From: Lentzea aerocolonigenes
Lineage (GTDB): Bacteria > Actinomycetota > Actinomycetes > Mycobacteriales > Pseudonocardiaceae
Length of the DNA: 64,000 nt
Direction: 5' to 3'
NCBI RefSeq assembly: GCF_000955955.1
Contig: NZ_JYJG01000084.1
Location: 11,897 to 75,896 of the forward strand
The notes below the pieces were generated by a model. It had not been told where the DNA came from and made no database searches. It worked only from the letters and a program-made list of their open reading frames with translations. Positions 1 through 64,000 of the stretch are shown piece by piece. Within the stretch, counting starts at the first letter, position 1. Every line of letters starts with the position of its first letter. Position numbers and translations under genes: made by a program.

Positions 1-27
1 CCGCCGCACCACGGCGGATAGGGGGTC

Positions 28-645
28 GTGATGCGCAGGCCGTGGAACCCGGACTTCAAGCCGAAGCGCTCGGACCGGATGGCGACCGTGCTGCTGCTGC
101 CGCAGGACGAGGCCGCCCTGCAGGCGGCGATCGTCGCTGCCTGGCCGTCTACGCGGATCATCGACGGACGCGCCCCGTGGCCCGCTCAGACCACGTCCAG
201 GCCGCCGGTGCGGGACTCCGTGCTCGATGTGGAACGCAACGCGTTTCTCTGGGACCCGGAGATCCATCCCCGGCTGCCCACACCGCGGTTCACCGGCTAC
301 GCCAGGCGCGCTCCCCAGGCCGGACGCGTGGTGGAGTGGCGTCGGAGCCTCTGCACGGACGGCGTCCTCGCCAGCGGCATGATCAGCGCCGTCGTGTGGG
401 ACGACATGGACCCGCGCATGATCGCGTTCATCAGCGCCGTCTGGCGTGCGGTGGTGGAGCACACGAGCAACAACCTCGTGCGGTGGATCGAAGGTACGGG
501 TCAGGAACAGCTGATGCGTGCCAGCCGCGTCGGCCATCACGCGCTGGCCGCCGCTCGGGCCGGCGAGATCTGCCTGGGCACGACGGAGGAGAAGTGGCGG
601 CTGCACCCGCCGAGCCAGGAGAAGGCGCGCGGCGCTCACTGGTGA
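28..645 (+). CDS. hypothetical protein, about 205 aa
   Basis: I do not recognise a family. The frame opens with GTG at 28 followed directly by ATG at 31, so the start is one of these. There is no signal peptide or membrane segment. The product is soluble-looking, rich in Trp, Arg and Ala, with a repeated-looking central stretch around WRRSLCTDG and a C-terminal part (residues about 130-190) predicted to be helical. GC-rich third codon positions support coding on this strand. It runs towards the leftward mscL gene and stops 18 bp before it. Its upstream neighbours are outside the window, so operon membership is unknown. Confidence 0.6.
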   Translation: MMRRPWNPDFKPKRSDRMATVLLLPQDEAALQAAIVAAWPSTRIIDGRAPWPAQTTSRPPVRDSVLDVERNAFLWDPEIHPRLPTPRFTGYARRAPQAGRVVEWRRSLCTDGVLASGMISAVVWDDMDPRMIAFISAVWRAVVEHTSNNLVRWIEGTGQEQLMRASRVGHHALAAARAGEICLGTTEEKWRLHPPSQEKARGAHW

Positions 646-662
646 GACCGCGCGCCTCGTCC

Positions 663-1094
663 CTAGACCTTCGGGTTGCGCACGTCGGTTCCTGACGTCG
701 GCTGCTGCCCGTTCTGCGCGGCCAGCAGGTCGCGGATCTCCTTGAGCAGCTCGACATCGGTGGGCTCGGACGGGCCGGGCTCCACACCCCGCTCGCGGCG
801 CTCCTTGATCTTGTTCATCGGGAGCACGAAGATGAAGTAGACGACCGCGGCGACGATCACGAAGTTGATGCCCGCGGTGATCAGCGCACCGAAGTCCATC
901 ACGGTCTTGTCGGAGTCACCGAGCTTGACCGCCAGGCCCTCCACGTTGTTGCCGCCGAGCAAGGCGACCAGCGGGTTGATGATGTTCGCCGTGAACGCGG
1001 TGACGATCGCTCCGAACGCGGCGCCGATGACCACGGCCACAGCCAGGTCGATGACGTTTCCGCGCATCAAAAAGTCCTTGAAACCCTTCAGCAT
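663..1094 (-). CDS. mscL: large-conductance mechanosensitive channel MscL
   Basis: MscL is a homopentameric inner-membrane channel that opens under membrane tension and releases solutes after hypo-osmotic shock. The 143 aa length is normal for the family. The N-terminal amphipathic helix (MLKGFKDFLMRGNVIDLAVA) is the family signature. It is followed by TM1 (about 14-40), a periplasmic loop containing LLGGNNVEGL, TM2 (about 68-95) and a cytoplasmic helix with KERRERG and a charged tail. The ATG overlaps the stop of the upstream SAF-domain gene by one base (TGATG), so the two are probably translationally coupled. An mscL gene is at the corresponding place in mycobacteria (Rv0985c). Confidence 0.96.
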   Translation of the reverse strand: MLKGFKDFLMRGNVIDLAVAVVIGAAFGAIVTAFTANIINPLVALLGGNNVEGLAVKLGDSDKTVMDFGALITAGINFVIVAAVVYFIFVLPMNKIKERRERGVEPGPSEPTDVELLKEIRDLLAAQNGQQPTSGTDVRNPKV

Positions 1095-1648
1095 CAGCGG
1101 AGGGTAACGGCTAACGCATGATCCAGTGACATCGCGGCCACGCGATTCGCATTAAGTCTCGGCAACATGAGCACAACGACTTGTCCTCGTGTCTCACGCA
1201 CGGATGCGTTCTCCGCCAGCACTTCGGCCGACGGCGACACCACGTCGACCCGGTCGCCCATCCGCACCACACCGGCCAGGCCCTGGTCAGCGACCCGCAC
1301 GGCAACGGAAGCCAGGTCGTCGGTAGCTGAGGAAAGATCGAAGTCGGTCAGCGGGACGCCGGAACGTGCCGCACCGCTCAACGTTCTGCCCACGACCAGG
1401 TCCGCGCGGGAGAACGAACCCGTGACAGGGGCCGGGAAAGACACCAGCCGGACATCGGTCGCCGACAGCGCGGCACCGGCAGGCAGATCACGTGAGGTGA
1501 CGACGGCCGGGTACCCCACGTCAGGCCAGAAGGCTCCCAGAGCGGCCAGTAGCACCAGGCCCAGAGCCAGAAACCGGCGCCACGCAACAGAAGGACGACG
1601 GCGGAGCAGAACGCGGACCCGGTCGAACGCGGTGCTGGAAAGAGTCAT
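1094..1648 (-). CDS. SAF-domain membrane protein (CpaB/RcpC-like)
   Basis: The 184 aa protein has a basic N-terminus, one membrane segment (about residues 27-43) and then a SAF domain beginning near PAVVTSRDLPAGAAL and ending with VGRTLSGAARSGVPLTD. SAF domains occur in CpaB/RcpC (Flp pilus assembly) and related exported proteins. No pilus ATPase, prepilin or TadC-like gene is present nearby, so a pilus role is not supported here. The gene is coupled to mscL through a one-base stop/start overlap. What it binds or assembles cannot be told from the sequence. Confidence 0.82.
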   Translation of the reverse strand: MTLSSTAFDRVRVLLRRRPSVAWRRFLALGLVLLAALGAFWPDVGYPAVVTSRDLPAGAALSATDVRLVSFPAPVTGSFSRADLVVGRTLSGAARSGVPLTDFDLSSATDDLASVAVRVADQGLAGVVRMGDRVDVVSPSAEVLAENASVRETRGQVVVLMLPRLNANRVAAMSLDHALAVTLR

Positions 1649-1720
1649 GCCCTCGACGGTAGGGCCGTCGAGGGCATGTCAAAGGGGGCTCAGCCGCAAG
1701 TTGTGGACAACTCGCGATCT

Positions 1721-2029
1721 TCAGGACGCAGCTGCTGCCGGAGCGCTCGTCGAAGACTTCGAGTCCGACGAAGACGTCTTCTTCTCCGACGACTTCGAGT
1801 CCGACGACGCCGCGGGCGTGGACGAAGTGGTCGACGACGTGCTCTTGGTCGAGGACCGGCTGTCCGTGCGGTAGAAACCGCTGCCCTTGAAGACGACACC
1901 GACGGCGCCGAAGAGCTTGCGCAGCTTGCCCGAGCACTCGGGGCACTCGGTGAGCGAGGCGTCGCTGAACGACTGCACAGCCTCGAACCGGTGCTCACAC
2001 GCGGTGCAGGCGTACTGGTACGTAGGCAC
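1721..2029 (-). CDS. FmdB-family zinc-ribbon protein, Ruc-like
   Basis: A GTG at 2027-2029 preceded by AGGAGC gives the standard FmdB start (PTYQYACTACEHRFEAVQ). Two CxxC pairs (CTAC, CPEC) form a zinc ribbon in residues 1-45. The rest (about 55-102) is a low-complexity Ser/Thr/Lys tail that must be disordered. Zinc ribbon plus disordered tail is the architecture of M. tuberculosis Rv0991c (Ruc), a redox-regulated chaperone, and the gene lies in the same place, next to 5-formyl-THF cyclo-ligase. By that analogy, oxidation of the Cys ligands would activate holding of unfolded proteins; this is inference. A longer frame exists upstream of the GTG but lacks conserved sequence. Confidence 0.88.
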   Translation of the reverse strand: MPTYQYACTACEHRFEAVQSFSDASLTECPECSGKLRKLFGAVGVVFKGSGFYRTDSRSSTKSTSSTTSSTPAASSDSKSSEKKTSSSDSKSSTSAPAAAAS

Positions 2030-2123
2030 TGGGTTTGCTCCTAGCTCTGGCACTCGACCGTTGTGAGTGCCAACACGATTTTCGCTCAAGTCCTTCCCGG
2101 AGTGCAAACACCCCAGGTCAAAG

Positions 2124-2684
2124 TCACAGCCACCGCAGGCCCACCGAGGGGGTCAAAACGCCGTTCATCAGCACGTCATGCGGCTCCGCGGGCACGTCGG
2201 CGAGCACTTCCGCATCCCGCACGACAGCCACCAACGGGGCTTTGACCAGCGGCAACGTCCGGTCGTAGTGGCCCTTGCCCTTCCCGAGCCGCACCCCGGA
2301 CACCGACACCGCCAGCGCGGGCACCAGCACCAGCGAGGCTCCAGAGATCGCCGAGGCGCCGAGCCGCGGTCCGGTGGGTTCGAGCAGTCCCAGACCGGCC
2401 TGAGCGAGTGCTCCGGTGTGGACGGCCCAGTCGAGCGGCGCGTCCCCCGTCACGATCGGTAGCAGCACGCGGCAGCGCAGTCCGTCCAGCCACGACGCGT
2501 CACCGGGCTCCGACCCGACCGGCAGGAACGCGCACACAGTCTGATCAGGACGAACGTCCAGGGCGGCCACGTGCGCCGCCAGCGCCGCCGCCTCCACAGC
2601 GCGGTCCTCGGCGGAAACCGCACGGCGCGCGGCCTGCAACCGTGAACGCAGCGTGGCCTTACGATCACGAAGATCGGACGTCAT
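2124..2684 (-). CDS. 5-formyltetrahydrofolate cyclo-ligase
   Basis: The enzyme converts 5-formyl-THF to 5,10-methenyl-THF at the expense of ATP, recovering a dead-end folate. The family fingerprints are the N-terminal basic helix (LRDRKATLRSRLQAARRAVS), the central FLPVGSEPG strand-loop and the C-terminal RLGKGKGHYDR motif that binds ATP and substrate. At 186 aa the length is typical. The start at 2684 is chosen because GGGAG lies 9 bases upstream; an in-frame ATG ten codons earlier lacks this. It is divergent from galU, with under 40 bp between start codons, so the two promoters must lie in a short shared region. Confidence 0.93.
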   Translation of the reverse strand: MTSDLRDRKATLRSRLQAARRAVSAEDRAVEAAALAAHVAALDVRPDQTVCAFLPVGSEPGDASWLDGLRCRVLLPIVTGDAPLDWAVHTGALAQAGLGLLEPTGPRLGASAISGASLVLVPALAVSVSGVRLGKGKGHYDRTLPLVKAPLVAVVRDAEVLADVPAEPHDVLMNGVLTPSVGLRWL

Positions 2685-2722
2685 GGTGGGTAACTCCCGG
2701 TATGTCGTTAGCATCGCTGCCC

Positions 2723-3607
2723 ATGAGCAGCGCCTTCCACACCGCTATCGTGCCCGCGGCCGGCTTGGGCACCCGTTTCCTCCCCACGACCAAGGCCGTG
2801 CCGAAGGAGTTGCTGCCGCTGGTCGACACCCCGGCCATCGAGTACGTGGCCAGGGAAGCCGCAGAGGCAGGCGCGACGAAGCTGGTCATCGTGACCTCGC
2901 CGACCAAGGGGTCGGTCGCGAACTACTTCGACGAGAGCCCCGAGCTCGAGCAGTCGCTGGCCGCCAAGGGCAAGACCGACCTGGTCGAGAAGATCCAGCG
3001 CGCCCCGAAGCTGATCAAGGCCGAGACCGCCGTCCAGGAGCAGGCGCTGGGCCTCGGGCACGCCGTCGGGTGCGCCGAAGGCAACCTGACCGGCGACGAC
3101 GAGGCCGTCGCGGTGCTGCTGCCGGACGACATCATCCTGCCCACCGACGCCCTCAAGAAGATGGCGAAGGTCCGTGAGGAGAAGGGCGGCAGTGTCCTGC
3201 TGGCGTTCGACATCCCGCGCGAGCAGATCTCCGCGTACGGCGTGTTCGACGTCCGCGACACCGGCAACGACGACGTCAAGCAGGTCGTCGGCATGGTCGA
3301 GAAGCCGAAGCCGGAGGACGCGCCGTCGACGTTCGCCGCCGCCGGGCGCTACCTGCTCGACCGGGCCATCTTCGACGCGCTCAAGCGCATCACCCCTGGT
3401 GCGGGCGGTGAGCTGCAGCTCACGGACGCCATCGCGCTGCTGATCGCGGAGGGTCACCCCGTGCACGTCGTGGTCCACCGCGGCGGGCGACACGACCTCG
3501 GCAATCCCGCCGGATTCCTGCGGGCTGCGGTTGACTTCGCACTCAAGACCCCGGAGTACGGACCCGATCTGCGCGAGTGGTTGCGGGAACGCCTCGACAA
3601 CTCCTGA
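2723..3607 (+). CDS. galU: UTP-glucose-1-phosphate uridylyltransferase
   Basis: GalU makes UDP-glucose from UTP and glucose-1-phosphate for wall polysaccharide, trehalose and glycolipid synthesis. The N-terminal nucleotidyltransferase signature AAGLGTRFLPTTKAVPKE is intact, followed by LLPLVDTPAIEYV, the sugar-phosphate site EQALGLGHAVGCA and the LLPDDII metal site. The C-terminal GGRHDLGNPAGFL region is also standard. The length is 294 aa from ATG 2723; an in-frame ATG at 2702 would add seven residues and neither start has a clear Shine-Dalgarno sequence. It is the first gene of a rightward run galU-glp-rimJ, as in Rv0993-Rv0995. Confidence 0.96.
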   Translation: MSSAFHTAIVPAAGLGTRFLPTTKAVPKELLPLVDTPAIEYVAREAAEAGATKLVIVTSPTKGSVANYFDESPELEQSLAAKGKTDLVEKIQRAPKLIKAETAVQEQALGLGHAVGCAEGNLTGDDEAVAVLLPDDIILPTDALKKMAKVREEKGGSVLLAFDIPREQISAYGVFDVRDTGNDDVKQVVGMVEKPKPEDAPSTFAAAGRYLLDRAIFDALKRITPGAGGELQLTDAIALLIAEGHPVHVVVHRGGRHDLGNPAGFLRAAVDFALKTPEYGPDLREWLRERLDNS

Positions 3608-3624
3608 GCGCTAGGACCAATCAC

Positions 3625-4848
3625 ATGAGGTCAGTGGACGAGCAGCTCGCTCGGGTGATCGCGGCCGCGGTGCGGCCCGCACCCGTGCGGGTGGCGATCT
3701 CGGAGTCGCAGGGCCTGCTCTGCGCCGAGGAGGTCGTGGCGGAACGCGCGTTGCCCGGCTTCGACCAGGCCGCCGTGGACGGCTACGCCGTGCGCAGCGT
3801 CGACGTGTCCGGCGCGAACGCGAGCCCCGTGCAGCTACCGGTCGTGGGCGAGATCCCGGCCGGCTCCCGGCAGCCCCGCCGCCTGCAGCCCGGCCAGGCC
3901 GTGCGGGTCGCGACCGGTGCGCCGCTGCCCACGCTGGCCGACGCGGTCGTGCCGGTCGGCTACACCGACGGCCACCACGCCAAGGTGACGGTCAACCGCA
4001 GCGTGCCGTCCGCCGGGTTCGTCCGCCGCACCGGTGAGGACGTGCAGACGGGTGACGTCGCAGTGCGTCGTGGCGCGTCCATCGGTGCAGCTCAGGTGGG
4101 TCTGCTGGCCGCTGTCGGCCGCAACAAAGTGCTCGTCCACCCGCGTCCGCGAGTCTCCGTGATCTCGCTCGGCGAGGAGCTCGTCGACGTCGACCGCACG
4201 CCCGGCCAGGGGCAGGTCTACGACGTGAACTCGTACGCGCTGTCCGCCGCCGCCCGCGACGCGGGAGCCGAGGTCAGCCGGGTCGGCATCATGTCCGCCG
4301 ACCCGCGCCGGCTGCGCGAGGTCGTCGAAGGCCGGCTGCTGCTCTCCGAGATCGTCGTCATCGCCGGTGGGGTGGGCGGCGCGATCGGTGACGAGGTCAA
4401 GGCGGCGCTGGCCGACCTCGGTGACATGGACGTCACCCGCATCGCCATGCACCCCGGCTCCGCGCAGGGCTTCGGGCGACTCGGCCCGGACGCCGTGCCG
4501 ACGTTCCTGCTGCCGGCGAACCCGATGAGCGCTCTGGTCGTGTTCGAGGTGCTGGTCAGGCCGCTGATCAGGGCTGCGCTGGGCAAGAAGAACCCGTACC
4601 GCCGGGCCGTCAGCGCCCGGCTGCTGTCGCCGCTGCAGTCGACGAAGGGCCGGCGCGGCTTCCTGCGCGGGCAGCTGCTGCGCGACGCGGACAACGGCGA
4701 GTACCTGGTGCAGCCGCTCGGCACGTCCGGTGCCCACCTGCTCGCCTCACTGGCCGAGGCCAACTGCCTCATCATGGTCGACGAGGACGTCACGGAGGTC
4801 TCGGTCGGCGAAGAGGTGCTGGTCAGCTTCCTAGCGCAGCGTGGATGA
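3625..4848 (+). CDS. glp: gephyrin-like molybdotransferase Glp (MoeA family)
   Basis: The protein has the MoeA fold: an N-terminal segment with VDGYAV, the beta-barrel insert (VGEIPAGSRQPRRLQPGQAV), the MPT-binding domain with VISLGEELVD and AGGVGGAIGDEVK, and a C-terminal domain IV. The usual T/S-G-G-x-S-x-G motif reads GGVGGAIG here, so the Ser is replaced. No other molybdenum-cofactor gene is in the window. In Corynebacterium a MoeA paralogue called Glp, encoded beside its membrane receptor GlpR, acts with FtsZ in division; this gene has the same neighbour two genes downstream. I therefore favour Glp over housekeeping MoeA. RBS ctAGGA is 8 bases before ATG 3625. Its stop overlaps rimJ by 4 bp. 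Confidence 0.88.
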   Translation: MRSVDEQLARVIAAAVRPAPVRVAISESQGLLCAEEVVAERALPGFDQAAVDGYAVRSVDVSGANASPVQLPVVGEIPAGSRQPRRLQPGQAVRVATGAPLPTLADAVVPVGYTDGHHAKVTVNRSVPSAGFVRRTGEDVQTGDVAVRRGASIGAAQVGLLAAVGRNKVLVHPRPRVSVISLGEELVDVDRTPGQGQVYDVNSYALSAAARDAGAEVSRVGIMSADPRRLREVVEGRLLLSEIVVIAGGVGGAIGDEVKAALADLGDMDVTRIAMHPGSAQGFGRLGPDAVPTFLLPANPMSALVVFEVLVRPLIRAALGKKNPYRRAVSARLLSPLQSTKGRRGFLRGQLLRDADNGEYLVQPLGTSGAHLLASLAEANCLIMVDEDVTEVSVGEEVLVSFLAQRG

Positions 4849-5498
4849 GCGTTTTCGCGGATCTCGGCAGGCACCCCGGCTGGCCCGCCCGGCTGGGGCC
4901 CATCGAGGTGCGTGCGGGAACCGTCGAACTGCGTGGTCCCCGGCTCTTCGACGGCTCGAAGTGGTCGCGCCAGCGCATCCGTGACCGCGACTACCTCGAA
5001 CAATGGGAGCCCACAGCCGCTGAGGGCTGGGAGGAGCGCAACGCGACGCTCTCCTGGCCCGCCCAGTGGTCGTCGCTGCGTGCGATGGCCCGGCGCGGCA
5101 CCACGCTGCCGTTCATGATCCTGGTCAACGGCGAGGTCGCCGGCCAGATCACCGTCGGCAACATCGTGCGCGGCTCGTTGCTCTCGGCCTGGATCGGCTA
5201 CTGGGTAGCCGCTGATCGGGCGGGCGGCGGCGTCGCAACGGCGGCCGTGGCGTTGCTCACGGATCACGCCTTCCGCGACGCTGGTCTGCACCGGCTCGAA
5301 GCGACTGTCCGTCCAGAGAACGCCGCCTCACTTCGCGTGCTGGCCAAATCCGGCTACCGCGAGGAAGGCCTCTTCAAGCGTTATCTGGATGTTGCCGGCC
5401 AGTGGCGTGACCACCTCTGCTTCGCGCTCACCTCCGAAGAAGTCCCGGATGGCCTAGTGCGCCGTTTGGTCGCACGCGGAGAGGCCCGTCTTCCCTGA
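4845..5498 (+). CDS. rimJ: GNAT N-acetyltransferase, RimJ/RimL type
   Basis: A 217 aa GNAT acetyltransferase. The acetyl-CoA loop is RAGGGVATAAV (about residues 126-136), preceded by the beta-4 strand AWIGYWVA and followed by the helix-strand HRLEATVRPENAASLRVLAKSGYREEG, the typical RimJ/RimL C-terminal signature. The predicted role is acetylation of a protein N-terminus or of a small amine; the exact acceptor cannot be read. The ATG overlaps the glp stop (ATGA), so it is translationally coupled. The position between glp and glpR is conserved in mycobacteria (Rv0995). Confidence 0.92.
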   Translation: MSVFADLGRHPGWPARLGPIEVRAGTVELRGPRLFDGSKWSRQRIRDRDYLEQWEPTAAEGWEERNATLSWPAQWSSLRAMARRGTTLPFMILVNGEVAGQITVGNIVRGSLLSAWIGYWVAADRAGGGVATAAVALLTDHAFRDAGLHRLEATVRPENAASLRVLAKSGYREEGLFKRYLDVAGQWRDHLCFALTSEEVPDGLVRRLVARGEARLP

Positions 5499-5653
5499 CG
5501 TTCGCGTCCGTTCGTCCTAATCGCTTCACCCAAAAGTGGGTGATACACCACACTTTGGTACGCACCGAGTTCGGCGAGCCTCCGACACAGGTGTGACTGT
5601 TGTGACTAGCGTGGTGAAAGCACCACGCGTGGGCCGGGGGAGGTGAACGGGGA

Positions 5654-6370
5654 ATGCCGAGTTCGCTGATCATCGTTGCGCTGGTCGTGGCGTGGCTCGT
5701 GGTCCTCGTCCCCATGATGGCCCGCAAGCGCCAGGAGAGTGCGCGCAGCGTGGGGGAGGAGTACGACGCCATGCCAGACGCCGAGTACGACGACATCCAC
5801 GACATCGACGACGACTACTTCGACGAGGAGGAGTACGTCGAGCGCCCGTTCCGGCGCGGCCGCGGTGGCTACGACCCCGAGACCGCCGCCCTGGTGGCGC
5901 AGGCCAAGTACGCGTTCCGGCGCCGGGTCGTCGCGTTCCTGCTGTTCGCCGCCATCGCTTCCGGCGTCGTGGCAGGCGTGTTCTACCCGATGCTCTGGTA
6001 CGGCCACGCGGGAGTCGACCTCCTGCTCGTGGGCTACCTGACCTACCTGCGCCGGCAGGTGCGGATCGAGGAGGAGATCCGCGCACGCCGGCTCGCCCGC
6101 CTGCAGCAGGTGCGCCGCCGCCGTGCGACGGGCCCGCAGGTGCAGCAGGCCGACGAGATTCCCGCGCCCGCGCCGGCTCCGGCCGTCGAGGAGATCGAGA
6201 CCACGCAGGTCGAGATCGTCGACGAGAGGCCGGCGCTGCCGCCGTTGCCGCGCTTCGAGTACCAGGTGCGTCCGGGCACGATCCCGGTCGACTCCGACGA
6301 CGAGGACCCGGTGTTCGTCGAGTTAGAGGGACTGGAGTCGCTGCGGTACCGAGGTGCTGTGGGGGCCTAG
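5654..6370 (+). CDS. glpR: GlpR/SepX-like membrane division protein
   Basis: A 238 aa protein with an N-terminal membrane anchor (about 4-20, SLIIVALVVAWLVVLVPMM), an acidic Asp/Glu/Tyr-rich cytoplasmic stretch (about 35-65), two further membrane helices (about 96-115 and 120-135, near FLLFAAIASGVVAGVFY) and an Arg-rich then acidic tail. This plan, and the place after galU-glp-rimJ, match GlpR of Corynebacterium (membrane receptor of gephyrin-like Glp) and SepX of Streptomyces (membrane protein needed for septation). The role as a membrane dock linking Glp to the divisome is inference by homology and context. About 155 bp separate it from rimJ, so it probably has its own promoter. RBS GGGGAGGTGAACGGGGA precedes ATG 5654. 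Confidence 0.85.
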   Translation: MPSSLIIVALVVAWLVVLVPMMARKRQESARSVGEEYDAMPDAEYDDIHDIDDDYFDEEEYVERPFRRGRGGYDPETAALVAQAKYAFRRRVVAFLLFAAIASGVVAGVFYPMLWYGHAGVDLLLVGYLTYLRRQVRIEEEIRARRLARLQQVRRRRATGPQVQQADEIPAPAPAPAVEEIETTQVEIVDERPALPPLPRFEYQVRPGTIPVDSDDEDPVFVELEGLESLRYRGAVGA

Positions 6371-6398
6371 AGGGGGTGGTGAAAACACCCCCTCTAGG
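6366..6398 (+). terminator. terminator of glpR, overlapping its stop codon
   Basis: Two 13-bp arms, CCTAGAGGGGGTG and CACCCCCTCTAGG, pair perfectly across a 7-base loop (GTGAAAA). The TAG stop of glpR (6368-6370) is inside the left arm. It isolates the glp operon from the tRNA gene; a TATAGT -10 candidate for that gene follows at 6404-6409. Confidence 0.85.
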
Positions 6399-6427
6399 AC
6401 TGCTATAGTTCTCTCGTAACACCGCAA

Positions 6428-6500
6428 GGGGCTGTAGCACAGTTGGTAGCGCGTCTCGTTCGCATCGAGAAGGTCAGGGGTTCGATTCCCCTCAGCTCCA
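6428..6500 (+). tRNA. tRNA-Ala (anticodon CGC)
   Basis: The 73-base gene folds as a cloverleaf: acceptor GGGGCTG/CAGCTCC with one G-U pair, anticodon stem TCTCG/CGAGA around loop TTCGCAT, and T-arm GGGGTTCGATTCCCC. The loop gives anticodon CGC, reading GCG (Ala). The discriminator is A6500 and CCA is not encoded. It sits exactly where conserved gene order gives way to accessory genes. Confidence 0.97.
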
Positions 6501-6507
6501 CAAACAC

Positions 6508-6588
6508 ATTGCACGACTGCAAGGGCCTCGCTGTCCGTCGGCCTGAAACACTGTCGGCGTGAGCCAGGAAATCCGGCAGTCGTGCAAT
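6508..6588. repeat. 13-bp perfect inverted repeat beside tRNA-Ala
   Basis: ATTGCACGACTGC (6508-6520) and GCAGTCGTGCAAT (6576-6588) are exact reverse complements separated by 55 bp. The left arm begins 7 bases after the tRNA and the right arm lies within the first ten codons of the SMI1/KNR4 gene, whose start is inside the loop. No integrase is visible. It could be a recombination trace, an operator or a long-loop RNA hairpin. Confidence 0.75.
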
Positions 6589-7152
6589 CGCATCGGGGCG
6601 TGGTTGCGGGCACACACCCGAGAAGAGCATCGGCCCAGGCCTGCCGCTGACCAGACGTCCGTCGACCGGGTCGAGCGTGACGTTGGTGTGGCGTTTCCGG
6701 CGGACCTCGTGGCGCTTTGGCGGCAGGACGGGATCGACGCGGGCTGGTGGTTGCCGCCTGAATGCGGGTTCGCCCTGGAAGAGCCGGACGAGGCGCTGGC
6801 CACCTGGGCGATCCTCTTGCAGGTGGCCGAAGAGGAGGACCCCGACGATCCGATGTGGCCCGACCGGTTCACACCGGATCTGTTCCCGATCGCCATGAAC
6901 AGCGGTGGGGACAGCCTGGTCGTCGACCTCCGGCCAGGAGAGCACCGCGGCGCCGTCCACTTCTGGGATCACGAGGAGTGGGGACTGGATGAGCCGTTGT
7001 GGCCCGGTGTGGGTGCGATGCTCGCCGACATCGCTGATGCCCTCGAAGCCGGAGGCCCCGCGCTGACGTGGCATGCGGCTCGCGGCGGACGGCAGCGGCC
7101 TTGTGCTCCGATCGTCAATCACCAGAACGAGTTCGAGGGATGGCAGTCCTGA
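6559..7152 (+). CDS. SMI1/KNR4 (SUKH) family protein
   Basis: A 197 aa acidic, Trp-rich soluble protein. SUKH features are the helix-strand VERDVGVAFPADLVALWRQDG at about 40-58 and the later strands LFPIAMNSGGDSLVVDLRPG and GAVHFWDHEEWG. SUKH proteins often serve as immunity proteins against contact-dependent or polymorphic toxins in bacteria, but many are solitary with unknown roles. No toxin gene is adjacent. GTG 6559 is used because the family similarity begins soon afterwards. It is the first gene of the accessory stretch after tRNA-Ala. Confidence 0.82.
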   Translation: MSQEIRQSCNRIGAWLRAHTREEHRPRPAADQTSVDRVERDVGVAFPADLVALWRQDGIDAGWWLPPECGFALEEPDEALATWAILLQVAEEEDPDDPMWPDRFTPDLFPIAMNSGGDSLVVDLRPGEHRGAVHFWDHEEWGLDEPLWPGVGAMLADIADALEAGGPALTWHAARGGRQRPCAPIVNHQNEFEGWQS

Positions 7153-7328
7153 CCCGGAGGTCGGATGCGAACCACACGAAACGGTGACGCGCCTGCGCAC
7201 ACTCGGCGAACGCGAGAAGAAAACGGTTGTCTGAGGGAACCAGACCCAGTCCATTTCCCTCTTATCGATGCGCCGAGTCCACACGGCACGGTCGCGCCTC
7301 CTGTTCGCCCGCTGCAGAAAGCCGTTCC

Positions 7329-8315
7329 ATGCGCATCTCGCTCGCCGTGATCACCATCGCCCTGCTCGCCGCCGGTTGCGGCGGTTCCGGTCAGGAGAAC
7401 AAGCCTGCCGCCGAGAACCAGCCGACCGAAACCTCGTCGTCGGCCTCGGACATGCCGAAGAACCTCCTCGTCGGCGACTGGAAGGAGAGCGCGGGTCAGT
7501 CGGACAAGGTCCAGGAGACACTGTCCAAGGCGGGCTTCGACTGTTCCCGCGCCGACATGGACTACGTGGACCTGCGCATGTGCGTGAAGTCCGTGCCGCC
7601 GCCCAGCGCGGAGAAGGCGGGCTCCAGCATCCGGATGAAGTTCCTCGCCGACGGCAAGGGCACCGTTGTGCGCGCCGCGATCGACGGCGCCGACAAGGAA
7701 GGCTCGATGCGCAGCGCGGCGCTCAAGGCGTTGCTGCCCGAGCAGGACGTGGCCGTGGTGCAGGCGGGCGGTCAGACGCTCACCTGGGGCACCATGAAGG
7801 AGCAGCAGGACACCGTGCACCTCGTCGTCAAGGGCGGCGAACAGGCTGCGGACGTGCTGAACCCGATCAGCTTCAACACCACCAAGGAGCAGGCGCTGCC
7901 GAAGATGCAGGCCGGCGGCTTCAAGTGCGAGTTCAAGGCGCCGATCGGCTCGACGCAGCAGACCAGCCTCGAGTGCAACATGTTCGGCGGCGGGTTCGAG
8001 GACATCCAGCGCAGCGCGTCGCTGGCCGACGCGGGCAACGGGTTGAGCGCCATCACCATCAAGGCGTGGCAGGGCAAGACGACCGACCAGAACATCGCTG
8101 CGCTCAAGTCCATGGTCAAGCCCGCGTTCGAGGTGAGCGACGACCTGAAGGACATCAAGGCGTACGTGGAGAAGAACCTCGACGGCAAGGAGCACTCCGC
8201 CTACGTCGGCAAGTTCATCGTGACGATCCAGATCTCCAAGAGCCTGATGCTCGGCGACTCGGCGGCGGTCAACGTGACGCACGAGACGAACGACTTCGGC
8301 GCAACGAAGAAGTAG
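7329..8315 (+). CDS. secreted lipoprotein of unknown function
   Basis: ATG 7329 gives a lipoprotein signal peptide (MRISLAVITIALLAAGCGG) with lipobox LLAAGC, so Cys17 should be lipidated and the protein anchored outside the membrane. The mature part (about 310 aa) starts with a Ser/Thr/Glu-rich linker, then has two apparently similar halves, each with a cysteine pair (around FDCSRAD...LRMCVKS and FKCEFKA...LECNMFG). These suggest two disulphide-bonded domains. I do not recognise the family. An in-frame extension to 7227 is not credible because it precedes the signal peptide. The next gene is another lipoprotein on the same strand 72 bp on. Confidence 0.82.
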   Translation: MRISLAVITIALLAAGCGGSGQENKPAAENQPTETSSSASDMPKNLLVGDWKESAGQSDKVQETLSKAGFDCSRADMDYVDLRMCVKSVPPPSAEKAGSSIRMKFLADGKGTVVRAAIDGADKEGSMRSAALKALLPEQDVAVVQAGGQTLTWGTMKEQQDTVHLVVKGGEQAADVLNPISFNTTKEQALPKMQAGGFKCEFKAPIGSTQQTSLECNMFGGGFEDIQRSASLADAGNGLSAITIKAWQGKTTDQNIAALKSMVKPAFEVSDDLKDIKAYVEKNLDGKEHSAYVGKFIVTIQISKSLMLGDSAAVNVTHETNDFGATKK

Positions 8316-8387
8316 TCGCTCACCGGTTCTCTCCGTGTGGAGGTCCTGTGAAAACGGCTTCGGCGGAGACGTCGTCACGGATACCTT

Positions 8388-9134
8388 GTGCGCGTGAACA
8401 ACCTTGGGGGATTCAAAGCGGTAGTCGTCGTGGCGGCGGTGGCACTTGCCGCCGTCAGCTGCTCGACTGGCGCACAACAGCAACCGGCCGCGCAGGAGAA
8501 GCACTTCGACGTCACGGGTTTCGGCAAGCTCAAGCCGGGCATGTCCCGGCAGGACGCGCTCGCCACCGGTGACCTCGCGGCCACGGGTGCGGGCAAGTCA
8601 GGCAACTGCGAGGACTTCCGGTACCAGGGCGCGCCGGCGCCGGACGCGGCCGAGCTGGCCGCGGACGCCGACGTTGAACAGAAGCTCTCGGCGGCGCAGA
8701 AGGCCGCGGACGACGCGGAAGCCGCCGTCGGTCCCGCACCGGGGGCGAACGCGGGCGCCGCGGACTACGCGGCCCACGCGGAGAAGCTCGCGGCGTCGGC
8801 GGAACTGAGTGCCAAGGCGACCGAGCTGATCGCGGAGTCCACGCAGCGGATCGCCAAGCGGGCCGAGGCGCGTGAGGCCAACGGTGGCGTGTTGTTCGCC
8901 GGCGACAAGATCCGGATGATCGTGCCGCCGCCGGGCGTCACGGCTGCCAACAACGTCGGCAAGGGTGCCACCATCGACCAGGTCAAGGCGGCCTACCCGA
9001 ACGGCAAGGACGCGGACGACAAGGGCTACGACGTGCCGGTGCCGGACCAGCAGGGTGTCGTGCTGAGCTTCCACTTCACCGACGGCAAGCTCGACGTGTT
9101 CATGCTGTTCAACGGCGCGGCGAAGTGCAGTTGA
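8388..9134 (+). CDS. secreted lipoprotein with Ala-rich coiled-coil segment
   Basis: GTG 8388 starts a 248 aa protein with lipoprotein signal and lipobox AAVSC. After it comes a short conserved-looking piece (FGKLKPGMSRQDALATGD) of the kind seen in small surface lipoproteins. Residues about 80-165 are Ala/Glu/Lys-rich and probably helical or coiled-coil. The C-terminal part (TIDQVKAAYPNGKDADD... ending FNGAAKCS) repeats the feel of the N-terminal piece. The helical segment therefore looks inserted between two halves of one small domain. No specific function can be given. A hairpin terminator follows 12 bp after the stop. Confidence 0.8.
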   Translation: MRVNNLGGFKAVVVVAAVALAAVSCSTGAQQQPAAQEKHFDVTGFGKLKPGMSRQDALATGDLAATGAGKSGNCEDFRYQGAPAPDAAELAADADVEQKLSAAQKAADDAEAAVGPAPGANAGAADYAAHAEKLAASAELSAKATELIAESTQRIAKRAEAREANGGVLFAGDKIRMIVPPPGVTAANNVGKGATIDQVKAAYPNGKDADDKGYDVPVPDQQGVVLSFHFTDGKLDVFMLFNGAAKCS

Positions 9135-9146
9135 CCTGAGCGACCG

Positions 9147-9175
9147 GGGGCCGTCCACGTAATGTGGGCGGCCCC
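9147..9175 (+). terminator. terminator after the second lipoprotein gene
   Basis: GGGGCCGTCCAC and GTGGGCGGCCCC form a 12-bp stem with one G-U pair and a 5-base loop, followed by TTCG. It lies 12 bp after the stop at 9134 and ends that transcription unit before the cupin gene. Confidence 0.8.
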
Positions 9176-9226
9176 TTCGCCTATATACCGGCCGTAAGCC
9201 CGTTCGGCTCCCGAAAGGCTGTGCCC

Positions 9227-9616
9227 ATGAGCGACGCGCCGCAGGACAAGGTCACCGTCCTGTCCGCCGAAGCGCTTGCCCAGTTGAAGTCGTTCCCGCT
9301 GCACGGCGACGAACGGCTGCTGAACAAGTTGCTGTGGAAGTCTCCCAACGGCGACACGATCGTCGGGCTCATCCAGATGGCACCGGGTGCGCGCGACGTC
9401 GGCCACAACCACCCGTCGGCGACGCAGCACACGTGGGTCATCGACGGCACGGTCAGCATCGGTGGTGTCGAGGCGAGTGCGGGTTCGTACGCGTTCGTGC
9501 CGCCCGGTGTCGACCACGAGACCGTTGCCGGTGACGAGCCTGTCACGATGTTCTACATCTACCAGCCGTTCGCGCCCGAGCACGACCACGACCACCACGA
9601 CCAGCACGACCACTGA
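9227..9616 (+). CDS. cupin-domain protein with His-rich tail
   Basis: A 129 aa single-domain cupin. Cupin motif 1 lies around GHNHPSATQHTWVIDGTVSI and motif 2 around GSYAFVPPGVDHETVAG; the His residues of HNH and of VDHE are the expected metal ligands. The C-terminus is a string of His and Asp (HDHDHHDQHDH), a likely extra metal-binding tail. AAAGG 9 bases before ATG 9227 sets the start; a longer frame from 9164 has no cupin sequence. The fold is secure but the reaction (dioxygenase, isomerase or sensor) is not. No clear operon partner. Confidence 0.88.
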   Translation: MSDAPQDKVTVLSAEALAQLKSFPLHGDERLLNKLLWKSPNGDTIVGLIQMAPGARDVGHNHPSATQHTWVIDGTVSIGGVEASAGSYAFVPPGVDHETVAGDEPVTMFYIYQPFAPEHDHDHHDQHDH

Positions 9617-9692
9617 GCTACGTCCAGCTGCGTAGCCGGGATACCGGTCGAGGCTGACGACCTGCCGGTGTGACCGGAGCACGCTTCGTCGC

Positions 9693-10040
9693 ATGAACAA
9701 GATTGCGGCGAACGTGACGGCGTCGGCGTTGCTGGTGGCGACGGCCGGTGTCGTGGTGCAGATCGTGTCAGGAGTGGACTTCCCGCCGGTACCGCCTGTT
9801 TTCTTCATCCAGCTGATACCGGCGGCGTTCGTCTACTTCGGACGGTGGAGGTGGGCGGCCGTGCTGGCGGCCGTCGCGGGCCTGTTCCTCATCGGCGGTT
9901 TGTTCGCGAGCGGGGAAGCCGGGCGTCTCGCCGACACCGGCCTGCCCGGTGGTGTGGGCGGCTCGATCGGGCTGTGGGTGCAGATGGTCGCGGTGGTCGT
10001 CGCGGCGGTGTCGGCGGTCGTGGCGCTGGTGCGGCGATGA
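9693..10040 (+). CDS. small multi-pass membrane protein
   Basis: A 115 aa hydrophobic protein with four probable membrane helices (about 5-27, 32-49, 53-72 and 90-112), a short GEAGRLADTGLPGG loop and a basic C-terminus (VRR). No motif identifies it. It is preceded by a short weak dyad (GCTACG/CGTAGC at 9617-9636) after the cupin stop. The 130 bp after it, to the peroxidase frame, carry no gene I can support. Confidence 0.7.
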   Translation: MNKIAANVTASALLVATAGVVVQIVSGVDFPPVPPVFFIQLIPAAFVYFGRWRWAAVLAAVAGLFLIGGLFASGEAGRLADTGLPGGVGGSIGLWVQMVAVVVAAVSAVVALVRR

Positions 10041-10172
10041 TCGCGGTCTTCCGCGTCGTGCTCGGGTCTGTCGTCTTGCTGTCGAATCTTCTTTCACGGT
10101 CCCGACAGGTCTCCCGATGACAACCCGTTCAGCGCACGAAAGGTGGACCGGTTCTCGCCATCATCGAATGCC

Positions 10173-11957
10173 ATGCGGTTTTTGCGTAGGTCAGTGGCAT
10201 TGGTGGCGATCGGAGCGCTGCTCGGAAGTGGGGCGGCGCAAGCAGATGCGGGTTGGTTCGAAATCCAGGGTCTCGACGGGCGCGGCAACAACCGCGCCCA
10301 TCCCGACTGGGGGACCGTGGGCGAGGCGTACTCCCGTCTCGCTCCCGCGAGATATGCGGACGGCGTCGGGCAACCGGTTGCCGGGCCGAACGCGCGGTGC
10401 GTCAGCAACAGGATCTTCGCGGACGGCAGGCAGAACTTCCTGTCCGACCGCGGTGTCAGCCAGTGGGCGCAGGTGTGGGCGCAGTTCATGGACCACACGT
10501 TCGGCTTGCGCGAGGACACCGCAACGGACGCCTCGATCCCGTGGGACAACGACGCGCCGATGGAGCACGTGCGCAACGACCTCGGCTCGATTCCCATGCG
10601 GCGCAGCGGTGTCGTGGACGGGGTGTCGCCGCACGAGCAGAAGAACATCGTCAGCTCCTACCTCGACGGATGAGCGATCTACGGCGGCACGCAGGAACGG
10701 CTGAACTGGCTGCGGGACGGCGCGAAGTTGTTGCTGCCCAACAACATGTAGCCCAGGCGGCAGGCGCGCGGCGGCGACGGGACGGACGCGCCGGTCATGA
10801 CCGGGCCGTTCGGGGCGATCAACACCGGCACCGGCGTCGTCGCGGGTGACATGCGGGCCAACGAGAACGCCACGATCACCGCGGTGCAGACGCTGTTCGC
10901 CCGTGAGCACAACAGGATCGTCGACAGGCTGCCCTCGCACCTGTCCGACAAGGAGAAGTTCCAGATCGCGCGCAAGGTCGTGAGCGCAGAGCAGCAGTGG
11001 ATCACCTACCACGAGTTCCTGCCCGCGATGGGCGTGCGACTGGCGCCGTACCGCGGTTACCGGCCGGACGTGCGGACCAGTCTCGCCAACGAGTTCGCGA
11101 CCGTCGGCTACCGCTCGCACAGCATGGTGCGCGGTGACTTCAAGGTGGTCACCCAGCTCTCCCGCTACACCCAGCAGCAGCTGGACACGTTGCGCGCCAG
11201 GGGAATGAGCATCACGATCACCGGCTCCCAGGTCGAGATCGGGATTCCGCCGCGCCTGCTGCCGTTCAACCCGGACCTGGTCGACCAGGTGCAGATCGGC
11301 CCGCTGCTGCAGAGCTTCGGCCTCCAGCCCGAGAACCGCAACGACGAGGTCGTGGACGAGGACACGTTGCGCAGCATCGTCTTCCTCATCCCCGGCTGCG
11401 TGCCGCGCTGCCTGACCGCGGTGATCGACGTGGCCGCGCTCGACGTCGAACGCGGCCGCGACCACGGCATCGCCGCCTACAACGACCTGCGCCGTACGTA
11501 CGGACTCGCACCGAAGCCCTCGTTCCGCGCGATCTCCGGCGAAACCACCGAGACCTTCCCTGCCGACCCCGAGCTCACGCCGGGCGACGAGATCAACGAC
11601 CCGGACAGCCTCGACTACGTGCGTCCGGGAGTCCGCCGCACCACCACAGCGGCGCGTCTCAAGGCCATCTACGGTGACGTTTCCGGGCTCGACGCGGTCG
11701 TCGGCATGATGGCCGAGCCGCGCCTGCCCGGAAGCGAGTTCGGCGAGCTCCAACACGCGATCTGGAAGCGGCAGTTCGAGGCCCTGCACGACGGCGACAG
11801 GTTCTTCTACGCCAACGACCCGGCCCTGCGCGTGATCAAGGCCCGCTACGGCATCGACTACCGCCGGCCGCTCGGCGACGTCATCGCCGCCAACACCGAC
11901 ATCCAGCGCGCTGACCTGGCGTACGACGTGTTCCGCGCTCACCCATCTGTGGGGTGA
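10173..11957 (+). pseudogene. secreted animal-type haem peroxidase with two in-frame stops
   Basis: One frame runs through 595 codons but is cut by TGA at 10671-10673 and TAG at 10749-10751. Before them: signal peptide (MRFLRRSVALVAIGALLG), the mature start WFEIQGLDGRGNN, and the distal-His region FMDHTFGL. Between and after them: AIYGGTQERLNWLRDG, LFAREHNRIVDRL, the proximal-His region YRSHSMVRGD and the signature ERGRDHGIAAYNDLR. The TGA replaces the Ser of the family's Y-I/L-D-G/A-S-x-x-Y-G motif, and the TAG lies between NNM and PRR. No frameshift is present and the rest of the frame is well kept. This looks like recent inactivation; sequencing error or readthrough is not excluded. Confidence 0.85.
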
Positions 11958-11963
11958 AGTTCG

Positions 11964-12554
11964 GTGAGGAAAGCGGCGGCCACCAATAACTTCCTCTGCG
12001 TGAGATCAGTGGCCGCCGCGTTATTACTCGTGGCCGTCACCTCCGGCGGAGCAGCGGCCTCGACCGCCGCCCCGACCGCGAGGTGCGCGGCCGCCCGTCC
12101 CGTAGTGACCTCGACCGAGACAGCAGTAGAAGCGCGCGTTCTCACCGGCTGCACGGCCGGTGAGCTCGTCGTGTTCCGCGCCGCCTTCGTGGCCCGCGCC
12201 CACGGCACCTCGTGCACCGCGATCTCCTCCGAGCTCGAAACCGACCCGGCCCCCGTCCCCCAGTGGATCCGCGCCCGCCTGGAACTGGTCTGCGCGCCCG
12301 GTGCGAAGGGCCTGCTCGGCTCACAGGTCACCGTGGAGATGGACGGCACCCAGGCCACCCGCGTCGCCACGTACGGCTTCGGCGACACCTTCCACGAGCC
12401 GAACCCGTCCGCGCACCACCTGTGGACCGTCGAGTACCTCGCTGGCCTCGGTGATCTGCCGGTGGCGGCGGACCCGGCGGTCAGATCGTCGAGCGGGTCG
12501 GCTGGGGAGGGCGGCTCGCGGGTGCAGGCGGACCACCAGGTCTACGACGGCTGA
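11964..12554 (+). CDS. small exported protein, unknown function
   Basis: The 196 aa frame begins with a signal peptide. GTG 11964 gives a long n-region; GTG 12000 gives a cleaner one (MRSVAAALLLVAVTSGGAAA) and avoids the hairpin at 11973-12019, so the true start may be 12000. The mature part has five cysteines (TARCAAARP, LTGCTAGEL, GTSCTAIS, LVCAPGA) likely to form disulphides, then GFGDTFHEPNPSAHHLW. The C-terminus is low in order. No family was recognised. It lies between the peroxidase frame and the SEFIR gene, 20 bp from the latter. Confidence 0.6.
   Translation: MRKAAATNNFLCVRSVAAALLLVAVTSGGAAASTAAPTARCAAARPVVTSTETAVEARVLTGCTAGELVVFRAAFVARAHGTSCTAISSELETDPAPVPQWIRARLELVCAPGAKGLLGSQVTVEMDGTQATRVATYGFGDTFHEPNPSAHHLWTVEYLAGLGDLPVAADPAVRSSSGSAGEGGSRVQADHQVYDG
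11973..12019 (+). repeat. 11-bp inverted repeat after the peroxidase frame
   Basis: GCGGCGGCCAC (11973-11983) and GTGGCCGCCGC (12009-12019) are perfect complements with a 25-base loop, starting 16 bp after the peroxidase stop. The hairpin overlaps the first codons of the next gene, so it may be the peroxidase terminator and may mean that gene truly starts at GTG 12000. Confidence 0.6.
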
Positions 12555-12574
12555 CCCTGCGGCATGATCTGCCG

Positions 12575-13411
12575 ATGCGTCCCGATGTCTTCGTGGTCTG
12601 GGCACACACCAGTCCCGGTTGGGACGCTGCCCGCACGCAGGCGTGGCGGGACACCGTGCACCGGTTCACCCTGCTCCTGCACGACCTCGGCGCGGACGGG
12701 GACGTCGACCTCTACCACGAGCACGAACCCGTCGACTGGTCGACGTTGTGCCTGCAGCGCATGGAGGACGCGGACCGGATCGTGGTGGCGGTGTCGGCCG
12801 GCTGGAAGCTGGCGTTCCCCGGTCGCAACCCGCAGAGCCGCGGTGCCGAGTACGAGTGCAGGTACCTGCGCGGACTGCTCATGGACCACCCGGACGTGTT
12901 CGAGCGCAAGGTGATCCTCGTGGTGCTGCCCGGCGCCACGAGAGCCGACATCCCGCTTTCGCTGGCGTGCATGCAGCGTTACGAGGTCGATCCGGCCGTG
13001 CCCGGTTCCGCGCAGGGACTCAAGCACCGGCTGTTCGACCAGCCCAAGTACGTCAAGCCGGTGCTGCCCGTGCCACGGCTGCGAGAGCTCGCGCGGGCCG
13101 GTGCGCCCGAGGTCGTCGCCGAGCTGTTGAACACCACCGTCTACCTGCCCGATCCCTGCCGGCCGGGGCTGGTGGCCACCGAGGTCGACGGACACGAGCA
13201 GTCGGTGCTCGTCTTCACCGGCGTCGACCGGCTCGCGGCCTACCGCAAGCTCAAGAACCTCCCGTGGGACGACCGGTGGCTCGAGGTCGGGGGTGCCGAG
13301 CTGCTGCCGCTCGTGGCACCGCTCGGGGTCGGCGTGGTGATCGACGCGGGGGCCGCGCTGGACGAGACGGTGTTCGTCTCCGCCGCCGAAATCCGCGTGC
13401 TGCTCGCCTGA
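12575..13411 (+). CDS. SEFIR-SseB domain fusion protein
   Basis: The N-terminal 160 residues look like a SEFIR (TIR-superfamily) domain: VFVVWAHTSPGWDAARTQAW, the helix HRFTLLLHDLGADGDVDLY, the acidic loop YHEHEPVDW, DADRIVVAVSAGWKLAF, then GAEYECRYLRGLLMDHP and KVILVVLPGATRADIPL. The C-terminal 75 residues (from SVLVFTGVDRLAAYRK, through GGAELLPLVAPLGVGVVID) resemble an SseB-type domain, found in actinobacterial proteins linked to secretion loci. SEFIR domains mediate protein-protein signalling and some bacterial TIR relatives are NADases; the glutamate of an NADase is not obvious here. Two WXG100-like genes follow. The pairing suggests an adaptor for, or response to, type VII-exported proteins; this is inference. 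Confidence 0.8.
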   Translation: MRPDVFVVWAHTSPGWDAARTQAWRDTVHRFTLLLHDLGADGDVDLYHEHEPVDWSTLCLQRMEDADRIVVAVSAGWKLAFPGRNPQSRGAEYECRYLRGLLMDHPDVFERKVILVVLPGATRADIPLSLACMQRYEVDPAVPGSAQGLKHRLFDQPKYVKPVLPVPRLRELARAGAPEVVAELLNTTVYLPDPCRPGLVATEVDGHEQSVLVFTGVDRLAAYRKLKNLPWDDRWLEVGGAELLPLVAPLGVGVVIDAGAALDETVFVSAAEIRVLLA

Positions 13412-13469
13412 GGTCCCTGTATCGTTCTTCACCAAACTTCTGGCACGCCGAACCTCTGGAGAGTGTGCT

Positions 13470-13733
13470 GTGAACGGGTTCGCCGTCGACCCCGCGGAGC
13501 TGCGGGCGCTGGCACGGCCGTTGGTGCGGGTCGCAGGGGACGTGGCGGACCTGTCCGGTCACCCCGAGGGGCAGGTGGACCCGGCTCGCGGTGAGCTGTT
13601 CGCCGCTCTCACCAGGTTCCGCGCCGCCGCTGACCACGCGACGGACGTGCTGGTGCGCGACGTCGGCGAGACCGATGCCCGGCTCGCCGACACCGCACGG
13701 CACTACGAAGAGGCGGACGTCTTCCCGGCGTGA
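13470..13733 (+). CDS. WXG100/EspC-like small helical protein
   Basis: An 87 aa protein, all helical in appearance: FAVDPAELRALARPLVRVAGD, a short Gly/Pro turn, then helices containing FRAAADHATDVLVRDVGE and ADTARHYEEADVF. The N-terminal 'VDPAELRA' and the C-terminal 'TARHYEEAD' (Y-x-x-x-D) patterns match the type VII secreted EspC/WXG100-like families, in which Y-x-x-x-D/E is the export signal. There is no W-x-G. GGAGAG lies just before GTG 13470. Its stop overlaps the next start by 4 bp (GTGA), so the pair is translated together, as is usual for type VII partner proteins. No EccC or other secretion machinery is present in the window. Confidence 0.8.
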   Translation: MNGFAVDPAELRALARPLVRVAGDVADLSGHPEGQVDPARGELFAALTRFRAAADHATDVLVRDVGETDARLADTARHYEEADVFPA

Positions 13734-14272
13734 GCCTCTCCGCCGACTTCCACTCCCTGCGGAACGTCCAGGAGTGGCTGCAGCGAATGCGCGACGAATG
13801 CGCATCCGCGGGGACCGCCTACGCCAAGGCGACGCCGTCCGGATGGACAGGTCCCGCGAGCACGGCGTTCGACGAGTACCGGCATCGCGCCCGGATGCGG
13901 TGGTTCGACGTGTCGGACGCGTTCGGCTCGGCGCACGACGCCGTGGAGACCTACCTGTACACGCGGGTCGAGGTCGACCGCCTGGTGGACTTCGCGGACC
14001 CGGCCCTGGCCGACCGGCTGCGGCGGCAGCTCGCCGACGAGGAACGCCTCGCCGTCATCACCGTCGACAGGGCGACGGAAGAGCTGTGGCACGTGCGGTC
14101 GGAGCTGCCCGAAAGGGTCGAGGCGGTGCTCGTACCGCCGCCAGTGCCACCGCCGGTACCGCCACGCCGGCCGTCCCCGGCGGAGGACTTCATGAACCGT
14201 CCGCACGTCGAAACCGTGCTGACGACGTACGCGATCGCCGCGCGGTACCCGAGCTGGCAGCGCCACCGCTGA
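13730..14272 (+). CDS. WXG100-like protein with Pro-rich C-terminal extension
   Basis: The first 100 residues form the WXG100-like part: FHSLRNVQEWLQRMRDEC, then GWTGPASTAFDEYRHRAR, which carries W-x-G at the helix-helix turn, and a long second helix ending in TYLYTRVEVDRLV. After another helical stretch with ADRLRRQLADEERLAV comes a Pro-rich segment (VPPPVPPPVPPRRP) and a short tail with HVETVLTTYAIAARYPSW. The 180 aa length is more than a bare WXG100 protein, so the extension may be cargo or a docking tail. It is coupled to the preceding EspC-like gene by a 4-bp overlap. A heterodimer of the two is likely. Confidence 0.78.
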   Translation: MSLSADFHSLRNVQEWLQRMRDECASAGTAYAKATPSGWTGPASTAFDEYRHRARMRWFDVSDAFGSAHDAVETYLYTRVEVDRLVDFADPALADRLRRQLADEERLAVITVDRATEELWHVRSELPERVEAVLVPPPVPPPVPPRRPSPAEDFMNRPHVETVLTTYAIAARYPSWQRHR

Positions 14273-14431
14273 GCCTCGCTCAACAGGACCGCGCACGGAT
14301 GCGTTGTATGTGCCAACAGGCCGATTGCGTGGCGAGACGGAGGTACAACGCAGTGATCATGCAACAGGTTGCTGTGGCGTCAACCGCAGACCAATTACGC
14401 ACCGTAGGCTGTCGGGACGCCTAGGCTGGGG

Positions 14432-16435
14432 GTGATCGCGGAAGGGGTGGTGTGGGTCGTGGGGCTCGCGGAGTCCTTGCTCACGTGGCTGCACGGCTTC
14501 GTGGGCGCGAGTGTCTGCCCCGGTGACTGGGTGTGGACCACCACAGCGCTCGGCGCGGTTCTCGGGTTGTTCCCCACGGTCGGGGCGCTGCTGTCCATCG
14601 CGGTGCGCCGGATCGTCGGCAACTCCTACGGGCCGTTGACGGGTGCCATCTTCACCGTGCTCGGCGTCACCAGCTGTCTGGTGCTGCCGTGGCTGATCAT
14701 GCGCGGCACCGTGCAGGGGCTGTCCAGGCGGGCCATCAGCGGCTCGGGCTCGCTCGACGAGGCCACCTGCTTCGGGCAGTTCTCCCAGGGCAGCTATCTG
14801 GTCGACGGGGCTCCGTCGATCGTCGGCGTGGTCCAGCGGCCGGGCCAGCCCGTGTTCCTGGTGGTCGCCTGCATCACCGTCGTGCTGGCGCTGTTGTGCC
14901 TGCTGTTCGTGATGCTGCAGTCCGGGTCGGCGTTCCGGCTCGGGCCGAACTGGCCGCGCCGGGTGTTCTGGCCGATGTTCGTGGTACTGCTGGTGACGAC
15001 GTCGTCCTTCCCGGTGACGTTGGTGGGCCATGTGCTGCTGGGCTTTCTGCCGATTGCGGTAATCGGCTCAATCGTCGTGCGGATTTTCGGGTTGACTACC
15101 GCCATGCTGAACCGCCCCGGCCGCGACCGGTCTCAGGACCGGAACTCGCAGAACCCGCCGCCACCGCAGCCGGTGGCGCGCACGCCGCAGCCCCAGAACA
15201 ACCAGTTGCCGCAGGGTCAGCCGCAGAAGAAGGCGCCGACCAAGCCGATCACGGCCGCGCAGCACCAGCCGCCCCCACATCAGCCGGCCCAGCACCAGCC
15301 CTCGCAACACGGCCAGAACCCGCCGCCGTACCAGCCGGCGCAGGTGCCGAAGTACCAGCCGGCGCCGATGAACCGGCCGATGCGCCCGGTCGGGCCGCCT
15401 CCCGGTCAGTACCCGCCAACCCGCGTCGCCGAGGTGCTGCCGCAGCCCAAGCCTCCGCAGCCTTCCCAGCCTGCCGTCCTCGCCGACACGCCGGGCCCGC
15501 TGCCGTTCGGTCCCGGTGCCGCTTCCGCCGACGCGCCCGCGCCGGTGCAGAAGTCGGGCAAGGTCTGGAACCCTGGCAACGGCAGGTTCCGCCGCGTCCG
15601 CCAGCTCGGCTCCGGCGGGTTCGGCACGGTGTGGCTGGCCGTCGACGAGCAGCTCGACCGCACCGTCGCGGTGAAGCTCGCGCACGCCCCGGACAACGAG
15701 ACCGAGGCGCGCATGCTCCGCGAGGCCCGCGCGCTGGCCGCGGTCCGGCACCCCAACTGCGTGCGGGTGTTCGACATCGTCCAGGACCCGGACGGCCTCG
15801 CCCTGGTCATGGAGTACATCGAGGGCGCCTCGCTGTCCGAGACCGTGCTGAAGAACGGTCTGATCGACGACAAGCTGGCCGCCCGGCTGTGGCTGAACAT
15901 GGCCGACGCACTGGCCGCCGCCCACGACCGCGGCGTTTTACACCGCGACGTGAAGCCGTCCAACGTGATCGTCGACGGCCAGGGCACCGCGCACCTGATC
16001 GACTTCGGTATCGCCCGCTCCAAGGGCGACAGCACCCTGACCGCCACCGGCATGATGGTCGGCACCCCGGACTTCCTCGCCCCGGAAACAGCTCGCGGCG
16101 AGACGGCGTCCCCGGCGTCGGACTCCTGGCAGCTGGCCGCCACGGTGTCCTACGCCCTGACCGGCCACCCGCCGCGCGGCTCCCGCGAGAACCCGATCTC
16201 CTCGCTGATGGCCGCAGCCCAGGGCGAACCGATCACCAAGCTGCCGCAGAACAGCGCGCACGCCCGTCTGCTGCTCGCGGCGATGGACCCGGAACCGGGC
16301 CGCCGTCCGACGCTGGCCCAGGTGCGCGGGCAGCTGTCCGGGTTCCTCGACCAGCAGGGGATGAGCAAGGAAGGTCCGGTCACGCGGATCATCAGCAAGC
16401 CGTCTCCACCGCCCACGAAGCACATGCCGATGTAG
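14432..16435 (+). CDS. multi-pass membrane Ser/Thr protein kinase
   Basis: Residues 1 to about 215 carry four or five membrane helices (near 37-58, 68-92, 138-160 and 175-210). About 216-375 is a Pro/Gln-rich linker with repeated QP, PPP and HQP. The C-terminal kinase domain has the glycine loop GSGGFG (about 393), VAVKLA with the catalytic Lys (about 414), HRDVKPSN (about 504), DFGIA (about 524) and APE (about 550), so it should be active. Usual PknB-type kinases have the reverse order, kinase first and one membrane helix. The unusual N-terminal membrane module is a probable sensor. GTG 14432 is preceded by CTAGGCTGGG. It follows the WXG100 pair by 159 bp, a gap holding only an 8-bp dyad (14301-14308/14344-14351). 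Confidence 0.93.
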   Translation: MIAEGVVWVVGLAESLLTWLHGFVGASVCPGDWVWTTTALGAVLGLFPTVGALLSIAVRRIVGNSYGPLTGAIFTVLGVTSCLVLPWLIMRGTVQGLSRRAISGSGSLDEATCFGQFSQGSYLVDGAPSIVGVVQRPGQPVFLVVACITVVLALLCLLFVMLQSGSAFRLGPNWPRRVFWPMFVVLLVTTSSFPVTLVGHVLLGFLPIAVIGSIVVRIFGLTTAMLNRPGRDRSQDRNSQNPPPPQPVARTPQPQNNQLPQGQPQKKAPTKPITAAQHQPPPHQPAQHQPSQHGQNPPPYQPAQVPKYQPAPMNRPMRPVGPPPGQYPPTRVAEVLPQPKPPQPSQPAVLADTPGPLPFGPGAASADAPAPVQKSGKVWNPGNGRFRRVRQLGSGGFGTVWLAVDEQLDRTVAVKLAHAPDNETEARMLREARALAAVRHPNCVRVFDIVQDPDGLALVMEYIEGASLSETVLKNGLIDDKLAARLWLNMADALAAAHDRGVLHRDVKPSNVIVDGQGTAHLIDFGIARSKGDSTLTATGMMVGTPDFLAPETARGETASPASDSWQLAATVSYALTGHPPRGSRENPISSLMAAAQGEPITKLPQNSAHARLLLAAMDPEPGRRPTLAQVRGQLSGFLDQQGMSKEGPVTRIISKPSPPPTKHMPM

Positions 16436-16542
16436 GCGAACCGGGTGAACGTCGTACCGGTCCGTAACGGTGGTTCACCGTTCAACGACCTAGGTCGTGG
16501 TTCACCCGGAAAGCCTCGGCATCGCAGGGATGCCTCGCGAGG

Positions 16543-16578
16543 AGTGGAGAGGCGGTTTCCGCCGATCGCCTCTCCACT
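16543..16578. terminator. bidirectional terminator between kinase gene and leftward neighbour
   Basis: AGTGGAGAGGCG and CGCCTCTCCACT form a perfect 12-bp stem with a 12-base loop. It abuts the stop codon of the leftward gene at 16579 and lies 108 bp after the kinase stop, so it can serve both convergent genes. Confidence 0.8.
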
Positions 16579-17169
16579 TCACCTTCGCCCAACCGGCCGC
16601 AACCTCTTGCGCAGCACCACGAACAGTCCCGCTGCGGCCACCACCACGAGCCCGACGAGCCACACCGGTGCGGGCGAGGGCTCAGGTTCGGAAGGCACGA
16701 CCGCCGCAGCCGGAGCGACAGCGGGCTTGGCGAGCGGCGGCGCGATCTCCTGCCACGGCCACGGTTCGGTCGAGCCAGGCATGACCAGCTGCGGGTCCGG
16801 CGGTGTGATCTGGAACGTGCCCGGCACGGTCAGCGTCCCCAGCGGATGGTCCTGGAACATCCCCTGCACGCCGAAGACCTCGTACGAGCCCGCGGGCAGG
16901 GTGAACGTCACGGCGTAGTGCGCGGGCTGGCCGAGCGGCACGCCGACGAACTCGTGAGAGTCCGCACCGGAAACGAACCGCAGCCCCGTCTTGCCGAGAT
17001 CGCCGCTGAACGGATGGGTGCCGTGCTGCAGCACCCAGTAGCCGGCGGTGTGAGTGGTGGACGGCTGGATCGACGGCACCGGGTCCAGGTACGTGACCGC
17101 CCAGCCGCCCGCGACGGCGGAAGGTGCGCTGAGAAGCAGGAAGGCGCAGATCAAGGCGAAAATCCTCAT
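16579..17169 (-). CDS. exported membrane-anchored beta-domain protein
   Basis: ATG 17167-17169 gives a signal peptide (MRIFALICAFLLLSAPSAVAG). The ectodomain begins GGWAVTYLDPVPSIQP and contains YWVLQHGTHPFSG, HYAVTFTLPAGSYEV and HPLGTLTVPGTFQI. This reads as an immunoglobulin-like FixH/YtkA-type fold known from actinobacterial surface proteins. A Pro/Ala linker leads to one C-terminal membrane helix (WLVGLVVVAAAGLFVVL) and a basic tail (RKRLRPVGRR), so the domain faces outside. The ligand is unknown. It is divergent from the ECF sigma gene with a 10-bp palindrome between them, which suggests shared control. Confidence 0.75.
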   Translation of the reverse strand: MRIFALICAFLLLSAPSAVAGGWAVTYLDPVPSIQPSTTHTAGYWVLQHGTHPFSGDLGKTGLRFVSGADSHEFVGVPLGQPAHYAVTFTLPAGSYEVFGVQGMFQDHPLGTLTVPGTFQITPPDPQLVMPGSTEPWPWQEIAPPLAKPAVAPAAAVVPSEPEPSPAPVWLVGLVVVAAAGLFVVLRKRLRPVGRR

Positions 17170-17180
17170 GCGGGAGTTAC

Positions 17181-17207
17181 ACCGGGAACCAAGCCGGGGT
17201 TCCCGGT
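17181..17207. promoter_or_regulatory. GGGAACC palindrome between the exported protein and ECF sigma genes
   Basis: ACCGGGAACC and GGTTCCCGGT are perfect inverted repeats with a 7-base spacer. Each arm contains GGGAACC, similar to the GGAAC -35 element read by many ECF sigma factors, so promoters on both strands could be driven by the adjacent sigma factor. A repressor operator or RNA hairpin would look the same. Confidence 0.55.
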
Positions 17208-17233
17208 GTAGGAAGGGCATCACGGACGACGCG

Positions 17234-17755
17234 GTGGCACGGGCGATCGCAGGTGACCAGGCGGCCTACGGCGAGCTGGTCACCCGGTACACCGCGCTCG
17301 CGCACCGGACGGCGTACCTGCTCGGGGCGGGTGCGGACGCCGGTGACGTGGTGCAGGAGGCGTTCGTGAAGGCGTACCGGAAGCTCGGCACGTTCAGGCA
17401 GGACGCCGACTTCAAGCCGTGGCTGCTGAAGATCGTCGCCAACGAGACCAAGAACCTCCATCGCGGCAGACGGCGCCGCAACCTGATGGAGCTGAAGATG
17501 GCCACCATCACGGAGACCGTCGACCACGACGACCCCGGGACGCTGGTCGACGACTCCCGCACCAAGCTCCTGCAGGCCGTGCAGAGCCTGCCCGAGCACG
17601 ACCGCCAGGTCGTCACGTGCCGCTACCTGCTCGACCTCAGCGAGGCCGAGACCGCGCAGACCCTCAACGTGGCCAAGGGAACGGTGAAGTCACGGCTGTC
17701 CCGCGCGCTGGCCAAGCTGCGTCCGATGCTGGAGGAGGTGGCCCATGAGCGATAA
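17234..17755 (+). CDS. ECF-family RNA polymerase sigma factor
   Basis: Sigma region 2 runs from ARAIAGDQAAYGELVTRY through DVVQEAFVKAYRKLGTF (core-binding and -10 recognition). Region 4 covers VQSLPEHDRQVVTCRYLLDLSEAETAQ and the helix-turn-helix NVAKGTVKSRLSRALAKLR. The start is uncertain: ATG 17168 is in frame but shares the CATG with the divergent gene's start, while GTG 17234 begins just inside the conserved region. I use 17234. The 3' end overlaps the anti-sigma-like gene by 11 bp. Target promoters probably include the GGGAACC palindrome upstream. Confidence 0.88.
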   Translation: MARAIAGDQAAYGELVTRYTALAHRTAYLLGAGADAGDVVQEAFVKAYRKLGTFRQDADFKPWLLKIVANETKNLHRGRRRRNLMELKMATITETVDHDDPGTLVDDSRTKLLQAVQSLPEHDRQVVTCRYLLDLSEAETAQTLNVAKGTVKSRLSRALAKLRPMLEEVAHER

Positions 17756-18404
17756 CGACGTCGAGGCCGCCCTCCGCGACCTCGGCCGGCAGATCCACGT
17801 GCCGGAACCGCCGGACGTCACGGCCCGGGTCCTCACGAAGATCAATGCACCAGAACGCCGAAACCGTTGGCTCGCAGCACTTGTGGCGGCCGTGACGGCG
17901 TTCGCGATCGCCTTCGCGGTGTCCCCGGCCGTGCGCGCGGGCGTACAGCACCTCCTGGAGTTCGCCGGCGTCGAGTTCCGCACCGAGCCGCCGGCATCGG
18001 TCGCACCACCGCTGCCCAGCCAGGAGGTCTCGCTCGACGAGGCCCGCAAGCAGCTGCCGTTCGAGATCTACCTGCCACCGCAGCTCGGCCAGCCCGACCA
18101 GATCACTGTCCACGAGGGACGGTTCGTCACGCTGCACTACAAGGACATCAGGCTCGACCAGTTCGACGGGACCATCCAGTCCACCGCCGGCAAGCTGATC
18201 CACGACGAGGGCGTCGAGCAGATCGGCGACAAGGTCTGGATCCCGTACCCGCACGTCTTCTTCTACATCGACCGCAACGGCCAGTGGCACGACGAGGAAC
18301 CGCAGGGTGCCGGGAAGACCCTGCTCTGGCAACGAGGTCAGGTCACCATGAGGCTCGAGGGTGACCTGACCAAGGAGAAAGCCCTGGAGATCAGCGAGGG
18401 CTAA
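17745..18404 (+). CDS. membrane-anchored anti-sigma-like protein
   Basis: A 219 aa protein with a cytoplasmic N-terminus (SDNDVEAALRDLGRQIHVPEP, then DVTARVLTKI), one membrane helix (about 42-60, WLAALVAAVTAFAIAFAV) and an extracytoplasmic domain of about 150 residues (QLPFEIYLPPQLGQPDQIT, WIPYPHVFFYIDRNGQW). The N-terminus lacks the HxxxCxxC zinc motif of ZAS anti-sigma factors. The architecture and the 11-bp overlap with the sigma gene make it the probable anti-sigma factor or sensor. The outer domain resembles those of DUF4367-like proteins, tentatively. It meets the leftward acyltransferase gene in a 4-bp stop-stop overlap. Confidence 0.78.
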   Translation: MSDNDVEAALRDLGRQIHVPEPPDVTARVLTKINAPERRNRWLAALVAAVTAFAIAFAVSPAVRAGVQHLLEFAGVEFRTEPPASVAPPLPSQEVSLDEARKQLPFEIYLPPQLGQPDQITVHEGRFVTLHYKDIRLDQFDGTIQSTAGKLIHDEGVEQIGDKVWIPYPHVFFYIDRNGQWHDEEPQGAGKTLLWQRGQVTMRLEGDLTKEKALEISEG

Positions 18405-20515
18405 CCCAGTGCCTTCGCGATCATCGGTGCCAGGCTGCGGCTGAACTCGCTGTTGAGGTGGTCGGGGTCGAAGTAGACCACCACGTTGCCGATCACCGAG
18501 TAGCACTGCTTCTCGTCGCAGAAGTAGTCGCTCAGGTCGATCACGGACACCCCGGGGTTGCGAGCCGTGCGAGCGACCTCGACCGACGGGTCGGTGGGCT
18601 GGGCCTTGTCCCGCCCGACGGCGCAGTCCTCCGGCTTGGTCGGGTTGAGGTTGACGCACTCGGAGTTGCGGACCTCACCGTTGAACGGCGGGTCGGCGAG
18701 CACGACCACGCGGGCACCCGCGTCCGTCCACTTGCGCCACCTCGGCTCCAGACCCGCGCGGTACTGCTCGACCTGGCTGCGGCCGCTCTTGTCGTCCGCG
18801 GTCTCCCGGCGCGAGAAGAACGACGTCAGGACCAGCGACGGCTTGTCCTCGGCGATCGTGTCGGTCAGCTTCCCGCTCCAGCTCGAACAGTGCTTGACCT
18901 CCTTCTCGGTGGTGGCCTTGCCGCGGAACTCGGAGACCCGGACGTCCGCCATCGGGCACGCGCCGAGGAAGTCCGCCTTGACCACCCACTTGCGTTCACG
19001 GGCGATCTCGAAGACCGCGGGCTGCCACTGCTGGGCGTGCGAGTCGCCCACCAGCCACACCTTCTCGGCAGCGGCGGAACCGCCGGAGAAGTCGCAGACC
19101 GCCACCGCGTGCTTGTCCTCGCCGACGGTGTAGTCCTTGTTCGCGCACTCGGGTGCGAGTCGCCAGTACTCGTTGGCGGGGCCCATCGCGGTCACGCGGG
19201 CCGGGCCGTACGGAGTGGGGCAGCCGTTGGAACCGACCATGGCACCGGCGCCGTTGCACGGGGTGTTCAGGCCCGCGGCCACGTCCCGCTCCGCCTGCGC
19301 GACATGGCGTCCGTAGGTCCACTGGAGACCCGTGGCCAGCACCGCGACGACCGCGACACCCGCCACCATGCCGGCGAACGTCAGGCCGGTGCTGCGGGTC
19401 AGCGGGCCCCACGACATGCCGCGGTCCTCGACCAGCGTCTTCGACAACCAGGCGAGCACCAGCGACAGCGCGAGCAGGCCCAGCAGCCACGGCGTGGTGA
19501 GCTCGCCCTTGTCCAGCAGGCCGCTCAGCGCGAACGGCGCGAGCAGCACGACCGGCCAGTGCCACAGGTACAGCGAGTAGCTGACGTTGCCCACGAACTG
19601 CACGGGCCACGACGCGGTCACCACCGTGTGCCACTGCCTGCCGGGACGCAGGCCGGAGATGATCACCAGGCCGGTGCCGGCCGCCGGGATCAGGGCGAGG
19701 TAGCCGGGGAACGGCGTGTGGTGGTCGTAGACGAACGCCGTCGCGATGATCATCGCCAGGCCGGCGAACGCGGCCAGCCCCGCGGCCACGCGCGGCAGCA
19801 CGAGCTTCGTCGAGGCCAGCGCCACGCCCGCCCCGATCGCGAACTCCCACACCCGGACCGGCGTGATGAAGTACGCCTGGCTCGGCGAGACGATCGTGTA
19901 GTAGACGCTCAGGCCGAGCGACAGCGCGCCGAGCACCGCGACGCCGGTCACGACCCAGCGGCGCCTGCCGATCTTGAACAGGCCCATCAGCAGCAGCGGC
20001 CAGAACAGGTAGAACTGCTCCTCGACCGAGAGCGACCAATAGTGCTGGACCAGGCTCGCGGCCTCGTTCTGCGCCGAGTAGTTCACCGACTTGCCCGCGA
20101 GCAGCCAGTTCTCCCAGTACGAGGCGGCGGCGAAGGACTCCCAGGCGTTGGCCGTCCAGCGCGGGTAGGGCAGCAGGAAGTAGGCCGCGGCGATGCTGAG
20201 GACGAGCACCAGGAACGCCGCGGGCAGCAGCCGCCGAACCCGCCGCGCGTAGAACCTGCCGAGCCGCACCCGGCTGGTGCGGACGATCTCGCGGTCGAGG
20301 TGCGAGGTGATGAGGAAGCCGGAGATGACGAAGAAGACGTCGACACCGACGTAGCCGCCGGTCAGCGCGTTGGGCCAGAAGTGGTTGACCACGACGGCGA
20401 GCACGGCGATCGCCCGTAACGCCTGGACGTCGGTGCGAAAGCCGGCACGCGAGGACTCACCGCTGCCGGGTCTCTCACTGCCGTGCTTCGGGCCTGCTTC
20501 GACGGTCGTGCTCAT
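18401..20515 (-). CDS. OafA/YrhL-type acyltransferase with SGNH domain
   Basis: A 704 aa integral membrane O-acyltransferase. The Acyl_transf_3 part (about 25-400) starts FRTDVQALRAIAVLAVVVNHFW with the catalytic-region His, then GVDVFFVISGFLIT and SLSVEEQFYLFWPLL. Ten or so membrane helices follow. The C-terminal SGNH esterase-like domain (about 440-704) has VWLVGDSHAQQW (Ser block) and YFDPDHLNSEF (Asp-x-x-His). Such fusions move an acyl group across the membrane and attach it to surface or exported glycans, for example peptidoglycan, polysaccharide or glycolipid; the acceptor is unknown. No glycan cluster is adjacent. About 150 bp separate its start from the pmt stop; I see nothing definite there. 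Confidence 0.92.
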   Translation of the reverse strand: MSTTVEAGPKHGSERPGSGESSRAGFRTDVQALRAIAVLAVVVNHFWPNALTGGYVGVDVFFVISGFLITSHLDREIVRTSRVRLGRFYARRVRRLLPAAFLVLVLSIAAAYFLLPYPRWTANAWESFAAASYWENWLLAGKSVNYSAQNEAASLVQHYWSLSVEEQFYLFWPLLLMGLFKIGRRRWVVTGVAVLGALSLGLSVYYTIVSPSQAYFITPVRVWEFAIGAGVALASTKLVLPRVAAGLAAFAGLAMIIATAFVYDHHTPFPGYLALIPAAGTGLVIISGLRPGRQWHTVVTASWPVQFVGNVSYSLYLWHWPVVLLAPFALSGLLDKGELTTPWLLGLLALSLVLAWLSKTLVEDRGMSWGPLTRSTGLTFAGMVAGVAVVAVLATGLQWTYGRHVAQAERDVAAGLNTPCNGAGAMVGSNGCPTPYGPARVTAMGPANEYWRLAPECANKDYTVGEDKHAVAVCDFSGGSAAAEKVWLVGDSHAQQWQPAVFEIARERKWVVKADFLGACPMADVRVSEFRGKATTEKEVKHCSSWSGKLTDTIAEDKPSLVLTSFFSRRETADDKSGRSQVEQYRAGLEPRWRKWTDAGARVVVLADPPFNGEVRNSECVNLNPTKPEDCAVGRDKAQPTDPSVEVARTARNPGVSVIDLSDYFCDEKQCYSVIGNVVVYFDPDHLNSEFSRSLAPMIAKALG

Positions 20516-20666
20516 GGTTCCCCCAGATCGGCCAGCACGACTCAGGGCGAGATGTACCTCGATTTGGAGTCACTCGATCGTGCTGAAGATTGGGGGATGT
20601 TAGCTCATCGCTCCTGGTGGGGACGCTGCTGAGTGCCCTAACGCACCTGCGGCAAGCGGGCCAAGA

Positions 20667-22229
20667 TCAGCGCCAGCTGGGCAGCCACAGCTCCTGCTGC
20701 CACATCTCCGGTGTGATCGGCACGCCGTTCAAGATCGGCCACAGCCACACGAAGTTCGCCACCACGATGCCGACGTACAGCGCCACGACGAGCAGACCCG
20801 TGCCGCGGCGTTCGGAACCGGCCGTGCGCCGCCCCAGGATCTCGCCCAGCGCCAGCACGATCATCAGCACCAGGAACGGCGCCATCGGCGTCGTGTAGAA
20901 GAAGTACATCTGGCGGTCGAGGTTGAGGAACCACGGCAGCAACCCGGCCAGGTACGCGACGAGCACGCCGGCGTAGCGCCAGTCCATCTTGCCGATGGTG
21001 CGGAAGAGCGCCCAGCCGATCACCGGGAACGCGAGCCACCACATCGCGGGCGTGCCGATCAGCATGATCGCGCCGACGCACGACGCCGCGCCGCAGCCGG
21101 TCACGCTGCTCTCGTAGTAGTAGAGCATCGGACGCAGGCCCATCGGCCACGTCCACGGCTTCGACTCCCACGGGTGCCGGTTGGTCGCCGAGGTGACCAG
21201 CTCGACGTGGAACTTGTAGACCGTCTTGGCGTTGTACCAAAGCCCTTGCAGGACATCCGGGATGTACGAGATGTCCTTGACCTTGCCGCCGACCACGTGC
21301 CGGTCGATGCCGGTCTCGCTCGCCATCCACGGGAACCAGGTCGCGACGTAGACCAGCACCGGAATCGCGACGAGACCGCCCAGCGACGGCAGCAGGTCCT
21401 TCGCGATCGCGCCGAGCCACGGCTCCTCGACACCGGCTGCCCGGCGCGCCAGGGCGGTCCAGACGACCGTCAGCAGCCCGAACGCGCCGATGTACCAGAT
21501 GCCTGACCACTTCACGCCGCACGCGAGGCCGAGCGAGATGCCCGCACCGAAGCGCCACCAGCGGAAGCCCAGCCACGGCCCGAACGCCGAGTTGTTGACG
21601 AACCCCTCGCGCACGGCCACCGCTAGTCGTTCACGGACCTGTTCGCGGTCCACGACCAGACAGCCGAACGCGGCGACGACGAACAGCGCCAGGAAGATGT
21701 CGAGCATGCCCATCCGCGACTGGACGTGCGAGACGCCGTCCGCGATGAGCAGCACGCCGGCCAGCGCGCCCAGCAGGTCCGAGCGGGTCAGGCGGCGGGC
21801 GATCCGGACGATCAGCAGGATCGTGATCGCACCCGCCAACGCCGACGCGAACCGCCAGCCGATGCCGTCGTAGCCGAAGAGCTCCTGGCCGATCGCCATC
21901 AGCTGCTTGGCGAGCGGCGGGTGCACGATCAGCTCGTAGCCCGGGTTGTCCTCGTAGCCGCCGTTGCGCAGCACCTGTGCCGTCTGCGGCACGTAGTGCT
22001 TCTCGTCGAAGATCGGCGTGCCCTTGTCGGTCGGATACCCGAGGTTCCAGAACCGGACGACGGCGCCGATCAGCGTCACGACGATCGTGACGAGCCACCC
22101 GCGCATGCGGTCTCCGGACGGAGGCGGGTCGAGCGCTGCCGCACGATCCGTGCGTGGCTCCTCGACGACGACGGGCGCCTCTCCTGGCTGCACGAGGACT
22201 GTCACGCCGCCGATCGTAGGGTGAAGCAT
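20667..22229 (-). CDS. pmt: polyprenyl-phosphate-mannose-protein mannosyltransferase
   Basis: Pmt transfers mannose from polyprenol-phosphate-mannose to Ser/Thr of exported proteins during Sec translocation. The GT39 signature is the first periplasmic loop with PIFDEKHYVPQTA, followed by HPPLAKQLM and multiple membrane helices; WFPWMASETGIDRH and NRHPWESKPWTWP are typical later loops. The length of 520 aa is normal. AGGA sits 5 bases before the ATG at 22227-22229, which directly abuts the GTG of divergent rsmI at 22230. A GTG at 22205 is an alternative start. The pmt-rsmI divergence is conserved in mycobacteria (Rv1002c/Rv1003). Confidence 0.95.
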   Translation of the reverse strand: MLHPTIGGVTVLVQPGEAPVVVEEPRTDRAAALDPPPSGDRMRGWLVTIVVTLIGAVVRFWNLGYPTDKGTPIFDEKHYVPQTAQVLRNGGYEDNPGYELIVHPPLAKQLMAIGQELFGYDGIGWRFASALAGAITILLIVRIARRLTRSDLLGALAGVLLIADGVSHVQSRMGMLDIFLALFVVAAFGCLVVDREQVRERLAVAVREGFVNNSAFGPWLGFRWWRFGAGISLGLACGVKWSGIWYIGAFGLLTVVWTALARRAAGVEEPWLGAIAKDLLPSLGGLVAIPVLVYVATWFPWMASETGIDRHVVGGKVKDISYIPDVLQGLWYNAKTVYKFHVELVTSATNRHPWESKPWTWPMGLRPMLYYYESSVTGCGAASCVGAIMLIGTPAMWWLAFPVIGWALFRTIGKMDWRYAGVLVAYLAGLLPWFLNLDRQMYFFYTTPMAPFLVLMIVLALGEILGRRTAGSERRGTGLLVVALYVGIVVANFVWLWPILNGVPITPEMWQQELWLPSWR

Positions 22230-23075
22230 GTGAGTCCTGTATCCGGTTCAGGCCGTCTGGTTCTGGCCGCCACCCCGCTCGGCGACATCCGCGATGCTTC
22301 CCCACGCCTGGTCGAGGCCTTGGAGACAGCCGAGGTGATCGCCGCGGAGGACACCCGGCGGTTGCACAGTCTCGCGGCCGCGTTGCAGGTCAAACCGTCC
22401 GGACGGGTGATCAGCTTCTACGACCAGGTCGAGACCGCGCGGCTGCCGGGACTGCTCGAGGCGCTGCAGAACGGCCAGACCGTGCTGCTGGTGACCGATG
22501 CCGGAATGCCGTCCGTGTCCGATCCGGGTTACCGGCTGGTGGCCGCGTGTGTCGAGCAGGACCTCAAGGTCACCTGCCTGCCGGGGCCGTCCGCCGTGAC
22601 GACCGCGCTCGCCGTGTCCGGCCTGCCGAGTGACAGGTTCGCGTTCGACGGCTTCCCGCCGCGCAAGTCCGGCGAGCGCAAGCGCTGGTTCGCGCCTTTG
22701 GCCACCGAGCAACGCACCGTCGTCTTCTTCGAGGCACCCCATCGGCTCGCGGACACGCTCGCGGACGCCGTCGAGGTGCTCGGACCGGACCGTTCCGCCG
22801 CCGTGTGCCGCGAGCTGACCAAGAAGTACGAAGAGGTCGTGCGGGGAACTCTCGCCGAGCTCGCCGAGTGGGCCGTGGAAGGCGCACGCGGCGAGATCAC
22901 CGTCGTCCTCGGTCCGGCTCCTGCCGAGGAGAAGCCGGACATCGAGACCCTGGTCGCCGAGGTCAAGCAGCGCGTCGCCGACGGGGAGCGGATGAAGTCG
23001 GCCGCCGCCGAGGTCGCGGAGGCGGCCGGCATCAGCAAGAAGGCCCTCTACGACGCCGCGATCAAGTCAAGCTGA
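22230..23075 (+). CDS. rsmI: 16S rRNA (cytidine-1402 2'-O)-methyltransferase
   Basis: RsmI methylates the ribose of C1402 in the 16S rRNA decoding centre using SAM. The tetrapyrrole-methylase fold is shown by LVLAATPLGDIRDASPR, AAEDTRRLHSL, the SAM site VLLVTDAGMPSVSDPGYRLV and LPGPSAVTTALAVSGLP, then FDGFPPRK and FFEAPHRL. At 281 aa the length is standard. AGGG stands 9 bases before GTG 22230; another GTG three codons upstream is less well placed. It overlaps the leftward exporter permease gene by 9 bp at the 3' ends. Confidence 0.95.
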   Translation: MSPVSGSGRLVLAATPLGDIRDASPRLVEALETAEVIAAEDTRRLHSLAAALQVKPSGRVISFYDQVETARLPGLLEALQNGQTVLLVTDAGMPSVSDPGYRLVAACVEQDLKVTCLPGPSAVTTALAVSGLPSDRFAFDGFPPRKSGERKRWFAPLATEQRTVVFFEAPHRLADTLADAVEVLGPDRSAAVCRELTKKYEEVVRGTLAELAEWAVEGARGEITVVLGPAPAEEKPDIETLVAEVKQRVADGERMKSAAAEVAEAAGISKKALYDAAIKSS

Positions 23076-23780
23076 CTCGCGGTTGAACGTCCGGACGCCG
23101 TAGAAGACGCCGACCAGCACCAACGCGGCCACCGATACCAGGCCGAACAGGAGCGAACCGGTGTTGAAGATTGAGCGTTCGGCGTCGACGACGTGCGCCA
23201 ACGGGTTGACCCGAGACAACCAGTAGAGCCACTTCGGCCCGTTGGACATCGGCAGCAGCACGCCTGAGAGCAGCATCAACGGCACGATGGTCGACGACAG
23301 CACGGACGCGAAGACGTACTCCAGCTTCACCTTCAACGCGATCGCGTACGACACGGATCCGATGGCGACGCCGAGCAGCGCGACGAGTCCGAGCCCGAGC
23401 AGGATCTGTCCGGGAGACGCGCGGAAACCGAACAGCATCGCGGCGAGCATGATCAGCAGGCCCTGCACGACCAGCAGCACCACGTCCTTGCCGACCCTGC
23501 CGACGAGCAGCGCGACCCGGCTGACCGGCGTGACCCGCAGCCGTTCCATCACGCCCGCCCGCACCTCGGGCAGCAGCGAGAAGCCCGCGTAGGCCGTGCC
23601 GAACAACGCCATCTGCACCAGCAGACCCGGCACGAACCACTGCCAGCCGGTGTCGCCGAGCAGCGGCCCGAACAGGCCCAGGTACAGCAACGGCTGGGAC
23701 AACCCGAAGATCACCGCGACGGGGTTGCGTACCACCGGCAGCATCACGCGGGCGAAGACGAGCCAGGTGTCACGCAACAT
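23067..23780 (-). CDS. ABC-2 type exporter permease
   Basis: A 237 aa permease of the ABC-2/DrrB class with six membrane helices. PVAVIFGLSQPLLYLGLFGPLLG, FGTAYAGFSLLPEVRAGVMERLRVTPVSRVAL (the cytoplasmic coupling segment) and PLMLLSGVLLPMSNGPKWLYWLSRVNPL are characteristic. It forms the membrane part of a transporter with the ATPase encoded immediately upstream, whose 3' end overlaps it by 11 bp. Drug, lipid or antibiotic efflux is the usual role of this class. Expression is probably controlled by the upstream PadR regulator. Two monomers or a homodimer with two ATPases are expected. Confidence 0.93.
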   Translation of the reverse strand: MLRDTWLVFARVMLPVVRNPVAVIFGLSQPLLYLGLFGPLLGDTGWQWFVPGLLVQMALFGTAYAGFSLLPEVRAGVMERLRVTPVSRVALLVGRVGKDVVLLVVQGLLIMLAAMLFGFRASPGQILLGLGLVALLGVAIGSVSYAIALKVKLEYVFASVLSSTIVPLMLLSGVLLPMSNGPKWLYWLSRVNPLAHVVDAERSIFNTGSLLFGLVSVAALVLVGVFYGVRTFNRESA

Positions 23781-24702
23781 TGCTCTCCTCCCGGAGTGAA
23801 CGGCCGGTCATGGTCAGAAAGACGTCGTCCAAGGTCGGCCGGTGGACCTGGACGGAGTGCAGCTCGACGCCGATCTGGTCGAGGTCGCGCAGCAACGCGG
23901 GCAGCGCGCGGTCGCCGTCCGGGATGCGGAAGCTGACCTTCTCGCCGTCCACCACCGCGTTCTCGAACTTGGTGGCGACGAGCGAGGCCTGCGGTGTGCC
24001 GAGCACGACCAGGTCGCCGGAGACGCGGCTCTTCAGCTCGTCCGGTGAGCCCTCGCCGACGATCAGGCCGTGGTCGATCACCAGCAGCCGGTCGCTGAGG
24101 AAGTCGGCCTCGTCCAGGTAGTGCGTGGTCAGGAAGACCGTGACGCCGTCGGCCTTGAGCTGCTTGACGTGGTCCCACAGGTTGCGGCGGCTCTGCGGGT
24201 CGAGCGCGGTCGACGGCTCGTCCAGGAACAGCAGCCGCGGGCCGTGCAGCAGGCCCATCGCGATGTCGAGCCTGCGCTGCTGGCCGCCGGAGAGCGTGAT
24301 GACGCCGCGCTTCTCCAGACCGGTGAGCTCGAACCGTTCGAGCAGCTCGGCGATCTTCCTGCGGGCGTCGTGCTTGGTGATGCCGTAGAAGCGGGCCTGG
24401 AACTCCAGCTCGTCCGCCACGCGCTGGTCGGCGCTCGCGCTGTTCTTCTGCCCGACGTACCCGATGTTGCGGCGCACCCCGGCCGGATCGGTCAGCAGGT
24501 CGTGCCCGGCGATGATCGCCTCGCCCGCCGTCGGTTCCAACAGCGTCGTGAGCATGCGCAGCGTCGTGGACTTGCCTGCGCCGTTCGGGCCCAGGAACCC
24601 GACGAGCTCCCCCTCGGCAACGTCGATGTCGACCCCTCGAACTGCTTCGACAGGGCCGAGCTTCGTCGTGAACCGGCGCGCGAGGCCGCGTGCCTTGATC
24701 AT
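23770..24702 (-). CDS. ABC exporter ATPase, DrrA type
   Basis: A 310 aa ATP-binding subunit. Walker A is GPNGAGKST, the Q-loop is YVGQKNS, the signature is LSGGQQRRLDIAMGL, and Walker B is LLFLDEPSTALD with H-loop TTHYLDEAD. The long C-terminal part with the motif HRPTLDDVFLTMTGR is typical of DrrA-type drug exporters. The start is ATG 24700-24702, with AGGGG 9 bases upstream; upstream codons overlap the operator. It is separated from padR by 58 bp that hold two matching palindromes, so derepression by an effector of PadR is the likely regulation. Confidence 0.95.
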   Translation of the reverse strand: MIKARGLARRFTTKLGPVEAVRGVDIDVAEGELVGFLGPNGAGKSTTLRMLTTLLEPTAGEAIIAGHDLLTDPAGVRRNIGYVGQKNSASADQRVADELEFQARFYGITKHDARRKIAELLERFELTGLEKRGVITLSGGQQRRLDIAMGLLHGPRLLFLDEPSTALDPQSRRNLWDHVKQLKADGVTVFLTTHYLDEADFLSDRLLVIDHGLIVGEGSPDELKSRVSGDLVVLGTPQASLVATKFENAVVDGEKVSFRIPDGDRALPALLRDLDQIGVELHSVQVHRPTLDDVFLTMTGRSLREESNVA

Positions 24703-24715
24703 GACTGAATCCCCT

Positions 24716-24733
24716 CTAGTCAACTTTGACTAG
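24716..24733. promoter_or_regulatory. operator 1 for PadR, perfect 18-bp palindrome
   Basis: CTAGTCAA-CT-TTGACTAG is a perfect dyad 13 bp upstream of the exporter ATPase start. It is matched by a second copy 31 bp away (centre to centre), about three helical turns. Position between padR and its probable target operon, and the duplication, support a repressor-binding site. Confidence 0.8.
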
Positions 24734-24746
24734 AGGTTAGCGGGAA

Positions 24747-24764
24747 CTAATCAAGTTTGACTAG
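24747..24764. promoter_or_regulatory. operator 2 for PadR, 18-bp near-palindrome
   Basis: CTAATCAA-GT-TTGACTAG differs from a perfect dyad at one pair and shares TCAA-N2-TTGACTAG with operator 1. It overlaps the TAG stop codon of padR (24761-24763), so binding could also form a roadblock to transcription entering from padR. Confidence 0.78.
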
Positions 24765-25312
24765 TCCTTGAGCGCGTACTCGCCGGCCTCCAGGCGTTCG
24801 ATCAGCTCGCCAGTCCAGCGCACTTGGCCTTCGAGGTGGACGAGCCACAGCCGGAACAGCTCGCTGACGTGCTGCGGCTTGCCCATCTCCGGCATCGAGG
24901 TGATGCCGTGCCGCGTCGGCGGGACCTGCCCTTCGAGCCCGGCCAGCCGGTTCTTCAGCAGCACGACCGCCTGCCTGCGGGGGACGAGGTTGATCATGGC
25001 CACGCCCGCGGAGACCTCGTCGTTGCCGGCGGTCGCGTCGCCCAGCGCGTGAGCGAGCAGGTCCTGGAGCTCGTGCTCACCGGCTGCGGTGATCTTGTAG
25101 GTGGTGCGGGCCGGACCTTCGCCGGACTCGGTGCCGACCGGTTCCAGCAGTCCGTCCTTGGCCAGCGACTTCAGCGCGTGGTAGATCGAGCCCGGCTGGA
25201 CGTTCGCCCACTGGTCCGCCGCCCACGACTTCAGCTCGCGCCGCACCACGTAACCGTGTGCCTCGCCGACGAGCTTCACCACGCCGAGCACCAGCATCCT
25301 GGTCGCGGACAA
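24761..25312 (-). CDS. PadR-family transcriptional regulator
   Basis: A 183 aa PadR-type repressor. The N-terminal winged helix runs from MLVLGVVKLVGEAHGYVVRR through NVQPGSIYHALKSLAKDGLLEPV to RTTYKITAAGEHEL; the C-terminal half (about 100-183) is the helical dimerisation domain with EGQVPPTRHGI. GGGAGG five bases upstream of TTG 25312 supports that start; ATG 25297 is the alternative. It lies directly upstream of the exporter genes in the same direction, and the two operators downstream make local repression the likely job. The inducer is presumably an exporter substrate. Confidence 0.92.
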   Translation of the reverse strand: MSATRMLVLGVVKLVGEAHGYVVRRELKSWAADQWANVQPGSIYHALKSLAKDGLLEPVGTESGEGPARTTYKITAAGEHELQDLLAHALGDATAGNDEVSAGVAMINLVPRRQAVVLLKNRLAGLEGQVPPTRHGITSMPEMGKPQHVSELFRLWLVHLEGQVRWTGELIERLEAGEYALKD

Positions 25313-25329
25313 ACCGACCTCCCATGCAT

Positions 25330-25742
25330 TGACTTCGAACCGTGCCTCGCGGCACGAGCTTCCTGTTTCACCGCGGACTGCGGCGAGCGGGACCTCGCCG
25401 TCTTACATCTGCTCCGCTCTGGCGGCCGGTGCGGCTTTTGAACCTGGGGTAGCGGGCGCGTGCCGCGAAGAAGTTCTGGAATGCCGTGTGCTGGTGCCGC
25501 AGCGTCTGCTGCAACGGCACTGACGACACCTCCGATAGGAACGCGAGATCCTCGGTGCGCTTCCACTCGGTCAGCTGGGCATCGGTCTGCTTGTACGAGG
25601 TGCGAGCGCCGTCGATCTGGTAGCGGCGTGAGCGCTCGTCCAGAGTCTTGTTCCAGACCAGGCGTACGCACCCGAAAGTGCGATTCAGCAACCTGGCCTG
25701 GTCGGACGTCGGGTAAGCCCGGCATTTGTACGCCGTTCGCAC
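25330..25742 (-). pseudogene. TnpB (IS200/IS605-type) remnant with most of the gene deleted
   Basis: From GTG 25742 the frame reads RTAYKCRAYPTSDQARLLNR, VRLVWNKTLDERSRRYQ, LTEWKRTEDLAFLSEV, PLQQTLRHQHTAFQNFF and YPRFKSRTGRQS: the N-terminal domain of a TnpB, an RNA-guided nuclease relative. After about 110 residues the similarity stops and the frame ends at 25368. In another frame just beyond lies SPQSAVKQEARAARHGSK, which resembles the extreme C-terminus of TnpB proteins. The RuvC catalytic centre and zinc finger are missing. An internal deletion that joined both ends is the simplest reading. It is not close in sequence to the intact TnpB at 58-59 kb. Confidence 0.8.
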
Positions 25743-25822
25743 GGTGACAACGTACCGGGGAGCAGATCGCCAGACGGGAGGCCTTGGTAAACCGGCTGGC
25801 ACCGCCTCCGTAGGCTATGTGC

Positions 25823-27616
25823 ATGAGTGCCTCCGTACTGACCGCGGTGGCCTGGCCTTACGCCAATGGCCCACGGCACATCGGTCATGTCTCCGGTTTC
25901 GGTGTCCCTTCCGACGTGTTCTCCCGCTACATGCGCATGTCGGGGAACCGGGTGCTCATGGTCAGCGGCACGGACGAGCACGGCACACCGATCCAGGTGC
26001 AGGCCGAGAAGGAAGGGCTCACGGCTCGTGAGCTCGCCGACAAGTACAACCGTGTGATCGCGTCTGACCTCCAGGGCCTCGGGCTCTCCTACGACCTCTT
26101 CACCCGCACGACCACCGGCAACCACTACCAGGTGGTGCAGGACCTGTTCTCCGCGCTGTGGAAGAACGGTTACGTCATCCCCAAGGTCGAGATGGGCGCG
26201 ATCAGCCCGTCGACCGGCCGGACGCTGCCCGACCGCTTCATCGAGGGCACCTGCCCGATCTGTGGGTACGACGGCGCGCGCGGTGACCAGTGCGACAACT
26301 GCGGCAACCAGCTCGACCCGATCGACCTCAAGAACCCGCGCTCGCGGATCAACGGCGAGACGCCGAAGTTCATCGAGACCGAGCACCTGTTCCTGGACCT
26401 GCCGTCGTTCATCGAGTCGCTGGGCTCGTGGATGTCGACGCGCACGGACTGGCGCCCGAACGTGCTGAAGTTCTCGCAGAACCTGATCAAGGACCTGCGG
26501 CCGCGTGCGATCACCCGCGACCTCGACTGGGGTGTGCCGATCCCGCTCGACGGGTGGAGCGACCAGCCGATGAAGCGGTTCTACGTGTGGTTCGACGCCG
26601 TGATCGGGTACTTGAGCGCGTCCGTGGAGTGGGCCCGTCGTTCCGGGAACGACGACGCCTGGCAGGAGTTCTGGACGGGTGACGCCCAGGGCTACTACTT
26701 CATGGGCAAGGACAACATCGTCTTCCACTCGCTGATCTGGCCGTCGCTGCTGCTCGGGCAGAACGGCGCCGGCGACAAGGGCGGCGAGCCCGGCCGGTTC
26801 GGCACGCTGAACCTGCCGACCGAGGTCGTGTCGTCGGAGTACCTGACGATGAGCGGCTCGAAGTTCTCGACGTCGCGCGGCACCGTGATCTACGTCGGCG
26901 ACTTCCTGAAGGAGTTCGGGCCGGACGCGCTGCGGTACTTCATCTCCGTGGCGGGCCCCGAGAACCAGGACACGGACTTCACCTGGGAGGAGTTCGTCCG
27001 CCGGACGAACTTCGAGCTGGCGAACGAGTGGGGCAACCTGGTCAACCGCTCGATCTCGATGGCGCACAAGAACGTCGGCGCGATCCCGAAGGCGACCGCG
27101 TTGACGGATGCCGACCACGAGCTGCTGCGGCAGTCGAAGGCCGCGTTCGACACGGTCGGCGCGCACCTGCGCCGGTCGCGGTTCAAGCAGGCGTCCGGCG
27201 AGGCCATGCGCGTGATCTCGGCGGCGAACAAGTACCTGTCGGACCAGGAGCCGTGGAAGCTCAAGGACGACCCGGACCGTCGCGACTCGGTGCTGCACAC
27301 GGCTCTTCAGGTCGTGCAGGACGCGAACACGCTGATGACGCCGTTCCTGCCGCACTCGGCGCAGAAGGTGCACGAGGCGTTGGGCGGCACGGGCGTGTGG
27401 GCCGCGCAACCGGAGATGACCGAGGTCACCGACCTGGACGTGCCTGACCGTTCGTACCCGGTGCTGACCGGTGACTACGCCGGTGAGCAGGCGAAGTGGG
27501 AGTCCACGCCGCTGGAGGTGGGCCGGCCGTTGCAGAAGCCGACGCCGCTGTTCCCGCGGCTGGAGAAGGAACTGGGCGAGACCGGGCCCGAGTGGGCTCC
27601 GATCGTCACCGACTAG
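25823..27616 (+). CDS. metG: methionine-tRNA ligase
   Basis: MetG charges tRNA-Met. The class I signatures are [11 protein letters not shown] (HIGH) near residue 15 and [11 protein letters not shown], the KMSKS-type motif. The zinc knuckle [18 protein letters not shown] lies between them, and the anticodon-binding domain begins near [13 protein letters not shown]. At 597 aa it is a normal actinobacterial form without the C-terminal tRNA-binding extension. ATG 25823 is preferred over ATG 25817 because AGG lies 8 bases before it. The stop overlaps the GTG of tatD by one base (TAGTG). Confidence 0.97.
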
Positions 27617-28437
27617 TGGCTGACAAGCGTGAACGACCGCCGGTGCCGGAAGCTCTTCCGGCACCGGTGATCGACGCTCACACGCATCTCGACGCGTGTG
27701 GCGCGACCGATCCGGCCGGTGTGGCGGAGATCCTGGACCGGGCCGAGGCCGCCGGGGTCTCGCACGTGATCACCGTGGCGGACGACCTGGCCGCCGCGCA
27801 GTGGGCCGCCGAGGCGTCCACTTGGGACTCGCGGGTGTACGCGGCGGTGGCCGTGCATCCGACCCGCACGTCTTCGTTCGGTGATCACGAGAAGGCCGAA
27901 CTGGAGCGGCTCGCTGCGTTCGACCGCGTGGTCGCGATCGGCGAGACAGGTCTGGACTACTACTGGGACTACTCGCCGCCGGCCGCGCAGCACGAGGCTT
28001 TCCGTTGGCACATCGACCTTTCCAAGCGTGTCGGGAAGCCGTTGATGATCCACGACCGGGACGCGCACGAGGACATCCTGAAGGTGCTGGAGTCCGAGGG
28101 CGCACCGTCCACTGTGGTCTTCCACTGCTTCTCCGGCGACGCGGACTTCGCCCGGCGGTGCGTCGACGCGGGGTACGTGCTGTCGTTCGCGGGCCCGGTG
28201 ACGTTCAAGAACGCCCGTGCTCTTCGCGAGGCGGCCCAACTGGTGCCGCAAGATCAGCTGTTGGTCGAGACAGATGCCCCGTTCCTGACGCCGCATCCGT
28301 TCAGGGGGCGTCCAAACGAACCCTATTGTGTGAATTACACAGTTCGGGATTTGGCCACTCTCCGTGGCGAAGATCTTTCTGAACTCTGCTCCGCCGTCAC
28401 CCGTAATGCTCAACGAGTGTTCGGACTTGGTTACTGA
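27616..28437 (+). CDS. tatD: TatD-family metal-dependent DNase/hydrolase
   Basis: A 273 aa amidohydrolase-fold enzyme. Metal ligands are visible in DAHTHLD, GETGLDYYWD, LMIHDRDAHED, VFHCFSGD and ETDAPFLTP. TatD enzymes are magnesium-dependent 3'-5' DNases, and some act on other phosphoesters. The GTG start overlaps the metG stop by one base, so it is coupled to metG, as is common in bacteria. The first 16 residues (ADKRERPPVPEALPAP) are a variable lead before the barrel. Confidence 0.95.
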   Translation: MADKRERPPVPEALPAPVIDAHTHLDACGATDPAGVAEILDRAEAAGVSHVITVADDLAAAQWAAEASTWDSRVYAAVAVHPTRTSSFGDHEKAELERLAAFDRVVAIGETGLDYYWDYSPPAAQHEAFRWHIDLSKRVGKPLMIHDRDAHEDILKVLESEGAPSTVVFHCFSGDADFARRCVDAGYVLSFAGPVTFKNARALREAAQLVPQDQLLVETDAPFLTPHPFRGRPNEPYCVNYTVRDLATLRGEDLSELCSAVTRNAQRVFGLGY

Positions 28438-28491
28438 GATGCGATGTAAGACGAACGGAGCAAAGGGTTCCTACCCCCATGGGGTGACTGA

Positions 28492-30150
<1,659 letters not shown>

Positions 30151-30170
30151 ACCGCTGAACCTGCTTGACG

Positions 30171-30200
30171 AGGCCGCTCCCGGTTCGCCGGGGGCGGCCT
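30171..30200 (+). terminator. terminator after rpfB
   Basis: GGCCGCTCCCGG and CCGGGGGCGGCC form a 12-bp stem with one G-U pair around a UUCG tetraloop, followed by TT. It lies 20 bp after the rpfB stop and 33 bp before the ksgA start, so ksgA transcription may be partly uncoupled from rpfB. Confidence 0.82.
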
Positions 30201-30233
30201 TCGTCGTACCGGGCCACCTGCGAGAATGCTCAA

Positions 30234-31073
30234 GTGAGCCTGCTGGGACCCGCCGAAGTGAGACGTCTGGCCGAAGAGCTGGGCATCCGACCCACCAAGA
30301 AGCTGGGCCAGAACTTCGTGCACGACCCCAACACGGTCCGCAAGATCGTCACCGCCGCCGGCCTCACCGAGGACGACGTCGTCCTGGAGGTCGGCCCGGG
30401 CCTGGGTTCCCTGACTCTCGCCCTGCTGCCCAGCGCCAAGCGGCTGGTAGCGGTCGAGATCGACCCGCCGCTCGCAGACCGCCTCCCGCAGACCGTCAGC
30501 GAGATGGACCCGGAGAACGCCGCCAAGCTGCACGTCGTCCTCAAGGACGCCATGAAGGTCACCCACGAGGACCTCCCGGTCCAGCCGACGGCGATCGTGG
30601 CCAACCTGCCCTACAACGTCGCCGTCCCGGTCGTCCTGCACCTCCTGCACGAGCTGCCAAGCCTCAAGAAGGGCCTCGTCATGGTCCAGGCCGAGGTCGC
30701 CGACAGGATGGCCGCGGAGCCCGGCAGCAAGATCTACGGCGTCCCCAGCGTGAAGATCGCCTGGTACGGCAAGGCCAAGAAAGCGGGCCCGGTCGGCAGG
30801 AACGTCTTCTGGCCGGCTCCCAATGTGGACTCGGGTCTGGTCTCGTTCCACCGCCACGAAAACCCGCTGTCCACAGTGGACCGCAAGAGGCTCTTCGGGA
30901 TCGTCGACGCGGCCTTCGCGCAGCGCCGCAAGACCCTCCGCGCGGCCCTCAAGGGGTGGGCGGCCACGCAGGACGTCAACATCGACGAACTGCTCGAAAA
31001 GGCCGGCATCGACCCGCAGGCCAGGGGCGAGCAGCTGAGCGTGATCGACTTCATCCGGATCGCTGAGGTCTAG
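30234..31073 (+). CDS. rsmA: 16S rRNA dimethyladenosine transferase
   Basis: RsmA (KsgA) dimethylates two adjacent adenosines of the 3' hairpin of 16S rRNA late in 30S assembly. Signatures: [17 protein letters not shown], the SAM site [15 protein letters not shown], the acidic [10 protein letters not shown] and the catalytic [19 protein letters not shown] and the C-terminal domain with [12 protein letters not shown] are complete. At 279 aa it has the standard length. GTG 30234 follows AGAATGCTCAA with no strong RBS. Confidence 0.96.
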
Positions 31074-31159
31074 GCCGGGGATCCATCGGCCAACAGTGTG
31101 ATCTGTCGAACGAATCGGATTCTGGCTTGCGCAACCGAACGTGCGTCCGGTTGACTGCT

Positions 31160-31260
31160 AGATGCCATCCGGAGCGACTGAGAGACCTGGCTCTACGACG
31201 TCGCAGCAACCACCCGCTGGATGCGGGCAGGTGCTAACGCCAGGACCGATGGAGGATCAC
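31160..31260 (+). ncRNA. SAM-I (S-box) riboswitch upstream of metNIQ
   Basis: The conserved S-box core is readable: a 5' CCATC (31165-31169) pairs with GATGG (31248-31252) as P1, enclosing GAGAGACCTGGCTC, GCAGCAACC and CAGGTGCTAACGCCAG. CACCCGC/GCGGGCAG forms the third arm. The following genes import methionine, the precursor of SAM, which fits the ligand. The 3' strand of P1 runs into the GGAGG (31251-31255) that serves the leader peptide beginning at 31261. SAM binding may therefore mask that ribosome binding site directly. Confidence 0.88.
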
Positions 31261-31347
31261 ATGGGTACCACGCGAATGCTGACGCGCCGGCGAGTCGTCG
31301 ACCAGTGCCGCCGCACGTCTTCTGCATGTCGTCGCCACCTCGTCTAA
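31261..31347 (+). CDS. 28-residue Cys/Arg leader peptide between riboswitch and metN
   Basis: ATG 31261 follows GGAGG with a 5-base gap, a strong ribosome binding site. The product reads MGTTRMLTRRRVVDQCRR then TSSACRRHLV and stops at TAA 31345-31347. Its 'LTRRRxVDxCR..SSACR' pattern matches the short leader peptides found ahead of sulphur-assimilation and transporter genes in actinomycetes, in which slow translation of Cys codons is thought to control downstream expression. The 124 bp to metN contain a 10-bp stem with one G-U pair (31390-31399/31439-31448) that could be the regulated element. No longer gene fits this interval. Confidence 0.72.
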   Translation: MGTTRMLTRRRVVDQCRRTSSACRRHLV

Positions 31348-31471
31348 GGCGCCTTCTCAAAGTCCTTTGACGCGCACTCAGCCTAAGAGTGGCGCACACC
31401 TGAGCAGCAGAACTCCGATCGCGCACCGCCCACGAGGCGTGTGTGCCATCGCGCGCAGCCGTGGAGTAGAA

Positions 31472-32470
31472 GTGATCACTGTCGAAAACCTCACCAAGTC
31501 CTTCCAGGGTGTCAACGCCCTCAACGGCGTGACCCTCGACGTCGAGGCGGGCACCGTGCTCGGCGTGGTCGGCCCGAGCGGGGCCGGCAAGTCGACCCTC
31601 GCCCGCTGCGTCGCGCTGCTGGAGCGCCCCGACTCGGGTGCGATCCGCGTCGACGGCACGGACATCACCGCGCTGGACGGGTCTGCGCTGCGGGCCGCTC
31701 GCAGGCAGATCGGCGTTGTGCCGCAAGGGGATTCGCTGCTCCGGCAGCGCACCGCCGCCGGCAACATCGCCCTGCCGCTCGAGTCCGCCGGCATCCCGGG
31801 ACCGCAGCGCCGCACCCGTGTGGGCGAGCTGCTGGACCTCGTCGGCCTGACCGACAAGGCCGCCGCCTACCCCGACCAGCTGTCCGGCGGGCAGCGTCAG
31901 CGCATCGCCGTGGCGCGTGCACTCGCCGCGAACCCCAGCGTTCTGCTCGCCGACGAGCCCACGTCGGCCCTGGACCCGGAGACCACCGGTTCCGTGCTGA
32001 CCGTGCTCGACCGTGCGCGCGCGGAACTGGGTGTGACCGTTCTCGTCGTCACGCACGACATGGGCGTGGTTCGGAAGATCTGCGATGACGTCGCCGTGCT
32101 GGAGCAGGGCCGCGTCGTCGAGCACGGCAAGGTGCTCGACCTGGTCAACGACGCCGGCAGCCGCACGAGCAGCGCGTTGCTGCCCGCCGTCGACCTGAAC
32201 CCGATCAACGAGAGCACCTACGACCGCGTGGCTGACGTCGTGCTCGTCGGGTTCGCCGCGGTCGGCGCTCTGCTGCCAGAGGCGGCGCACCGGTTCAGCG
32301 TCGAGCTGAACATCGTCGGTGGCGGCCTGACGCGCCTGGGTGAGACCCCGGTCGCGCGGTTCCGCCTCGGCCTGAACGGTGAGCGGTCCGACTCCGCGCT
32401 GGAGTGGATCAGCGAGGCCGGCGGCGCTGTGCAGAGGTCCCTGAAGGGGCCGCAGGGAGTAGCTGCGTGA
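31472..32470 (+). CDS. metN: methionine importer ATPase
   Basis: A 332 aa ABC ATPase with Walker A GPSGAGKST, signature LSGGQRQRIAVARAL, Walker B LLADEPTSALDP and H-loop VTHDMGVVRKI. After about residue 245 comes the NIL domain (VGFAAVGALLPEAAHRFSVELNIVGG), specific to MetN, where methionine binding inhibits transport. GTG 31472 follows GGAGTAGAA; the in-frame sequence upstream is leader. Its stop overlaps the metI start by 4 bp (GTGA). Control by the S-box and leader peptide is expected. Confidence 0.95.
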   Translation: MITVENLTKSFQGVNALNGVTLDVEAGTVLGVVGPSGAGKSTLARCVALLERPDSGAIRVDGTDITALDGSALRAARRQIGVVPQGDSLLRQRTAAGNIALPLESAGIPGPQRRTRVGELLDLVGLTDKAAAYPDQLSGGQRQRIAVARALAANPSVLLADEPTSALDPETTGSVLTVLDRARAELGVTVLVVTHDMGVVRKICDDVAVLEQGRVVEHGKVLDLVNDAGSRTSSALLPAVDLNPINESTYDRVADVVLVGFAAVGALLPEAAHRFSVELNIVGGGLTRLGETPVARFRLGLNGERSDSALEWISEAGGAVQRSLKGPQGVAA

Positions 32471-33150
32471 GGTCTGCAACACCCTGGTCCGACGTGGTGA
32501 GCTACCTCGTCGAGGCCACCGGGGAGACGCTGTACATGGTCGGCGTCTCCACCGTGATCGCCACGGCTTTCGGAATTCCGGTCGGAGTCTGGTTGCAGCT
32601 CACCGCTCCTGGTGGCCTGCGACCGGCCCCGGTCCTGCACCGCGTTCTCGGCTTCATCACCGACCTGGGCCGCTCGATGCCGTTCATCGTGCTGCTCGTC
32701 GCGCTCACGTCGGTCACCCGCCTGATCGTCGGCGGATCCATCGGCAGCACGGCGGTCATCGTGCCGCTGGCCGTCGGTGCGATCCCGTTCGTCGGGCGGC
32801 TCGTCCAGAACATCCTGTCCGAGGTGCACGTGACCGTGGTCGAGGCCGCGGTCACGACCGGTGCCTCGACGCTGCGGATCGTGCGTTCGGTGCTCATCCG
32901 CGAGTCGCTGCCCGCCCTGATCAACGCGATCGGCGTGACGGTGATCGCCCTGATCGGGTACTCCGCGATGGCCGGCGTGATCGGCGGCGGTGGCCTCGGT
33001 GACCTGGCCATCCGCGAGGGCTACCAGCGCTTCAACGACCGGATCCTGTGGAGCACCGTGGCGTGGCTCGCCGTGCTCACGACGCTGATCCAGCTCGGTT
33101 TCACCCGTGCCGCCCGTGCGTCCGACCGGCGCCGGCACGCCTCCGTCTGA
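32467..33150 (+). CDS. metI: methionine importer permease
   Basis: A 227 aa permease with five membrane helices and the MetI family EAA-type loop around VEAAVTTGASTLRIVRSVLIRESLP. The C-terminal GYSAMAGVIGGGGLGDLAIREGYQRF is the most conserved MetI stretch. GTG 32467 overlaps the metN stop, so translation is coupled. A homodimer pairs with two MetN ATPases. Confidence 0.95.
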   Translation: MRSATPWSDVVSYLVEATGETLYMVGVSTVIATAFGIPVGVWLQLTAPGGLRPAPVLHRVLGFITDLGRSMPFIVLLVALTSVTRLIVGGSIGSTAVIVPLAVGAIPFVGRLVQNILSEVHVTVVEAAVTTGASTLRIVRSVLIRESLPALINAIGVTVIALIGYSAMAGVIGGGGLGDLAIREGYQRFNDRILWSTVAWLAVLTTLIQLGFTRAARASDRRRHASV

Positions 33151-33179
33151 ACCACCCGCAATTTCTCAAAAGGAACGTC

Positions 33180-33971
33180 ATGCGTATTAAGGCTGCCCTG
33201 ATCGCGGTCGCTTTGACTGCTTTGTCCGCTTGCTCGGCCGGTGGAGCGTCCTCTTCGGACACCCTGAAGGTCGGCGTCTCGCCCGTCCCGCACGCGCAGA
33301 TCCTCAAGTTCGTGGCCGACAACCTCGCCGCGCAGAAGGGGCTGAAGATCGAGGTCGTCGAGTTCACCGACTACGTGCAGCCGAACACGGCGCTGGTCGA
33401 CGGTTCGCTCGACGCCAACTACTTCCAGACCGTCCCGTACCTGGCGACGTTCACGAAGGAGAGCGGCGCCGAGGTCGAGTGGGTCGCGCCCGTCCACGTC
33501 GAGCCACTGGGCCTCTACTCCAAGAAGGCCAAGAAGCTCGACGAGCTGCCGTCCGGTGCCAAGATCGCCGTCGCGAACGACGCCACGAACGAGGCGCGCG
33601 GCCTGAAGCTGCTGGAGGCGAACGGCCTGATCAAGCTCAAGGCCGTGGACCAGCCGACCGTGCGCGACGTGGCGGAGAACCCCAAGAACCTGCAGTTCGT
33701 ACCGCTGGAGGCCGCTCAGCTGCCCCGTTCGCTGGAGGACACCGACGCGTCGGTGATCAACGGCAACTACGCGATCGACGCGGGCCTCAAGCCGTCCACC
33801 GACGCGCTGGCGCTGGAGAAGGCCGAGGGCAACCCGAACGCCAACGGTCTGGTCACCAGGACCGAGCTGAAGGACGACAAGCGCATCCGCGAGCTGGCGG
33901 AGCTGCTCGGATCGCAGCAGGTCAAGGACTACATCAAGCAGACCTACAACGGATCCGTGATCCCGGTTTGA
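33180..33971 (+). CDS. metQ: methionine-binding lipoprotein
   Basis: The substrate-binding subunit of MetNIQ. ATG 33180 with AAGGA 6 bases upstream starts a lipoprotein signal (MRIKAALIAVALTALSAC, lipobox LSAC). The NlpA/MetQ fold is shown by VGVSPVPHAQILKFVADNLA, FTDYVQPNTALVDGSLDANYFQ, SLEDTDASVINGNYAIDAG and the C-terminal SQQVKDYIKQTYNG. Length 263 aa is standard. It ends the metNIQ operon, 54 bp before ispE. Confidence 0.95.
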   Translation: MRIKAALIAVALTALSACSAGGASSSDTLKVGVSPVPHAQILKFVADNLAAQKGLKIEVVEFTDYVQPNTALVDGSLDANYFQTVPYLATFTKESGAEVEWVAPVHVEPLGLYSKKAKKLDELPSGAKIAVANDATNEARGLKLLEANGLIKLKAVDQPTVRDVAENPKNLQFVPLEAAQLPRSLEDTDASVINGNYAIDAGLKPSTDALALEKAEGNPNANGLVTRTELKDDKRIRELAELLGSQQVKDYIKQTYNGSVIPV

Positions 33972-34025
33972 GATCCGCGGTGACCGGGGGAGGAGTCCGC
34001 GACCCCAGAACGCCCGTAGGCTGAC

Positions 34026-34991
34026 ATGGTGCTCGCAGTCGTTCCTCCCCCGGTCACGGTCCGCGTCCCGGCCAAGGTCAATCTGCACCTGGCCGTCGGT
34101 GACGTGCGCCCGGACGGCTACCACGACCTGGTGACCATCTTCCAGGCGCTCTCGCTGGTCGACGAGGTCACCGTCGCGGTGGCGGACGAACCCGGCGTCG
34201 AGTGCCACGGGGAGGGCGCCGACCAGGTGCCCACGGGAGCCTCGAATCTCGCGTGGCGCGCGGTTCGCCTGCTGGCCGCGCACGTCGGCAAGGACCCGGA
34301 CGACCCGAAGGTCCGCGTCGTCATCCGCAAGGCCATCCCGGTCGCGGGCGGCATGGCGGGCGGCAGCGCGGACGCGGCGGCTACCTTGGTCGGCCTGTCG
34401 TCGTTGTGGCGCCTGGAGATCAGCCGTGACGAACTGGCCGAGCTGGCCGGGAAACTCGGCGCGGATGTGCCATTTGCTCTGTACGGCGCAACGGCGTTGG
34501 GCACCGGCCGCGGCGAGCGGATCGTCCCGGTGCTGGGGCGTCACCAGTTCCACTGGGTGCTCGCGTTCGACCGGCGTGGACTGTCCACTCCGGACGTGTT
34601 CGACGAGCTGGATCGCCTGCGCCTGGAAGGAGACCCGCCGCGCGTCGGTGCGGTCGAGGCCGTGCTGGAGGGTCTGTCCTCAGGAGACCCGCGTCAGCTC
34701 GCGTTGTTGCTGGGCAACGACCTGCAGGCTGCGGCTGTGTCTTTGCGGCCGAACCTTCGCCGGACGTTGCGCGCGGGTGTCGACGCGGGTGCGTTGGCCG
34801 GCATCGTGTCCGGTTCCGGCCCCACGACGGCGTTCCTGTGCGAGGACGGCGACACGGCGGTGCGCGTGGCCGCTGAGCTGGCCGGTGCGGGTGTCTGCCG
34901 GACGGTTCGCGTGGCGCACGGGCCGGTGCCCGGTGCACGCGTGATCACCACGGAGGAGCCGAAGCCGGCTCCTCCCGAGGTGCACGCCTAA
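34026..34991 (+). CDS. ispE: 4-diphosphocytidyl-2-C-methyl-D-erythritol kinase
   Basis: IspE phosphorylates CDP-methylerythritol in the MEP isoprenoid pathway. GHMP-kinase motifs are [19 protein letters not shown] near the start, the ATP loop [15 protein letters not shown] and the C-terminal [13 protein letters not shown]. At 321 aa it is of usual size. AGG lies 6 bases before ATG 34026. In mycobacteria ispE follows ksgA directly; here metNIQ is inserted between them. Confidence 0.96.
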
Positions 34992-35015
34992 CACGCTCAG
35001 GGGCTCCGCAGCGCC

Positions 35016-35375
35016 TCAGCGGAACTCGTGCGCGACCTCGATCGGACCGACCAGGTGCGCGTTGAACTCGTCGAGCTCCTCGGCCGGAACCCACAGCTCC
35101 AGAATGGTCCTGCCGCCGGCCTGCTGGACCGGATAATGCCGCAGGAACTCCGACTCGACCCGGAAGCGGGTGACGTAGCCGACCCCGTGGTGCGGCACGT
35201 TCCACTCCCGGGCGATCTTGATCGCGTACTCCTCGTCGAGCACGGGGTAGAAGATCGGCTGCTCGGGGAGACGGGGTGGCCAGGCGTGCCAGCCGGACTG
35301 CCGGACGAGTTCCAGCTCCTCCGGACCGGTCGGCCGCCACAGCACAGTGGTCTGCGTTTCCTCGTCCTGAACCAC
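35016..35375 (-). CDS. conserved small protein, annotated family 'ADP-ribosylation/crystallin J1'
   Basis: A 119 aa soluble protein beginning TTVLWRPTGPEELELVRQSGW and continuing PPRLPEQPIFYPVLDEEYA, KIAREWNV, GYVTRFRVESEFLRHYPVQ and LWVPAEELDEFNAHLVGPIEV. I recall this pattern from small proteins of many bacteria and fungi named ADP-ribosylation/crystallin J1, a label with no demonstrated activity. GTG 35373-35375 has GGAGGGG upstream. It is convergent with ispE, 24 bp apart. The 160 bp between its start and the divergent ABC-F gene hold the two promoters; no other gene is visible. Confidence 0.75.
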   Translation of the reverse strand: MVQDEETQTTVLWRPTGPEELELVRQSGWHAWPPRLPEQPIFYPVLDEEYAIKIAREWNVPHHGVGYVTRFRVESEFLRHYPVQQAGGRTILELWVPAEELDEFNAHLVGPIEVAHEFR

Positions 35376-35535
35376 CGTGCACCCCTCCGTGCTCCATCGA
35401 GTGGATCGTTCTGCCGACCTCGGAGCCTAGGAGCAGCCTGATCCCCCTGCCAGCGGATTTCGGGTGGGAGACCGTCGCTTTGGCCCTGGTAGGTAGCCTC
35501 TCCAGGGGCATTTCTTCTGAAGTCGTGAGGTTTTG

Positions 35536-37308
35536 ATGGCCAACCTGGTCAACCTGGAGTCCGTGTCGAAGTCGTTCGGCGTCCGTCCGCTGCTCGACGG
35601 CGTGTCGCTCGGCGTCAACGAGGGCGACCGGATCGGTGTCGTCGGCCTGAACGGTGGCGGCAAGACGACGCTGCTCGAGGTGCTGGCCGGGGTGGAACCG
35701 TCCGACGACGGCCGGGTGTCGCGGTCGCGCGATCTGCGGATGGCGGTAGTGACGCAGCGGACCGAGCTGCCGGAGGGCTCGACCGTGCGCCACGCGGTGA
35801 TCGACCCGCTCGGCTTCGACGCGGAGCACGAGTGGGCGGCGGACGCCCGTGTTCGGTCCATTTTGGACGGACTCGGGATCACGGCGCTGGGACTGGACTC
35901 CGTCGTCTCCACGATGTCCGGTGGCGAGCGGCGCCGGGTGGCGTTGGCCGCGGCGCTGATCCAGGACCTCGAGCTGCTCGTGCTCGACGAGCCGACGAAC
36001 CACCTCGACGTCGAGGGTGTGCGGTGGCTCGCGGAACACCTGCTGGCCCGCAAGTGCGCGCTGGTGGTCGTGACGCACGACAGGTGGTTCCTCGACACGG
36101 TCTGCAACCGCACGTGGGAAGTGGTGCACGGCAAGGTCGAGCAGTACGAGGGCGGCTACGCGGACTGGATCTACGCCCGTGCCGAGCGCACTCGCCTCGC
36201 CGACGTGCTGGAGGAGAAGCGGCAGAACCTGGCGCGAAAGGAGCTCGCGTGGCTGCGTCGCGGCGCGCCCGCCCGTACCTCCAAGCCGCGCTACCGGATC
36301 GAGGCGGCCGAGGCGTTGATCGCGGACGTGCCGCCGGTGCGGGACAACGTCGAGCTGCTGGCGTTCGCCAAGAAGCGCTTGGGTCGCACGGTGATCGAGC
36401 TCGAAGACTGCACACTGTCCATTCCGGACAGGGTGCTGGTGCGCGATTTGACGTGGCGCATCGGGCCGGGTGAGCGGATCGGTCTGGTCGGTGTCAACGG
36501 TTCCGGCAAGACGACGCTGCTGCGGTTGCTGGCGGGCGAGCGCGAACCCGAGACGGGCAAGCGGATCCAGGGCCAGACGGTGAAGATCGCGCACCTCTCG
36601 CAGGAGCTGCTCGACCTCGACGGGTCGATGCGCGTGCTGGAGGCGATCGAGGAGGTCGCGCGCCGGGTCGTCCTGGGCAAGTACGAGATGTCGGCGTCGC
36701 AGCTGGGCGAGCGGTTCGGGTTCTCGTCGCAGAAGCAGTGGACGCCGGTGTCGGACCTGTCCGGTGGCGAGCGGCGGCGGTTGCAGCTGTGCCGGTTGCT
36801 GATGGCCGAGCCGAACGTGCTGCTGCTCGACGAGCCGACGAACGACCTGGACATCGACACGTTGCAGCAGCTGGAAGATCTGCTCGACTCGTGGCCAGGC
36901 ACGCTGGTCGTGATCTCGCACGACCGGTACCTCGTCGAGCGCGTGTGCGACAAGGTCGTGGCGTTGTTCGGTGACGGCGGGCTGACCGACCTGCCCGGCG
37001 GGATCGAGGAGTACCTGAAGCGCCGCGACTCGTTGCGCGACAGGGAGAACGCTGCCGCCGCCCCGGCCGCGGACAAGGCGCCGTCGAACGCCGCCGACCA
37101 GCGTGCCGCCCGCAAGGAGCTGGCGCGGCTGGAGCGGCGCCTCGAGGTGCTGCACAAGAAGGAAGCCGAGCTGCACGCGGCTTTGGCCGAGGCCGCGACC
37201 GACCCCGACCGTTTGTTGAAGCTCGACGCCGAGCTTCGCGCCGTGCTGGCGGAGGAGTCCGACGTCGAAGCTCAGTGGATGTCGGCAGCCGAAGTCGTCG
37301 AGGGCTGA
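35536..37308 (+). CDS. ABC-F family ribosome-associated ATPase
   Basis: A 590 aa protein with two ABC domains and no membrane helices. First domain: GLNGGGKTTLL, MSGGERRRVALAAAL, LLVLDEPTNHLD. Second: GVNGSGKTTLL, LSGGERRRLQLCRLL, LLLLDEPTNDLD. The interdomain linker (about 230-290, with RQNLARKELAWLRRGAPARTSKPRYR) and the C-terminal charged coiled coil (about 505-590) are like Uup. ABC-F proteins act on the ribosome in translation rescue or antibiotic protection; which substrate class it belongs to is not decidable. GAGG precedes ATG 35536. A large hairpin follows its stop. Confidence 0.93.
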   Translation: MANLVNLESVSKSFGVRPLLDGVSLGVNEGDRIGVVGLNGGGKTTLLEVLAGVEPSDDGRVSRSRDLRMAVVTQRTELPEGSTVRHAVIDPLGFDAEHEWAADARVRSILDGLGITALGLDSVVSTMSGGERRRVALAAALIQDLELLVLDEPTNHLDVEGVRWLAEHLLARKCALVVVTHDRWFLDTVCNRTWEVVHGKVEQYEGGYADWIYARAERTRLADVLEEKRQNLARKELAWLRRGAPARTSKPRYRIEAAEALIADVPPVRDNVELLAFAKKRLGRTVIELEDCTLSIPDRVLVRDLTWRIGPGERIGLVGVNGSGKTTLLRLLAGEREPETGKRIQGQTVKIAHLSQELLDLDGSMRVLEAIEEVARRVVLGKYEMSASQLGERFGFSSQKQWTPVSDLSGGERRRLQLCRLLMAEPNVLLLDEPTNDLDIDTLQQLEDLLDSWPGTLVVISHDRYLVERVCDKVVALFGDGGLTDLPGGIEEYLKRRDSLRDRENAAAAPAADKAPSNAADQRAARKELARLERRLEVLHKKEAELHAALAEAATDPDRLLKLDAELRAVLAEESDVEAQWMSAAEVVEG

Positions 37309-37310
37309 TG

Positions 37311-37357
37311 GCGTATGCAAGTACTACCAACTGCGAGTTGGTAGTACTTGCACACGC
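37311..37357. terminator. long hairpin terminator between convergent genes
   Basis: Arms at 37316-37332 and 37336-37352 are perfect 17-bp complements (TGCAAGTACTACCAACT...) around a GCG loop, and four more pairs (GCGT/ACGC) extend the stem beyond one mismatch. It lies 2 bp after the ABC-F stop and 14 bp before the stop of the leftward DivIVA-repeat gene, so it serves both strands. Confidence 0.88.
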
Positions 37358-37371
37358 CCGAACAACAACGG

Positions 37372-38664
37372 CTAGCGGCCGCGGCGGCGCAGTTCGTTCG
37401 CCAGCATGGGCAGCAGCTCGTCGATGAACGACGTGTCGTAGCCCTGGCCGGAGAGCAGGGCATAGCTGAAGCGCGCCTTCAGGACCTCTTCCGAGGTCGC
37501 TCCGAGCATGCCGTCGAGCGCGACGCCGATCTCCTCGAGCATCCGGTCGACCTGCGCGGTGCGGTAGCCGCGCTGGCCGGACGCCGCCTGCGGGATCCGC
37601 AGCTGGCGCAGGTCCTTCCACGACTTCACCGTCGGCATGCTGCGGACCGGGCCGGAGAGCTGCTGCTCGATCTGGCTCAGGAAGCCGTCGACCTCGGTCT
37701 CGTCGTACCCGCGCCGTCCGATGAGCGGACGGGAGAACCTCACGTCGCGGATGTCCTTGCCGGTCAGGTTGTCCTGGCCGAGCAGGGTGGCCTCGATGCG
37801 GTCGAGGAACGCGTCCACCTGGGACTCCTGGTAGCCGCGGCGGCCGCGGGGAGGGCGGTGGAAGGCGATGTTGCGGATGTCCGCGGCCGTGAGCTTCGGA
37901 GCGTCGACGGCCTTGGGCTGCGCGGGTTGCTGCACCGGCGGTAACTGCTGGGGGCGTGGCGGCGGTTGTGGACGGCGCTGCTGGGGTCGTTGCTGTTGCT
38001 GCGGCAGCTGCGTGGTCGGGGGCGCCGGCTTGGCGGGCGGCGGCGCGGTCTCGAACATGAGCACCACGAGGTCGAGGAACGTGTCGACGTCCTCCTCGTC
38101 GTACCCGAAGGTGCCGGGCGCGGTCTCGCCGAACACCGCGTCCTGAACCTGCTGGGCCGTCAGGTTGTCCTGTCCGCGCAGGGTCGCCTCGATGCGGTCG
38201 AGGAACGCGTCGATCTGGCCCTCGTGGTACCCGCGCGTGCCCGGTCTGGGCTTGTGGAAGCGCACCGCGCCGACGTCGTCAGGAGACAGCCGCACCGCGG
38301 GTCTGAGCCCCTTCGACGTGGCGTGCGCACCCTGGGCGGGCGCACTGGCCTGCTGGCGTTGCGGAGTGGACCGCAGCGTGTCGGCCACCAGTTCCATGAA
38401 GACGTTGACCTCGTTCACGTCGTAGCCCGGATCCCGGATCGCGGTGCTGAACTTCACGTTGAGCACGTCCTCGCGCGTGAGGATGTCCCTGCTGCGCATG
38501 GTGTCCTCGACCCGGTCGAGAAATGCGTCCACCTCAGCCGCGTCGTACCCGCGCGCGCCCTTGGGGGGACGATGGAACGCGACGAGGGCCACGTCCTGCG
38601 CGGAAAGCAGAGGTGCCGGATGCGCGGGTAGGGAATGCTGCGCTCCGGGGCCGCCCCGATCCAC
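37372..38664 (-). CDS. protein of eight DivIVA-type repeats
   Basis: GTG 38662-38664 with AGGAGGAGG upstream gives 430 aa. Eight units of about 35-40 residues each follow the pattern LT-x-x-DV-x-x-x-x-F-x-x-x-x-x-G-x-x-GYD-x-x-EVD-x-FLD-x-I/V. Examples are GYDAAEVDAFLDRVEDTM, GYHEGQIDAFLDRIEATL, GYQESQVDAFLDRIEATL and GYDETEVDGFLSQIEQQL. A Pro/Gln-rich linker divides units 1-4 from 5-8. The unit is the short DivI1A domain from the N-terminus of Wag31/DivIVA, where it binds curved membrane. There is no long coiled coil, so this is not DivIVA itself. A multivalent membrane-curvature or polar-scaffold role is plausible. A four-unit relative is encoded at 41272-41691. Confidence 0.88.
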   Translation of the reverse strand: MDRGGPGAQHSLPAHPAPLLSAQDVALVAFHRPPKGARGYDAAEVDAFLDRVEDTMRSRDILTREDVLNVKFSTAIRDPGYDVNEVNVFMELVADTLRSTPQRQQASAPAQGAHATSKGLRPAVRLSPDDVGAVRFHKPRPGTRGYHEGQIDAFLDRIEATLRGQDNLTAQQVQDAVFGETAPGTFGYDEEDVDTFLDLVVLMFETAPPPAKPAPPTTQLPQQQQRPQQRRPQPPPRPQQLPPVQQPAQPKAVDAPKLTAADIRNIAFHRPPRGRRGYQESQVDAFLDRIEATLLGQDNLTGKDIRDVRFSRPLIGRRGYDETEVDGFLSQIEQQLSGPVRSMPTVKSWKDLRQLRIPQAASGQRGYRTAQVDRMLEEIGVALDGMLGATSEEVLKARFSYALLSGQGYDTSFIDELLPMLANELRRRGR

Positions 38665-38764
38665 CAATGACCTCCTCCTGCGTACCTGTACTGGGGAGTA
38701 TCGCGTTTCGCGTGGCATAACGTTTCGTCCTGATGGACCAAACGGCGCCACTACGATCGCGAAC

Positions 38765-40378
38765 ATGAGTCAGTTCGTGGATGTGATGCTGGCGACGGCC
38801 GCAAACGGCCGGGACAGGGGCATGACGACGGGTGAACCCGCCGCTCCCGTCCGCCGGACCTGGGCCGAGGTGCACGAACGCGCCCGGCGGATGGCCGGTG
38901 CGCTCGACGTGACGCCGGGCACCGCGATCGCCGTGCTCGCCGCCGAACCAGCCGTGATCGCCCCAGCCGTGCAGGCCGCATGGCTGTGTGGTGGCAGCGT
39001 CACGATGTTGCATCAACCCACACCACGCACCGACCTGGCCGAGTGGGCCGAGGACACGCTGCGGGTGCTCGCCATGATCGACTCTCGCCTGGTCCTGCTC
39101 GGCAGCCCGTTTGACGCCTTGTCTCCCGTGCTGGACCAGCACGGAATCCCTTATCGCAAGCTGTCCGAGCTCGACGGAGAGCCGATCGCCGCTCCTGTTC
39201 CCACCCCCGAGGATGCCACGGCACTGCTGCAGTTGACGAGTGGATCGACCGCCGATCCGAAAGCGGTCCGCATCACGCACCGCAACCTGATGGCCAACGC
39301 GCGCGGCATGGAGATCGCGGCGGCGCTGAATCCCGAGTCCGACGTGATGGTTTCGTGGCTGCCGCTGTTCCACGACATGGGGATGGTCGGGTTCCTGACC
39401 GTGCCGATGCTGTTCGGCCTGGAGCTGGTGAAGGTCACGCCGGTCGACTTCCTGTCGCGTCCGACGTTGTGGGCCGATCTGATCACCCGGTACCGCGGGA
39501 CGATCACCGCGGCGCCGAACTTCGCCTACGCGATCGTGGCTCGTCGTCTTGCGTCCTCTGCTGACTCTTTCGACCTCTCGTCGATGCGGCTGGCGTTGAA
39601 CGGGGCCGAGCCGATCGATCCGGCAGCGGTTGAGGCTTTCGTGTCGGCTGGGGCTCGCTTCGGGTTGCGTCCGGAGTCGATCCTGGCGGCTTACGGCATG
39701 GCGGAGACCACTCTGGGTGTGGCTTTCGCGCCGCTGTTCTCCGGTCTGTCCGTGGACGTGGTGGATGCGGACGCCGTCGAGGCGGATCATCGCGCTGAGC
39801 CTGCTGCTGAAGGGCGTGCGTTCCCGTTGCTCGGGCCGCCGTTGCCCGGCTTGGAGCTTCGGGTGGTTTCCGATTCTGGCTCGGTGCTCGGCGTGCGGGA
39901 CGTTGGTGAGCTGCAGATCCGCGGTGAGGCCGTGACTCCCGGCTACCTGACGGTGAACGGCCCTCTGGCCACTCAGGACTCCGAGGGCTGGCTGTCCACA
40001 GGCGACATCGGATATCTGGTGGAGGACGGACAGGTCGTCGTCTGCGGGCGGCGCAAGGACGTCATCATCATGGGCGGGCGGAACATCTATCCGACCGATG
40101 TGGAGCGTGCTGCCTGCTCGGTGGATGGTGTGCGGGCCGGCAACGCGGTGGCGGTGCGGCTGGACGCGGGGACGCAGCGGGAGCGGTTCGCCGTGGTGCT
40201 GGAGTCGAAGCTGGCGGGGGATGCCGAGGCGGAGAAGGCTCTCGTGAAGGAAGTGACGGCTCGGGTCGTGGATGCCGTCGGGTTGCGGCCGTTCGCGGTG
40301 GTGGTGCAGCCGCCGGGGACGTTGCCGAAGACGCCGTCTGGAAAGCTTCGCCGGTCCGCGGCGGCCGCGCTGGTCTAG
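38765..40378 (+). CDS. fatty acyl-AMP ligase (ANL superfamily)
   Basis: A 537 aa adenylating enzyme. Core motifs: LLQLTSGSTADPKAVRITH (A3, phosphate loop), SWLPLFHDMGMVGFL (typical of long-chain acyl-AMP ligases), LNGAEPIDP, AAYGMAETTLGVAF (A5), GWLSTGDIGYLVEDGQVVVCGRRKDVIIMGGRNIYPTDVE (A7-A8, given here only as landmarks) and PKTPSGKLRR (A10). Fatty acids are activated as acyl-adenylates, for CoA or for polyketide or lipid assembly. It corresponds in place to M. tuberculosis pks16 (Rv1013), itself an adenylating enzyme and not a PKS. No PKS or ACP gene adjoins it. It is divergent from the DivIVA-repeat gene. Confidence 0.9.
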   Translation: MSQFVDVMLATAANGRDRGMTTGEPAAPVRRTWAEVHERARRMAGALDVTPGTAIAVLAAEPAVIAPAVQAAWLCGGSVTMLHQPTPRTDLAEWAEDTLRVLAMIDSRLVLLGSPFDALSPVLDQHGIPYRKLSELDGEPIAAPVPTPEDATALLQLTSGSTADPKAVRITHRNLMANARGMEIAAALNPESDVMVSWLPLFHDMGMVGFLTVPMLFGLELVKVTPVDFLSRPTLWADLITRYRGTITAAPNFAYAIVARRLASSADSFDLSSMRLALNGAEPIDPAAVEAFVSAGARFGLRPESILAAYGMAETTLGVAFAPLFSGLSVDVVDADAVEADHRAEPAAEGRAFPLLGPPLPGLELRVVSDSGSVLGVRDVGELQIRGEAVTPGYLTVNGPLATQDSEGWLSTGDIGYLVEDGQVVVCGRRKDVIIMGGRNIYPTDVERAACSVDGVRAGNAVAVRLDAGTQRERFAVVLESKLAGDAEAEKALVKEVTARVVDAVGLRPFAVVVQPPGTLPKTPSGKLRRSAAAALV

Positions 40379-40683
40379 TAGAGGTCGTCCAGGGCTTGGA
40401 GTCGTTTGCGCAGCTCCCTCGCGCTTTTGCGGGGGAGTGCGCTGACGACGTGATCGAGGAGCCGGCGCTGTTGGACGGGATGAGGGCAGCACTCGCACTC
40501 GTCGACCGGGCTGTCGTACAGCCAGAGGCGGCGAGCGGGAGAGTCCGCGTACCGGACCCACGACTCGAGCGCGAGCGTGACGCTGCCCGGCCAGAGGTAG
40601 TTGCGGGTGCGTTCGATGCGGTCGATGTCTGCGATCAGCCGTCCGGACAGCCCGCGCAGCACGTCGGGGCGCTTAGGCGGCAT
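40375..40683 (-). CDS. conserved small hypothetical protein
   Basis: A 102 aa protein, unrecognised. It begins with a basic, helical part (RPDVLRGLSGRLIADIDRIERTR), has a Trp-containing middle (SWVRYADSPARRLWLYDS) and a cysteine motif ECECCPH at about residues 62-68, possibly metal-binding, then a basic amphipathic helix (PRKSARELRKRLQALDDLY). No signal or membrane segment. Its stop overlaps the acyl-AMP ligase stop (4-bp convergent overlap), and its start lies 36 bp after the pth stop in the same direction, so it may be the last gene of the rplY-pth unit. Confidence 0.72.
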   Translation of the reverse strand: MPPKRPDVLRGLSGRLIADIDRIERTRNYLWPGSVTLALESWVRYADSPARRLWLYDSPVDECECCPHPVQQRRLLDHVVSALPRKSARELRKRLQALDDLY

Positions 40684-40718
40684 GGACCTTTCGGTTGCTC
40701 ATGCCGTGATCGTACGGC

Positions 40719-41282
40719 TCAGTGGAAGGCGTTTTGGGCGGCTTCCAGGCCCTTGGTCACGAGCGCCTCGGTCGCGTCCGCCGCCCGGTCGATCTCCAAG
40801 GCGAGCTGCTTGCGCTCCACGGTGGAGAAGTCCTTCAGCACGTAGTCGGCGGGATCCTGGCGCCCAGACGGCCTGTCGACGCCGAAGCGGACGCGGTGGT
40901 AGTCCTTGGTGCCCAGGGACTTCGTGATGGAGCGGAGTCCGTTGTGGCCGTTGTCGCCGCCGCCGAGCTTCATGCGGATGGCGGCGAACGGGAGGTCCAG
41001 CTCGTCGTGGATCACGACGATCAGGGTGGGCTTGAAGAACTTCGCGGCGCTCGAGACCGGGCCGCCGGAGAGGTTCATGAAGCTACGGGGCTTGGCGAGC
41101 ACCACGCGGTGGCCGGAGAGCCGGCCCTCGACGATCTCGGCGCCTGACTTGTGGGCCTTGAACTTGCCGCCTACGCGGGCGGCCAGCTCGTCGAGGACCA
41201 GGAAGCCGATGTTGTGGCGGTTGCCCTCGTACTTCGGGCCCGGGTTGCCCAGGCCGACAATGAGGGCGAGGTCATCGTCCAC
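40719..41282 (-). CDS. pth: peptidyl-tRNA hydrolase
   Basis: Pth recycles peptidyl-tRNA dropped from ribosomes. Family motifs are LIVGLGNPGPKYEGNRHNIGF (with catalytic His; shown to landmark residues 7-26), KPRSFMNLSGGPV, VIHDELDLPF and the conserved GGGDNGHNGLRSI. Length 187 aa. GTG 41280-41282 has AGGAG 9 bases upstream and lies inside the end of the DivIVA-repeat gene (11-bp overlap), so the two are coupled. Confidence 0.96.
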   Translation of the reverse strand: MDDDLALIVGLGNPGPKYEGNRHNIGFLVLDELAARVGGKFKAHKSGAEIVEGRLSGHRVVLAKPRSFMNLSGGPVSSAAKFFKPTLIVVIHDELDLPFAAIRMKLGGGDNGHNGLRSITKSLGTKDYHRVRFGVDRPSGRQDPADYVLKDFSTVERKQLALEIDRAADATEALVTKGLEAAQNAFH

Positions 41283-41691
41283 GGAACCGCAACTCCTGCT
41301 CGAGGTCGTCCAGCAACGCGTCCACGGCCTGCACCTGGTATCCCTTGCCCAGCAGGCCGGACGTGGTGCTGAACCGGGTGTTGCGGACCTCGGTGGAGGT
41401 CATGGCACCCCGGCCGTCCAGGTTGGCCGCGGCGCGGGTGATGAAGGCGTCCACTTCGGCGCGATCGTAGCCGGTGCCGGCCTTCGGGAGCTTGCGCGCG
41501 TGCAGGTCGTCGCCGGTGGCCAGGCCCGTCGGCGGCACGATGCCGTTGCGGACCTGGTGCTCCAGCACGTGCAGGACGCCGTCGACGCTCAACGGGTCGT
41601 AGCCGTTCGGGACCGTGGCGAACCTGACGGTGCGCACGTGGTCCGGGTTCAGGCGGATCCGGCCTGCCAGTGCGTCCGCGACGATCTGCAT
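41272..41691 (-). CDS. four-unit DivIVA-repeat protein with uncertain start
   Basis: From ATG 41691 the 139 aa product carries three full DivI1A-type units (GYDPLSVDGVLHVLEHQV, GYDRAEVDAFITRAAANL, GYQVQAVDALLDDLEQEL). The last helix of an earlier unit precedes them. The earlier part of that unit is encoded in the same frame upstream (RPTEIRSKTFRRKRQGYDPE, about 41703-41766) but without ATG, GTG or TTG; the only candidate is CTG 41767-41769. The gene sits between rplY and pth, whose adjacency is otherwise conserved. It may start at CTG or have lost its 5' end. It overlaps pth by 11 bp. Confidence 0.78.
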   Translation of the reverse strand: MQIVADALAGRIRLNPDHVRTVRFATVPNGYDPLSVDGVLHVLEHQVRNGIVPPTGLATGDDLHARKLPKAGTGYDRAEVDAFITRAAANLDGRGAMTSTEVRNTRFSTTSGLLGKGYQVQAVDALLDDLEQELRFRGR

Positions 41692-41779
41692 GAACTCGTT
41701 GACCTGCTCCGGGTCGTAACCCTGCCGCTTGCGGCGGAAGGTCTTGGAGCGGATCTCGGTCGGCCGCAGGTATGCGGAC

Positions 41780-41814
41780 GGCGCGCCACCCCCCTCGTGA
41801 GGAGGTGGCGCGCC
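41780..41814 (-). terminator. terminator after rplY
   Basis: GGCGCGCCACC (41780-41790) and GGTGGCGCGCC (41804-41814) form a perfect 11-bp stem. It lies 27 bp after the rplY stop in the direction of transcription and just upstream of the first coding-like sequence of the DivIVA-repeat gene. Confidence 0.85.
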
Positions 41815-41840
41815 GTCAGTCCGGCCCGACGTGATGGGGC

Positions 41841-42443
41841 TCAGCTTTCCTCGGTGGCCTCGGCCGGAGCGGCCGCCTCGTCGCCCTCGAGCTGCGCCGC
41901 GGACGGCGCCTCGTTGACGGCGACGACCAGGGCCTCGGCATCGCCGGCGAGCGTGGCGCCCTCCGGCAGGGTGAGGTCGCTGGCGTGGATCTGGGTGCCG
42001 GCGGCGACGCCCGCGATCGACAGCTCGATCTGCTCGGGGATGTTCAGCGCGTCGGCCTCGATCGTGATGGTCGAGAGGTCCTGCGTGAGCAGCGTGCCCG
42101 AAGCGGGCTCGCCCGAGATGACCAGCGGCACCTCGACGGTGACCTTCTCGCCGCGCTGGACGAGCAGCAGGTCGACGTGCTCGATGTAGTTCTTGATGGG
42201 GTGCGTGGTGACGGTCTTGGTCAGCGCCAGCTCGCTCCCGCCGTCGAGGGCGAGGGTGAGGACGGCGTTCTGACCGTGCTCGCGGACAACACGGGCGAAC
42301 TCGAGCGCCGGCAGGGCCAGGTGCTTCGGGTCGGAACCGTGGCCGTAGAGCACCGCGGGGATCTTGCCGGCGCGACGGGTACGGCGGGCTGCGCCCTTGC
42401 CGAATTCAGTGCGCTGCTCAGCGGCGAGACGGACCTCGGACAC
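41841..42443 (-). CDS. rplY: 50S ribosomal protein L25/general stress protein Ctc
   Basis: L25 binds 5S rRNA; this is the long Ctc form (200 aa) with a C-terminal TL5 domain. The start GTG 42441-42443 gives SEVRLAAEQRTEFGKGAARRTRRAGKIPAVLYGHG, the L25 fold (landmark residues 2-36). The C-terminal part holds VDLLLVQRGEKVTVEVPL and the acidic tail rich in Glu and Ala. AAGGAG lies 9 bases upstream. Its leader carries tandem switchable hairpins (42527-42560), and it ends in a strong hairpin. Neighbourhood rplY-pth is conserved. Confidence 0.95.
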   Translation of the reverse strand: MSEVRLAAEQRTEFGKGAARRTRRAGKIPAVLYGHGSDPKHLALPALEFARVVREHGQNAVLTLALDGGSELALTKTVTTHPIKNYIEHVDLLLVQRGEKVTVEVPLVISGEPASGTLLTQDLSTITIEADALNIPEQIELSIAGVAAGTQIHASDLTLPEGATLAGDAEALVVAVNEAPSAAQLEGDEAAAPAEATEES

Positions 42444-42526
42444 GGTGGGGTACTCCTTAACAGATCTGGCCTTGTACGTCGGGGCGGTGCACAAGTCGTC
42501 AGCAGTTTCAGCGGTTGACGCTCGAG

Positions 42527-42560
42527 CAAGCGGTGAGGCTTGTTCAAGCGGTGAGGCTTG
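42527..42560 (-). repeat. tandem 16-bp direct repeats, each a hairpin, in the rplY leader
   Basis: CAAGCGGTGAGGCTTG occurs twice (42527-42542 and 42545-42560), 18 bp apart. On the rplY-sense strand each unit is CAAGC-CTCACC-GCTTG, a 5-bp hairpin. The junction GCTTG-AA-CAAGC is itself complementary, so the units can form two hairpins or one bridging pairing. They lie 84 to 117 bp upstream of the rplY start. Confidence 0.75.
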
Positions 42561-42713
42561 GTGGTGGCCTGCGGCGGCGAGCAGCGCGGAAACAGGGTCA
42601 ACACGCGCGGCATCAAGCCACCGCGTCGATCACGCCGAGCTGGGGAGCTCGCCCTCGCCGAGGCAACCCGAACAGTGTAGGTGAGTGCTGGTGCGGGGTG
42701 CTAATCGGGGGTC

Positions 42714-42778
42714 CCAGACCGCACGCGGGGCCCTTTCGTGCTCGAGGAGAGCACGAAAGGGCCCCGCGTACCGTCTGG
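42714..42778 (-). terminator. very long hairpin downstream of prs
   Basis: Arms 42723-42743 and 42749-42769 are perfect 21-bp complements (ACGCGGGGCCCTTTCGTGCTC on the left) with a GAGGA loop; a further 6-bp stem CCAGAC/GTCTGG (42714-42719/42773-42778) closes it beyond a 3x3 internal loop. It starts 10 bp after the prs stop. It ends prs transcription and separates it from rplY. The interval 42561-42713 holds no other feature that I can support apart from the presumed rplY promoter. Confidence 0.88.
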
Positions 42779-42787
42779 AGCAGGGAG

Positions 42788-43771
42788 CTAGGCGTTGCCG
42801 TCGAAGAGCGAGGTGACGGAGCCGTCCTCGAACACTTCCTGGATCACGCGGGCCAGGAGAGGGGCGATGGACAGGACGGTCATCTTCGGGAAGCGCTTCT
42901 CGGCCGGGATCGGGAGCGTGTCGGTGAACACGACCTCGCGTGCGCCGGAGTCCTGCAGGCGCTGGGTGGCCGGGCCGGACAAGATGCCGTGGGTCGCGGC
43001 GATGACAACGTCGGCGGCGCCCTCGTTGAGCAGCTGCTTCACAGCGCCGGCGATGGTGCCGCCGGTGTCGACCATGTCGTCGATCACGATGCAGAGACGG
43101 CCCTCCACCTTGCCGACCACGCGGTTCGAGACCACTTCATTGGGGCGAAGCGGGTCGCGGGTCTTGTGGATGAAGGCGATCGGGGCGCCGCCGAGGGTGT
43201 CCGCCCACTTCTCGGCCAGCTTGGTGCGGCCGGAGTCCGGGGAGACGACGGTGATCTCGTGGCCCGCGTACTTGCCGCGGATGTGGTCGGCCAGCAGGGG
43301 CATCGCCCACAGGTGGTCGACCGGGCCGTCGAAGAAGCCCTGGATCTGCGCGGTGTGCAGGTCGACGGAGACGAGGCGGTCAGCGCCTGCCGTCTTGAAC
43401 AGGTCGGCTACCAGGCGGGCCGAGATGGGCTCGCGGCCGCGGTGCTTCTTGTCCTGACGGCTGTAGGGGTAGAAGGGCATGATCACGGTGATGCGCTTGG
43501 CCGAGGCGCGCTTCAGGGCGTCGACCATGATCAGCTGTTCCATCAGCCACTGGTTGATGGGGGCGGTGTGGGACTGGATGACGAAGGCGTCGCAGCCGCG
43601 CACGGATTCCTCGAAGCGGACGAAGATCTCGCCGTTCGCGAAGTCGTAGGCCTGCTGCGGGGTCACCGTGACGTTGAGGTGCTTCGAGACCTCTTCCGTC
43701 AGCTCTGGATAAGCGCGCCCGCCGAAGAGCATCAGGTTCTTCTTCGGTGTGCCGGGCATCTGCGGGTTCAC
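42788..43771 (-). CDS. prs: ribose-phosphate pyrophosphokinase
   Basis: Prs makes PRPP from ribose-5-phosphate and ATP for nucleotide, His and Trp synthesis and, in actinobacteria, for decaprenyl-phosphoryl-arabinose. Motifs: NLMLFGGRAYPELTEEV, IMPFYPYSRQDKKHRGREPI (ATP loop), SVDLHTAQIQGFFDGPVDHL, and the PRPP-binding CIVIDDMVDTGGTIAGA. Length 327 aa. GTG 43769-43771 lies 2 bp after the glmU stop, with ATG four codons later as an alternative. The glmU-prs pair supplies wall precursors. Confidence 0.96.
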   Translation of the reverse strand: MNPQMPGTPKKNLMLFGGRAYPELTEEVSKHLNVTVTPQQAYDFANGEIFVRFEESVRGCDAFVIQSHTAPINQWLMEQLIMVDALKRASAKRITVIMPFYPYSRQDKKHRGREPISARLVADLFKTAGADRLVSVDLHTAQIQGFFDGPVDHLWAMPLLADHIRGKYAGHEITVVSPDSGRTKLAEKWADTLGGAPIAFIHKTRDPLRPNEVVSNRVVGKVEGRLCIVIDDMVDTGGTIAGAVKQLLNEGAADVVIAATHGILSGPATQRLQDSGAREVVFTDTLPIPAEKRFPKMTVLSIAPLLARVIQEVFEDGSVTSLFDGNA

Positions 43772-43773
43772 GG

Positions 43774-45243
43774 TCAGCGACCCTCCTCTGTCTTCTCGTC
43801 ATTCTGCTTCGCGAGGGCCTCTGCCGCTGCCTGAGCCGCAGCCGTTCCTGCACGGCGGCTGGTGACCCAGCCTTCGAGGTTGCGCTGAGGGCCACCGGAC
43901 ACGGCGAGCGCGCCCGGTGGGACGTTGCGGCGCAGGACCGTGCCCGCGCCGGTGTAGGCGCCGTCGCCCACCTCGACCGGCGCCACGAACATGTTGTCCG
44001 AGCCGGTGCGGCAGTGGGATCCGACGATCGTGCGGTGCTTGTTCACGCCGTCGTAGTTGACGGTCACCGACGCCGCACCGATGTTGCTGTGGTCGCCGAT
44101 CGTGGCGTCACCGATGTACGAGAGGTGGGGGACCTTCGAGCCCTCGCCGATCGTGGAGTTCTTCGTCTCGACGAACGTGCCGATCTTGCCCTTCACGCCC
44201 AGCGAGGTGCCGGGGCGGAGGTAGGCGAACGGGCCGACGGTGGCGTTGGCGCCGATCACCGAGTCGCTGCCGTGGGTGCGCACGACCGAGGCGCCCTCGC
44301 CGACGGTCACGCCGGACAGCGTGGTGTCCGGGCCCACGACCGCACGTGCACCGATCGCCGTGCCCGCGCGGAGCTGCACGTTCGGCTCGATCAGGGCGTC
44401 CTGGCCGATCGTCACGTCCGCGTCCACCCACACCGAGGCGGGGTCGACGATGGTCACGCCGGAACGCATCAGGCCCTCGACGATGCGGCGGTTCATCTCG
44501 GCACCGACGGCGGCCAGCTGCACGCGGTCGTTGATGCCCTCGACCAGCCACGGGTCGGCCGCGATCAGTGCGCCCACGCGCTTGCCGTCGCCGCGGGCGA
44601 TGCCCAGTACGTCGGTCAGGTAGAGCTCGCCCTGCGCGTTGTCGGTCGACAGCCGCGAGAGGCCGTCGCGCAGCACCGCCGCGTCGAACGCGTACACGCC
44701 GGAGTTGATCTCGGTGATCAACTGTTCCGTGGAGGAGGCGTCCTTCTGCTCGACGATCCGCTGCACGGACCCGTCGGAGTCGCGCACGATCCGGCCGTAC
44801 CCGGTGGGGTTCTCCACCACGGCCGTCAGCACGGTGACCGCGTTGCCCGCGGAAGAGTGCTCCGCCAGCAGGGCCTTGAGGGTCTGGGTGTCGAGCAGCG
44901 GCACGTCGCCGTAGCTCACGATCACGGTGCCGCCCAGGTCGTGCGGCAGCTCGGCCAGGCCGCACGAGACCGCGTGCCCGGTGCCCTTCTGCTCGGCCTG
45001 CACCGCGATGGCGACCTTGCGCCCCAGAACACCAGCGAGATTCTCAAGATGCTCAGTGACGGCTTCACGGCCGTGGCCGACGACGACGGCCAGGTGGCCG
45101 GGATCTGTGCCGGCCGCCGCGCGCACCGCGTGTTCCACGAGCGTTCGTCCGGCGATCCGATGCAGCACCTTGGGCGTGGACGACCGCATGCGGGTGCCTT
45201 CCCCGGCGGCGAGCACGACCGTGCTGACAGGGCCCTCGAGCAT
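43774..45243 (-). CDS. glmU: bifunctional UDP-GlcNAc pyrophosphorylase/GlcN-1-P acetyltransferase
   Basis: GlmU acetylates glucosamine-1-phosphate and uridylylates it to UDP-GlcNAc, the peptidoglycan precursor. The N-terminal domain has VVLAAGEGTRMRSSTPKVLH, QAEQKGTGHAV and VSYGDVPLL. The C-terminal left-handed beta-helix begins near GVTIVDPASVWVDADV and includes RPGTSLGVKGKIGTFVETKN and NYDGVNKHRT. The tail (about 455-489) is Ala-rich and charged, typical of actinobacteria. ATG 45243 has GGGAGAG 7 bases upstream; the preceding TTG is less likely. Length 489 aa. Confidence 0.96.
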   Translation of the reverse strand: MLEGPVSTVVLAAGEGTRMRSSTPKVLHRIAGRTLVEHAVRAAAGTDPGHLAVVVGHGREAVTEHLENLAGVLGRKVAIAVQAEQKGTGHAVSCGLAELPHDLGGTVIVSYGDVPLLDTQTLKALLAEHSSAGNAVTVLTAVVENPTGYGRIVRDSDGSVQRIVEQKDASSTEQLITEINSGVYAFDAAVLRDGLSRLSTDNAQGELYLTDVLGIARGDGKRVGALIAADPWLVEGINDRVQLAAVGAEMNRRIVEGLMRSGVTIVDPASVWVDADVTIGQDALIEPNVQLRAGTAIGARAVVGPDTTLSGVTVGEGASVVRTHGSDSVIGANATVGPFAYLRPGTSLGVKGKIGTFVETKNSTIGEGSKVPHLSYIGDATIGDHSNIGAASVTVNYDGVNKHRTIVGSHCRTGSDNMFVAPVEVGDGAYTGAGTVLRRNVPPGALAVSGGPQRNLEGWVTSRRAGTAAAQAAAEALAKQNDEKTEEGR

Positions 45244-45290
45244 CAATGCTCTCCCTAACAGGCTGGGTGGTTCGAAGTCCGCGGACCAGC

Positions 45291-46910
45291 CTAAGCCTCC
45301 GTGGACGGCTCCCCCGCCACGGCCGCGACCTGACAGCCGCCCTGACGCTTCGCCACGTACATCGCCGAGTCGGCCCGGGACAGGGCCTGGTTGGCGGATT
45401 CGCGGGGGCGCAGCGAGATGACGCCGACCGACAGCGTGACGCCCCGGGAAAGGTCGATTGGCAAGCCTGCCACGGCATCCACGGCCCGCCCGAGGGCTGC
45501 TTCCGCGGCGTGCAGAGGGGCTCCGGGCAGCAGCACCACGAACTCGTCACCGCCGTAGCGGGCAACCATGTCGTCGCCGCGCAGGGCCTGCCGGAGTGTG
45601 CTGGCAATCACCCGAAGAACATCATCACCTTCGGCATGTGAATGCCGGTCGTTGACGCCCTTGAAGCCGTCGAGGTCCACCAGCGCGATGGAGAACGGGT
45701 CGACCTGACCGGCGATGAGCTCGCCCATCTTGTCGTCGAGCGCCCGCCGGTTCGGCAGTCCGGTGAGCGGGTCCTGCAACGCCTGCTGCGCGATCTGGCC
45801 GTGCGCGCGCGTCAGCCGTTCGTGCTCGCGGCGGGTCATCAGCGTGGCCACGCGTGACTCGCGCATGCCCCACAGCTCCAGCTCCAGCGCCGCGTTGTAG
45901 GCCTCCAGCGCGGACGTCGTGTGCGGGCCGCAGAGGCGCGCGTACTCGCGTTCCAGCGACAGCACCAGCGACGGCTCCGACGTGTCGTGCTCCATCTGCG
46001 TGCGCGTGTCGCCCAGCACCTTCAGCGCGTCGTCCAGCCGGTTCGCCTCCACGAGGCACCTGCCCAGCGCGATCGCGACGATGATCAGCTCCCGCGCGTA
46101 CATCGACAGGCCGCGCAACGACCACAGCCGGTCGAGGTGATCTTCGCTCGGGTGCGTGAGCGCATGAGCGGCACCGAGGATCGGCACCTGCTCGGCGGCG
46201 TCGAGGTCGCGGCGGCCGGGGTGCAGCGACTGCCGGAACGGCACCTCGGCGGCCTCGGCGAGCCCGGACGCCACGCTGAACTGCTCGTGCGCGGCGTCGT
46301 GCAGGTTCACCCGCTCAAGCCGCAGACCCCAGCCGATCCGCAGCCGGGCCCGGTTCACCAGGTGCACGTAGATCTGGTGCGGCTGACCGCTCTCGCGCAA
46401 CGCGTTGTTCGCGCCCGCCAGCACGTCGTCCGCCATCTCGTAGACGCCGAGCTGCGTCAGCACCAGAGCGATGTCCTGCAACGTCGTGGCCAGCAGCTGG
46501 TCCCACGTGCGCTTGTCGAACACCGGGTCGGTCTCTGGTTCCTCGTCGAGCATCATCGCGAGCGCCGCGGCGATCTCGGTCAGCGCCTTGTCCTCGGCGT
46601 TGCCCAGCAGGAACCGACGGCCGCGCAACGCCCGCGCGTCCGCCTCCAGCACGATCAGGCCGTGGCGGCGGCAGTGGGCGAGCATCTCGTCGAGCTGGGG
46701 GTCGGACATGTCGACGAGTCCCGGCGTGACCAGCCGGACCACGGCCGCGGCTCTGAGCAGCTGCGCGACGATGCGGGGCTCACCACGACCCTGCGCCTCG
46801 GCCAGTATGTGGTCGATCTCGGACGCCGCGTCGAGCTGTGCGGCGAGGTGGCTGCTCTGGGCCACGGCGACAAGTTCGCTCGCGCGGCCCACCAGCCACG
46901 CGTCGGACAT
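45291..46910 (-). CDS. cytoplasmic diguanylate cyclase-type GGDEF protein with TPR-like region
   Basis: The last 170 residues are a GGDEF domain: DPLTGLPNRRALDDKM, ALVDLDGFKGVNDRHSHAEGD and ARYGGDEFVVLLPG with an intact GGDEF active site, so c-di-GMP synthesis is predicted. No RxxD inhibitory site is clear. The N-terminal 360 residues are helical and TPR-like (LRESGQPHQIYVHLVNRAR, ALGRCLVEANRLDDALKVLG), as in actinobacterial CdgA/CdgB-like soluble cyclases. No membrane helix. The start is uncertain: ATG 46910 or GTG 46928; frames extending to 47111 run through tRNA-Gln and are false. It lies between tRNA-Gln and glmU, all leftward. c-di-GMP controls development in filamentous actinomycetes. 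Confidence 0.88.
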   Translation of the reverse strand: MSDAWLVGRASELVAVAQSSHLAAQLDAASEIDHILAEAQGRGEPRIVAQLLRAAAVVRLVTPGLVDMSDPQLDEMLAHCRRHGLIVLEADARALRGRRFLLGNAEDKALTEIAAALAMMLDEEPETDPVFDKRTWDQLLATTLQDIALVLTQLGVYEMADDVLAGANNALRESGQPHQIYVHLVNRARLRIGWGLRLERVNLHDAAHEQFSVASGLAEAAEVPFRQSLHPGRRDLDAAEQVPILGAAHALTHPSEDHLDRLWSLRGLSMYARELIIVAIALGRCLVEANRLDDALKVLGDTRTQMEHDTSEPSLVLSLEREYARLCGPHTTSALEAYNAALELELWGMRESRVATLMTRREHERLTRAHGQIAQQALQDPLTGLPNRRALDDKMGELIAGQVDPFSIALVDLDGFKGVNDRHSHAEGDDVLRVIASTLRQALRGDDMVARYGGDEFVVLLPGAPLHAAEAALGRAVDAVAGLPIDLSRGVTLSVGVISLRPRESANQALSRADSAMYVAKRQGGCQVAAVAGEPSTEA

Positions 46911-47011
46911 CTCGTGGTGGCGGTGGCCCACGTTGCCCTGCTCGTCGACCGCTTCCTCGGGCAGCTTCGCACCTCCCAAGACCACAGAACTGCACCCGTC
47001 CTCGGGCCCTG

Positions 47012-47082
47012 CTCCGCCACCAGGATTCGAACCTGGACCATCTGAACCAAAATCAGAGGTGCTGCCTTTACACCATGGCGGA
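47012..47082 (-). tRNA. tRNA-Gln (anticodon TTG)
   Basis: The gene reads TCCGCCATGGTGTAAAGGCA from its 5' end at 47082. Acceptor TCCGCCA/TGGCGGA, anticodon stem TCTGA/TCAGA around loop TTTTGGT (anticodon TTG), and T-arm CCAGGTTCGAATCCTGG are all intact. CCA is not encoded. Its position beside glmU is conserved in mycobacteria. Confidence 0.97.
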
Positions 47083-47170
47083 ACGGGCGAACTCGCGCCC
47101 GCCCTGCGCACATGTTGTCACGAGACGTCCTCTTCTTGTCCAACCACCACTCATCCGGCTCAGTTCAAGA

Positions 47171-48310
47171 TCACGGCTTCGCGCCGATTGACCTGGTCAG
47201 GAAGTCGGCGAGTGCGTCGCGGTACGTGTCGGTCGCCACATTCCATCCCGAAGTGTGGTCCGCGCCCGGGATCTCCACGTACTGCAGCGGCCACCCGAGC
47301 CCGGCCGCGGCGGTCGCGAGGTCGCGCGAGGACTGGGCCGGCACCGTCTCGTCCGCGGAACCGTGGAACAGCAGGGTCGGCGGCTTGAGCGCCGGCGGGT
47401 TGCGGACCAGGTCGAACCGGTCGAAGTCGATGCCGGCCCGCCACCCGGACACGAGCTCGGCGACCGGCGTGAGCCACGTCGGCACGCCCCGGTTCTCCGC
47501 CTGCAGGTCCAGCGTCTGCGACCAGTTCGTGACGGGGGAGTCGAGCACGACGCCGTTGACCGCCGCCGCGACACCTGAACGGGCCAGCGTCTGGCCCACG
47601 ATCGCGCCGCCCATCGACCAGCCGTAGAGCACGATCTTCCGCGCGCCCTGGTTCTGCGCGTACTTGATGGCCGCCTCGACGTCGCGCCACTCGGTGTCGC
47701 CGAGGTGGTAGAGACCGTCAGGGGAAGCGGGCGCGCCGACGTCGTTGCGGTAGGTGATCAGCAAAACGGGCAACCCAGCACTGTGCAGCTGAGGAACCAC
47801 GCGCAACGCCTCTTCGCGCTTCGCGCCCCGCCCGTGGACGGTGATGACCCACGTGTCGTTCTTCGTCGCCGGAACGAACCAGGCCGGCATGTCACCGAGC
47901 TCGGACGGCACCGCGACGTCGCTGTAGACCAGCCCCAGCGTGGTCTTCGGGTTGCCCTCGTACACGGCGGTCTCGACGCGGACCTTCGTGCCGTCAGGCG
48001 GTGCGTTGCCCTCCAGCAGCGGCCGTTCGACGCGGCCGTCCTCGTTCGTGGCGATGTCGCCGACCTTCGCCGCGCCGCCGGGCCAGATGAGGCCGACGGT
48101 GCCGTGCTGCGTCGTGGCCGCGGACTCGGACAGCACGACGTTCTTGTCGTCCTGGCCCAGCGAGGTGTCCGGATACGAGGTCGCCCACCGGTCGACGTCG
48201 AGCAGCTCGCCGCTGTAGTACCAGCCGATACCGCCCAGAGCGGCCGTGACCAGCACGAGCAGGGCGAGGAGCGAGGTCACGGTGATCCGGATGATCTTGC
48301 GTCTGGCCAT
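47171..48310 (-). CDS. membrane-anchored alpha/beta-hydrolase
   Basis: From ATG 48308-48310 the 379 aa protein has an N-terminal membrane anchor (about 5-28, IRITVTSLLALLVLVTAALG), a leader of about 120 residues, and an alpha/beta-hydrolase domain: VITVHGRGAKREEALRV (oxyanion region), VLYGWSMGGAIVGQ (nucleophile elbow, Ser), ALKPPTLLFHGSADETVP (Asp) and EIPGADHTSGW (His). The domain probably faces outside. It resembles YqkD/FrsA-like lipases or peptidases; the substrate is not evident. GGAGG directly abuts the ATG and AGGAGG lies 12 bases upstream; GTG 48352 is a longer alternative. About 185 bp separate it from the divergent desaturase gene. Confidence 0.85.
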   Translation of the reverse strand: MARRKIIRITVTSLLALLVLVTAALGGIGWYYSGELLDVDRWATSYPDTSLGQDDKNVVLSESAATTQHGTVGLIWPGGAAKVGDIATNEDGRVERPLLEGNAPPDGTKVRVETAVYEGNPKTTLGLVYSDVAVPSELGDMPAWFVPATKNDTWVITVHGRGAKREEALRVVPQLHSAGLPVLLITYRNDVGAPASPDGLYHLGDTEWRDVEAAIKYAQNQGARKIVLYGWSMGGAIVGQTLARSGVAAAVNGVVLDSPVTNWSQTLDLQAENRGVPTWLTPVAELVSGWRAGIDFDRFDLVRNPPALKPPTLLFHGSADETVPAQSSRDLATAAAGLGWPLQYVEIPGADHTSGWNVATDTYRDALADFLTRSIGAKP

Positions 48311-48416
48311 CCTCCGATGATGCCTCCTGGAGGTCTCGATTCCAGGCGACACAGCGTGTTGATCCTGAGAACTGTCCGTGATTTTCCGCGCGGGTCTGGC
48401 TGAGAAGGGTGGCCTA

Positions 48417-48449
48417 ACCTACGCTTCCGTAAGTTACGGTTGCGTAGGT
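48417..48449 (+). promoter_or_regulatory. 33-bp operator-like palindrome upstream of the desaturase gene
   Basis: ACCTACGC-TTCCGTAA-G-TTACGGTT-GCGTAGGT is symmetric about 48433 except for two pairs (TT against TT). The inner CCGTAAGTTACGG is a perfect dyad. It lies 46 bp upstream of the desaturase ATG and just downstream of a leftward gene's promoter region. A TetR-type regulator is encoded right after the desaturase, the simplest candidate binder. Confidence 0.72.
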
Positions 48450-48495
48450 ACGTCATCCCCCAATACGCCCCCTCGATCCCCCTAGAGGTATCCGT

Positions 48496-49437
48496 ATGAC
48501 TTCGACGATGGACCGGTCCACCGACCAGGGCCCGAAGCCGTTGATCGACGGGCAACGCGGTCATGCCGAGCAGTTCGGCGTGTACGTGTTCGTCATCGTT
48601 CCATTTATCGCTTTGCTGGCCGCGATTCCCTTCGCCTGGGGCTGGGGCCTCGGCTGGGTCGACGTGGCGCTCTTCGTCGCCTTCTACTACCTCTCCGGCC
48701 TCGGCGTGACGATCGGCTACCACCGGTACTTCACCCACGGCTCGTTCAAGGCCAACCGCGCGTTGAAGATCGCGCTGGCGATCGCCGGCTCGATGGCGCT
48801 GCAGGGCCCGGTGATCGACTGGGTGGCCGACCACCGCCGGCACCACGCGTTCTCGGACCGCGAGGGCGACCCGCACTCGCCGTGGCTCTTCGGCACCGGT
48901 CCCGCCGCGCTGGCCAAGGGCTTCTGGCACGCGCACATGGGCTGGCTGTTCGAGCGCGACAAGACCAACCACAAGCGCTTCGCCCCGGATCTGATGGCCG
49001 ACAAGGACATCGTGTGGGTCGACAAGCTCTTCGTGCTGTGGACGACGATCTCGCTGGCACTGCCCGGTGTGCTGGGCGGCCTGATCACGTGGTCCGTGTG
49101 GGGCGGCGTCACGGCGTTCTTCTGGGCCGGTCTGGTCCGCGTCGCGTTCCTGCACCACGTCACGTGGTCGGTGAACTCGATCTGCCACATGGTCGGCGAC
49201 CGCCCGTTCGCGGCGCGCGACCGTTCCGCCAACGTGTGGGCGCTGGCGATCTTGTCTTTCGGCGAGTCGTGGCACAACCTGCACCACGCCGACCCGACCT
49301 CCGCGCGGCACGGCGTGAAGCGCGGCCAGATCGACACCTCGGCCCGCCTGATCTGGCTGTTCGAGAAGTTCGGCTGGGCGACGCAGGTGCGTTGGCCCAG
49401 TGAGCAGCGCCTGGCCAGGATCAGCGTGAAGAAGTGA
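48496..49437 (+). CDS. acyl-CoA (fatty acid) desaturase
   Basis: An integral-membrane di-iron desaturase of 313 aa that introduces a double bond, probably delta-9, into acyl-CoA or lipid acyl chains. The three His boxes are present: GYHRYFTHGS, DHRRHHAFSD and ESWHNLHHADP. Four membrane helices lie in two pairs (about 30-75 and 170-215). AGAGGT precedes ATG 48496. It needs an electron-transfer partner, which is not adjacent. The downstream tetR gene starts only 17 bp after its stop, so membrane-lipid fluidity and this regulator are probably one unit. Confidence 0.94.
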   Translation: MTSTMDRSTDQGPKPLIDGQRGHAEQFGVYVFVIVPFIALLAAIPFAWGWGLGWVDVALFVAFYYLSGLGVTIGYHRYFTHGSFKANRALKIALAIAGSMALQGPVIDWVADHRRHHAFSDREGDPHSPWLFGTGPAALAKGFWHAHMGWLFERDKTNHKRFAPDLMADKDIVWVDKLFVLWTTISLALPGVLGGLITWSVWGGVTAFFWAGLVRVAFLHHVTWSVNSICHMVGDRPFAARDRSANVWALAILSFGESWHNLHHADPTSARHGVKRGQIDTSARLIWLFEKFGWATQVRWPSEQRLARISVKK

Positions 49438-49456
49438 GGGCCGTAGGCTGAGCCGG

Positions 49457-50071
49457 GTGACCAGGGTCAGGATGACGGGCAAGGAACGCCGAGAGCAGCT
49501 CCTGGACGTCTCCCGCGCCCTGTTCGCCGAGAAGGGCTTCGAGGCCACCTCCATCGAGGAGATCGCGCACCGCGCGAGCGTGTCGAAGCCGGTTGTGTAC
49601 GAACACTTCGGTGGCAAGGAAGGCATTTACGCCGTCGTTGTCGACCGTGAGATGCAGCGCTTGATGGATCAGATCGTTGTGGCGCTGGACGGCGGCAGTC
49701 ACCCTCGGGAGCTGCTGGAACACGCCGCCTGCGCGCTGCTCGACTACATCGAGGGCTCGACGGACGGGTTCCGCATTCTGGTGCGGGACTCGCCCGTCGC
49801 TTCGTCGTCCGGGACGTTCTCGTCGCTGCTGAACGACATCGCCTCGCAGGTCGAGCACATCCTCGGCCTGCACTTCGCCAAGCAGGGGTACGACCGCAAG
49901 CTCGCGCCGTTGTACGCCCAAGCGCTGGTCGGGATGGTCGCTCTCACGGGTCAGTGGTGGCTCGAGGCGCGCAAGCCGAAGAAGGACGAGGTCGCGGCGC
50001 ACCTGGTCAACCTCGCCTGGAACGGCCTGTCCGCGATGGAGCACAAGCCCCGTCTGCGCAGCCGTTCGTGA
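49457..50071 (+). CDS. TetR-family transcriptional regulator
   Basis: A 204 aa TetR protein. The helix-turn-helix covers RREQLLDVSRALFAEKGFEATSIEEIAHRASVSKPVVYEHFGGKEG (about residues 10-55, landmark motif TSIEEIA...VVYEHF). The C-terminal domain has acyl/ligand-pocket character (LVGMVALTGQWWLEARKPKK). GTG 49457 is 17 bp after the desaturase stop. A TetR gene is also present just upstream of mfd in M. tuberculosis (Rv1019). The 33-bp palindrome upstream of the desaturase is its likely site, with acyl-CoA as a plausible ligand; both are inferences. Confidence 0.9.
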   Translation: MTRVRMTGKERREQLLDVSRALFAEKGFEATSIEEIAHRASVSKPVVYEHFGGKEGIYAVVVDREMQRLMDQIVVALDGGSHPRELLEHAACALLDYIEGSTDGFRILVRDSPVASSSGTFSSLLNDIASQVEHILGLHFAKQGYDRKLAPLYAQALVGMVALTGQWWLEARKPKKDEVAAHLVNLAWNGLSAMEHKPRLRSRS

Positions 50072-50079
50072 GCTGCCCG

Positions 50080-50106
50080 TTGCGCGATAGTAAGCGCGCA
50101 TATAAT
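50080..50106 (+). promoter_or_regulatory. promoter with consensus TATAAT and overlapping 13-bp dyad
   Basis: TTGCGC (50080-50085) and TATAAT (50101-50106) are 15 bp apart. GCATATAATATGC (50098-50110) is a perfect 13-bp palindrome that covers the -10 element, and transcription would start about at the ATG of 50115, giving a nearly leaderless mRNA. The AT-rich block is unlike its surroundings. MarR binding to the dyad would block the promoter. Confidence 0.65.
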
Positions 50107-50114
50107 ATGCATGC

Positions 50115-50519
50115 ATGCCAAATTACGAGTTCGAGCACAGCGTGGTGGGGCCGGCGTCCGTCGAGGCGGTCTGGGCACTGTGGAGTGACGTCGATCGTTG
50201 GGTGGAGTGGGACGAGGGCCTGGAGTCCGTGACGCTGTCCGGGCCGTTCGCCGAGGGGTCGAGCGGCACGATGGTGGTCAAGGGGCAGGGGTCGATCTCG
50301 TTCGTGCTGACCTCGGTGGAGGCAGGTGCCGGCTTCGTGGACGAGACGTCCGTGCCAGGGGCCGTGCTGCGTTTCTCGCACCGCGTGGAGCGGGTGTCCG
50401 AAGGCGTCCGCGTCACGCACTCAGTGGTGATCGAGGGGCCCAAGGCGGAGTTCCTCGGGCCCCTTGTGACGGCCGACTTGCCGGACGCGGTGGAGGCGCT
50501 GGTGAAACTGGCCTGCTGA
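50115..50519 (+). CDS. SRPBCC (START-like) domain protein
   Basis: A 134 aa lone SRPBCC protein: EFEHSVVGPASVEAVWALWSDVDRWVEWDEGLESV at the N-terminus (landmark: VEAVWALWSDVDRW), then the strands SGTMVVKGQGSISFVL and FSHRVERVSEGVRVTHSVVIEG and a C-terminal helix (LPDAVEALVKLAC). Such domains bind hydrophobic ligands or act in stress or aromatic polyketide metabolism. It starts almost at its promoter and has no clear RBS. The MarR gene follows 4 bp after its stop, so both are one transcription unit. Confidence 0.85.
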   Translation: MPNYEFEHSVVGPASVEAVWALWSDVDRWVEWDEGLESVTLSGPFAEGSSGTMVVKGQGSISFVLTSVEAGAGFVDETSVPGAVLRFSHRVERVSEGVRVTHSVVIEGPKAEFLGPLVTADLPDAVEALVKLAC

Positions 50520-50523
50520 AATT

Positions 50524-50958
50524 GTGACTGTGACGCGGTTCTCCGGCCCTGACGACTCTCCGGGCTTCCTGTTGTGGCGGGTGACGCTCGCGTGGCAGCG
50601 GGCCATGCGGGCGGCGCTGGCCCCGCACGACCTGACGCACGTCCAGTTCGTGTTGCTGGCGTCGTTGTGGTGGCTGGTCGGGCACAGCGGTCCGCCGTCC
50701 CAGCAGCGTCTGGCCGAGCAGGCGGGCACCGACCCGATGATGACCTCGCAGGTCCTGCGCAAGCTCGCGGACCGCGGGTTGATCTCACGGGAGGTCGACC
50801 CGGCGGACTCCCGGGCGCGGTTGCTCGATCTGACGGCCGAGGGAAAAGCGCTGGTGGCCAAGGCCATGAAGGACGTAGAGGACGCCGACGCCGCCTATTT
50901 CGCGGGGCTGGGTGACGAGCAGCAGGCGTTCGTCCGGGGGCTCACACGTCTCCTGTGA
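50524..50958 (+). CDS. MarR-family transcriptional regulator
   Basis: A 144 aa MarR protein: N-terminal dimer helix (LLWRVTLAWQRAMRAAL), the winged helix-turn-helix QQRLAEQAGTDPMMTSQVLRKLADRGLISRE, wing DPADSRARLLDLTAEGK and the C-terminal helix. GTG 50524 is 4 bp after the SRPBCC stop. The natural target is its own promoter at 50080-50110, where a dyad covers the -10 element, and the inducer may be the ligand of the SRPBCC protein. Its 3' end overlaps the leftward dehydrogenase gene by 17 bp. Confidence 0.92.
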   Translation: MTVTRFSGPDDSPGFLLWRVTLAWQRAMRAALAPHDLTHVQFVLLASLWWLVGHSGPPSQQRLAEQAGTDPMMTSQVLRKLADRGLISREVDPADSRARLLDLTAEGKALVAKAMKDVEDADAAYFAGLGDEQQAFVRGLTRLL

Positions 50959-52048
50959 GCCTGAGCAGCTTGTCGTTCGAGCCGTTCGACGTCGTGATGT
51001 ACAGCGACCCGTCCGGCGCGGTGCGGGCGGCACGCAGCCGTCCGTACTTGTCGTTCAGCTCCTCGGGGATGCTGACGTTCTGCACCTTGCCCGCCTGGTC
51101 GAGCGTGAACAGCAGGAGCTTCGAGCCTTTGAGCGCGGTGATCGCGAGCTTGCCGTTCCAGAACGCGGCCTGGCAGATGGCCTCCGTCGGCGAACCCGAC
51201 GACCACACCGCCGGCACCGCGTCCGGGAACCGCTTGAGGTCGGTCATCGGCACGCTCTCGTCGTACCCGCCCTGCGTGCCGCCCTTGGACGGGTCCCAGC
51301 CGTAGTTGGCGCCCGCTTTGAGCAGGTTGACCTCGTCGTCGACGTCCGGCCCGTGTTCGCTGGAGAACACCTGGTCGGTGCCGGGGCGGAAGACGACGCC
51401 CTGCACGTTGCGGTGGCCATAGGTGAAGATCCGGCGCTCGTTGGCGTTCGACGACGACGCGAACGGGTTGCCCGCGGCGCCCTCGCCGGTCTCGGCGTCG
51501 ATCCGCAGCACCTTGCCGCCGAGGCTGGTCCTGTCCTGCGGGTTGCGCGCCTGCGCGATGTCGCCGGTCGCCACGAAGATGGTCCCGTCGGGCGCGAGCG
51601 TCGGGCGGCACCCGGAGTGCCTGCCGCTCGAGTTGGACGGCATGCCGGTGACCAGGTCCTTCACCTTGGTGGCGCGCGTGCCGTCGAGCCGGAACGTCAC
51701 CAGCCGCACGTCCTTCGTCGTGTTGTAGCAGGTGGTGAAGCGCTGGCCGTCGGGGTGGATCACCAGTCCCATCAGCCCGCCCTCGCCCCGCACCTGGATG
51801 TCGGCGAGGTCGATGTCGACGGGCGTGGCGTGGCCGTTCTTGACGAGCTTGAGGCGGCCTGGGCGTTCGGTGACGAGCATCGAGCCGTCTTTCAAGAACC
51901 CGATGTCCCAGGCGTGCTCCAACCCGCCCGCGACCTCTTCGATCTTCAAGCCCTGTGGCGCGGGTGCCTTGGACGGCGCGTTGCCGCCCGGTTCTGGCGC
52001 GGAGCAGGCCGCGACCATCAGCACCGACACAGCAACGAGTGCGCGCAT
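50942..52048 (-). CDS. PQQ-dependent sugar dehydrogenase-like lipoprotein
   Basis: A 368 aa exported lipoprotein (MRALVAVSVLMVAACS, lipobox VAAC). The mature part is a six-bladed beta-propeller of the glucose/sorbosone dehydrogenase family: GLEHAWDIGFLKDGSMLVTERPGRL (landmark: VTERPGRL), GGLMGLVIHPD, GRHSGCRPTLAPDGTIFVATGD, YGHRNVQGVVFRPG, SEHGPDVDDEVN and AICQAAFWNGKLAITAL. The His-Arg and Asp residues for PQQ are in their usual places. PQQ biosynthesis genes are not nearby. It faces the wall and could oxidise sugars there. Confidence 0.92.
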   Translation of the reverse strand: MRALVAVSVLMVAACSAPEPGGNAPSKAPAPQGLKIEEVAGGLEHAWDIGFLKDGSMLVTERPGRLKLVKNGHATPVDIDLADIQVRGEGGLMGLVIHPDGQRFTTCYNTTKDVRLVTFRLDGTRATKVKDLVTGMPSNSSGRHSGCRPTLAPDGTIFVATGDIAQARNPQDRTSLGGKVLRIDAETGEGAAGNPFASSSNANERRIFTYGHRNVQGVVFRPGTDQVFSSEHGPDVDDEVNLLKAGANYGWDPSKGGTQGGYDESVPMTDLKRFPDAVPAVWSSGSPTEAICQAAFWNGKLAITALKGSKLLLFTLDQAGKVQNVSIPEELNDKYGRLRAARTAPDGSLYITTSNGSNDKLLRLTGDV

Positions 52049-52055
52049 GTCCTAA

Positions 52056-52583
52056 CTATGCGTTTTGTGCCGTGGAGGTTCCGTAAGGCCGCTCAACGGG
52101 CAGCAGTGCGCGCGCTCCGTCCAGGTCGTACGCCCGCACCTTCTCGTGGATTTCCCTGGCCAACGGCGTGACGTCCGTGATGCTGACCGTCCACTCGTTG
52201 ACGTACTTGTCCACCGCCTCGCGCGTCAGACCGATCTGGATGGACCGGTGCGCCAGGGCCTCGTGGTTCAACCCGCGCTCGGGATCCCACTGCACCCGCA
52301 CGGCAGGCTTGCCGGAGATGGTGCTCTCGACCGCGTTGGAGACCGCCCAATCGAAGCCCGTGCGGGTGATCCGCACGGCCAGCACCCGTTCCTGGCCTTC
52401 CTTCAGCGCATAGCCGCAGCGGTACATCATCCAGAGGAACGACGGCTTGATCCACGTCATCCGCTCCATCTTGAACGGCGGCACGAACCGTTGCGCCGCC
52501 ACGGCAGGCAACGCGATCGCGGGCGAATACGCCTGGTAAACCACGATGGACTGATCGTCGTAGTCAGCCCTGATCTCTCTCAT
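52056..52583 (-). CDS. DUF4291 family protein
   Basis: A 175 aa soluble protein: REIRADYDDQSIVVYQAYSP at the N-terminus, then AAQRFVPPFKMERMTWIKPS, FLWMMYRCGYALKEGQERVLAVRI and VQWDPERGLNHEALAHRSIQIGL. These are the invariant stretches of DUF4291, a family of unknown function common in actinobacteria and fungi. ATG 52581-52583 is the start best aligned with the family. It is 7 bp upstream of the dehydrogenase lipoprotein gene in the same direction and divergent from mfd. Confidence 0.9.
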   Translation of the reverse strand: MREIRADYDDQSIVVYQAYSPAIALPAVAAQRFVPPFKMERMTWIKPSFLWMMYRCGYALKEGQERVLAVRITRTGFDWAVSNAVESTISGKPAVRVQWDPERGLNHEALAHRSIQIGLTREAVDKYVNEWTVSITDVTPLAREIHEKVRAYDLDGARALLPVERPYGTSTAQNA

Positions 52584-52723
52584 CGACACGCACACAGGGT
52601 GCCCGTCGGAGGCCGACTCGAGCCACCCGATAAGTGGTCGCGGAACGAGCTAAGGTGGGTAGCGAGACCCCTCGTCCCAGGCAGGGGTCTGTCTGGCGTT
52701 CCGCACTCGACGGGGTTTCTCAC

Positions 52724-55700
52724 ATGCCGCTGCTCGGCCTGCTCGATGGTGTCCTGCCCGACAAAGCCCTCCGCACGTTGATCGACTCCGCCGGCGTTCC
52801 CGAGCTGGAGCTGGACGGTCCGCTGGCCGCCCGCCCGCTCGTCGCCGCGGCTCTGTCCACCGCCAGGCCCGTGCTGGCCGTCACGGCCACCGGCAGAGAA
52901 GCCGAAGAGCTGACCGGTGTCCTCAAGGACCTGATCGGCGCGGACAAGGTCGCGTTCTTCCCGAGCTGGGAGACGCTGCCGCACGAACGCCTGTCGCCCC
53001 GCGCGGACACGGTCGGCGCGCGCCTGCAGGTCCTGCGCAGGCTCAAGCACCCCGAGGGCAACCCGATCCGGGTGCTCGTGACGACGGTGCGCAGCCTCAT
53101 CCAGCCGATGGCGCCCGGTCTCGGCGACCTCGCGCCGGTGCACCTGAAGGTCGGCGAGGAGCAGGACTTCGTCGAGCTCATCACGCGGCTCGCCGAGAAC
53201 GCCTACACGCGTGTCGACATGGTGGAGAAGCGCGGCGAGTACGCGACCCGTGGCGGCATCCTCGACATCTTCCCGCCGACCGCGGAGCACCCGTTCCGCG
53301 TCGAGTTCTGGGGCGACGAGGTCAGCGAGATCCGCCCGTTCTCCGTGCAGGACCAGCGCTCGCTCTCCGAAGAGATCAACGAGTTCGTCGCGCCCCCGTG
53401 TCGTGAGCTGTTGCTGACCGACGACGTGAAGGACCGCGCGGCCGAGCTCGCGCTGGAACACCAGTCGGACGCGCATCTGGCCGAGATGCTGGACAAGATC
53501 TCCGGTGGCATCGCGGTCGAGGGCATGGAGGCGCTCATCCCGGCGTTGTGCCCCGGCGAGCTCCAGCTGCTCACGGAAGTCGTCGAACCCGGCACCCACG
53601 TCCTGCTCAACGACCCGGAGAAGATCCGCGCGCGGGCAGCAGACCTGGTCCGGACCGGCCAGGAGTTCCTCGAAGCCTCCTGGATGGCCGCGGCCGGAGG
53701 GGGCAAGGCGCCGATCGACCTGGGGCGCAGTGCCTACCAGAGCATCAGCGAGATCGCGGAGAAGGCGCGCAACAACGACCGTCCGTGGTGGACGCTCAGC
53801 CAGCTCACCACCGACGCGCCGGACGTCGTGCACCTCGACGTGAAGCCGGTCGAGGCCTATCAGGGCGATGTCGAGCGCGCCTTCGCGGACCTCAAGGCGC
53901 ACACGGCAACGGGCGGCGCGGCGGTGCTCGTGGTTCCCGGCGCCGGTACCGCGCAGCGTGCCGTGGAACGCATGAAGGACGCCGAGATCGCGGCCGTCCA
54001 CGTGGAATCCCTCGACGAGGCACCGAAAGCGCGGACCGTCACGGTCGTGCGCGGCTCGCTCGAAGACGGCTTCATCCTGCCTGACCTCGCGCTGGTCGTG
54101 CTGACCGAGACCGACCTGACCGGCGGTCGCGGTGGCACGTCCACGAAGGACATGCGCAAGATGCCGTCCAAGCGGCGCAACGCGGTCGATCCGCTGGCGC
54201 TCAAGGCCGGCGACTACGTGGTGCACGAGCAGCACGGCATCGGCAAGTACGTGGAGATGGTCCAGCGCACGGTCGCCGGCGCGACCCGTGAGTACCTCGT
54301 GCTCGAATACGCGTCGTCCAAGCGCGGTCAGCCGGGGGACAGGCTGTTCGTGCCCACCGACCAGCTCGACGAGGTCAGCCGGTACGTCGGCGGCGAGCTG
54401 CCGAGCCTGAACAAGCTCGGCGGCAGCGACTGGAAGAACACGAAGTCCAAGGCGCGCAAGGCGGTCAAGCAGATCGCGGCCGAGCTCGTGCAGCTGTACG
54501 CGGCCCGGCAGTCAGCCCCCGGTCACGCGTTCGCGAGCGACACGCCCTGGCAGCGCGAGCTGGAGGACGCCTTCGCGTTCACCGAGACGCAGGACCAGAT
54601 GGCCGCGATCGACGAGGTCAAGGCCGACATGGAACGTTCCGTGCCGATGGACCGCGTCATCTGCGGTGACGTCGGCTACGGCAAGACCGAGATCGCGGTC
54701 CGCGCGGCGTTCAAGGCCGTGCAGGACGGCAAGCAGGTCGTCGTGCTGGTGCCGACGACGCTGCTGGCCCAGCAGCACCTCAACACGTTCTCCGAGCGCA
54801 TGCGCCAGTTCCCGGTGAACATCAAGGGGCTGAGCCGCTTCACCGACCCGCAGGAGTCCCAGCAGACCCTCGCGGGCCTCGCGGACGGCGAGGTCGACAT
54901 CGTGATCGGCACGCACCGGCTGCTGCAGAAAACCGTGCGGTACAAGGACTTGGGCCTCGTGATCGTCGACGAGGAGCAGCGGTTCGGCGTGGAGCACAAG
55001 GAGCACATCAAGGCGCTCCGCACCCACGTCGACGTGCTGACGATGTCCGCGACGCCGATTCCGCGCACGCTGGAGATGTCGCTCGCCGGCATCCGCGAGA
55101 TGTCGACGATCCTCACCCCGCCGGAGGAACGGCACCCGATCCTCACCTACGTCGGTGCGTACGACGACAAGCAGGTCGGTGCCGCGATTCGTCGCGAGCT
55201 GATGCGCGACGGCCAGGTCTTCTACGTGCACAACCGGGTCTCGACGATCGAGAAGGCCGCGAAGCGCATCCGCGAGCTGGTGCCGGAGGCCCGCGTGGTG
55301 ACCGGGCACGGCCAGATGAACGAGGACAAGCTCGAACACCTCATCCAGGGCTTCTGGGAACGCGAGTACGACGTGCTCGTCTGCACCACGATCGTCGAGA
55401 CGGGCCTGGACATCTCCAACGCCAACACGTTGATCGTCGAGCGCGGTGACCTGCTCGGCCTGGCACAGCTGCACCAGCTGCGCGGCCGCGTCGGGCGTGG
55501 CCGTGAGCGCGGGTACTCGTACTTCCTGTACCCGCCGGAGACGCCGCTGACCGAGACCGCGCACGACCGGCTCGCGACGATCGCGCAGAACACCGAGCTC
55601 GGCGCCGGCATGGCCGTCGCGATGAAGGACCTGGAGATCCGCGGCGCCGGCAACATCCTCGGCGCCGAGCAGTCCGGTCACATCGCTGGCGTCGGCTTCG

Positions 55701-56275
55701 ACCTGTACATCCGGCTCGTCGGCGAGGCCGTCGAGGCGTTCCGCAAGCACGCCGGAGCGGAGAGCGCAGAAGAGGAGGAGCTCGCCGAGGTCCGCGTGGA
55801 CCTCCCCGTCGACGCGCACATCCCGCACGAGTACGTGCCCGGCGAACGGCTCCGGCTGGAGGCCTACCGCAAGATCGCGGCCGCCTCGGACGAACCGGCG
55901 CTGCAGGCCGTCTGGGACGAGCTCAAGGACCGCTACGGCACGCCGCCGGAACCGGTCGAGCGCCTGCTCAGCGTGGCCCGCCTGCGCCACACGTGCCGCC
56001 GCCACGGCGTCACCGAGGTGATCGCGATGGGCCAGAACGTGCGGTTCGCGAAGCTGGAGCTGCTCGACTCGCAGCTGGTCAGGTTGCGCCGGTTGTTCCC
56101 GAAGGCCGTCTACAAGCAGGCCATGGGCACGGTGACGGTGCCTAGGCCGACGGAGGGAGCGGCCGGCGGCCGGATGGGTGCACCGCAGCTGCGTGATCAG
56201 GAGCTGCTGGACTGGTGCGGTGCGTTCCTCGACTCACTGGCGGGGACTCCCGTGACCCCGGTCACCACGGCGTGA
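52724..56275 (+). CDS. mfd: transcription-repair coupling factor
   Basis: Mfd releases RNA polymerase stalled at DNA damage and recruits UvrA. The 1183 aa protein has an N-terminal UvrB-like module ([35 protein letters not shown]), the RNA-polymerase interaction domain ([19 protein letters not shown], about 490-560) and the RecG-like translocase: Walker [16 protein letters not shown] (about 648), [23 protein letters not shown] (about 747), [21 protein letters not shown] and [17 protein letters not shown]. The C-terminal TRCF domain ends with [19 protein letters not shown] 52724 is chosen because homology starts there; the frame is open to 52634. It heads mfd-surA-mazG. Confidence 0.97.
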
Positions 56276-56289
56276 GAGGGTAGATCCTC

Positions 56290-57231
56290 GTGAGCACTGT
56301 TCTGAAGCGTTTCTCGCTGGTCGGTGTTGCTGTGGCGCTGCTCGCCACCGGCTGTGGCACCGGTCCCGCCAAGGCCGGTTCGGCCGCGATCGTCGGGGGT
56401 CAGGCGATCGAGCTGAAGACCGTCCAGGACCGCACCATCACGGTGCTCAAGAAGGAGCCCGCGGCCCAGCAGATGCAGGACCAGGGCAAGCTCGACCAGG
56501 TGTCGCGCCTGGTGCTGGCCGACGAGATCAGCCACCGGATCGCCGACTTCGCGGCGCAGCACGAGAACATCGTGGTCGACGGGACCAAGGTGTACGACGC
56601 CATCCAGGAGAAGGGTGGCCCCGAGGCCGCCGCCAAGCAGAGCGAGCAGGACGCCACCACGATCGAGCGCCGCACCCGCGACGTGCTGGTGATGGGCGAG
56701 CTGGCGAAGCGCAACCTCTCCACGCTCGAGGTTGTGATCGACTTCTTCCAGGTCAAGGACCCGAAGGAAGCCAAGGAGAAGGCCGCAGAGGTCGCGGCCG
56801 ACGCGTCGAAGATGTCGCGGTTCATCCAGGAGGCCCCGCGCACCACGGGTGGCCAGCAGGCGTCGGCGACGAACCAGAAGGTCCGCGTCACCGAGAACCC
56901 GTCGCTGGTGCACACGATGCTGTGGGGCGTGAAGCCCGGCACCGTCGTGGCCTTCCCGGCCGACGAGCAGCAGTCCAGCTGGATGGTCGCGCTGGTCAAG
57001 GAGCGCAACAAGGTCTCGCCGACCCCCGGTGAGGACGACCTGAGCGAGCGCATCGACCCGCGCCTGCTCGCCGCGTTCGGCCTGCGGATCGCCCAGTTCC
57101 TCGCGGCGGACCTGAACATCGAGGTCAACCCCCGCTACGGCGTGTGGGACCCGACCGACGCGACCGTGGTGGGTTCCGCGGGTGAGCGCGCCGGGTTCGT
57201 CGGCGTCACCGCGACCAAGAACAAGTCTTGA
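56290..57231 (+). CDS. SurA N-terminal-domain lipoprotein (peptidylprolyl isomerase-like)
   Basis: A 313 aa lipoprotein (lipobox LATGC). After GSAAIVGGQAIELKTVQDR, the standard SurA-type opening, come long helices (VSRLVLADEISHRIADFAAQHENIVVD, TTIERRTRDVLVMGELAKRN) and a degenerate parvulin region with FFQVKDPKEAKEKAAEVAADASKMSRF. Parvulin active-site residues are not well kept, so a holdase chaperone role outside the membrane is more likely than isomerisation. It follows mfd by 14 bp and its stop overlaps mazG by 4 bp (TTGA), so all three are translated as one unit. Confidence 0.87.
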   Translation: MSTVLKRFSLVGVAVALLATGCGTGPAKAGSAAIVGGQAIELKTVQDRTITVLKKEPAAQQMQDQGKLDQVSRLVLADEISHRIADFAAQHENIVVDGTKVYDAIQEKGGPEAAAKQSEQDATTIERRTRDVLVMGELAKRNLSTLEVVIDFFQVKDPKEAKEKAAEVAADASKMSRFIQEAPRTTGGQQASATNQKVRVTENPSLVHTMLWGVKPGTVVAFPADEQQSSWMVALVKERNKVSPTPGEDDLSERIDPRLLAAFGLRIAQFLAADLNIEVNPRYGVWDPTDATVVGSAGERAGFVGVTATKNKS

Positions 57232-58163
57232 TCACCGTCGTCGTCCTCAGCGAGCGGCTCGACTCGGTGCTGCCCGCCGCCGCCCTGCCCGCGTTGCGCA
57301 CGGCCAAGGCCGTCTACGCGGGCGAGGGCGTGGCGCTGGAGTTCTGGTCCTCGCTCGGAGTCGACGGGCCGGCACCGGCTGTCGTCGAGGACGGCGCGGT
57401 GGTGATCACGACCGACGCGTCGGTGTACCCGGATGCTCACGTGATCACGACGCCGGAGCCGATGGGAGCCGCGTTGCTCGACGCGGCCGCCGTGATGCAC
57501 CGGCTCCGTTCTCCCGGTGGATGCCCGTGGGACGCCGAGCAGGATCACCTGTCGTTGCGCCAGTACCTGCTCGAGGAGACTTTCGAGCTGCTGGAGGCGA
57601 TCGAGGACGGCGACCGCGCGGCGATGCGCGAGGAGCTGGGCGATGTATTGCTCCAAGTGCTGTTCCACTCGCGCGTCGCGGCCGAGGATCCAGCTGATCC
57701 GTTCGACATCGATGCCGTCGCGGCTGATTTGGTGGCGAAGCTCGTCGGACGTCACCCGCACGTCTTCGAGGGCCACGATCCCGCCGTGCACGACGCGACG
57801 TCGCAGCAGCACCGGTGGGAAGAGCTGAAGCAGGTCGAGAAGCGGCGCGAGTCCAGTGTGGACGGTGTCGCGCTCGGTCAGCCGGCGGTGGCGCTGGCCG
57901 CGAAGCTGGTGCAGCGCACCAAACGCGCGGGGTTCCCGGTGGATCTGCTGCCGGAGGGCGACGACACCGGAACGAGGTTGTTCGCCGTGACCGCGTTGTC
58001 GAAGCTCGCCGGGGAAGACCCCGAGACAGAGCTTCGCCAGATCTGCCGCCGTTTTGCCGCGAACGTTCGTGAAGCCGAGGCCAAGGCCAGGGCCGAAGGT
58101 GTGGATTCGCCGACAGCAGAGGACTGGCGTCGGTTTTGGCCCTCGTCAACTACTCGGCTCTGA
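57228..58163 (+). CDS. mazG: nucleoside triphosphate pyrophosphohydrolase MazG
   Basis: MazG hydrolyses (d)NTPs, including damaged ones, to monophosphates. The 311 aa protein has an N-terminal extension of about 85 residues (VVVLSERLDSVLPAAAL...), then the MazG domain: CPWDAEQDHLSLRQYLLEETFELLEAIEDGD, EELGDVLLQVLFHSRVA (metal-binding E-E-x-x-D) and GRHPHVF. TTG 57228 overlaps the stop of the SurA-like gene. The final residues (RRFWPSSTTRL) coincide with the 3' end of the opposing tnpB gene by 18 bp, so the C-terminus may have been altered by that insertion. Confidence 0.94.
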   Translation: MITVVVLSERLDSVLPAAALPALRTAKAVYAGEGVALEFWSSLGVDGPAPAVVEDGAVVITTDASVYPDAHVITTPEPMGAALLDAAAVMHRLRSPGGCPWDAEQDHLSLRQYLLEETFELLEAIEDGDRAAMREELGDVLLQVLFHSRVAAEDPADPFDIDAVAADLVAKLVGRHPHVFEGHDPAVHDATSQQHRWEELKQVEKRRESSVDGVALGQPAVALAAKLVQRTKRAGFPVDLLPEGDDTGTRLFAVTALSKLAGEDPETELRQICRRFAANVREAEAKARAEGVDSPTAEDWRRFWPSSTTRL

Positions 58164-59432
58164 GAGGCCGGGCACAGGGCTCGATCCTCCGGGCGTTGTT
58201 CGCGTTCCTCGTGCACGGCTGGCTGCGCGTGTCCGGGCCGCATCAACCGACGGCTGTTCAGCAGCTATCGGGTCGGGCACGTTGACATGTACCCACACCG
58301 ACCGTGCCCGGTTTCGGACGTTCACGGCGGCGACGACGTCGGCGGGTCCAGCGAGACCACATCGGCGACAGCAGAACTGGTCCCTGCTGGGGCGGTTGGC
58401 ACGTTCGGTGTGCCTGCATCGCGGACACATCTGGCTGGTGTATCGGGCGTCCACGGTCAGCACCGGCACTCCGGCGCGCCGAGCTTTGTAGCGGATGTGC
58501 TGTTCGAGTTGGTGAAACGGCCAGGTGGTGAGTGTGGCTCGCTGGTGCCGGGAAACCGTGACCCGATCGCGGATACCGCCCAGGTCCTCCAGGGCGATAC
58601 CGCGACCGGTGCGTTCGGCAACAGCCACAATCTGCTTGGCGATCCGATGGTTCAGGTGTGTCGCGTGCCGGGCTTCACGCCGGCTGCGGCGTTTCAATCG
58701 GCGCCGCGCCGACTTCGTCCGTCTGGCCTGCAGCTCGGCGCGTTTGCGCGCGTGCCAGCGGCGATAGCGTTGCAGTCGACATCCCTGGAAGTTGTCCACG
58801 TCGCTGGTGGTCGCAAGGTTCACGATGCCCCGATCGACGCCGACCCAATCGGCCGGATCGAACTCGGGCTTCTCCTCGATCTCGCAGGTGGCGATCAGGA
58901 GCCAGTTGCCATCCCTGTACGCCAGGTCCGTCTCGCCCCGCCGATACGCCCGCAGCATCCGAAGTTGATCTGGTGAACCCGCGAATCGCAGGTTCTTCAC
59001 TCGACCCGCGACAGTCCAGATCGACACCGTTCCTGCGTCGTGGTGCCAAGACAAACAGCGGTCGTCGAACGGCTGCGCCGCGTCAGACCGGAACCTGATT
59101 GGTTTCGATTTCGCCTTTACCCGACGCTTGCCGGCTTCAGGGCCGAGGTTGCCGTTGCGGATGCTCGCGTGCAGCGCCGTGTAGGCGTCCGCGACTTTCT
59201 TGATCACATGCTGGGCGGCCTGCGCACCCAGTCCCCGCGCCTTCACTGCAGCGTAGGTGGGCTTGCGCAGCGCGTACTCGCGAAACACGCCCGTCTCGAA
59301 CGCCATCTGTGACACGGCATCGGCGGCGTCGTTGCACGCGTACAGGGTCGACCGCAACGCCGCCGTCTGCTCGGCGGTCGGAAGCAGCTTCACTTGCACG
59401 GCGAGCTTCACCTCAGCGACTGTACTGAACAT
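58146..59432 (-). CDS. tnpB: TnpB-type RNA-guided endonuclease (IS200/IS605/IS1341)
   Basis: A 428 aa protein from ATG 59430-59432. The N-terminal domain has VKLAVQVKLLPTAEQTAAL and GVFREYALRKPTYAAVK. RuvC motif I is ADWVGVDRGIVNLAT (Asp200), motif II is GIALEDLGGIRDRV (Glu282), motif III is GPADVVAAVNVRNRA (Asp365), and the zinc finger is CPRCRHTERANRPSRDQF then CRRC. All catalytic and zinc residues are present, so it may be active. There is no tnpA beside it. TnpB guides are omega RNAs read from the 3' end of the gene and the right flank, which here would reach into mazG. The gene is convergent with mazG (18-bp overlap). A later GTG (59420) is an alternative start. Confidence 0.93.
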   Translation of the reverse strand: MFSTVAEVKLAVQVKLLPTAEQTAALRSTLYACNDAADAVSQMAFETGVFREYALRKPTYAAVKARGLGAQAAQHVIKKVADAYTALHASIRNGNLGPEAGKRRVKAKSKPIRFRSDAAQPFDDRCLSWHHDAGTVSIWTVAGRVKNLRFAGSPDQLRMLRAYRRGETDLAYRDGNWLLIATCEIEEKPEFDPADWVGVDRGIVNLATTSDVDNFQGCRLQRYRRWHARKRAELQARRTKSARRRLKRRSRREARHATHLNHRIAKQIVAVAERTGRGIALEDLGGIRDRVTVSRHQRATLTTWPFHQLEQHIRYKARRAGVPVLTVDARYTSQMCPRCRHTERANRPSRDQFCCRRCGLAGPADVVAAVNVRNRARSVWVHVNVPDPIAAEQPSVDAARTRAASRARGTRTTPGGSSPVPGLSEPSS

Positions 59433-59450
59433 GTGTTCGAGGAAGTCGGA

Positions 59451-59498
59451 TGGGTTGAGGCAACGCCATACCAACACCGCAGCGTCCCCCTCAACCCA
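59451..59498. repeat. 10-bp inverted repeat upstream of tnpB
   Basis: TGGGTTGAGG (59451-59460) and CCTCAACCCA (59489-59498) are perfect complements with a 28-base loop, 19 bp upstream of the tnpB start. It is a candidate left-end hairpin of the element, or part of the tnpB leader. I could not identify the element ends or target motif. The rest of 59433-59587 shows no gene. Confidence 0.5.
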
Positions 59499-59587
59499 GG
59501 ACACTGCGGTTTCGAAGAACTTGTGTTGCTGGCCAGTATTGCTACGTCGGCTTCGCCGGGCGGTGAACGTGGGCTAACGTCGATCTC

Positions 59588-62500
59588 GTGACTTACCTGC
59601 GTTTCCCGCACCTGCGCGGTGACTTGGTGACGTTCGTGGCCGAGGACGACGTGTGGCTCGCACCCGTCGACGGAGGAAGGGCCTGGCGCGCGTCCGCGGA
59701 TCAGGTGCCGGCCCGCTCGCCGCGGTTCTCCCCTGACGGCGCACATCTGGCGTGGGCGAGCGTGATCGACGGTGCGCCCGAGGTTCGGGTGGCGCCTGTG
59801 GACGGTGGCCCGGCCCGCCGGTTGACGCACTGGGGTGTGAGCCGCACGGCCGTGTCCGGGTGGACTCCGGACGGGCGAGTGCTCGCCGTGTCGACCACCG
59901 GTCAGATGTCGCGCAACCGCAAGCAGGCGCACGCCGTGCCGCTGGACGGCGGACCGTCCGAAGTGCTGCCGTTCGGGTGGGTCAACGACGTCTCGTTCGG
60001 TCCGGACGGGCAGGTCGTCACGTCGTCGAGCTACATGCAGGAACCGGCGAACTGGAAGCGGTATCGCGGTGGCACCGCGGGCAAGCTGTGGGTGGATCTC
60101 GCCGGCGACGGTGAGTTCGGCCGGATTCTCGGCGATCTGAAGTCGTCGTTGGTGAACCCGATGTGGGTCGACGGGCGCATCGCGTTCCTGTCCGACCACG
60201 AGGGCGTCGGCAGCGTGTACTCGGTGCAGCCGGACGGGTCCGACCTGCGCCGTCACACGGCGGGGGAGTTCTACGCGCGCAACGCTTCCAGCGACGGCTC
60301 GCGGGTGATCTTCCACCAGGCGGGCGAGCTGTGGCTGCTGGAGGGCCTGTCGGACCTGCGCAAGCTCGACATCAAGCTCGGCGGGCCGCGCACCGGCCTG
60401 CAACCGCACCACGTCAAGGCTTCCGGCAACGTCGAGTCGTTCAGCGTCGACCGCACGGGCCGTGCTTCCGTCGTTGAAGTTCGCGGGTCCGTGCACTGGG
60501 TGACGCATCGCGATGGTCCTGTGCGCGCGTTGTCCGACCGGTCGGACGTGCGTGCGCGTCTGCCGAAGGTGCTCGGCGAGACCGATCACGTCGTGTGGGT
60601 GACGGATGTCGAGGGCGAGGAGGCCCTGGAGATCGCACCCGTCGGTGGTGTCGAGCCGGGCAACACCGCGCGTCGCGTCGCCGCTGGGGTTTTGGGCCGG
60701 GTGATGTCGCTGGCTGCCGCGCCGGACGGCTCGCGTGTTGCCGTTGCCACGCACGACGGCCGGTTGTTGTTGGTGGACATCACTTCCGGCGAGGTTCGCG
60801 AGGTCGTGTCCGGTGCCAACGCGCACATCACGCACCTGGCGTTCTCGCCTGACTCCGCGTGGCTGGCGTGGTCACATCCTGGGCCGAATCCGTTGCGGCA
60901 CATCAAGATGGTGAACACGTCGGATCTGTCCGTTGTGGACGTGACCCCGCTGCGGTTCGCCGACTTCGCGCCTTCGTTCACCGAGGACGGGAAGTACCTG
61001 GCGTTCCTGTCGATCCGCACGTTCGACCCCGTCTACGACTCGCACGTGTTCGATCTGTCGTTCCCCACGGGCTGCCGGCCGCACCTCGTGCCGTTGGCGG
61101 CCACCACGCCGTCGCCGTTCGACCCGATGCACGGCGGGCGTCCCGTCGGTGACGAGGACAAGGACTCCGACGACGAGGACGAGAAGACCGCGGTCACCCG
61201 GGTCGACGTCGAGGGGCTTGCCGATCGCGTCGTGCCGGTGCCGGTGGCGGCTGCTGAGTACGTCGGGCTGAAGGCCGCCAAGGGTGGGTTGTTGTGGCTG
61301 CGCCGGCCGTTGCTCGGGGTGCTGGGCGACAACCTGGCGTCGCCGGATGCGCGCCCGCCGCGGACGGTGCTGGAGCGGTTCGACTTCACGAAGCTGAAGA
61401 CCGAGTGCCTGGCGGACAGCGCGGAAGCGTTTGCGGTGTCCGGTGACGGCAAGCGGTTGGTCATCGAGGACCGCGGTGACCTGCGGGTCGTGCCGTCCGA
61501 CAGCAAGGCCGACGAGGACTCCGCGGACTACGTGGAGATCGACCTCGCGCGGGTGCGGGTCGTGGTCGACCCGGCTGCGGAGTGGGCGCAGATGTACGCC
61601 GAGAACGGGCGGCTCATGCGCGACCACTTCTGGCGCACGGACATGGGCGGCGTCGACTGGCAGGGCGAGCTGGACCGCTACCGGCCGCTGGTGGCCGAAC
61701 TGGGCAGCCACGACGATCTTGTCGACCTGCTGTGGGAGGTGCAGGGCGAGCTCGGCACCTCCCACGCGTACGTCTGGGGTTCGTCGCCGCACGTGCCCGC
61801 GTCGCGTCGCCAGGGCCTGCTCGGGGCTGATCTTTCTCTGGTGGACGGGTCGTGGGTTGTCTCGCGCGTGATCCCCGGCGAGACGTCCGACCCGCACGCC
61901 CGGTCGCCGCTGGCCGCTCCTGGGGTGGCTGTGCGCGCAGGCGACGCCATCGTGGCCGTTGACGGGCGTCCGGTCGGGCAGGCCGGGCCGGGGGCGTTGT
62001 TGGTGGGGACCGCGGGTAAGCCCGTGGAGCTGACCGTGCGACCCGGCGGTGGTGGCGAGCTGCGACGGGTCGTGGTGGTGCCTCTGGCCGATGAGGAGCC
62101 GCTGCGCTACCACTCGTGGGTGGCCGACCGGCGCGCGTTCACGCATCGGCTGTCCGGTGGCAGGGTGGGCTACCTGCACGTGCCGGACATGATGGGCGCC
62201 GGATGGGCTCAGCTGCACCGCGACCTGCGGGTGGAGCTGGCGCGTGAGGCGCTGGTGCTGGACGTCCGGGAGAACGGCGGCGGCCACACCTCGCAGCTGG
62301 TGATCGAGAAGCTGGGCCGCAAGGTCATCGGCTGGTCGGTCGCCCGCGGGTACACGGCCTCCGAGTCGTACCCGCAGGACGCGCCGCGCGGGCCGGTGGT
62401 CGCGGTGGCCGACGAGTTCGCCGGATCGGACGGCGACATCGTCAACGTGGCCATCAAGGAGCTCGGCATCGGACCGGTTGTCGGCGTCCGGACGTGGGGC

Positions 62501-62758
62501 GGTGTCATCGGCATCGACATGCTCTACACGCTCGTCGACGGCACCATGGTCACCCAACCGAGGTACGCGTCCTGGTTCAAGGGCCACGGGTGGGCAGTGG
62601 AGAACTACGGTGTCGACCCGGACATCGAGGTGGTCATGTCACCGTCCGACCGCGTTTCCGGGCGCGACCCGCAGCTGGAGAAGGCCGTTTCGTTGGCCCT
62701 GGAAAGCCTTTCATCTTCGCCAGCTGCTCACGCTCCGGAGTTGCCACCACTGGCCTGA
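59588..62758 (+). CDS. tricorn protease homologue
   Basis: A 1056 aa cytosolic Ser peptidase that trims peptides made by the proteasome or Clp. The N-terminal beta-propellers (about 1-650) contain many WD-like strands (SPRFSPDGAHLAWAS, APDGSRVAVATHDGRLLLVD, AFSPDSAWLAWSHPG). Then follow the C1 helical domain (about 680-760, LMRDHFWRTDMGGVDWQGEL), a PDZ domain (about 775-840, VAVRAGDAIVAVDGRPV) and the S41 catalytic domain (about 860-1030, LDVRENGGGHTSQLVIEKL, ADEFAGSDGDIVN with Ser about 946, VGVRTWGGVIGI). GTG 59588 is the start. It stands alone between tnpB and the next gene. Confidence 0.95.
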   Translation: MTYLRFPHLRGDLVTFVAEDDVWLAPVDGGRAWRASADQVPARSPRFSPDGAHLAWASVIDGAPEVRVAPVDGGPARRLTHWGVSRTAVSGWTPDGRVLAVSTTGQMSRNRKQAHAVPLDGGPSEVLPFGWVNDVSFGPDGQVVTSSSYMQEPANWKRYRGGTAGKLWVDLAGDGEFGRILGDLKSSLVNPMWVDGRIAFLSDHEGVGSVYSVQPDGSDLRRHTAGEFYARNASSDGSRVIFHQAGELWLLEGLSDLRKLDIKLGGPRTGLQPHHVKASGNVESFSVDRTGRASVVEVRGSVHWVTHRDGPVRALSDRSDVRARLPKVLGETDHVVWVTDVEGEEALEIAPVGGVEPGNTARRVAAGVLGRVMSLAAAPDGSRVAVATHDGRLLLVDITSGEVREVVSGANAHITHLAFSPDSAWLAWSHPGPNPLRHIKMVNTSDLSVVDVTPLRFADFAPSFTEDGKYLAFLSIRTFDPVYDSHVFDLSFPTGCRPHLVPLAATTPSPFDPMHGGRPVGDEDKDSDDEDEKTAVTRVDVEGLADRVVPVPVAAAEYVGLKAAKGGLLWLRRPLLGVLGDNLASPDARPPRTVLERFDFTKLKTECLADSAEAFAVSGDGKRLVIEDRGDLRVVPSDSKADEDSADYVEIDLARVRVVVDPAAEWAQMYAENGRLMRDHFWRTDMGGVDWQGELDRYRPLVAELGSHDDLVDLLWEVQGELGTSHAYVWGSSPHVPASRRQGLLGADLSLVDGSWVVSRVIPGETSDPHARSPLAAPGVAVRAGDAIVAVDGRPVGQAGPGALLVGTAGKPVELTVRPGGGGELRRVVVVPLADEEPLRYHSWVADRRAFTHRLSGGRVGYLHVPDMMGAGWAQLHRDLRVELAREALVLDVRENGGGHTSQLVIEKLGRKVIGWSVARGYTASESYPQDAPRGPVVAVADEFAGSDGDIVNVAIKELGIGPVVGVRTWGGVIGIDMLYTLVDGTMVTQPRYASWFKGHGWAVENYGVDPDIEVVMSPSDRVSGRDPQLEKAVSLALESLSSSPAAHAPELPPLA

Positions 62759-62792
62759 ACACCCCATCGTGTGACTAAAGAACTGTGACGCA

Positions 62793-62826
62793 CTGTTCCA
62801 AGTGGACGATCAACCAAGTGGAACAG
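62793..62826. promoter_or_regulatory. operator-like repeat upstream of the Pro/Ser/Thr-rich membrane protein gene
   Basis: CTGTTCCA (62793-62800) and TGGAACAG (62819-62826) are perfect inverted repeats; within them CCAAGTGGA is present twice as a direct repeat. They lie 28-61 bp upstream of ATG 62854, in the promoter position. No adjacent regulator is a clear candidate. Confidence 0.5.
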
Positions 62827-62853
62827 TCGTCACCGTTCGGGGGTGTGTCCCAG

Positions 62854-63630
62854 ATGAGTCACCGTGATGAGCCGCGCAGCGGTCGCGGATGCTTCGGAGC
62901 CGTGGTCGTCGTGCCGTTCTTGGCACTGGGCGGCATGTTCGCGTTGATCGCGCTTACTGGGTCGCCGGACGAGGCGCCGCTGGCCGCGCCTCCACCGGCT
63001 CGGCCCACGTCGCAGTGGTGGACTGAGCCGTTCGAGACCGGGACTTCGTTGTCCACGGTCACCGAGACCGTGGTGGTTGAGGGGGCGGCTCGGGAGGTTC
63101 GGGCGGCTCGGCTGGCCACGCAGACTCGGGTTGCGGTTTCCACGGTCACTGAGACTGTGCGGAGTACTGCTGGGGGGAAGCCGCCTGCTACTGGGCGGAA
63201 CGAGCCTCCTGGTGCGCCTGATGGGGTTGATCCGGTCGAGCCGGTTCCGTCCTCTTCGGACAGTGCGTCGCCGCCGGTGGTCACGTCTTCGTCTGCTTTG
63301 CCTCCGGCGCCGCCTGTGTCGACGGTTCCGCCGGTGTTGGAGCCGCCTGCTTCGTCTTCGCCTACTGCTCCTGTTACCGGGACGCCTACGCCTTCTGCGC
63401 CTCGGTCTGAGGATCCGGTTCCGCCGTCGACCACGCCTACTACGCCGGTGCCGCCTTGTGACCGCGGGGAGCCGTTGCCTTCTGTTCCTGGGGAGCCGGC
63501 TTCGCCGGGAGATGCGGCTTCGCCGGTTGAGCGGTCTGGGGCGATTTCTGTTGGGGCGTCAGTGGAGTTGCCGGTGTCTTCCCCTGCTGAGGTTTCGTCC
63601 ACGTCCTCCGCGCCTCCGGCAGGGGTCTGA
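62854..63630 (+). CDS. single-pass membrane protein with long Pro/Ser/Thr-rich tail
   Basis: ATG 62854 begins SHRDEPRSGRGCFGAVVVV, and one membrane segment follows (about 13-35, AVVVVPFLALGGMFALIAL). The remaining 220 residues are low-complexity Pro/Ser/Thr/Val/Ala with two VSTVTETV-like stretches and a run of PPVS/TPTP/PSAP. This is an extended, probably O-mannosylated wall-spanning tail, which would suit the Pmt encoded at 20.7-22.2 kb. No folded domain is recognised. Codon use becomes T-richer in the second half than in neighbouring genes. An in-frame GTG at 62785 is an alternative but lies before the operator-like repeat. Confidence 0.65.
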   Translation: MSHRDEPRSGRGCFGAVVVVPFLALGGMFALIALTGSPDEAPLAAPPPARPTSQWWTEPFETGTSLSTVTETVVVEGAAREVRAARLATQTRVAVSTVTETVRSTAGGKPPATGRNEPPGAPDGVDPVEPVPSSSDSASPPVVTSSSALPPAPPVSTVPPVLEPPASSSPTAPVTGTPTPSAPRSEDPVPPSTTPTTPVPPCDRGEPLPSVPGEPASPGDAASPVERSGAISVGASVELPVSSPAEVSSTSSAPPAGV

Positions 63631-63632
63631 GA

Positions 63633-63673
63633 AAGAGGGTTGGGGTTTTCTTCCGCCAGGCCTCAACCCTCTT
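63633..63673 (+). terminator. terminator after the low-complexity membrane protein gene
   Basis: AAGAGGGTTG (63633-63642) and CAACCCTCTT (63664-63673) form a perfect 10-bp stem with a 21-base loop, 3 bp after the stop codon, followed by CAGAGCTTTT. Confidence 0.75.
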
Positions 63674-63683
63674 CAGAGCTTTT

Positions 63684-63731
63684 GAGCGCACAGATGGTGT
63701 GCGGAGTTGTTAGAGCGCACAGATGGTGTGC
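63684..63731. repeat. two 19-bp direct repeats with internal dyad
   Basis: GAGCGCACAGATGGTGTGC occurs at 63684-63702 and 63713-63731, a period of 29 bp. Each unit contains GCGCAC and GTGTGC, nearly complementary, so each is itself a small imperfect palindrome. Two copies only: too few and too short-spaced for CRISPR. A tandem operator or repeated hairpin is the likely reading. Confidence 0.65.
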
Positions 63732-64000
63732 AGTGCGGGGTTGGGTGTTGCCCTGTGCCGGTCTTGCCCCGACTTTGACCGGTCAGTGTCCCCCTGGGTC
63801 GCCCGGCCTGCGGGGCAGCGGAGGTTTCCGCTGCCCCGTTTCTGCGTTGGGCGGGGTTCTGTTCCGTACGAACCGCGACCTGGGCTGGTGGTCGCGTTGC
63901 GGGCGGCGACCGTGCGGTTGCGTGCTTCCCCCTGGGGGCTCTGCCCCCAACCCCCGCCAAACTGATCGGGGGGCACCACGCCCCTCGTGGGTTGATGGCA
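63732..64000. other. intergenic sequence without a supported gene
   Basis: Short open frames on both strands here lack any recognisable protein feature. A GGGGGC-TCT-GCCCCC hairpin at 63934-63948 and flanking C-rich runs look like the degenerate GC hairpins common between actinomycete genes. The window ends in this region. Confidence 0.5.

Follow-up and report, generated by a model that had tools for sequence, protein, structure and literature searches.

Cysteine (Cys) leader peptides were reportedly described in mycobacteria by Canestrari in 2020. In enteric bacteria, the mgtA leader combines sensing with the short, proline-coding mgtL, in which the amino acid codons matter, and its inputs are Mg2+ and proline; we know of no SAM riboswitch sequestering a Shine-Dalgarno (SD) sequence in that leader. 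In two leaders of Mycobacterium tuberculosis, the riboswitch governs the initiation region of an upstream open reading frame (uORF) lying between riboswitch and gene: the B12 riboswitch of ppe2 (PMC11260477) and the Mbox of rv1805A, where Rho is involved and the rare Cys codons of uORF1 are assumed by the authors to slow elongation (PMC12810186), according to the accessible text of both reports. The accessible parts of two further papers describe a Xanthomonas SAM-I riboswitch which also senses uncharged initiator tRNA (PMC7270179) and a Sinorhizobium SAM-II riboswitch which acts at a distance (PMC9373788). Cys leader peptides are known from mycobacteria, for which the accessible part of one report also records an absence of conserved RNA structure upstream of methionine operons (PMC1262725). 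For Streptomyces lividans, the available portion of one study reports that the metL leader ahead of metNIQ is leaderless, stresses Met and Thr, and tabulates RF00162 only before threonine genes (PMC8079986). In the literature that we searched, mostly without subscription journals, there was no recognisable description of a SAM riboswitch placed on a Cys leader peptide, nor of the UGU codon rule reported below.

Here we describe a locus in a 64,000-nucleotide stretch of DNA from Lentzea aerocolonigenes (hereafter the window) where, judging from its sequence, a translational SAM-I riboswitch probably acts on a cysteine-sensing leader peptide instead of on metN. Such an arrangement would share with ppe2 and Mbox the control of uORF initiation by a riboswitch, but those systems respond to other ligands and their uORFs are given no amino acid-sensing role in the accessible text (PMC11260477, PMC12810186), whereas the window peptide belongs to a Cys leader type which also occurs alone. 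With the Xanthomonas riboswitch it would have in common a two-input SAM-I leader on methionine genes; there the other signal enters by direct binding of the tRNA, according to the accessible part of the report (PMC7270179), and here it would enter by translation of a peptide. The metL peptide of S. lividans likewise precedes metNIQ and ends in CMCRRMC in the available text (PMC8079986), and from this tail it may be a Cys leader, a reading which is ours and not that of its authors.

The riboswitch part of the leader comprises the following elements.

31162..31255, plus strand: SAM-I (S-box) riboswitch aptamer, RF00162 (cmscan, 58.2 bits)
31165..31169, plus strand: 5' strand of P1, CCATC (sequence and Rfam alignment)
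31248..31252, plus strand: 3' strand of P1, GATGG (sequence; two G common to the SD)
31251..31255, plus strand: SD of the leader peptide, GGAGG (sequence)

The original prediction, made from the DNA letters alone, had placed an S-box core here and proposed an Infernal search as a check, which we ran. RF00162 scored well above its gathering score of 44.4 bits at 31162-31255 (E 7e-11), with an alignment that spans the full model (1-108), and it was the sole RNA family reported there at the gathering threshold when the best match per clan was kept. By its sequence the segment is thus a SAM-I riboswitch aptamer, predicted to bind SAM. The two G residues said to be common to the 3' strand of P1 and the GGAGG are exactly so. 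A consensus search of 31000-31520 revealed no promoter-like site. The fold of 31160-31270 calculated without ligand leaves P1 open, as a switch would predict, with a z of -0.79 that is not significant.

Behind the SD lies a short reading frame, with these features.

31261..31347, plus strand: uORF MGTTRMLTRRRVVDQCRRTSSACRRHLV, Cys leader peptide of 28 codons (conserved motif peptide)
31306..31308, plus strand: first Cys codon, TGC, two residues past the Asp of the motif (D+2; Cys at D+2 in 54/78 peptides)
31327..31329, plus strand: putative sensor Cys codon, TGT, codon 23, nine residues past the Asp (D+9; TGT in 76/78 peptides)

The frame starts with the ATG at 31261, is preceded by GGAGG, ends at 31347 and is followed by metN 124 nt further, all of which agrees with the original prediction. 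RF00162 was matched in 58/60 relatives, and 39 of their shorter, metN-like loci were fetched, giving 40 with the window. In 37 of the 40, window included, the first ORF behind the P1-fused SD encodes the motif peptide; these are 23 congeneric loci and 14 from ten other genera of the family (Pseudonocardiaceae), five of them from a single genome (G027). As for the three loci without the motif, SAM-I opens straight into a long ORF at L032 and L066, and L040 has a 12-codon frame. Among the 24 genomes of the genus, G012 has only one RF00162 match, and no match to the leader DNA was found in G012 or in G033, the latter being 74% complete. Peptides nearly identical to that of the window occur in the Lentzea records L080, L084, L086 and L098. 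The relatives preserve the frame, the place of its start, the SD, the motif and the Cys codon. The original prediction had staked itself on an Infernal match and on a conserved leader frame, and both were found.

We then took 173 SAM-I loci, 164 of them distinct over their first 150 nt, the named-genome part consisting of the matches listed. A peptide of the form R-R-x-[VI]-D-x2-R-x5-C was present in 78 of the 164, which is not a prevalence, because the aptamer pattern was drawn from uORF-positive loci. The same peptide appeared in 0/3280 mononucleotide shuffles, and a chance frame was rejected on this ground. The regular expression demanded Cys at D+7 to D+11 and missed two motif peptides (L138 and L177). 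Besides these two, the remaining 86 loci include a group with direct opening into a long ORF (metF-, metN- or metE-like by eye), short Cys frames (L073, L082, L093, L119) and loci with no clear ORF. Named positives come from Pseudonocardiaceae, Rhodococcus and Nocardia (both Nocardiaceae), Kineococcus (Kineosporiaceae), Plantactinospora (Micromonosporaceae) and Blastococcus (Geodermatophilaceae), and the motif peptide behind SAM-I extends over five actinobacterial families. A strict form of the aptamer pattern, nearly that of the locus scan, was found in 3/296 genomes of the class, the source genome included.

Across 45 distinct metN-type cores, variation expressed as mean minor fraction is 0.39 at third codon positions against 0.14 and 0.08 elsewhere (the lowest at second positions), and amino acid identity falls from 0.73 in the reading frame of the uORF to 0.40 and 0.37 in the two alternative ones. 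Judged by sequence, such conservation is what a translated leader peptide would show.

In all 78 uORF-coupled loci GATGG is followed at once by AGG, GAG, AGT, AGC or GGG, and the first in-frame start codon lies 4-14 nt from GATGG (7-9 nt in 59/78). The 3' strand of P1 and the SD therefore overlap in a conserved manner ahead of the first ORF, the arrangement of a translational expression platform. The window shares with the actinobacterial translational SAM-I platform (RF00162) both an aptamer above the gathering score and an SD inside P1, but the ORF behind this SD is a leader peptide and not the regulated gene.

The new point here is a codon rule. Although the regular expression permitted D+7 to D+11, Cys stands exactly nine residues past the Asp in 78/78 motif peptides, and its codon is TGT in 76 of them (the exceptions, L062 and L067, are from one genome) and in 45/45 distinct metN-type cores; as the peptides share descent, no fair probability can be given for this rule. 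The two peptides outside the regular expression, L138 and L177, have UGU at D+9 too. Counted at the first Cys behind the Arg, the figures are 72 and 6. The background at these loci, counted in long high-GC3 frames, is 179 TGT among 1260 Cys codons (14%); it was taken from all stop-to-stop frames of at least 300 codons with GC3 >0.80 on both strands and may include some non-genes. The contrast between D+2 and D+9 within one peptide is an internal control: where Cys is present at D+2, its codon is TGC in 52/54 peptides, and 24/78 have no Cys at this position. The Cys/Arg-rich tail of the original prediction holds in so far as this is a Cys leader peptide, but its key is one Cys at D+9 encoded by UGU, not general richness. 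Changing this single codon would test whether the synonymous codon or the amino acid alone is sensed, and cysteine leader peptides missing from annotations could be looked for with the rule as their signature.

Related peptides exist without SAM-I. The window peptide scores 13.1 bits against NCBIfam NF042934 (cis_reg_atten; cut-off 27, positions 2-19 of 19 covered) and 13.0 bits against NF042933 (Ms5788A; cut-off 45) and, with scores below the curated cut-offs, is not filed as a member of either. It does have R-R-x-[VI]-D-x2-R-x5-C, UGU at D+9 and a sulphur-gene context, which together make up a Cys leader definition drawn from our own data. At E 0.1 the cis_reg_atten model matched 39/40 relatives, 37 of them above the cut-off, and 1/14 control genomes, below the cut-off; at E 0.001 it matched 144/197 class genomes, 128 of them above the cut-off, and none of the controls. 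Among the best 30 loci of each search, D+9 is TGT in 22/23 distinct loci from relatives and 26/26 from the class, and D+2 is TGC in 5/5 and 18/20, respectively; one further locus (L240) also has TGT at D+9. The sole D+9 exception among these best loci is a Lentzea sulphite-reductase leader with TGC (L221-L223, identical).

The source genome has five cis_reg_atten matches at E 0.1, and the three listed were fetched, two over the cut-off and one under. One lies ahead of DUF4395 and rhodanese (L225, D+9 TGT), another ahead of a dicarboxylate-type symporter identified by eye (L227, D+9 TGT) and the third ahead of sulphite reductase and then a cysH-like gene, identified by eye (L226, D+9 TGC). The last of these, a sulphite-reductase leader of Lentzea, is the only SAM-I-free member which we found with UGC at D+9. 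The source genome has two RF00162 matches only, neither on the contigs of these three loci, so that the Cys leader device stands alone on sulphur genes and would be SAM-gated on metNIQ. The original expectation that this leader type is known ahead of sulphur genes is supported by motif and genomic neighbours alike. Compared with described actinobacterial Cys leaders (NF042934, NF042933 and the mycobacterial cys leader ORFs in the accessible part of PMC1262725), the window peptide has the same core, a D+9 Cys that is mostly UGU and sulphur genes behind, but differs in its sub-cut-off scores, in being of a V-[VI]-D-Q-C-R-R-T type and in having its SD held by a riboswitch.

The genes behind the leader are those of a methionine importer.

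31472..32470, plus strand: metN, encoding the ATP-binding component of the methionine importer, with a GTG start (TIGR02314 ABC_MetN, 267.5 bits, cut-off 499.7; PF00005 and NIL, PF09383)
32482..33150, plus strand: metI permease, start codon not fixed (PF00528)
33180..33971, plus strand: metQ, NlpA lipoprotein, start set by eye (PF03180, 295.3 bits)

ABC_MetN is the best NCBIfam match of metN, under its cut-off. An rRNA adenine dimethylase gene (PF00398) lies upstream of the riboswitch-metNIQ locus, and in two congeneric relatives (L006, L007) the other SAM-I site lies directly before thrC, identified by eye. The tandem of SAM-I and uORF also precedes other genes, 9/15 of the genes picked for this purpose having been scored. 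Their top matches are an ABC substrate-binding protein (L058), an amine-oxidase-like flavoprotein (L067), an NtaA/DmoA-type monooxygenase (L069, the sole top match over a curated cut-off), a flavin reductase (L077), a 3-mercaptopyruvate-sulphurtransferase-like protein (L097), cystine-type ABC permeases (L128 and L190), an amino-acid-binding protein (L132) and a GNAT protein (L134). Several of these targets fit the uptake or use of sulphur compounds.

The aptamer, the fusion of SD and P1, the conserved uORF, the UGU rule at D+9 and the company of sulphur genes are read directly from sequence, and they are the basis on which we consider control of a cysteine-sensing peptide by SAM-I rather likely. 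With SAM bound, P1 would shut over the SD and the uORF would remain untranslated, and the naked leader would then undergo termination, probably Rho-dependent, with metNIQ off. With SAM low, P1 would open, the uORF would be translated and the ribosome would reach the UGU at codon 23 while R-R-V-V-D-x-x-R occupies the exit tunnel. Were Cys-tRNA scarce, the ribosome would stall at this UGU and transcription or translation of metNIQ would go on; were cysteine ample, it would run off and metNIQ expression would drop. A translating or stalled ribosome would be the protector of the leader against Rho. Because SAM would hide the SD of the uORF and an untranslated leader would be terminated, SAM would repress whatever the cysteine level, and because stalling at UGU could raise expression under low SAM, the leader would work as an AND gate, with full methionine import only if SAM and cysteine are both low. 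Methionine can be a sulphur source via reverse transsulphuration, in which case such a gate would be sensible. Ligand action, stalling, the sign of the cysteine response and the part of Rho are what we infer.

Two separately known regulators, the SAM riboswitch and the cysteine leader peptide, are joined here in a single leader, which is found again across many genera. If our reading is correct, methionine import would answer to both ends of the transsulphuration route. A further step, which we hold tentatively and at slightly less than an even chance, is that R-R-x-V-D-x-x-R with its nine-residue spacing is a codon-specific arrest peptide, exceptionally sensitive to UGU and not to UGC, to which SAM-I was added, perhaps several times, to give an AND gate for importing methionine and further sulphur compounds throughout Actinobacteria. 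In an arrest peptide of this kind, UGU would be wobble-read by tRNA-Cys and its slow decoding would be what is sensed.

A simpler relay, in which SAM controls translation of a uORF that metN needs (by coupling, reinitiation or shielding from Rho) while the Cys codon senses nothing, is in our view unlikely. Precedent for it comes from M. tuberculosis ppe2, which acts in this way for B12 according to the accessible text (PMC11260477), and a P1-fused SD of this kind precedes ordinary genes at other loci. Against it, 70-227 nt (median 118) separate the stop of the uORF from metN in 60 loci, so that there is no stop/start overlap of the ppe2 kind, and both the UGU rule and the SAM-I-free relatives before sulphur genes indicate cysteine sensing.

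Quite unlikely, in our estimate, is an RNA attenuator, in which a local hairpin, 31384-31399, 31439-31448 and the 3' part of the uORF would be rivals for pairing, the stalled ribosome deciding which fold forms and with it whether the metN start is free or hidden. The hairpin is the following.

31420..31453 (approximate limits), plus strand: hairpin just 5' of the metN SD (stem re-formed with changed sequence across the 23 congeneric leaders, at least 6 bp in 21)

Within the genus there is something to be said for this mechanism, since the local hairpin (at least 6 bp) is present in 21/23 leaders, its pairing surviving sequence change, and the distal stem 31390-31399/31439-31448 (at least 7 bp) can form in 21/23. 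That distal stem had been part of the original prediction; it is formable, but its 31439 arm also pairs with about 31421-31430, leaving several competing pairings, and outside the genus another element is found at that place. This element, a palindrome GTCC-N3-8-GGAC (mostly N5, with a variable centre), occurs in 25/38 non-Lentzea loci, against a mean of 0.9 and a maximum of 4 in shuffles, and in 3/22 Lentzea loci; an operator and an RNA hairpin are both candidates for it. The 3' end of the uORF is also in favour of an attenuator, as its nucleotides are nearly invariant in the 23 leaders: from the UGU to beyond the stop (31327-31350) even synonymous positions are kept, which suggests a constraint at the RNA level. 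Nevertheless, no intrinsic terminator-like site was found in 31000-31520, the leader 31310-31475 folds no more stably than its shuffles (z -0.15), RNAalifold on the genus leader gave no clean consensus past the uORF, and in the stretch from uORF to metN the pairing and fold tests brought up no conserved RNA device. In single folds it had seemed attractive that the uORF sequesters the metN SD directly, but pairing compared with synonymous recoding showed no selection (mean z -0.05, 45 loci), and swapping partners had a weak effect (own mean -28.9 against -27.1 kcal/mol), so that neither test supported it.

A separate role in trans for the uORF product as a small protein, for example on the transporter, is very improbable: the peptide sequence is kept beyond its Cys codons, but peptides of the same core stand ahead of unrelated genes, length varies from 23 to 51 aa over 60 metN-type loci, and no protein function would demand UGU over UGC.

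For the step between uORF and metN in the SAM-gated cysteine leader, Rho-dependent termination is our favoured guess, by analogy with M. tuberculosis leaders as presented in the accessible part of PMC12810186 and because an intrinsic terminator was not found. Base content past the uORF is C 0.36 and G 0.27 in the genus and C 0.40 and G 0.24 outside, compared with C 0.32 and G 0.25, and C 0.34 and G 0.26, respectively, at the metN coding start; the excess of C over G is hardly or only somewhat higher past the uORF, which is why Rho is a guess.

Three minor observations concern the surroundings of these leaders. In non-Lentzea loci (e.g. L031, L037 and L149) the GTCC-N3-8-GGAC palindrome lies some 20-60 nt past the uORF. 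In four loci (L082, L073, L093 and L119) the SAM-I P1/SD stands directly before short Cys frames that lack the R-x-V-D core, such as MNICTCTHA; Cys leaders of another, simpler kind may also be riboswitch-coupled. Finally, the Pseudonocardia-like genome G027 has six SAM-I matches, with L069 just below the gathering score, and all five of its shorter SAM-I loci (L058, L062, L067, L068 and L069) carry a Cys leader with different genes behind, as if the tandem had spread like a cassette.
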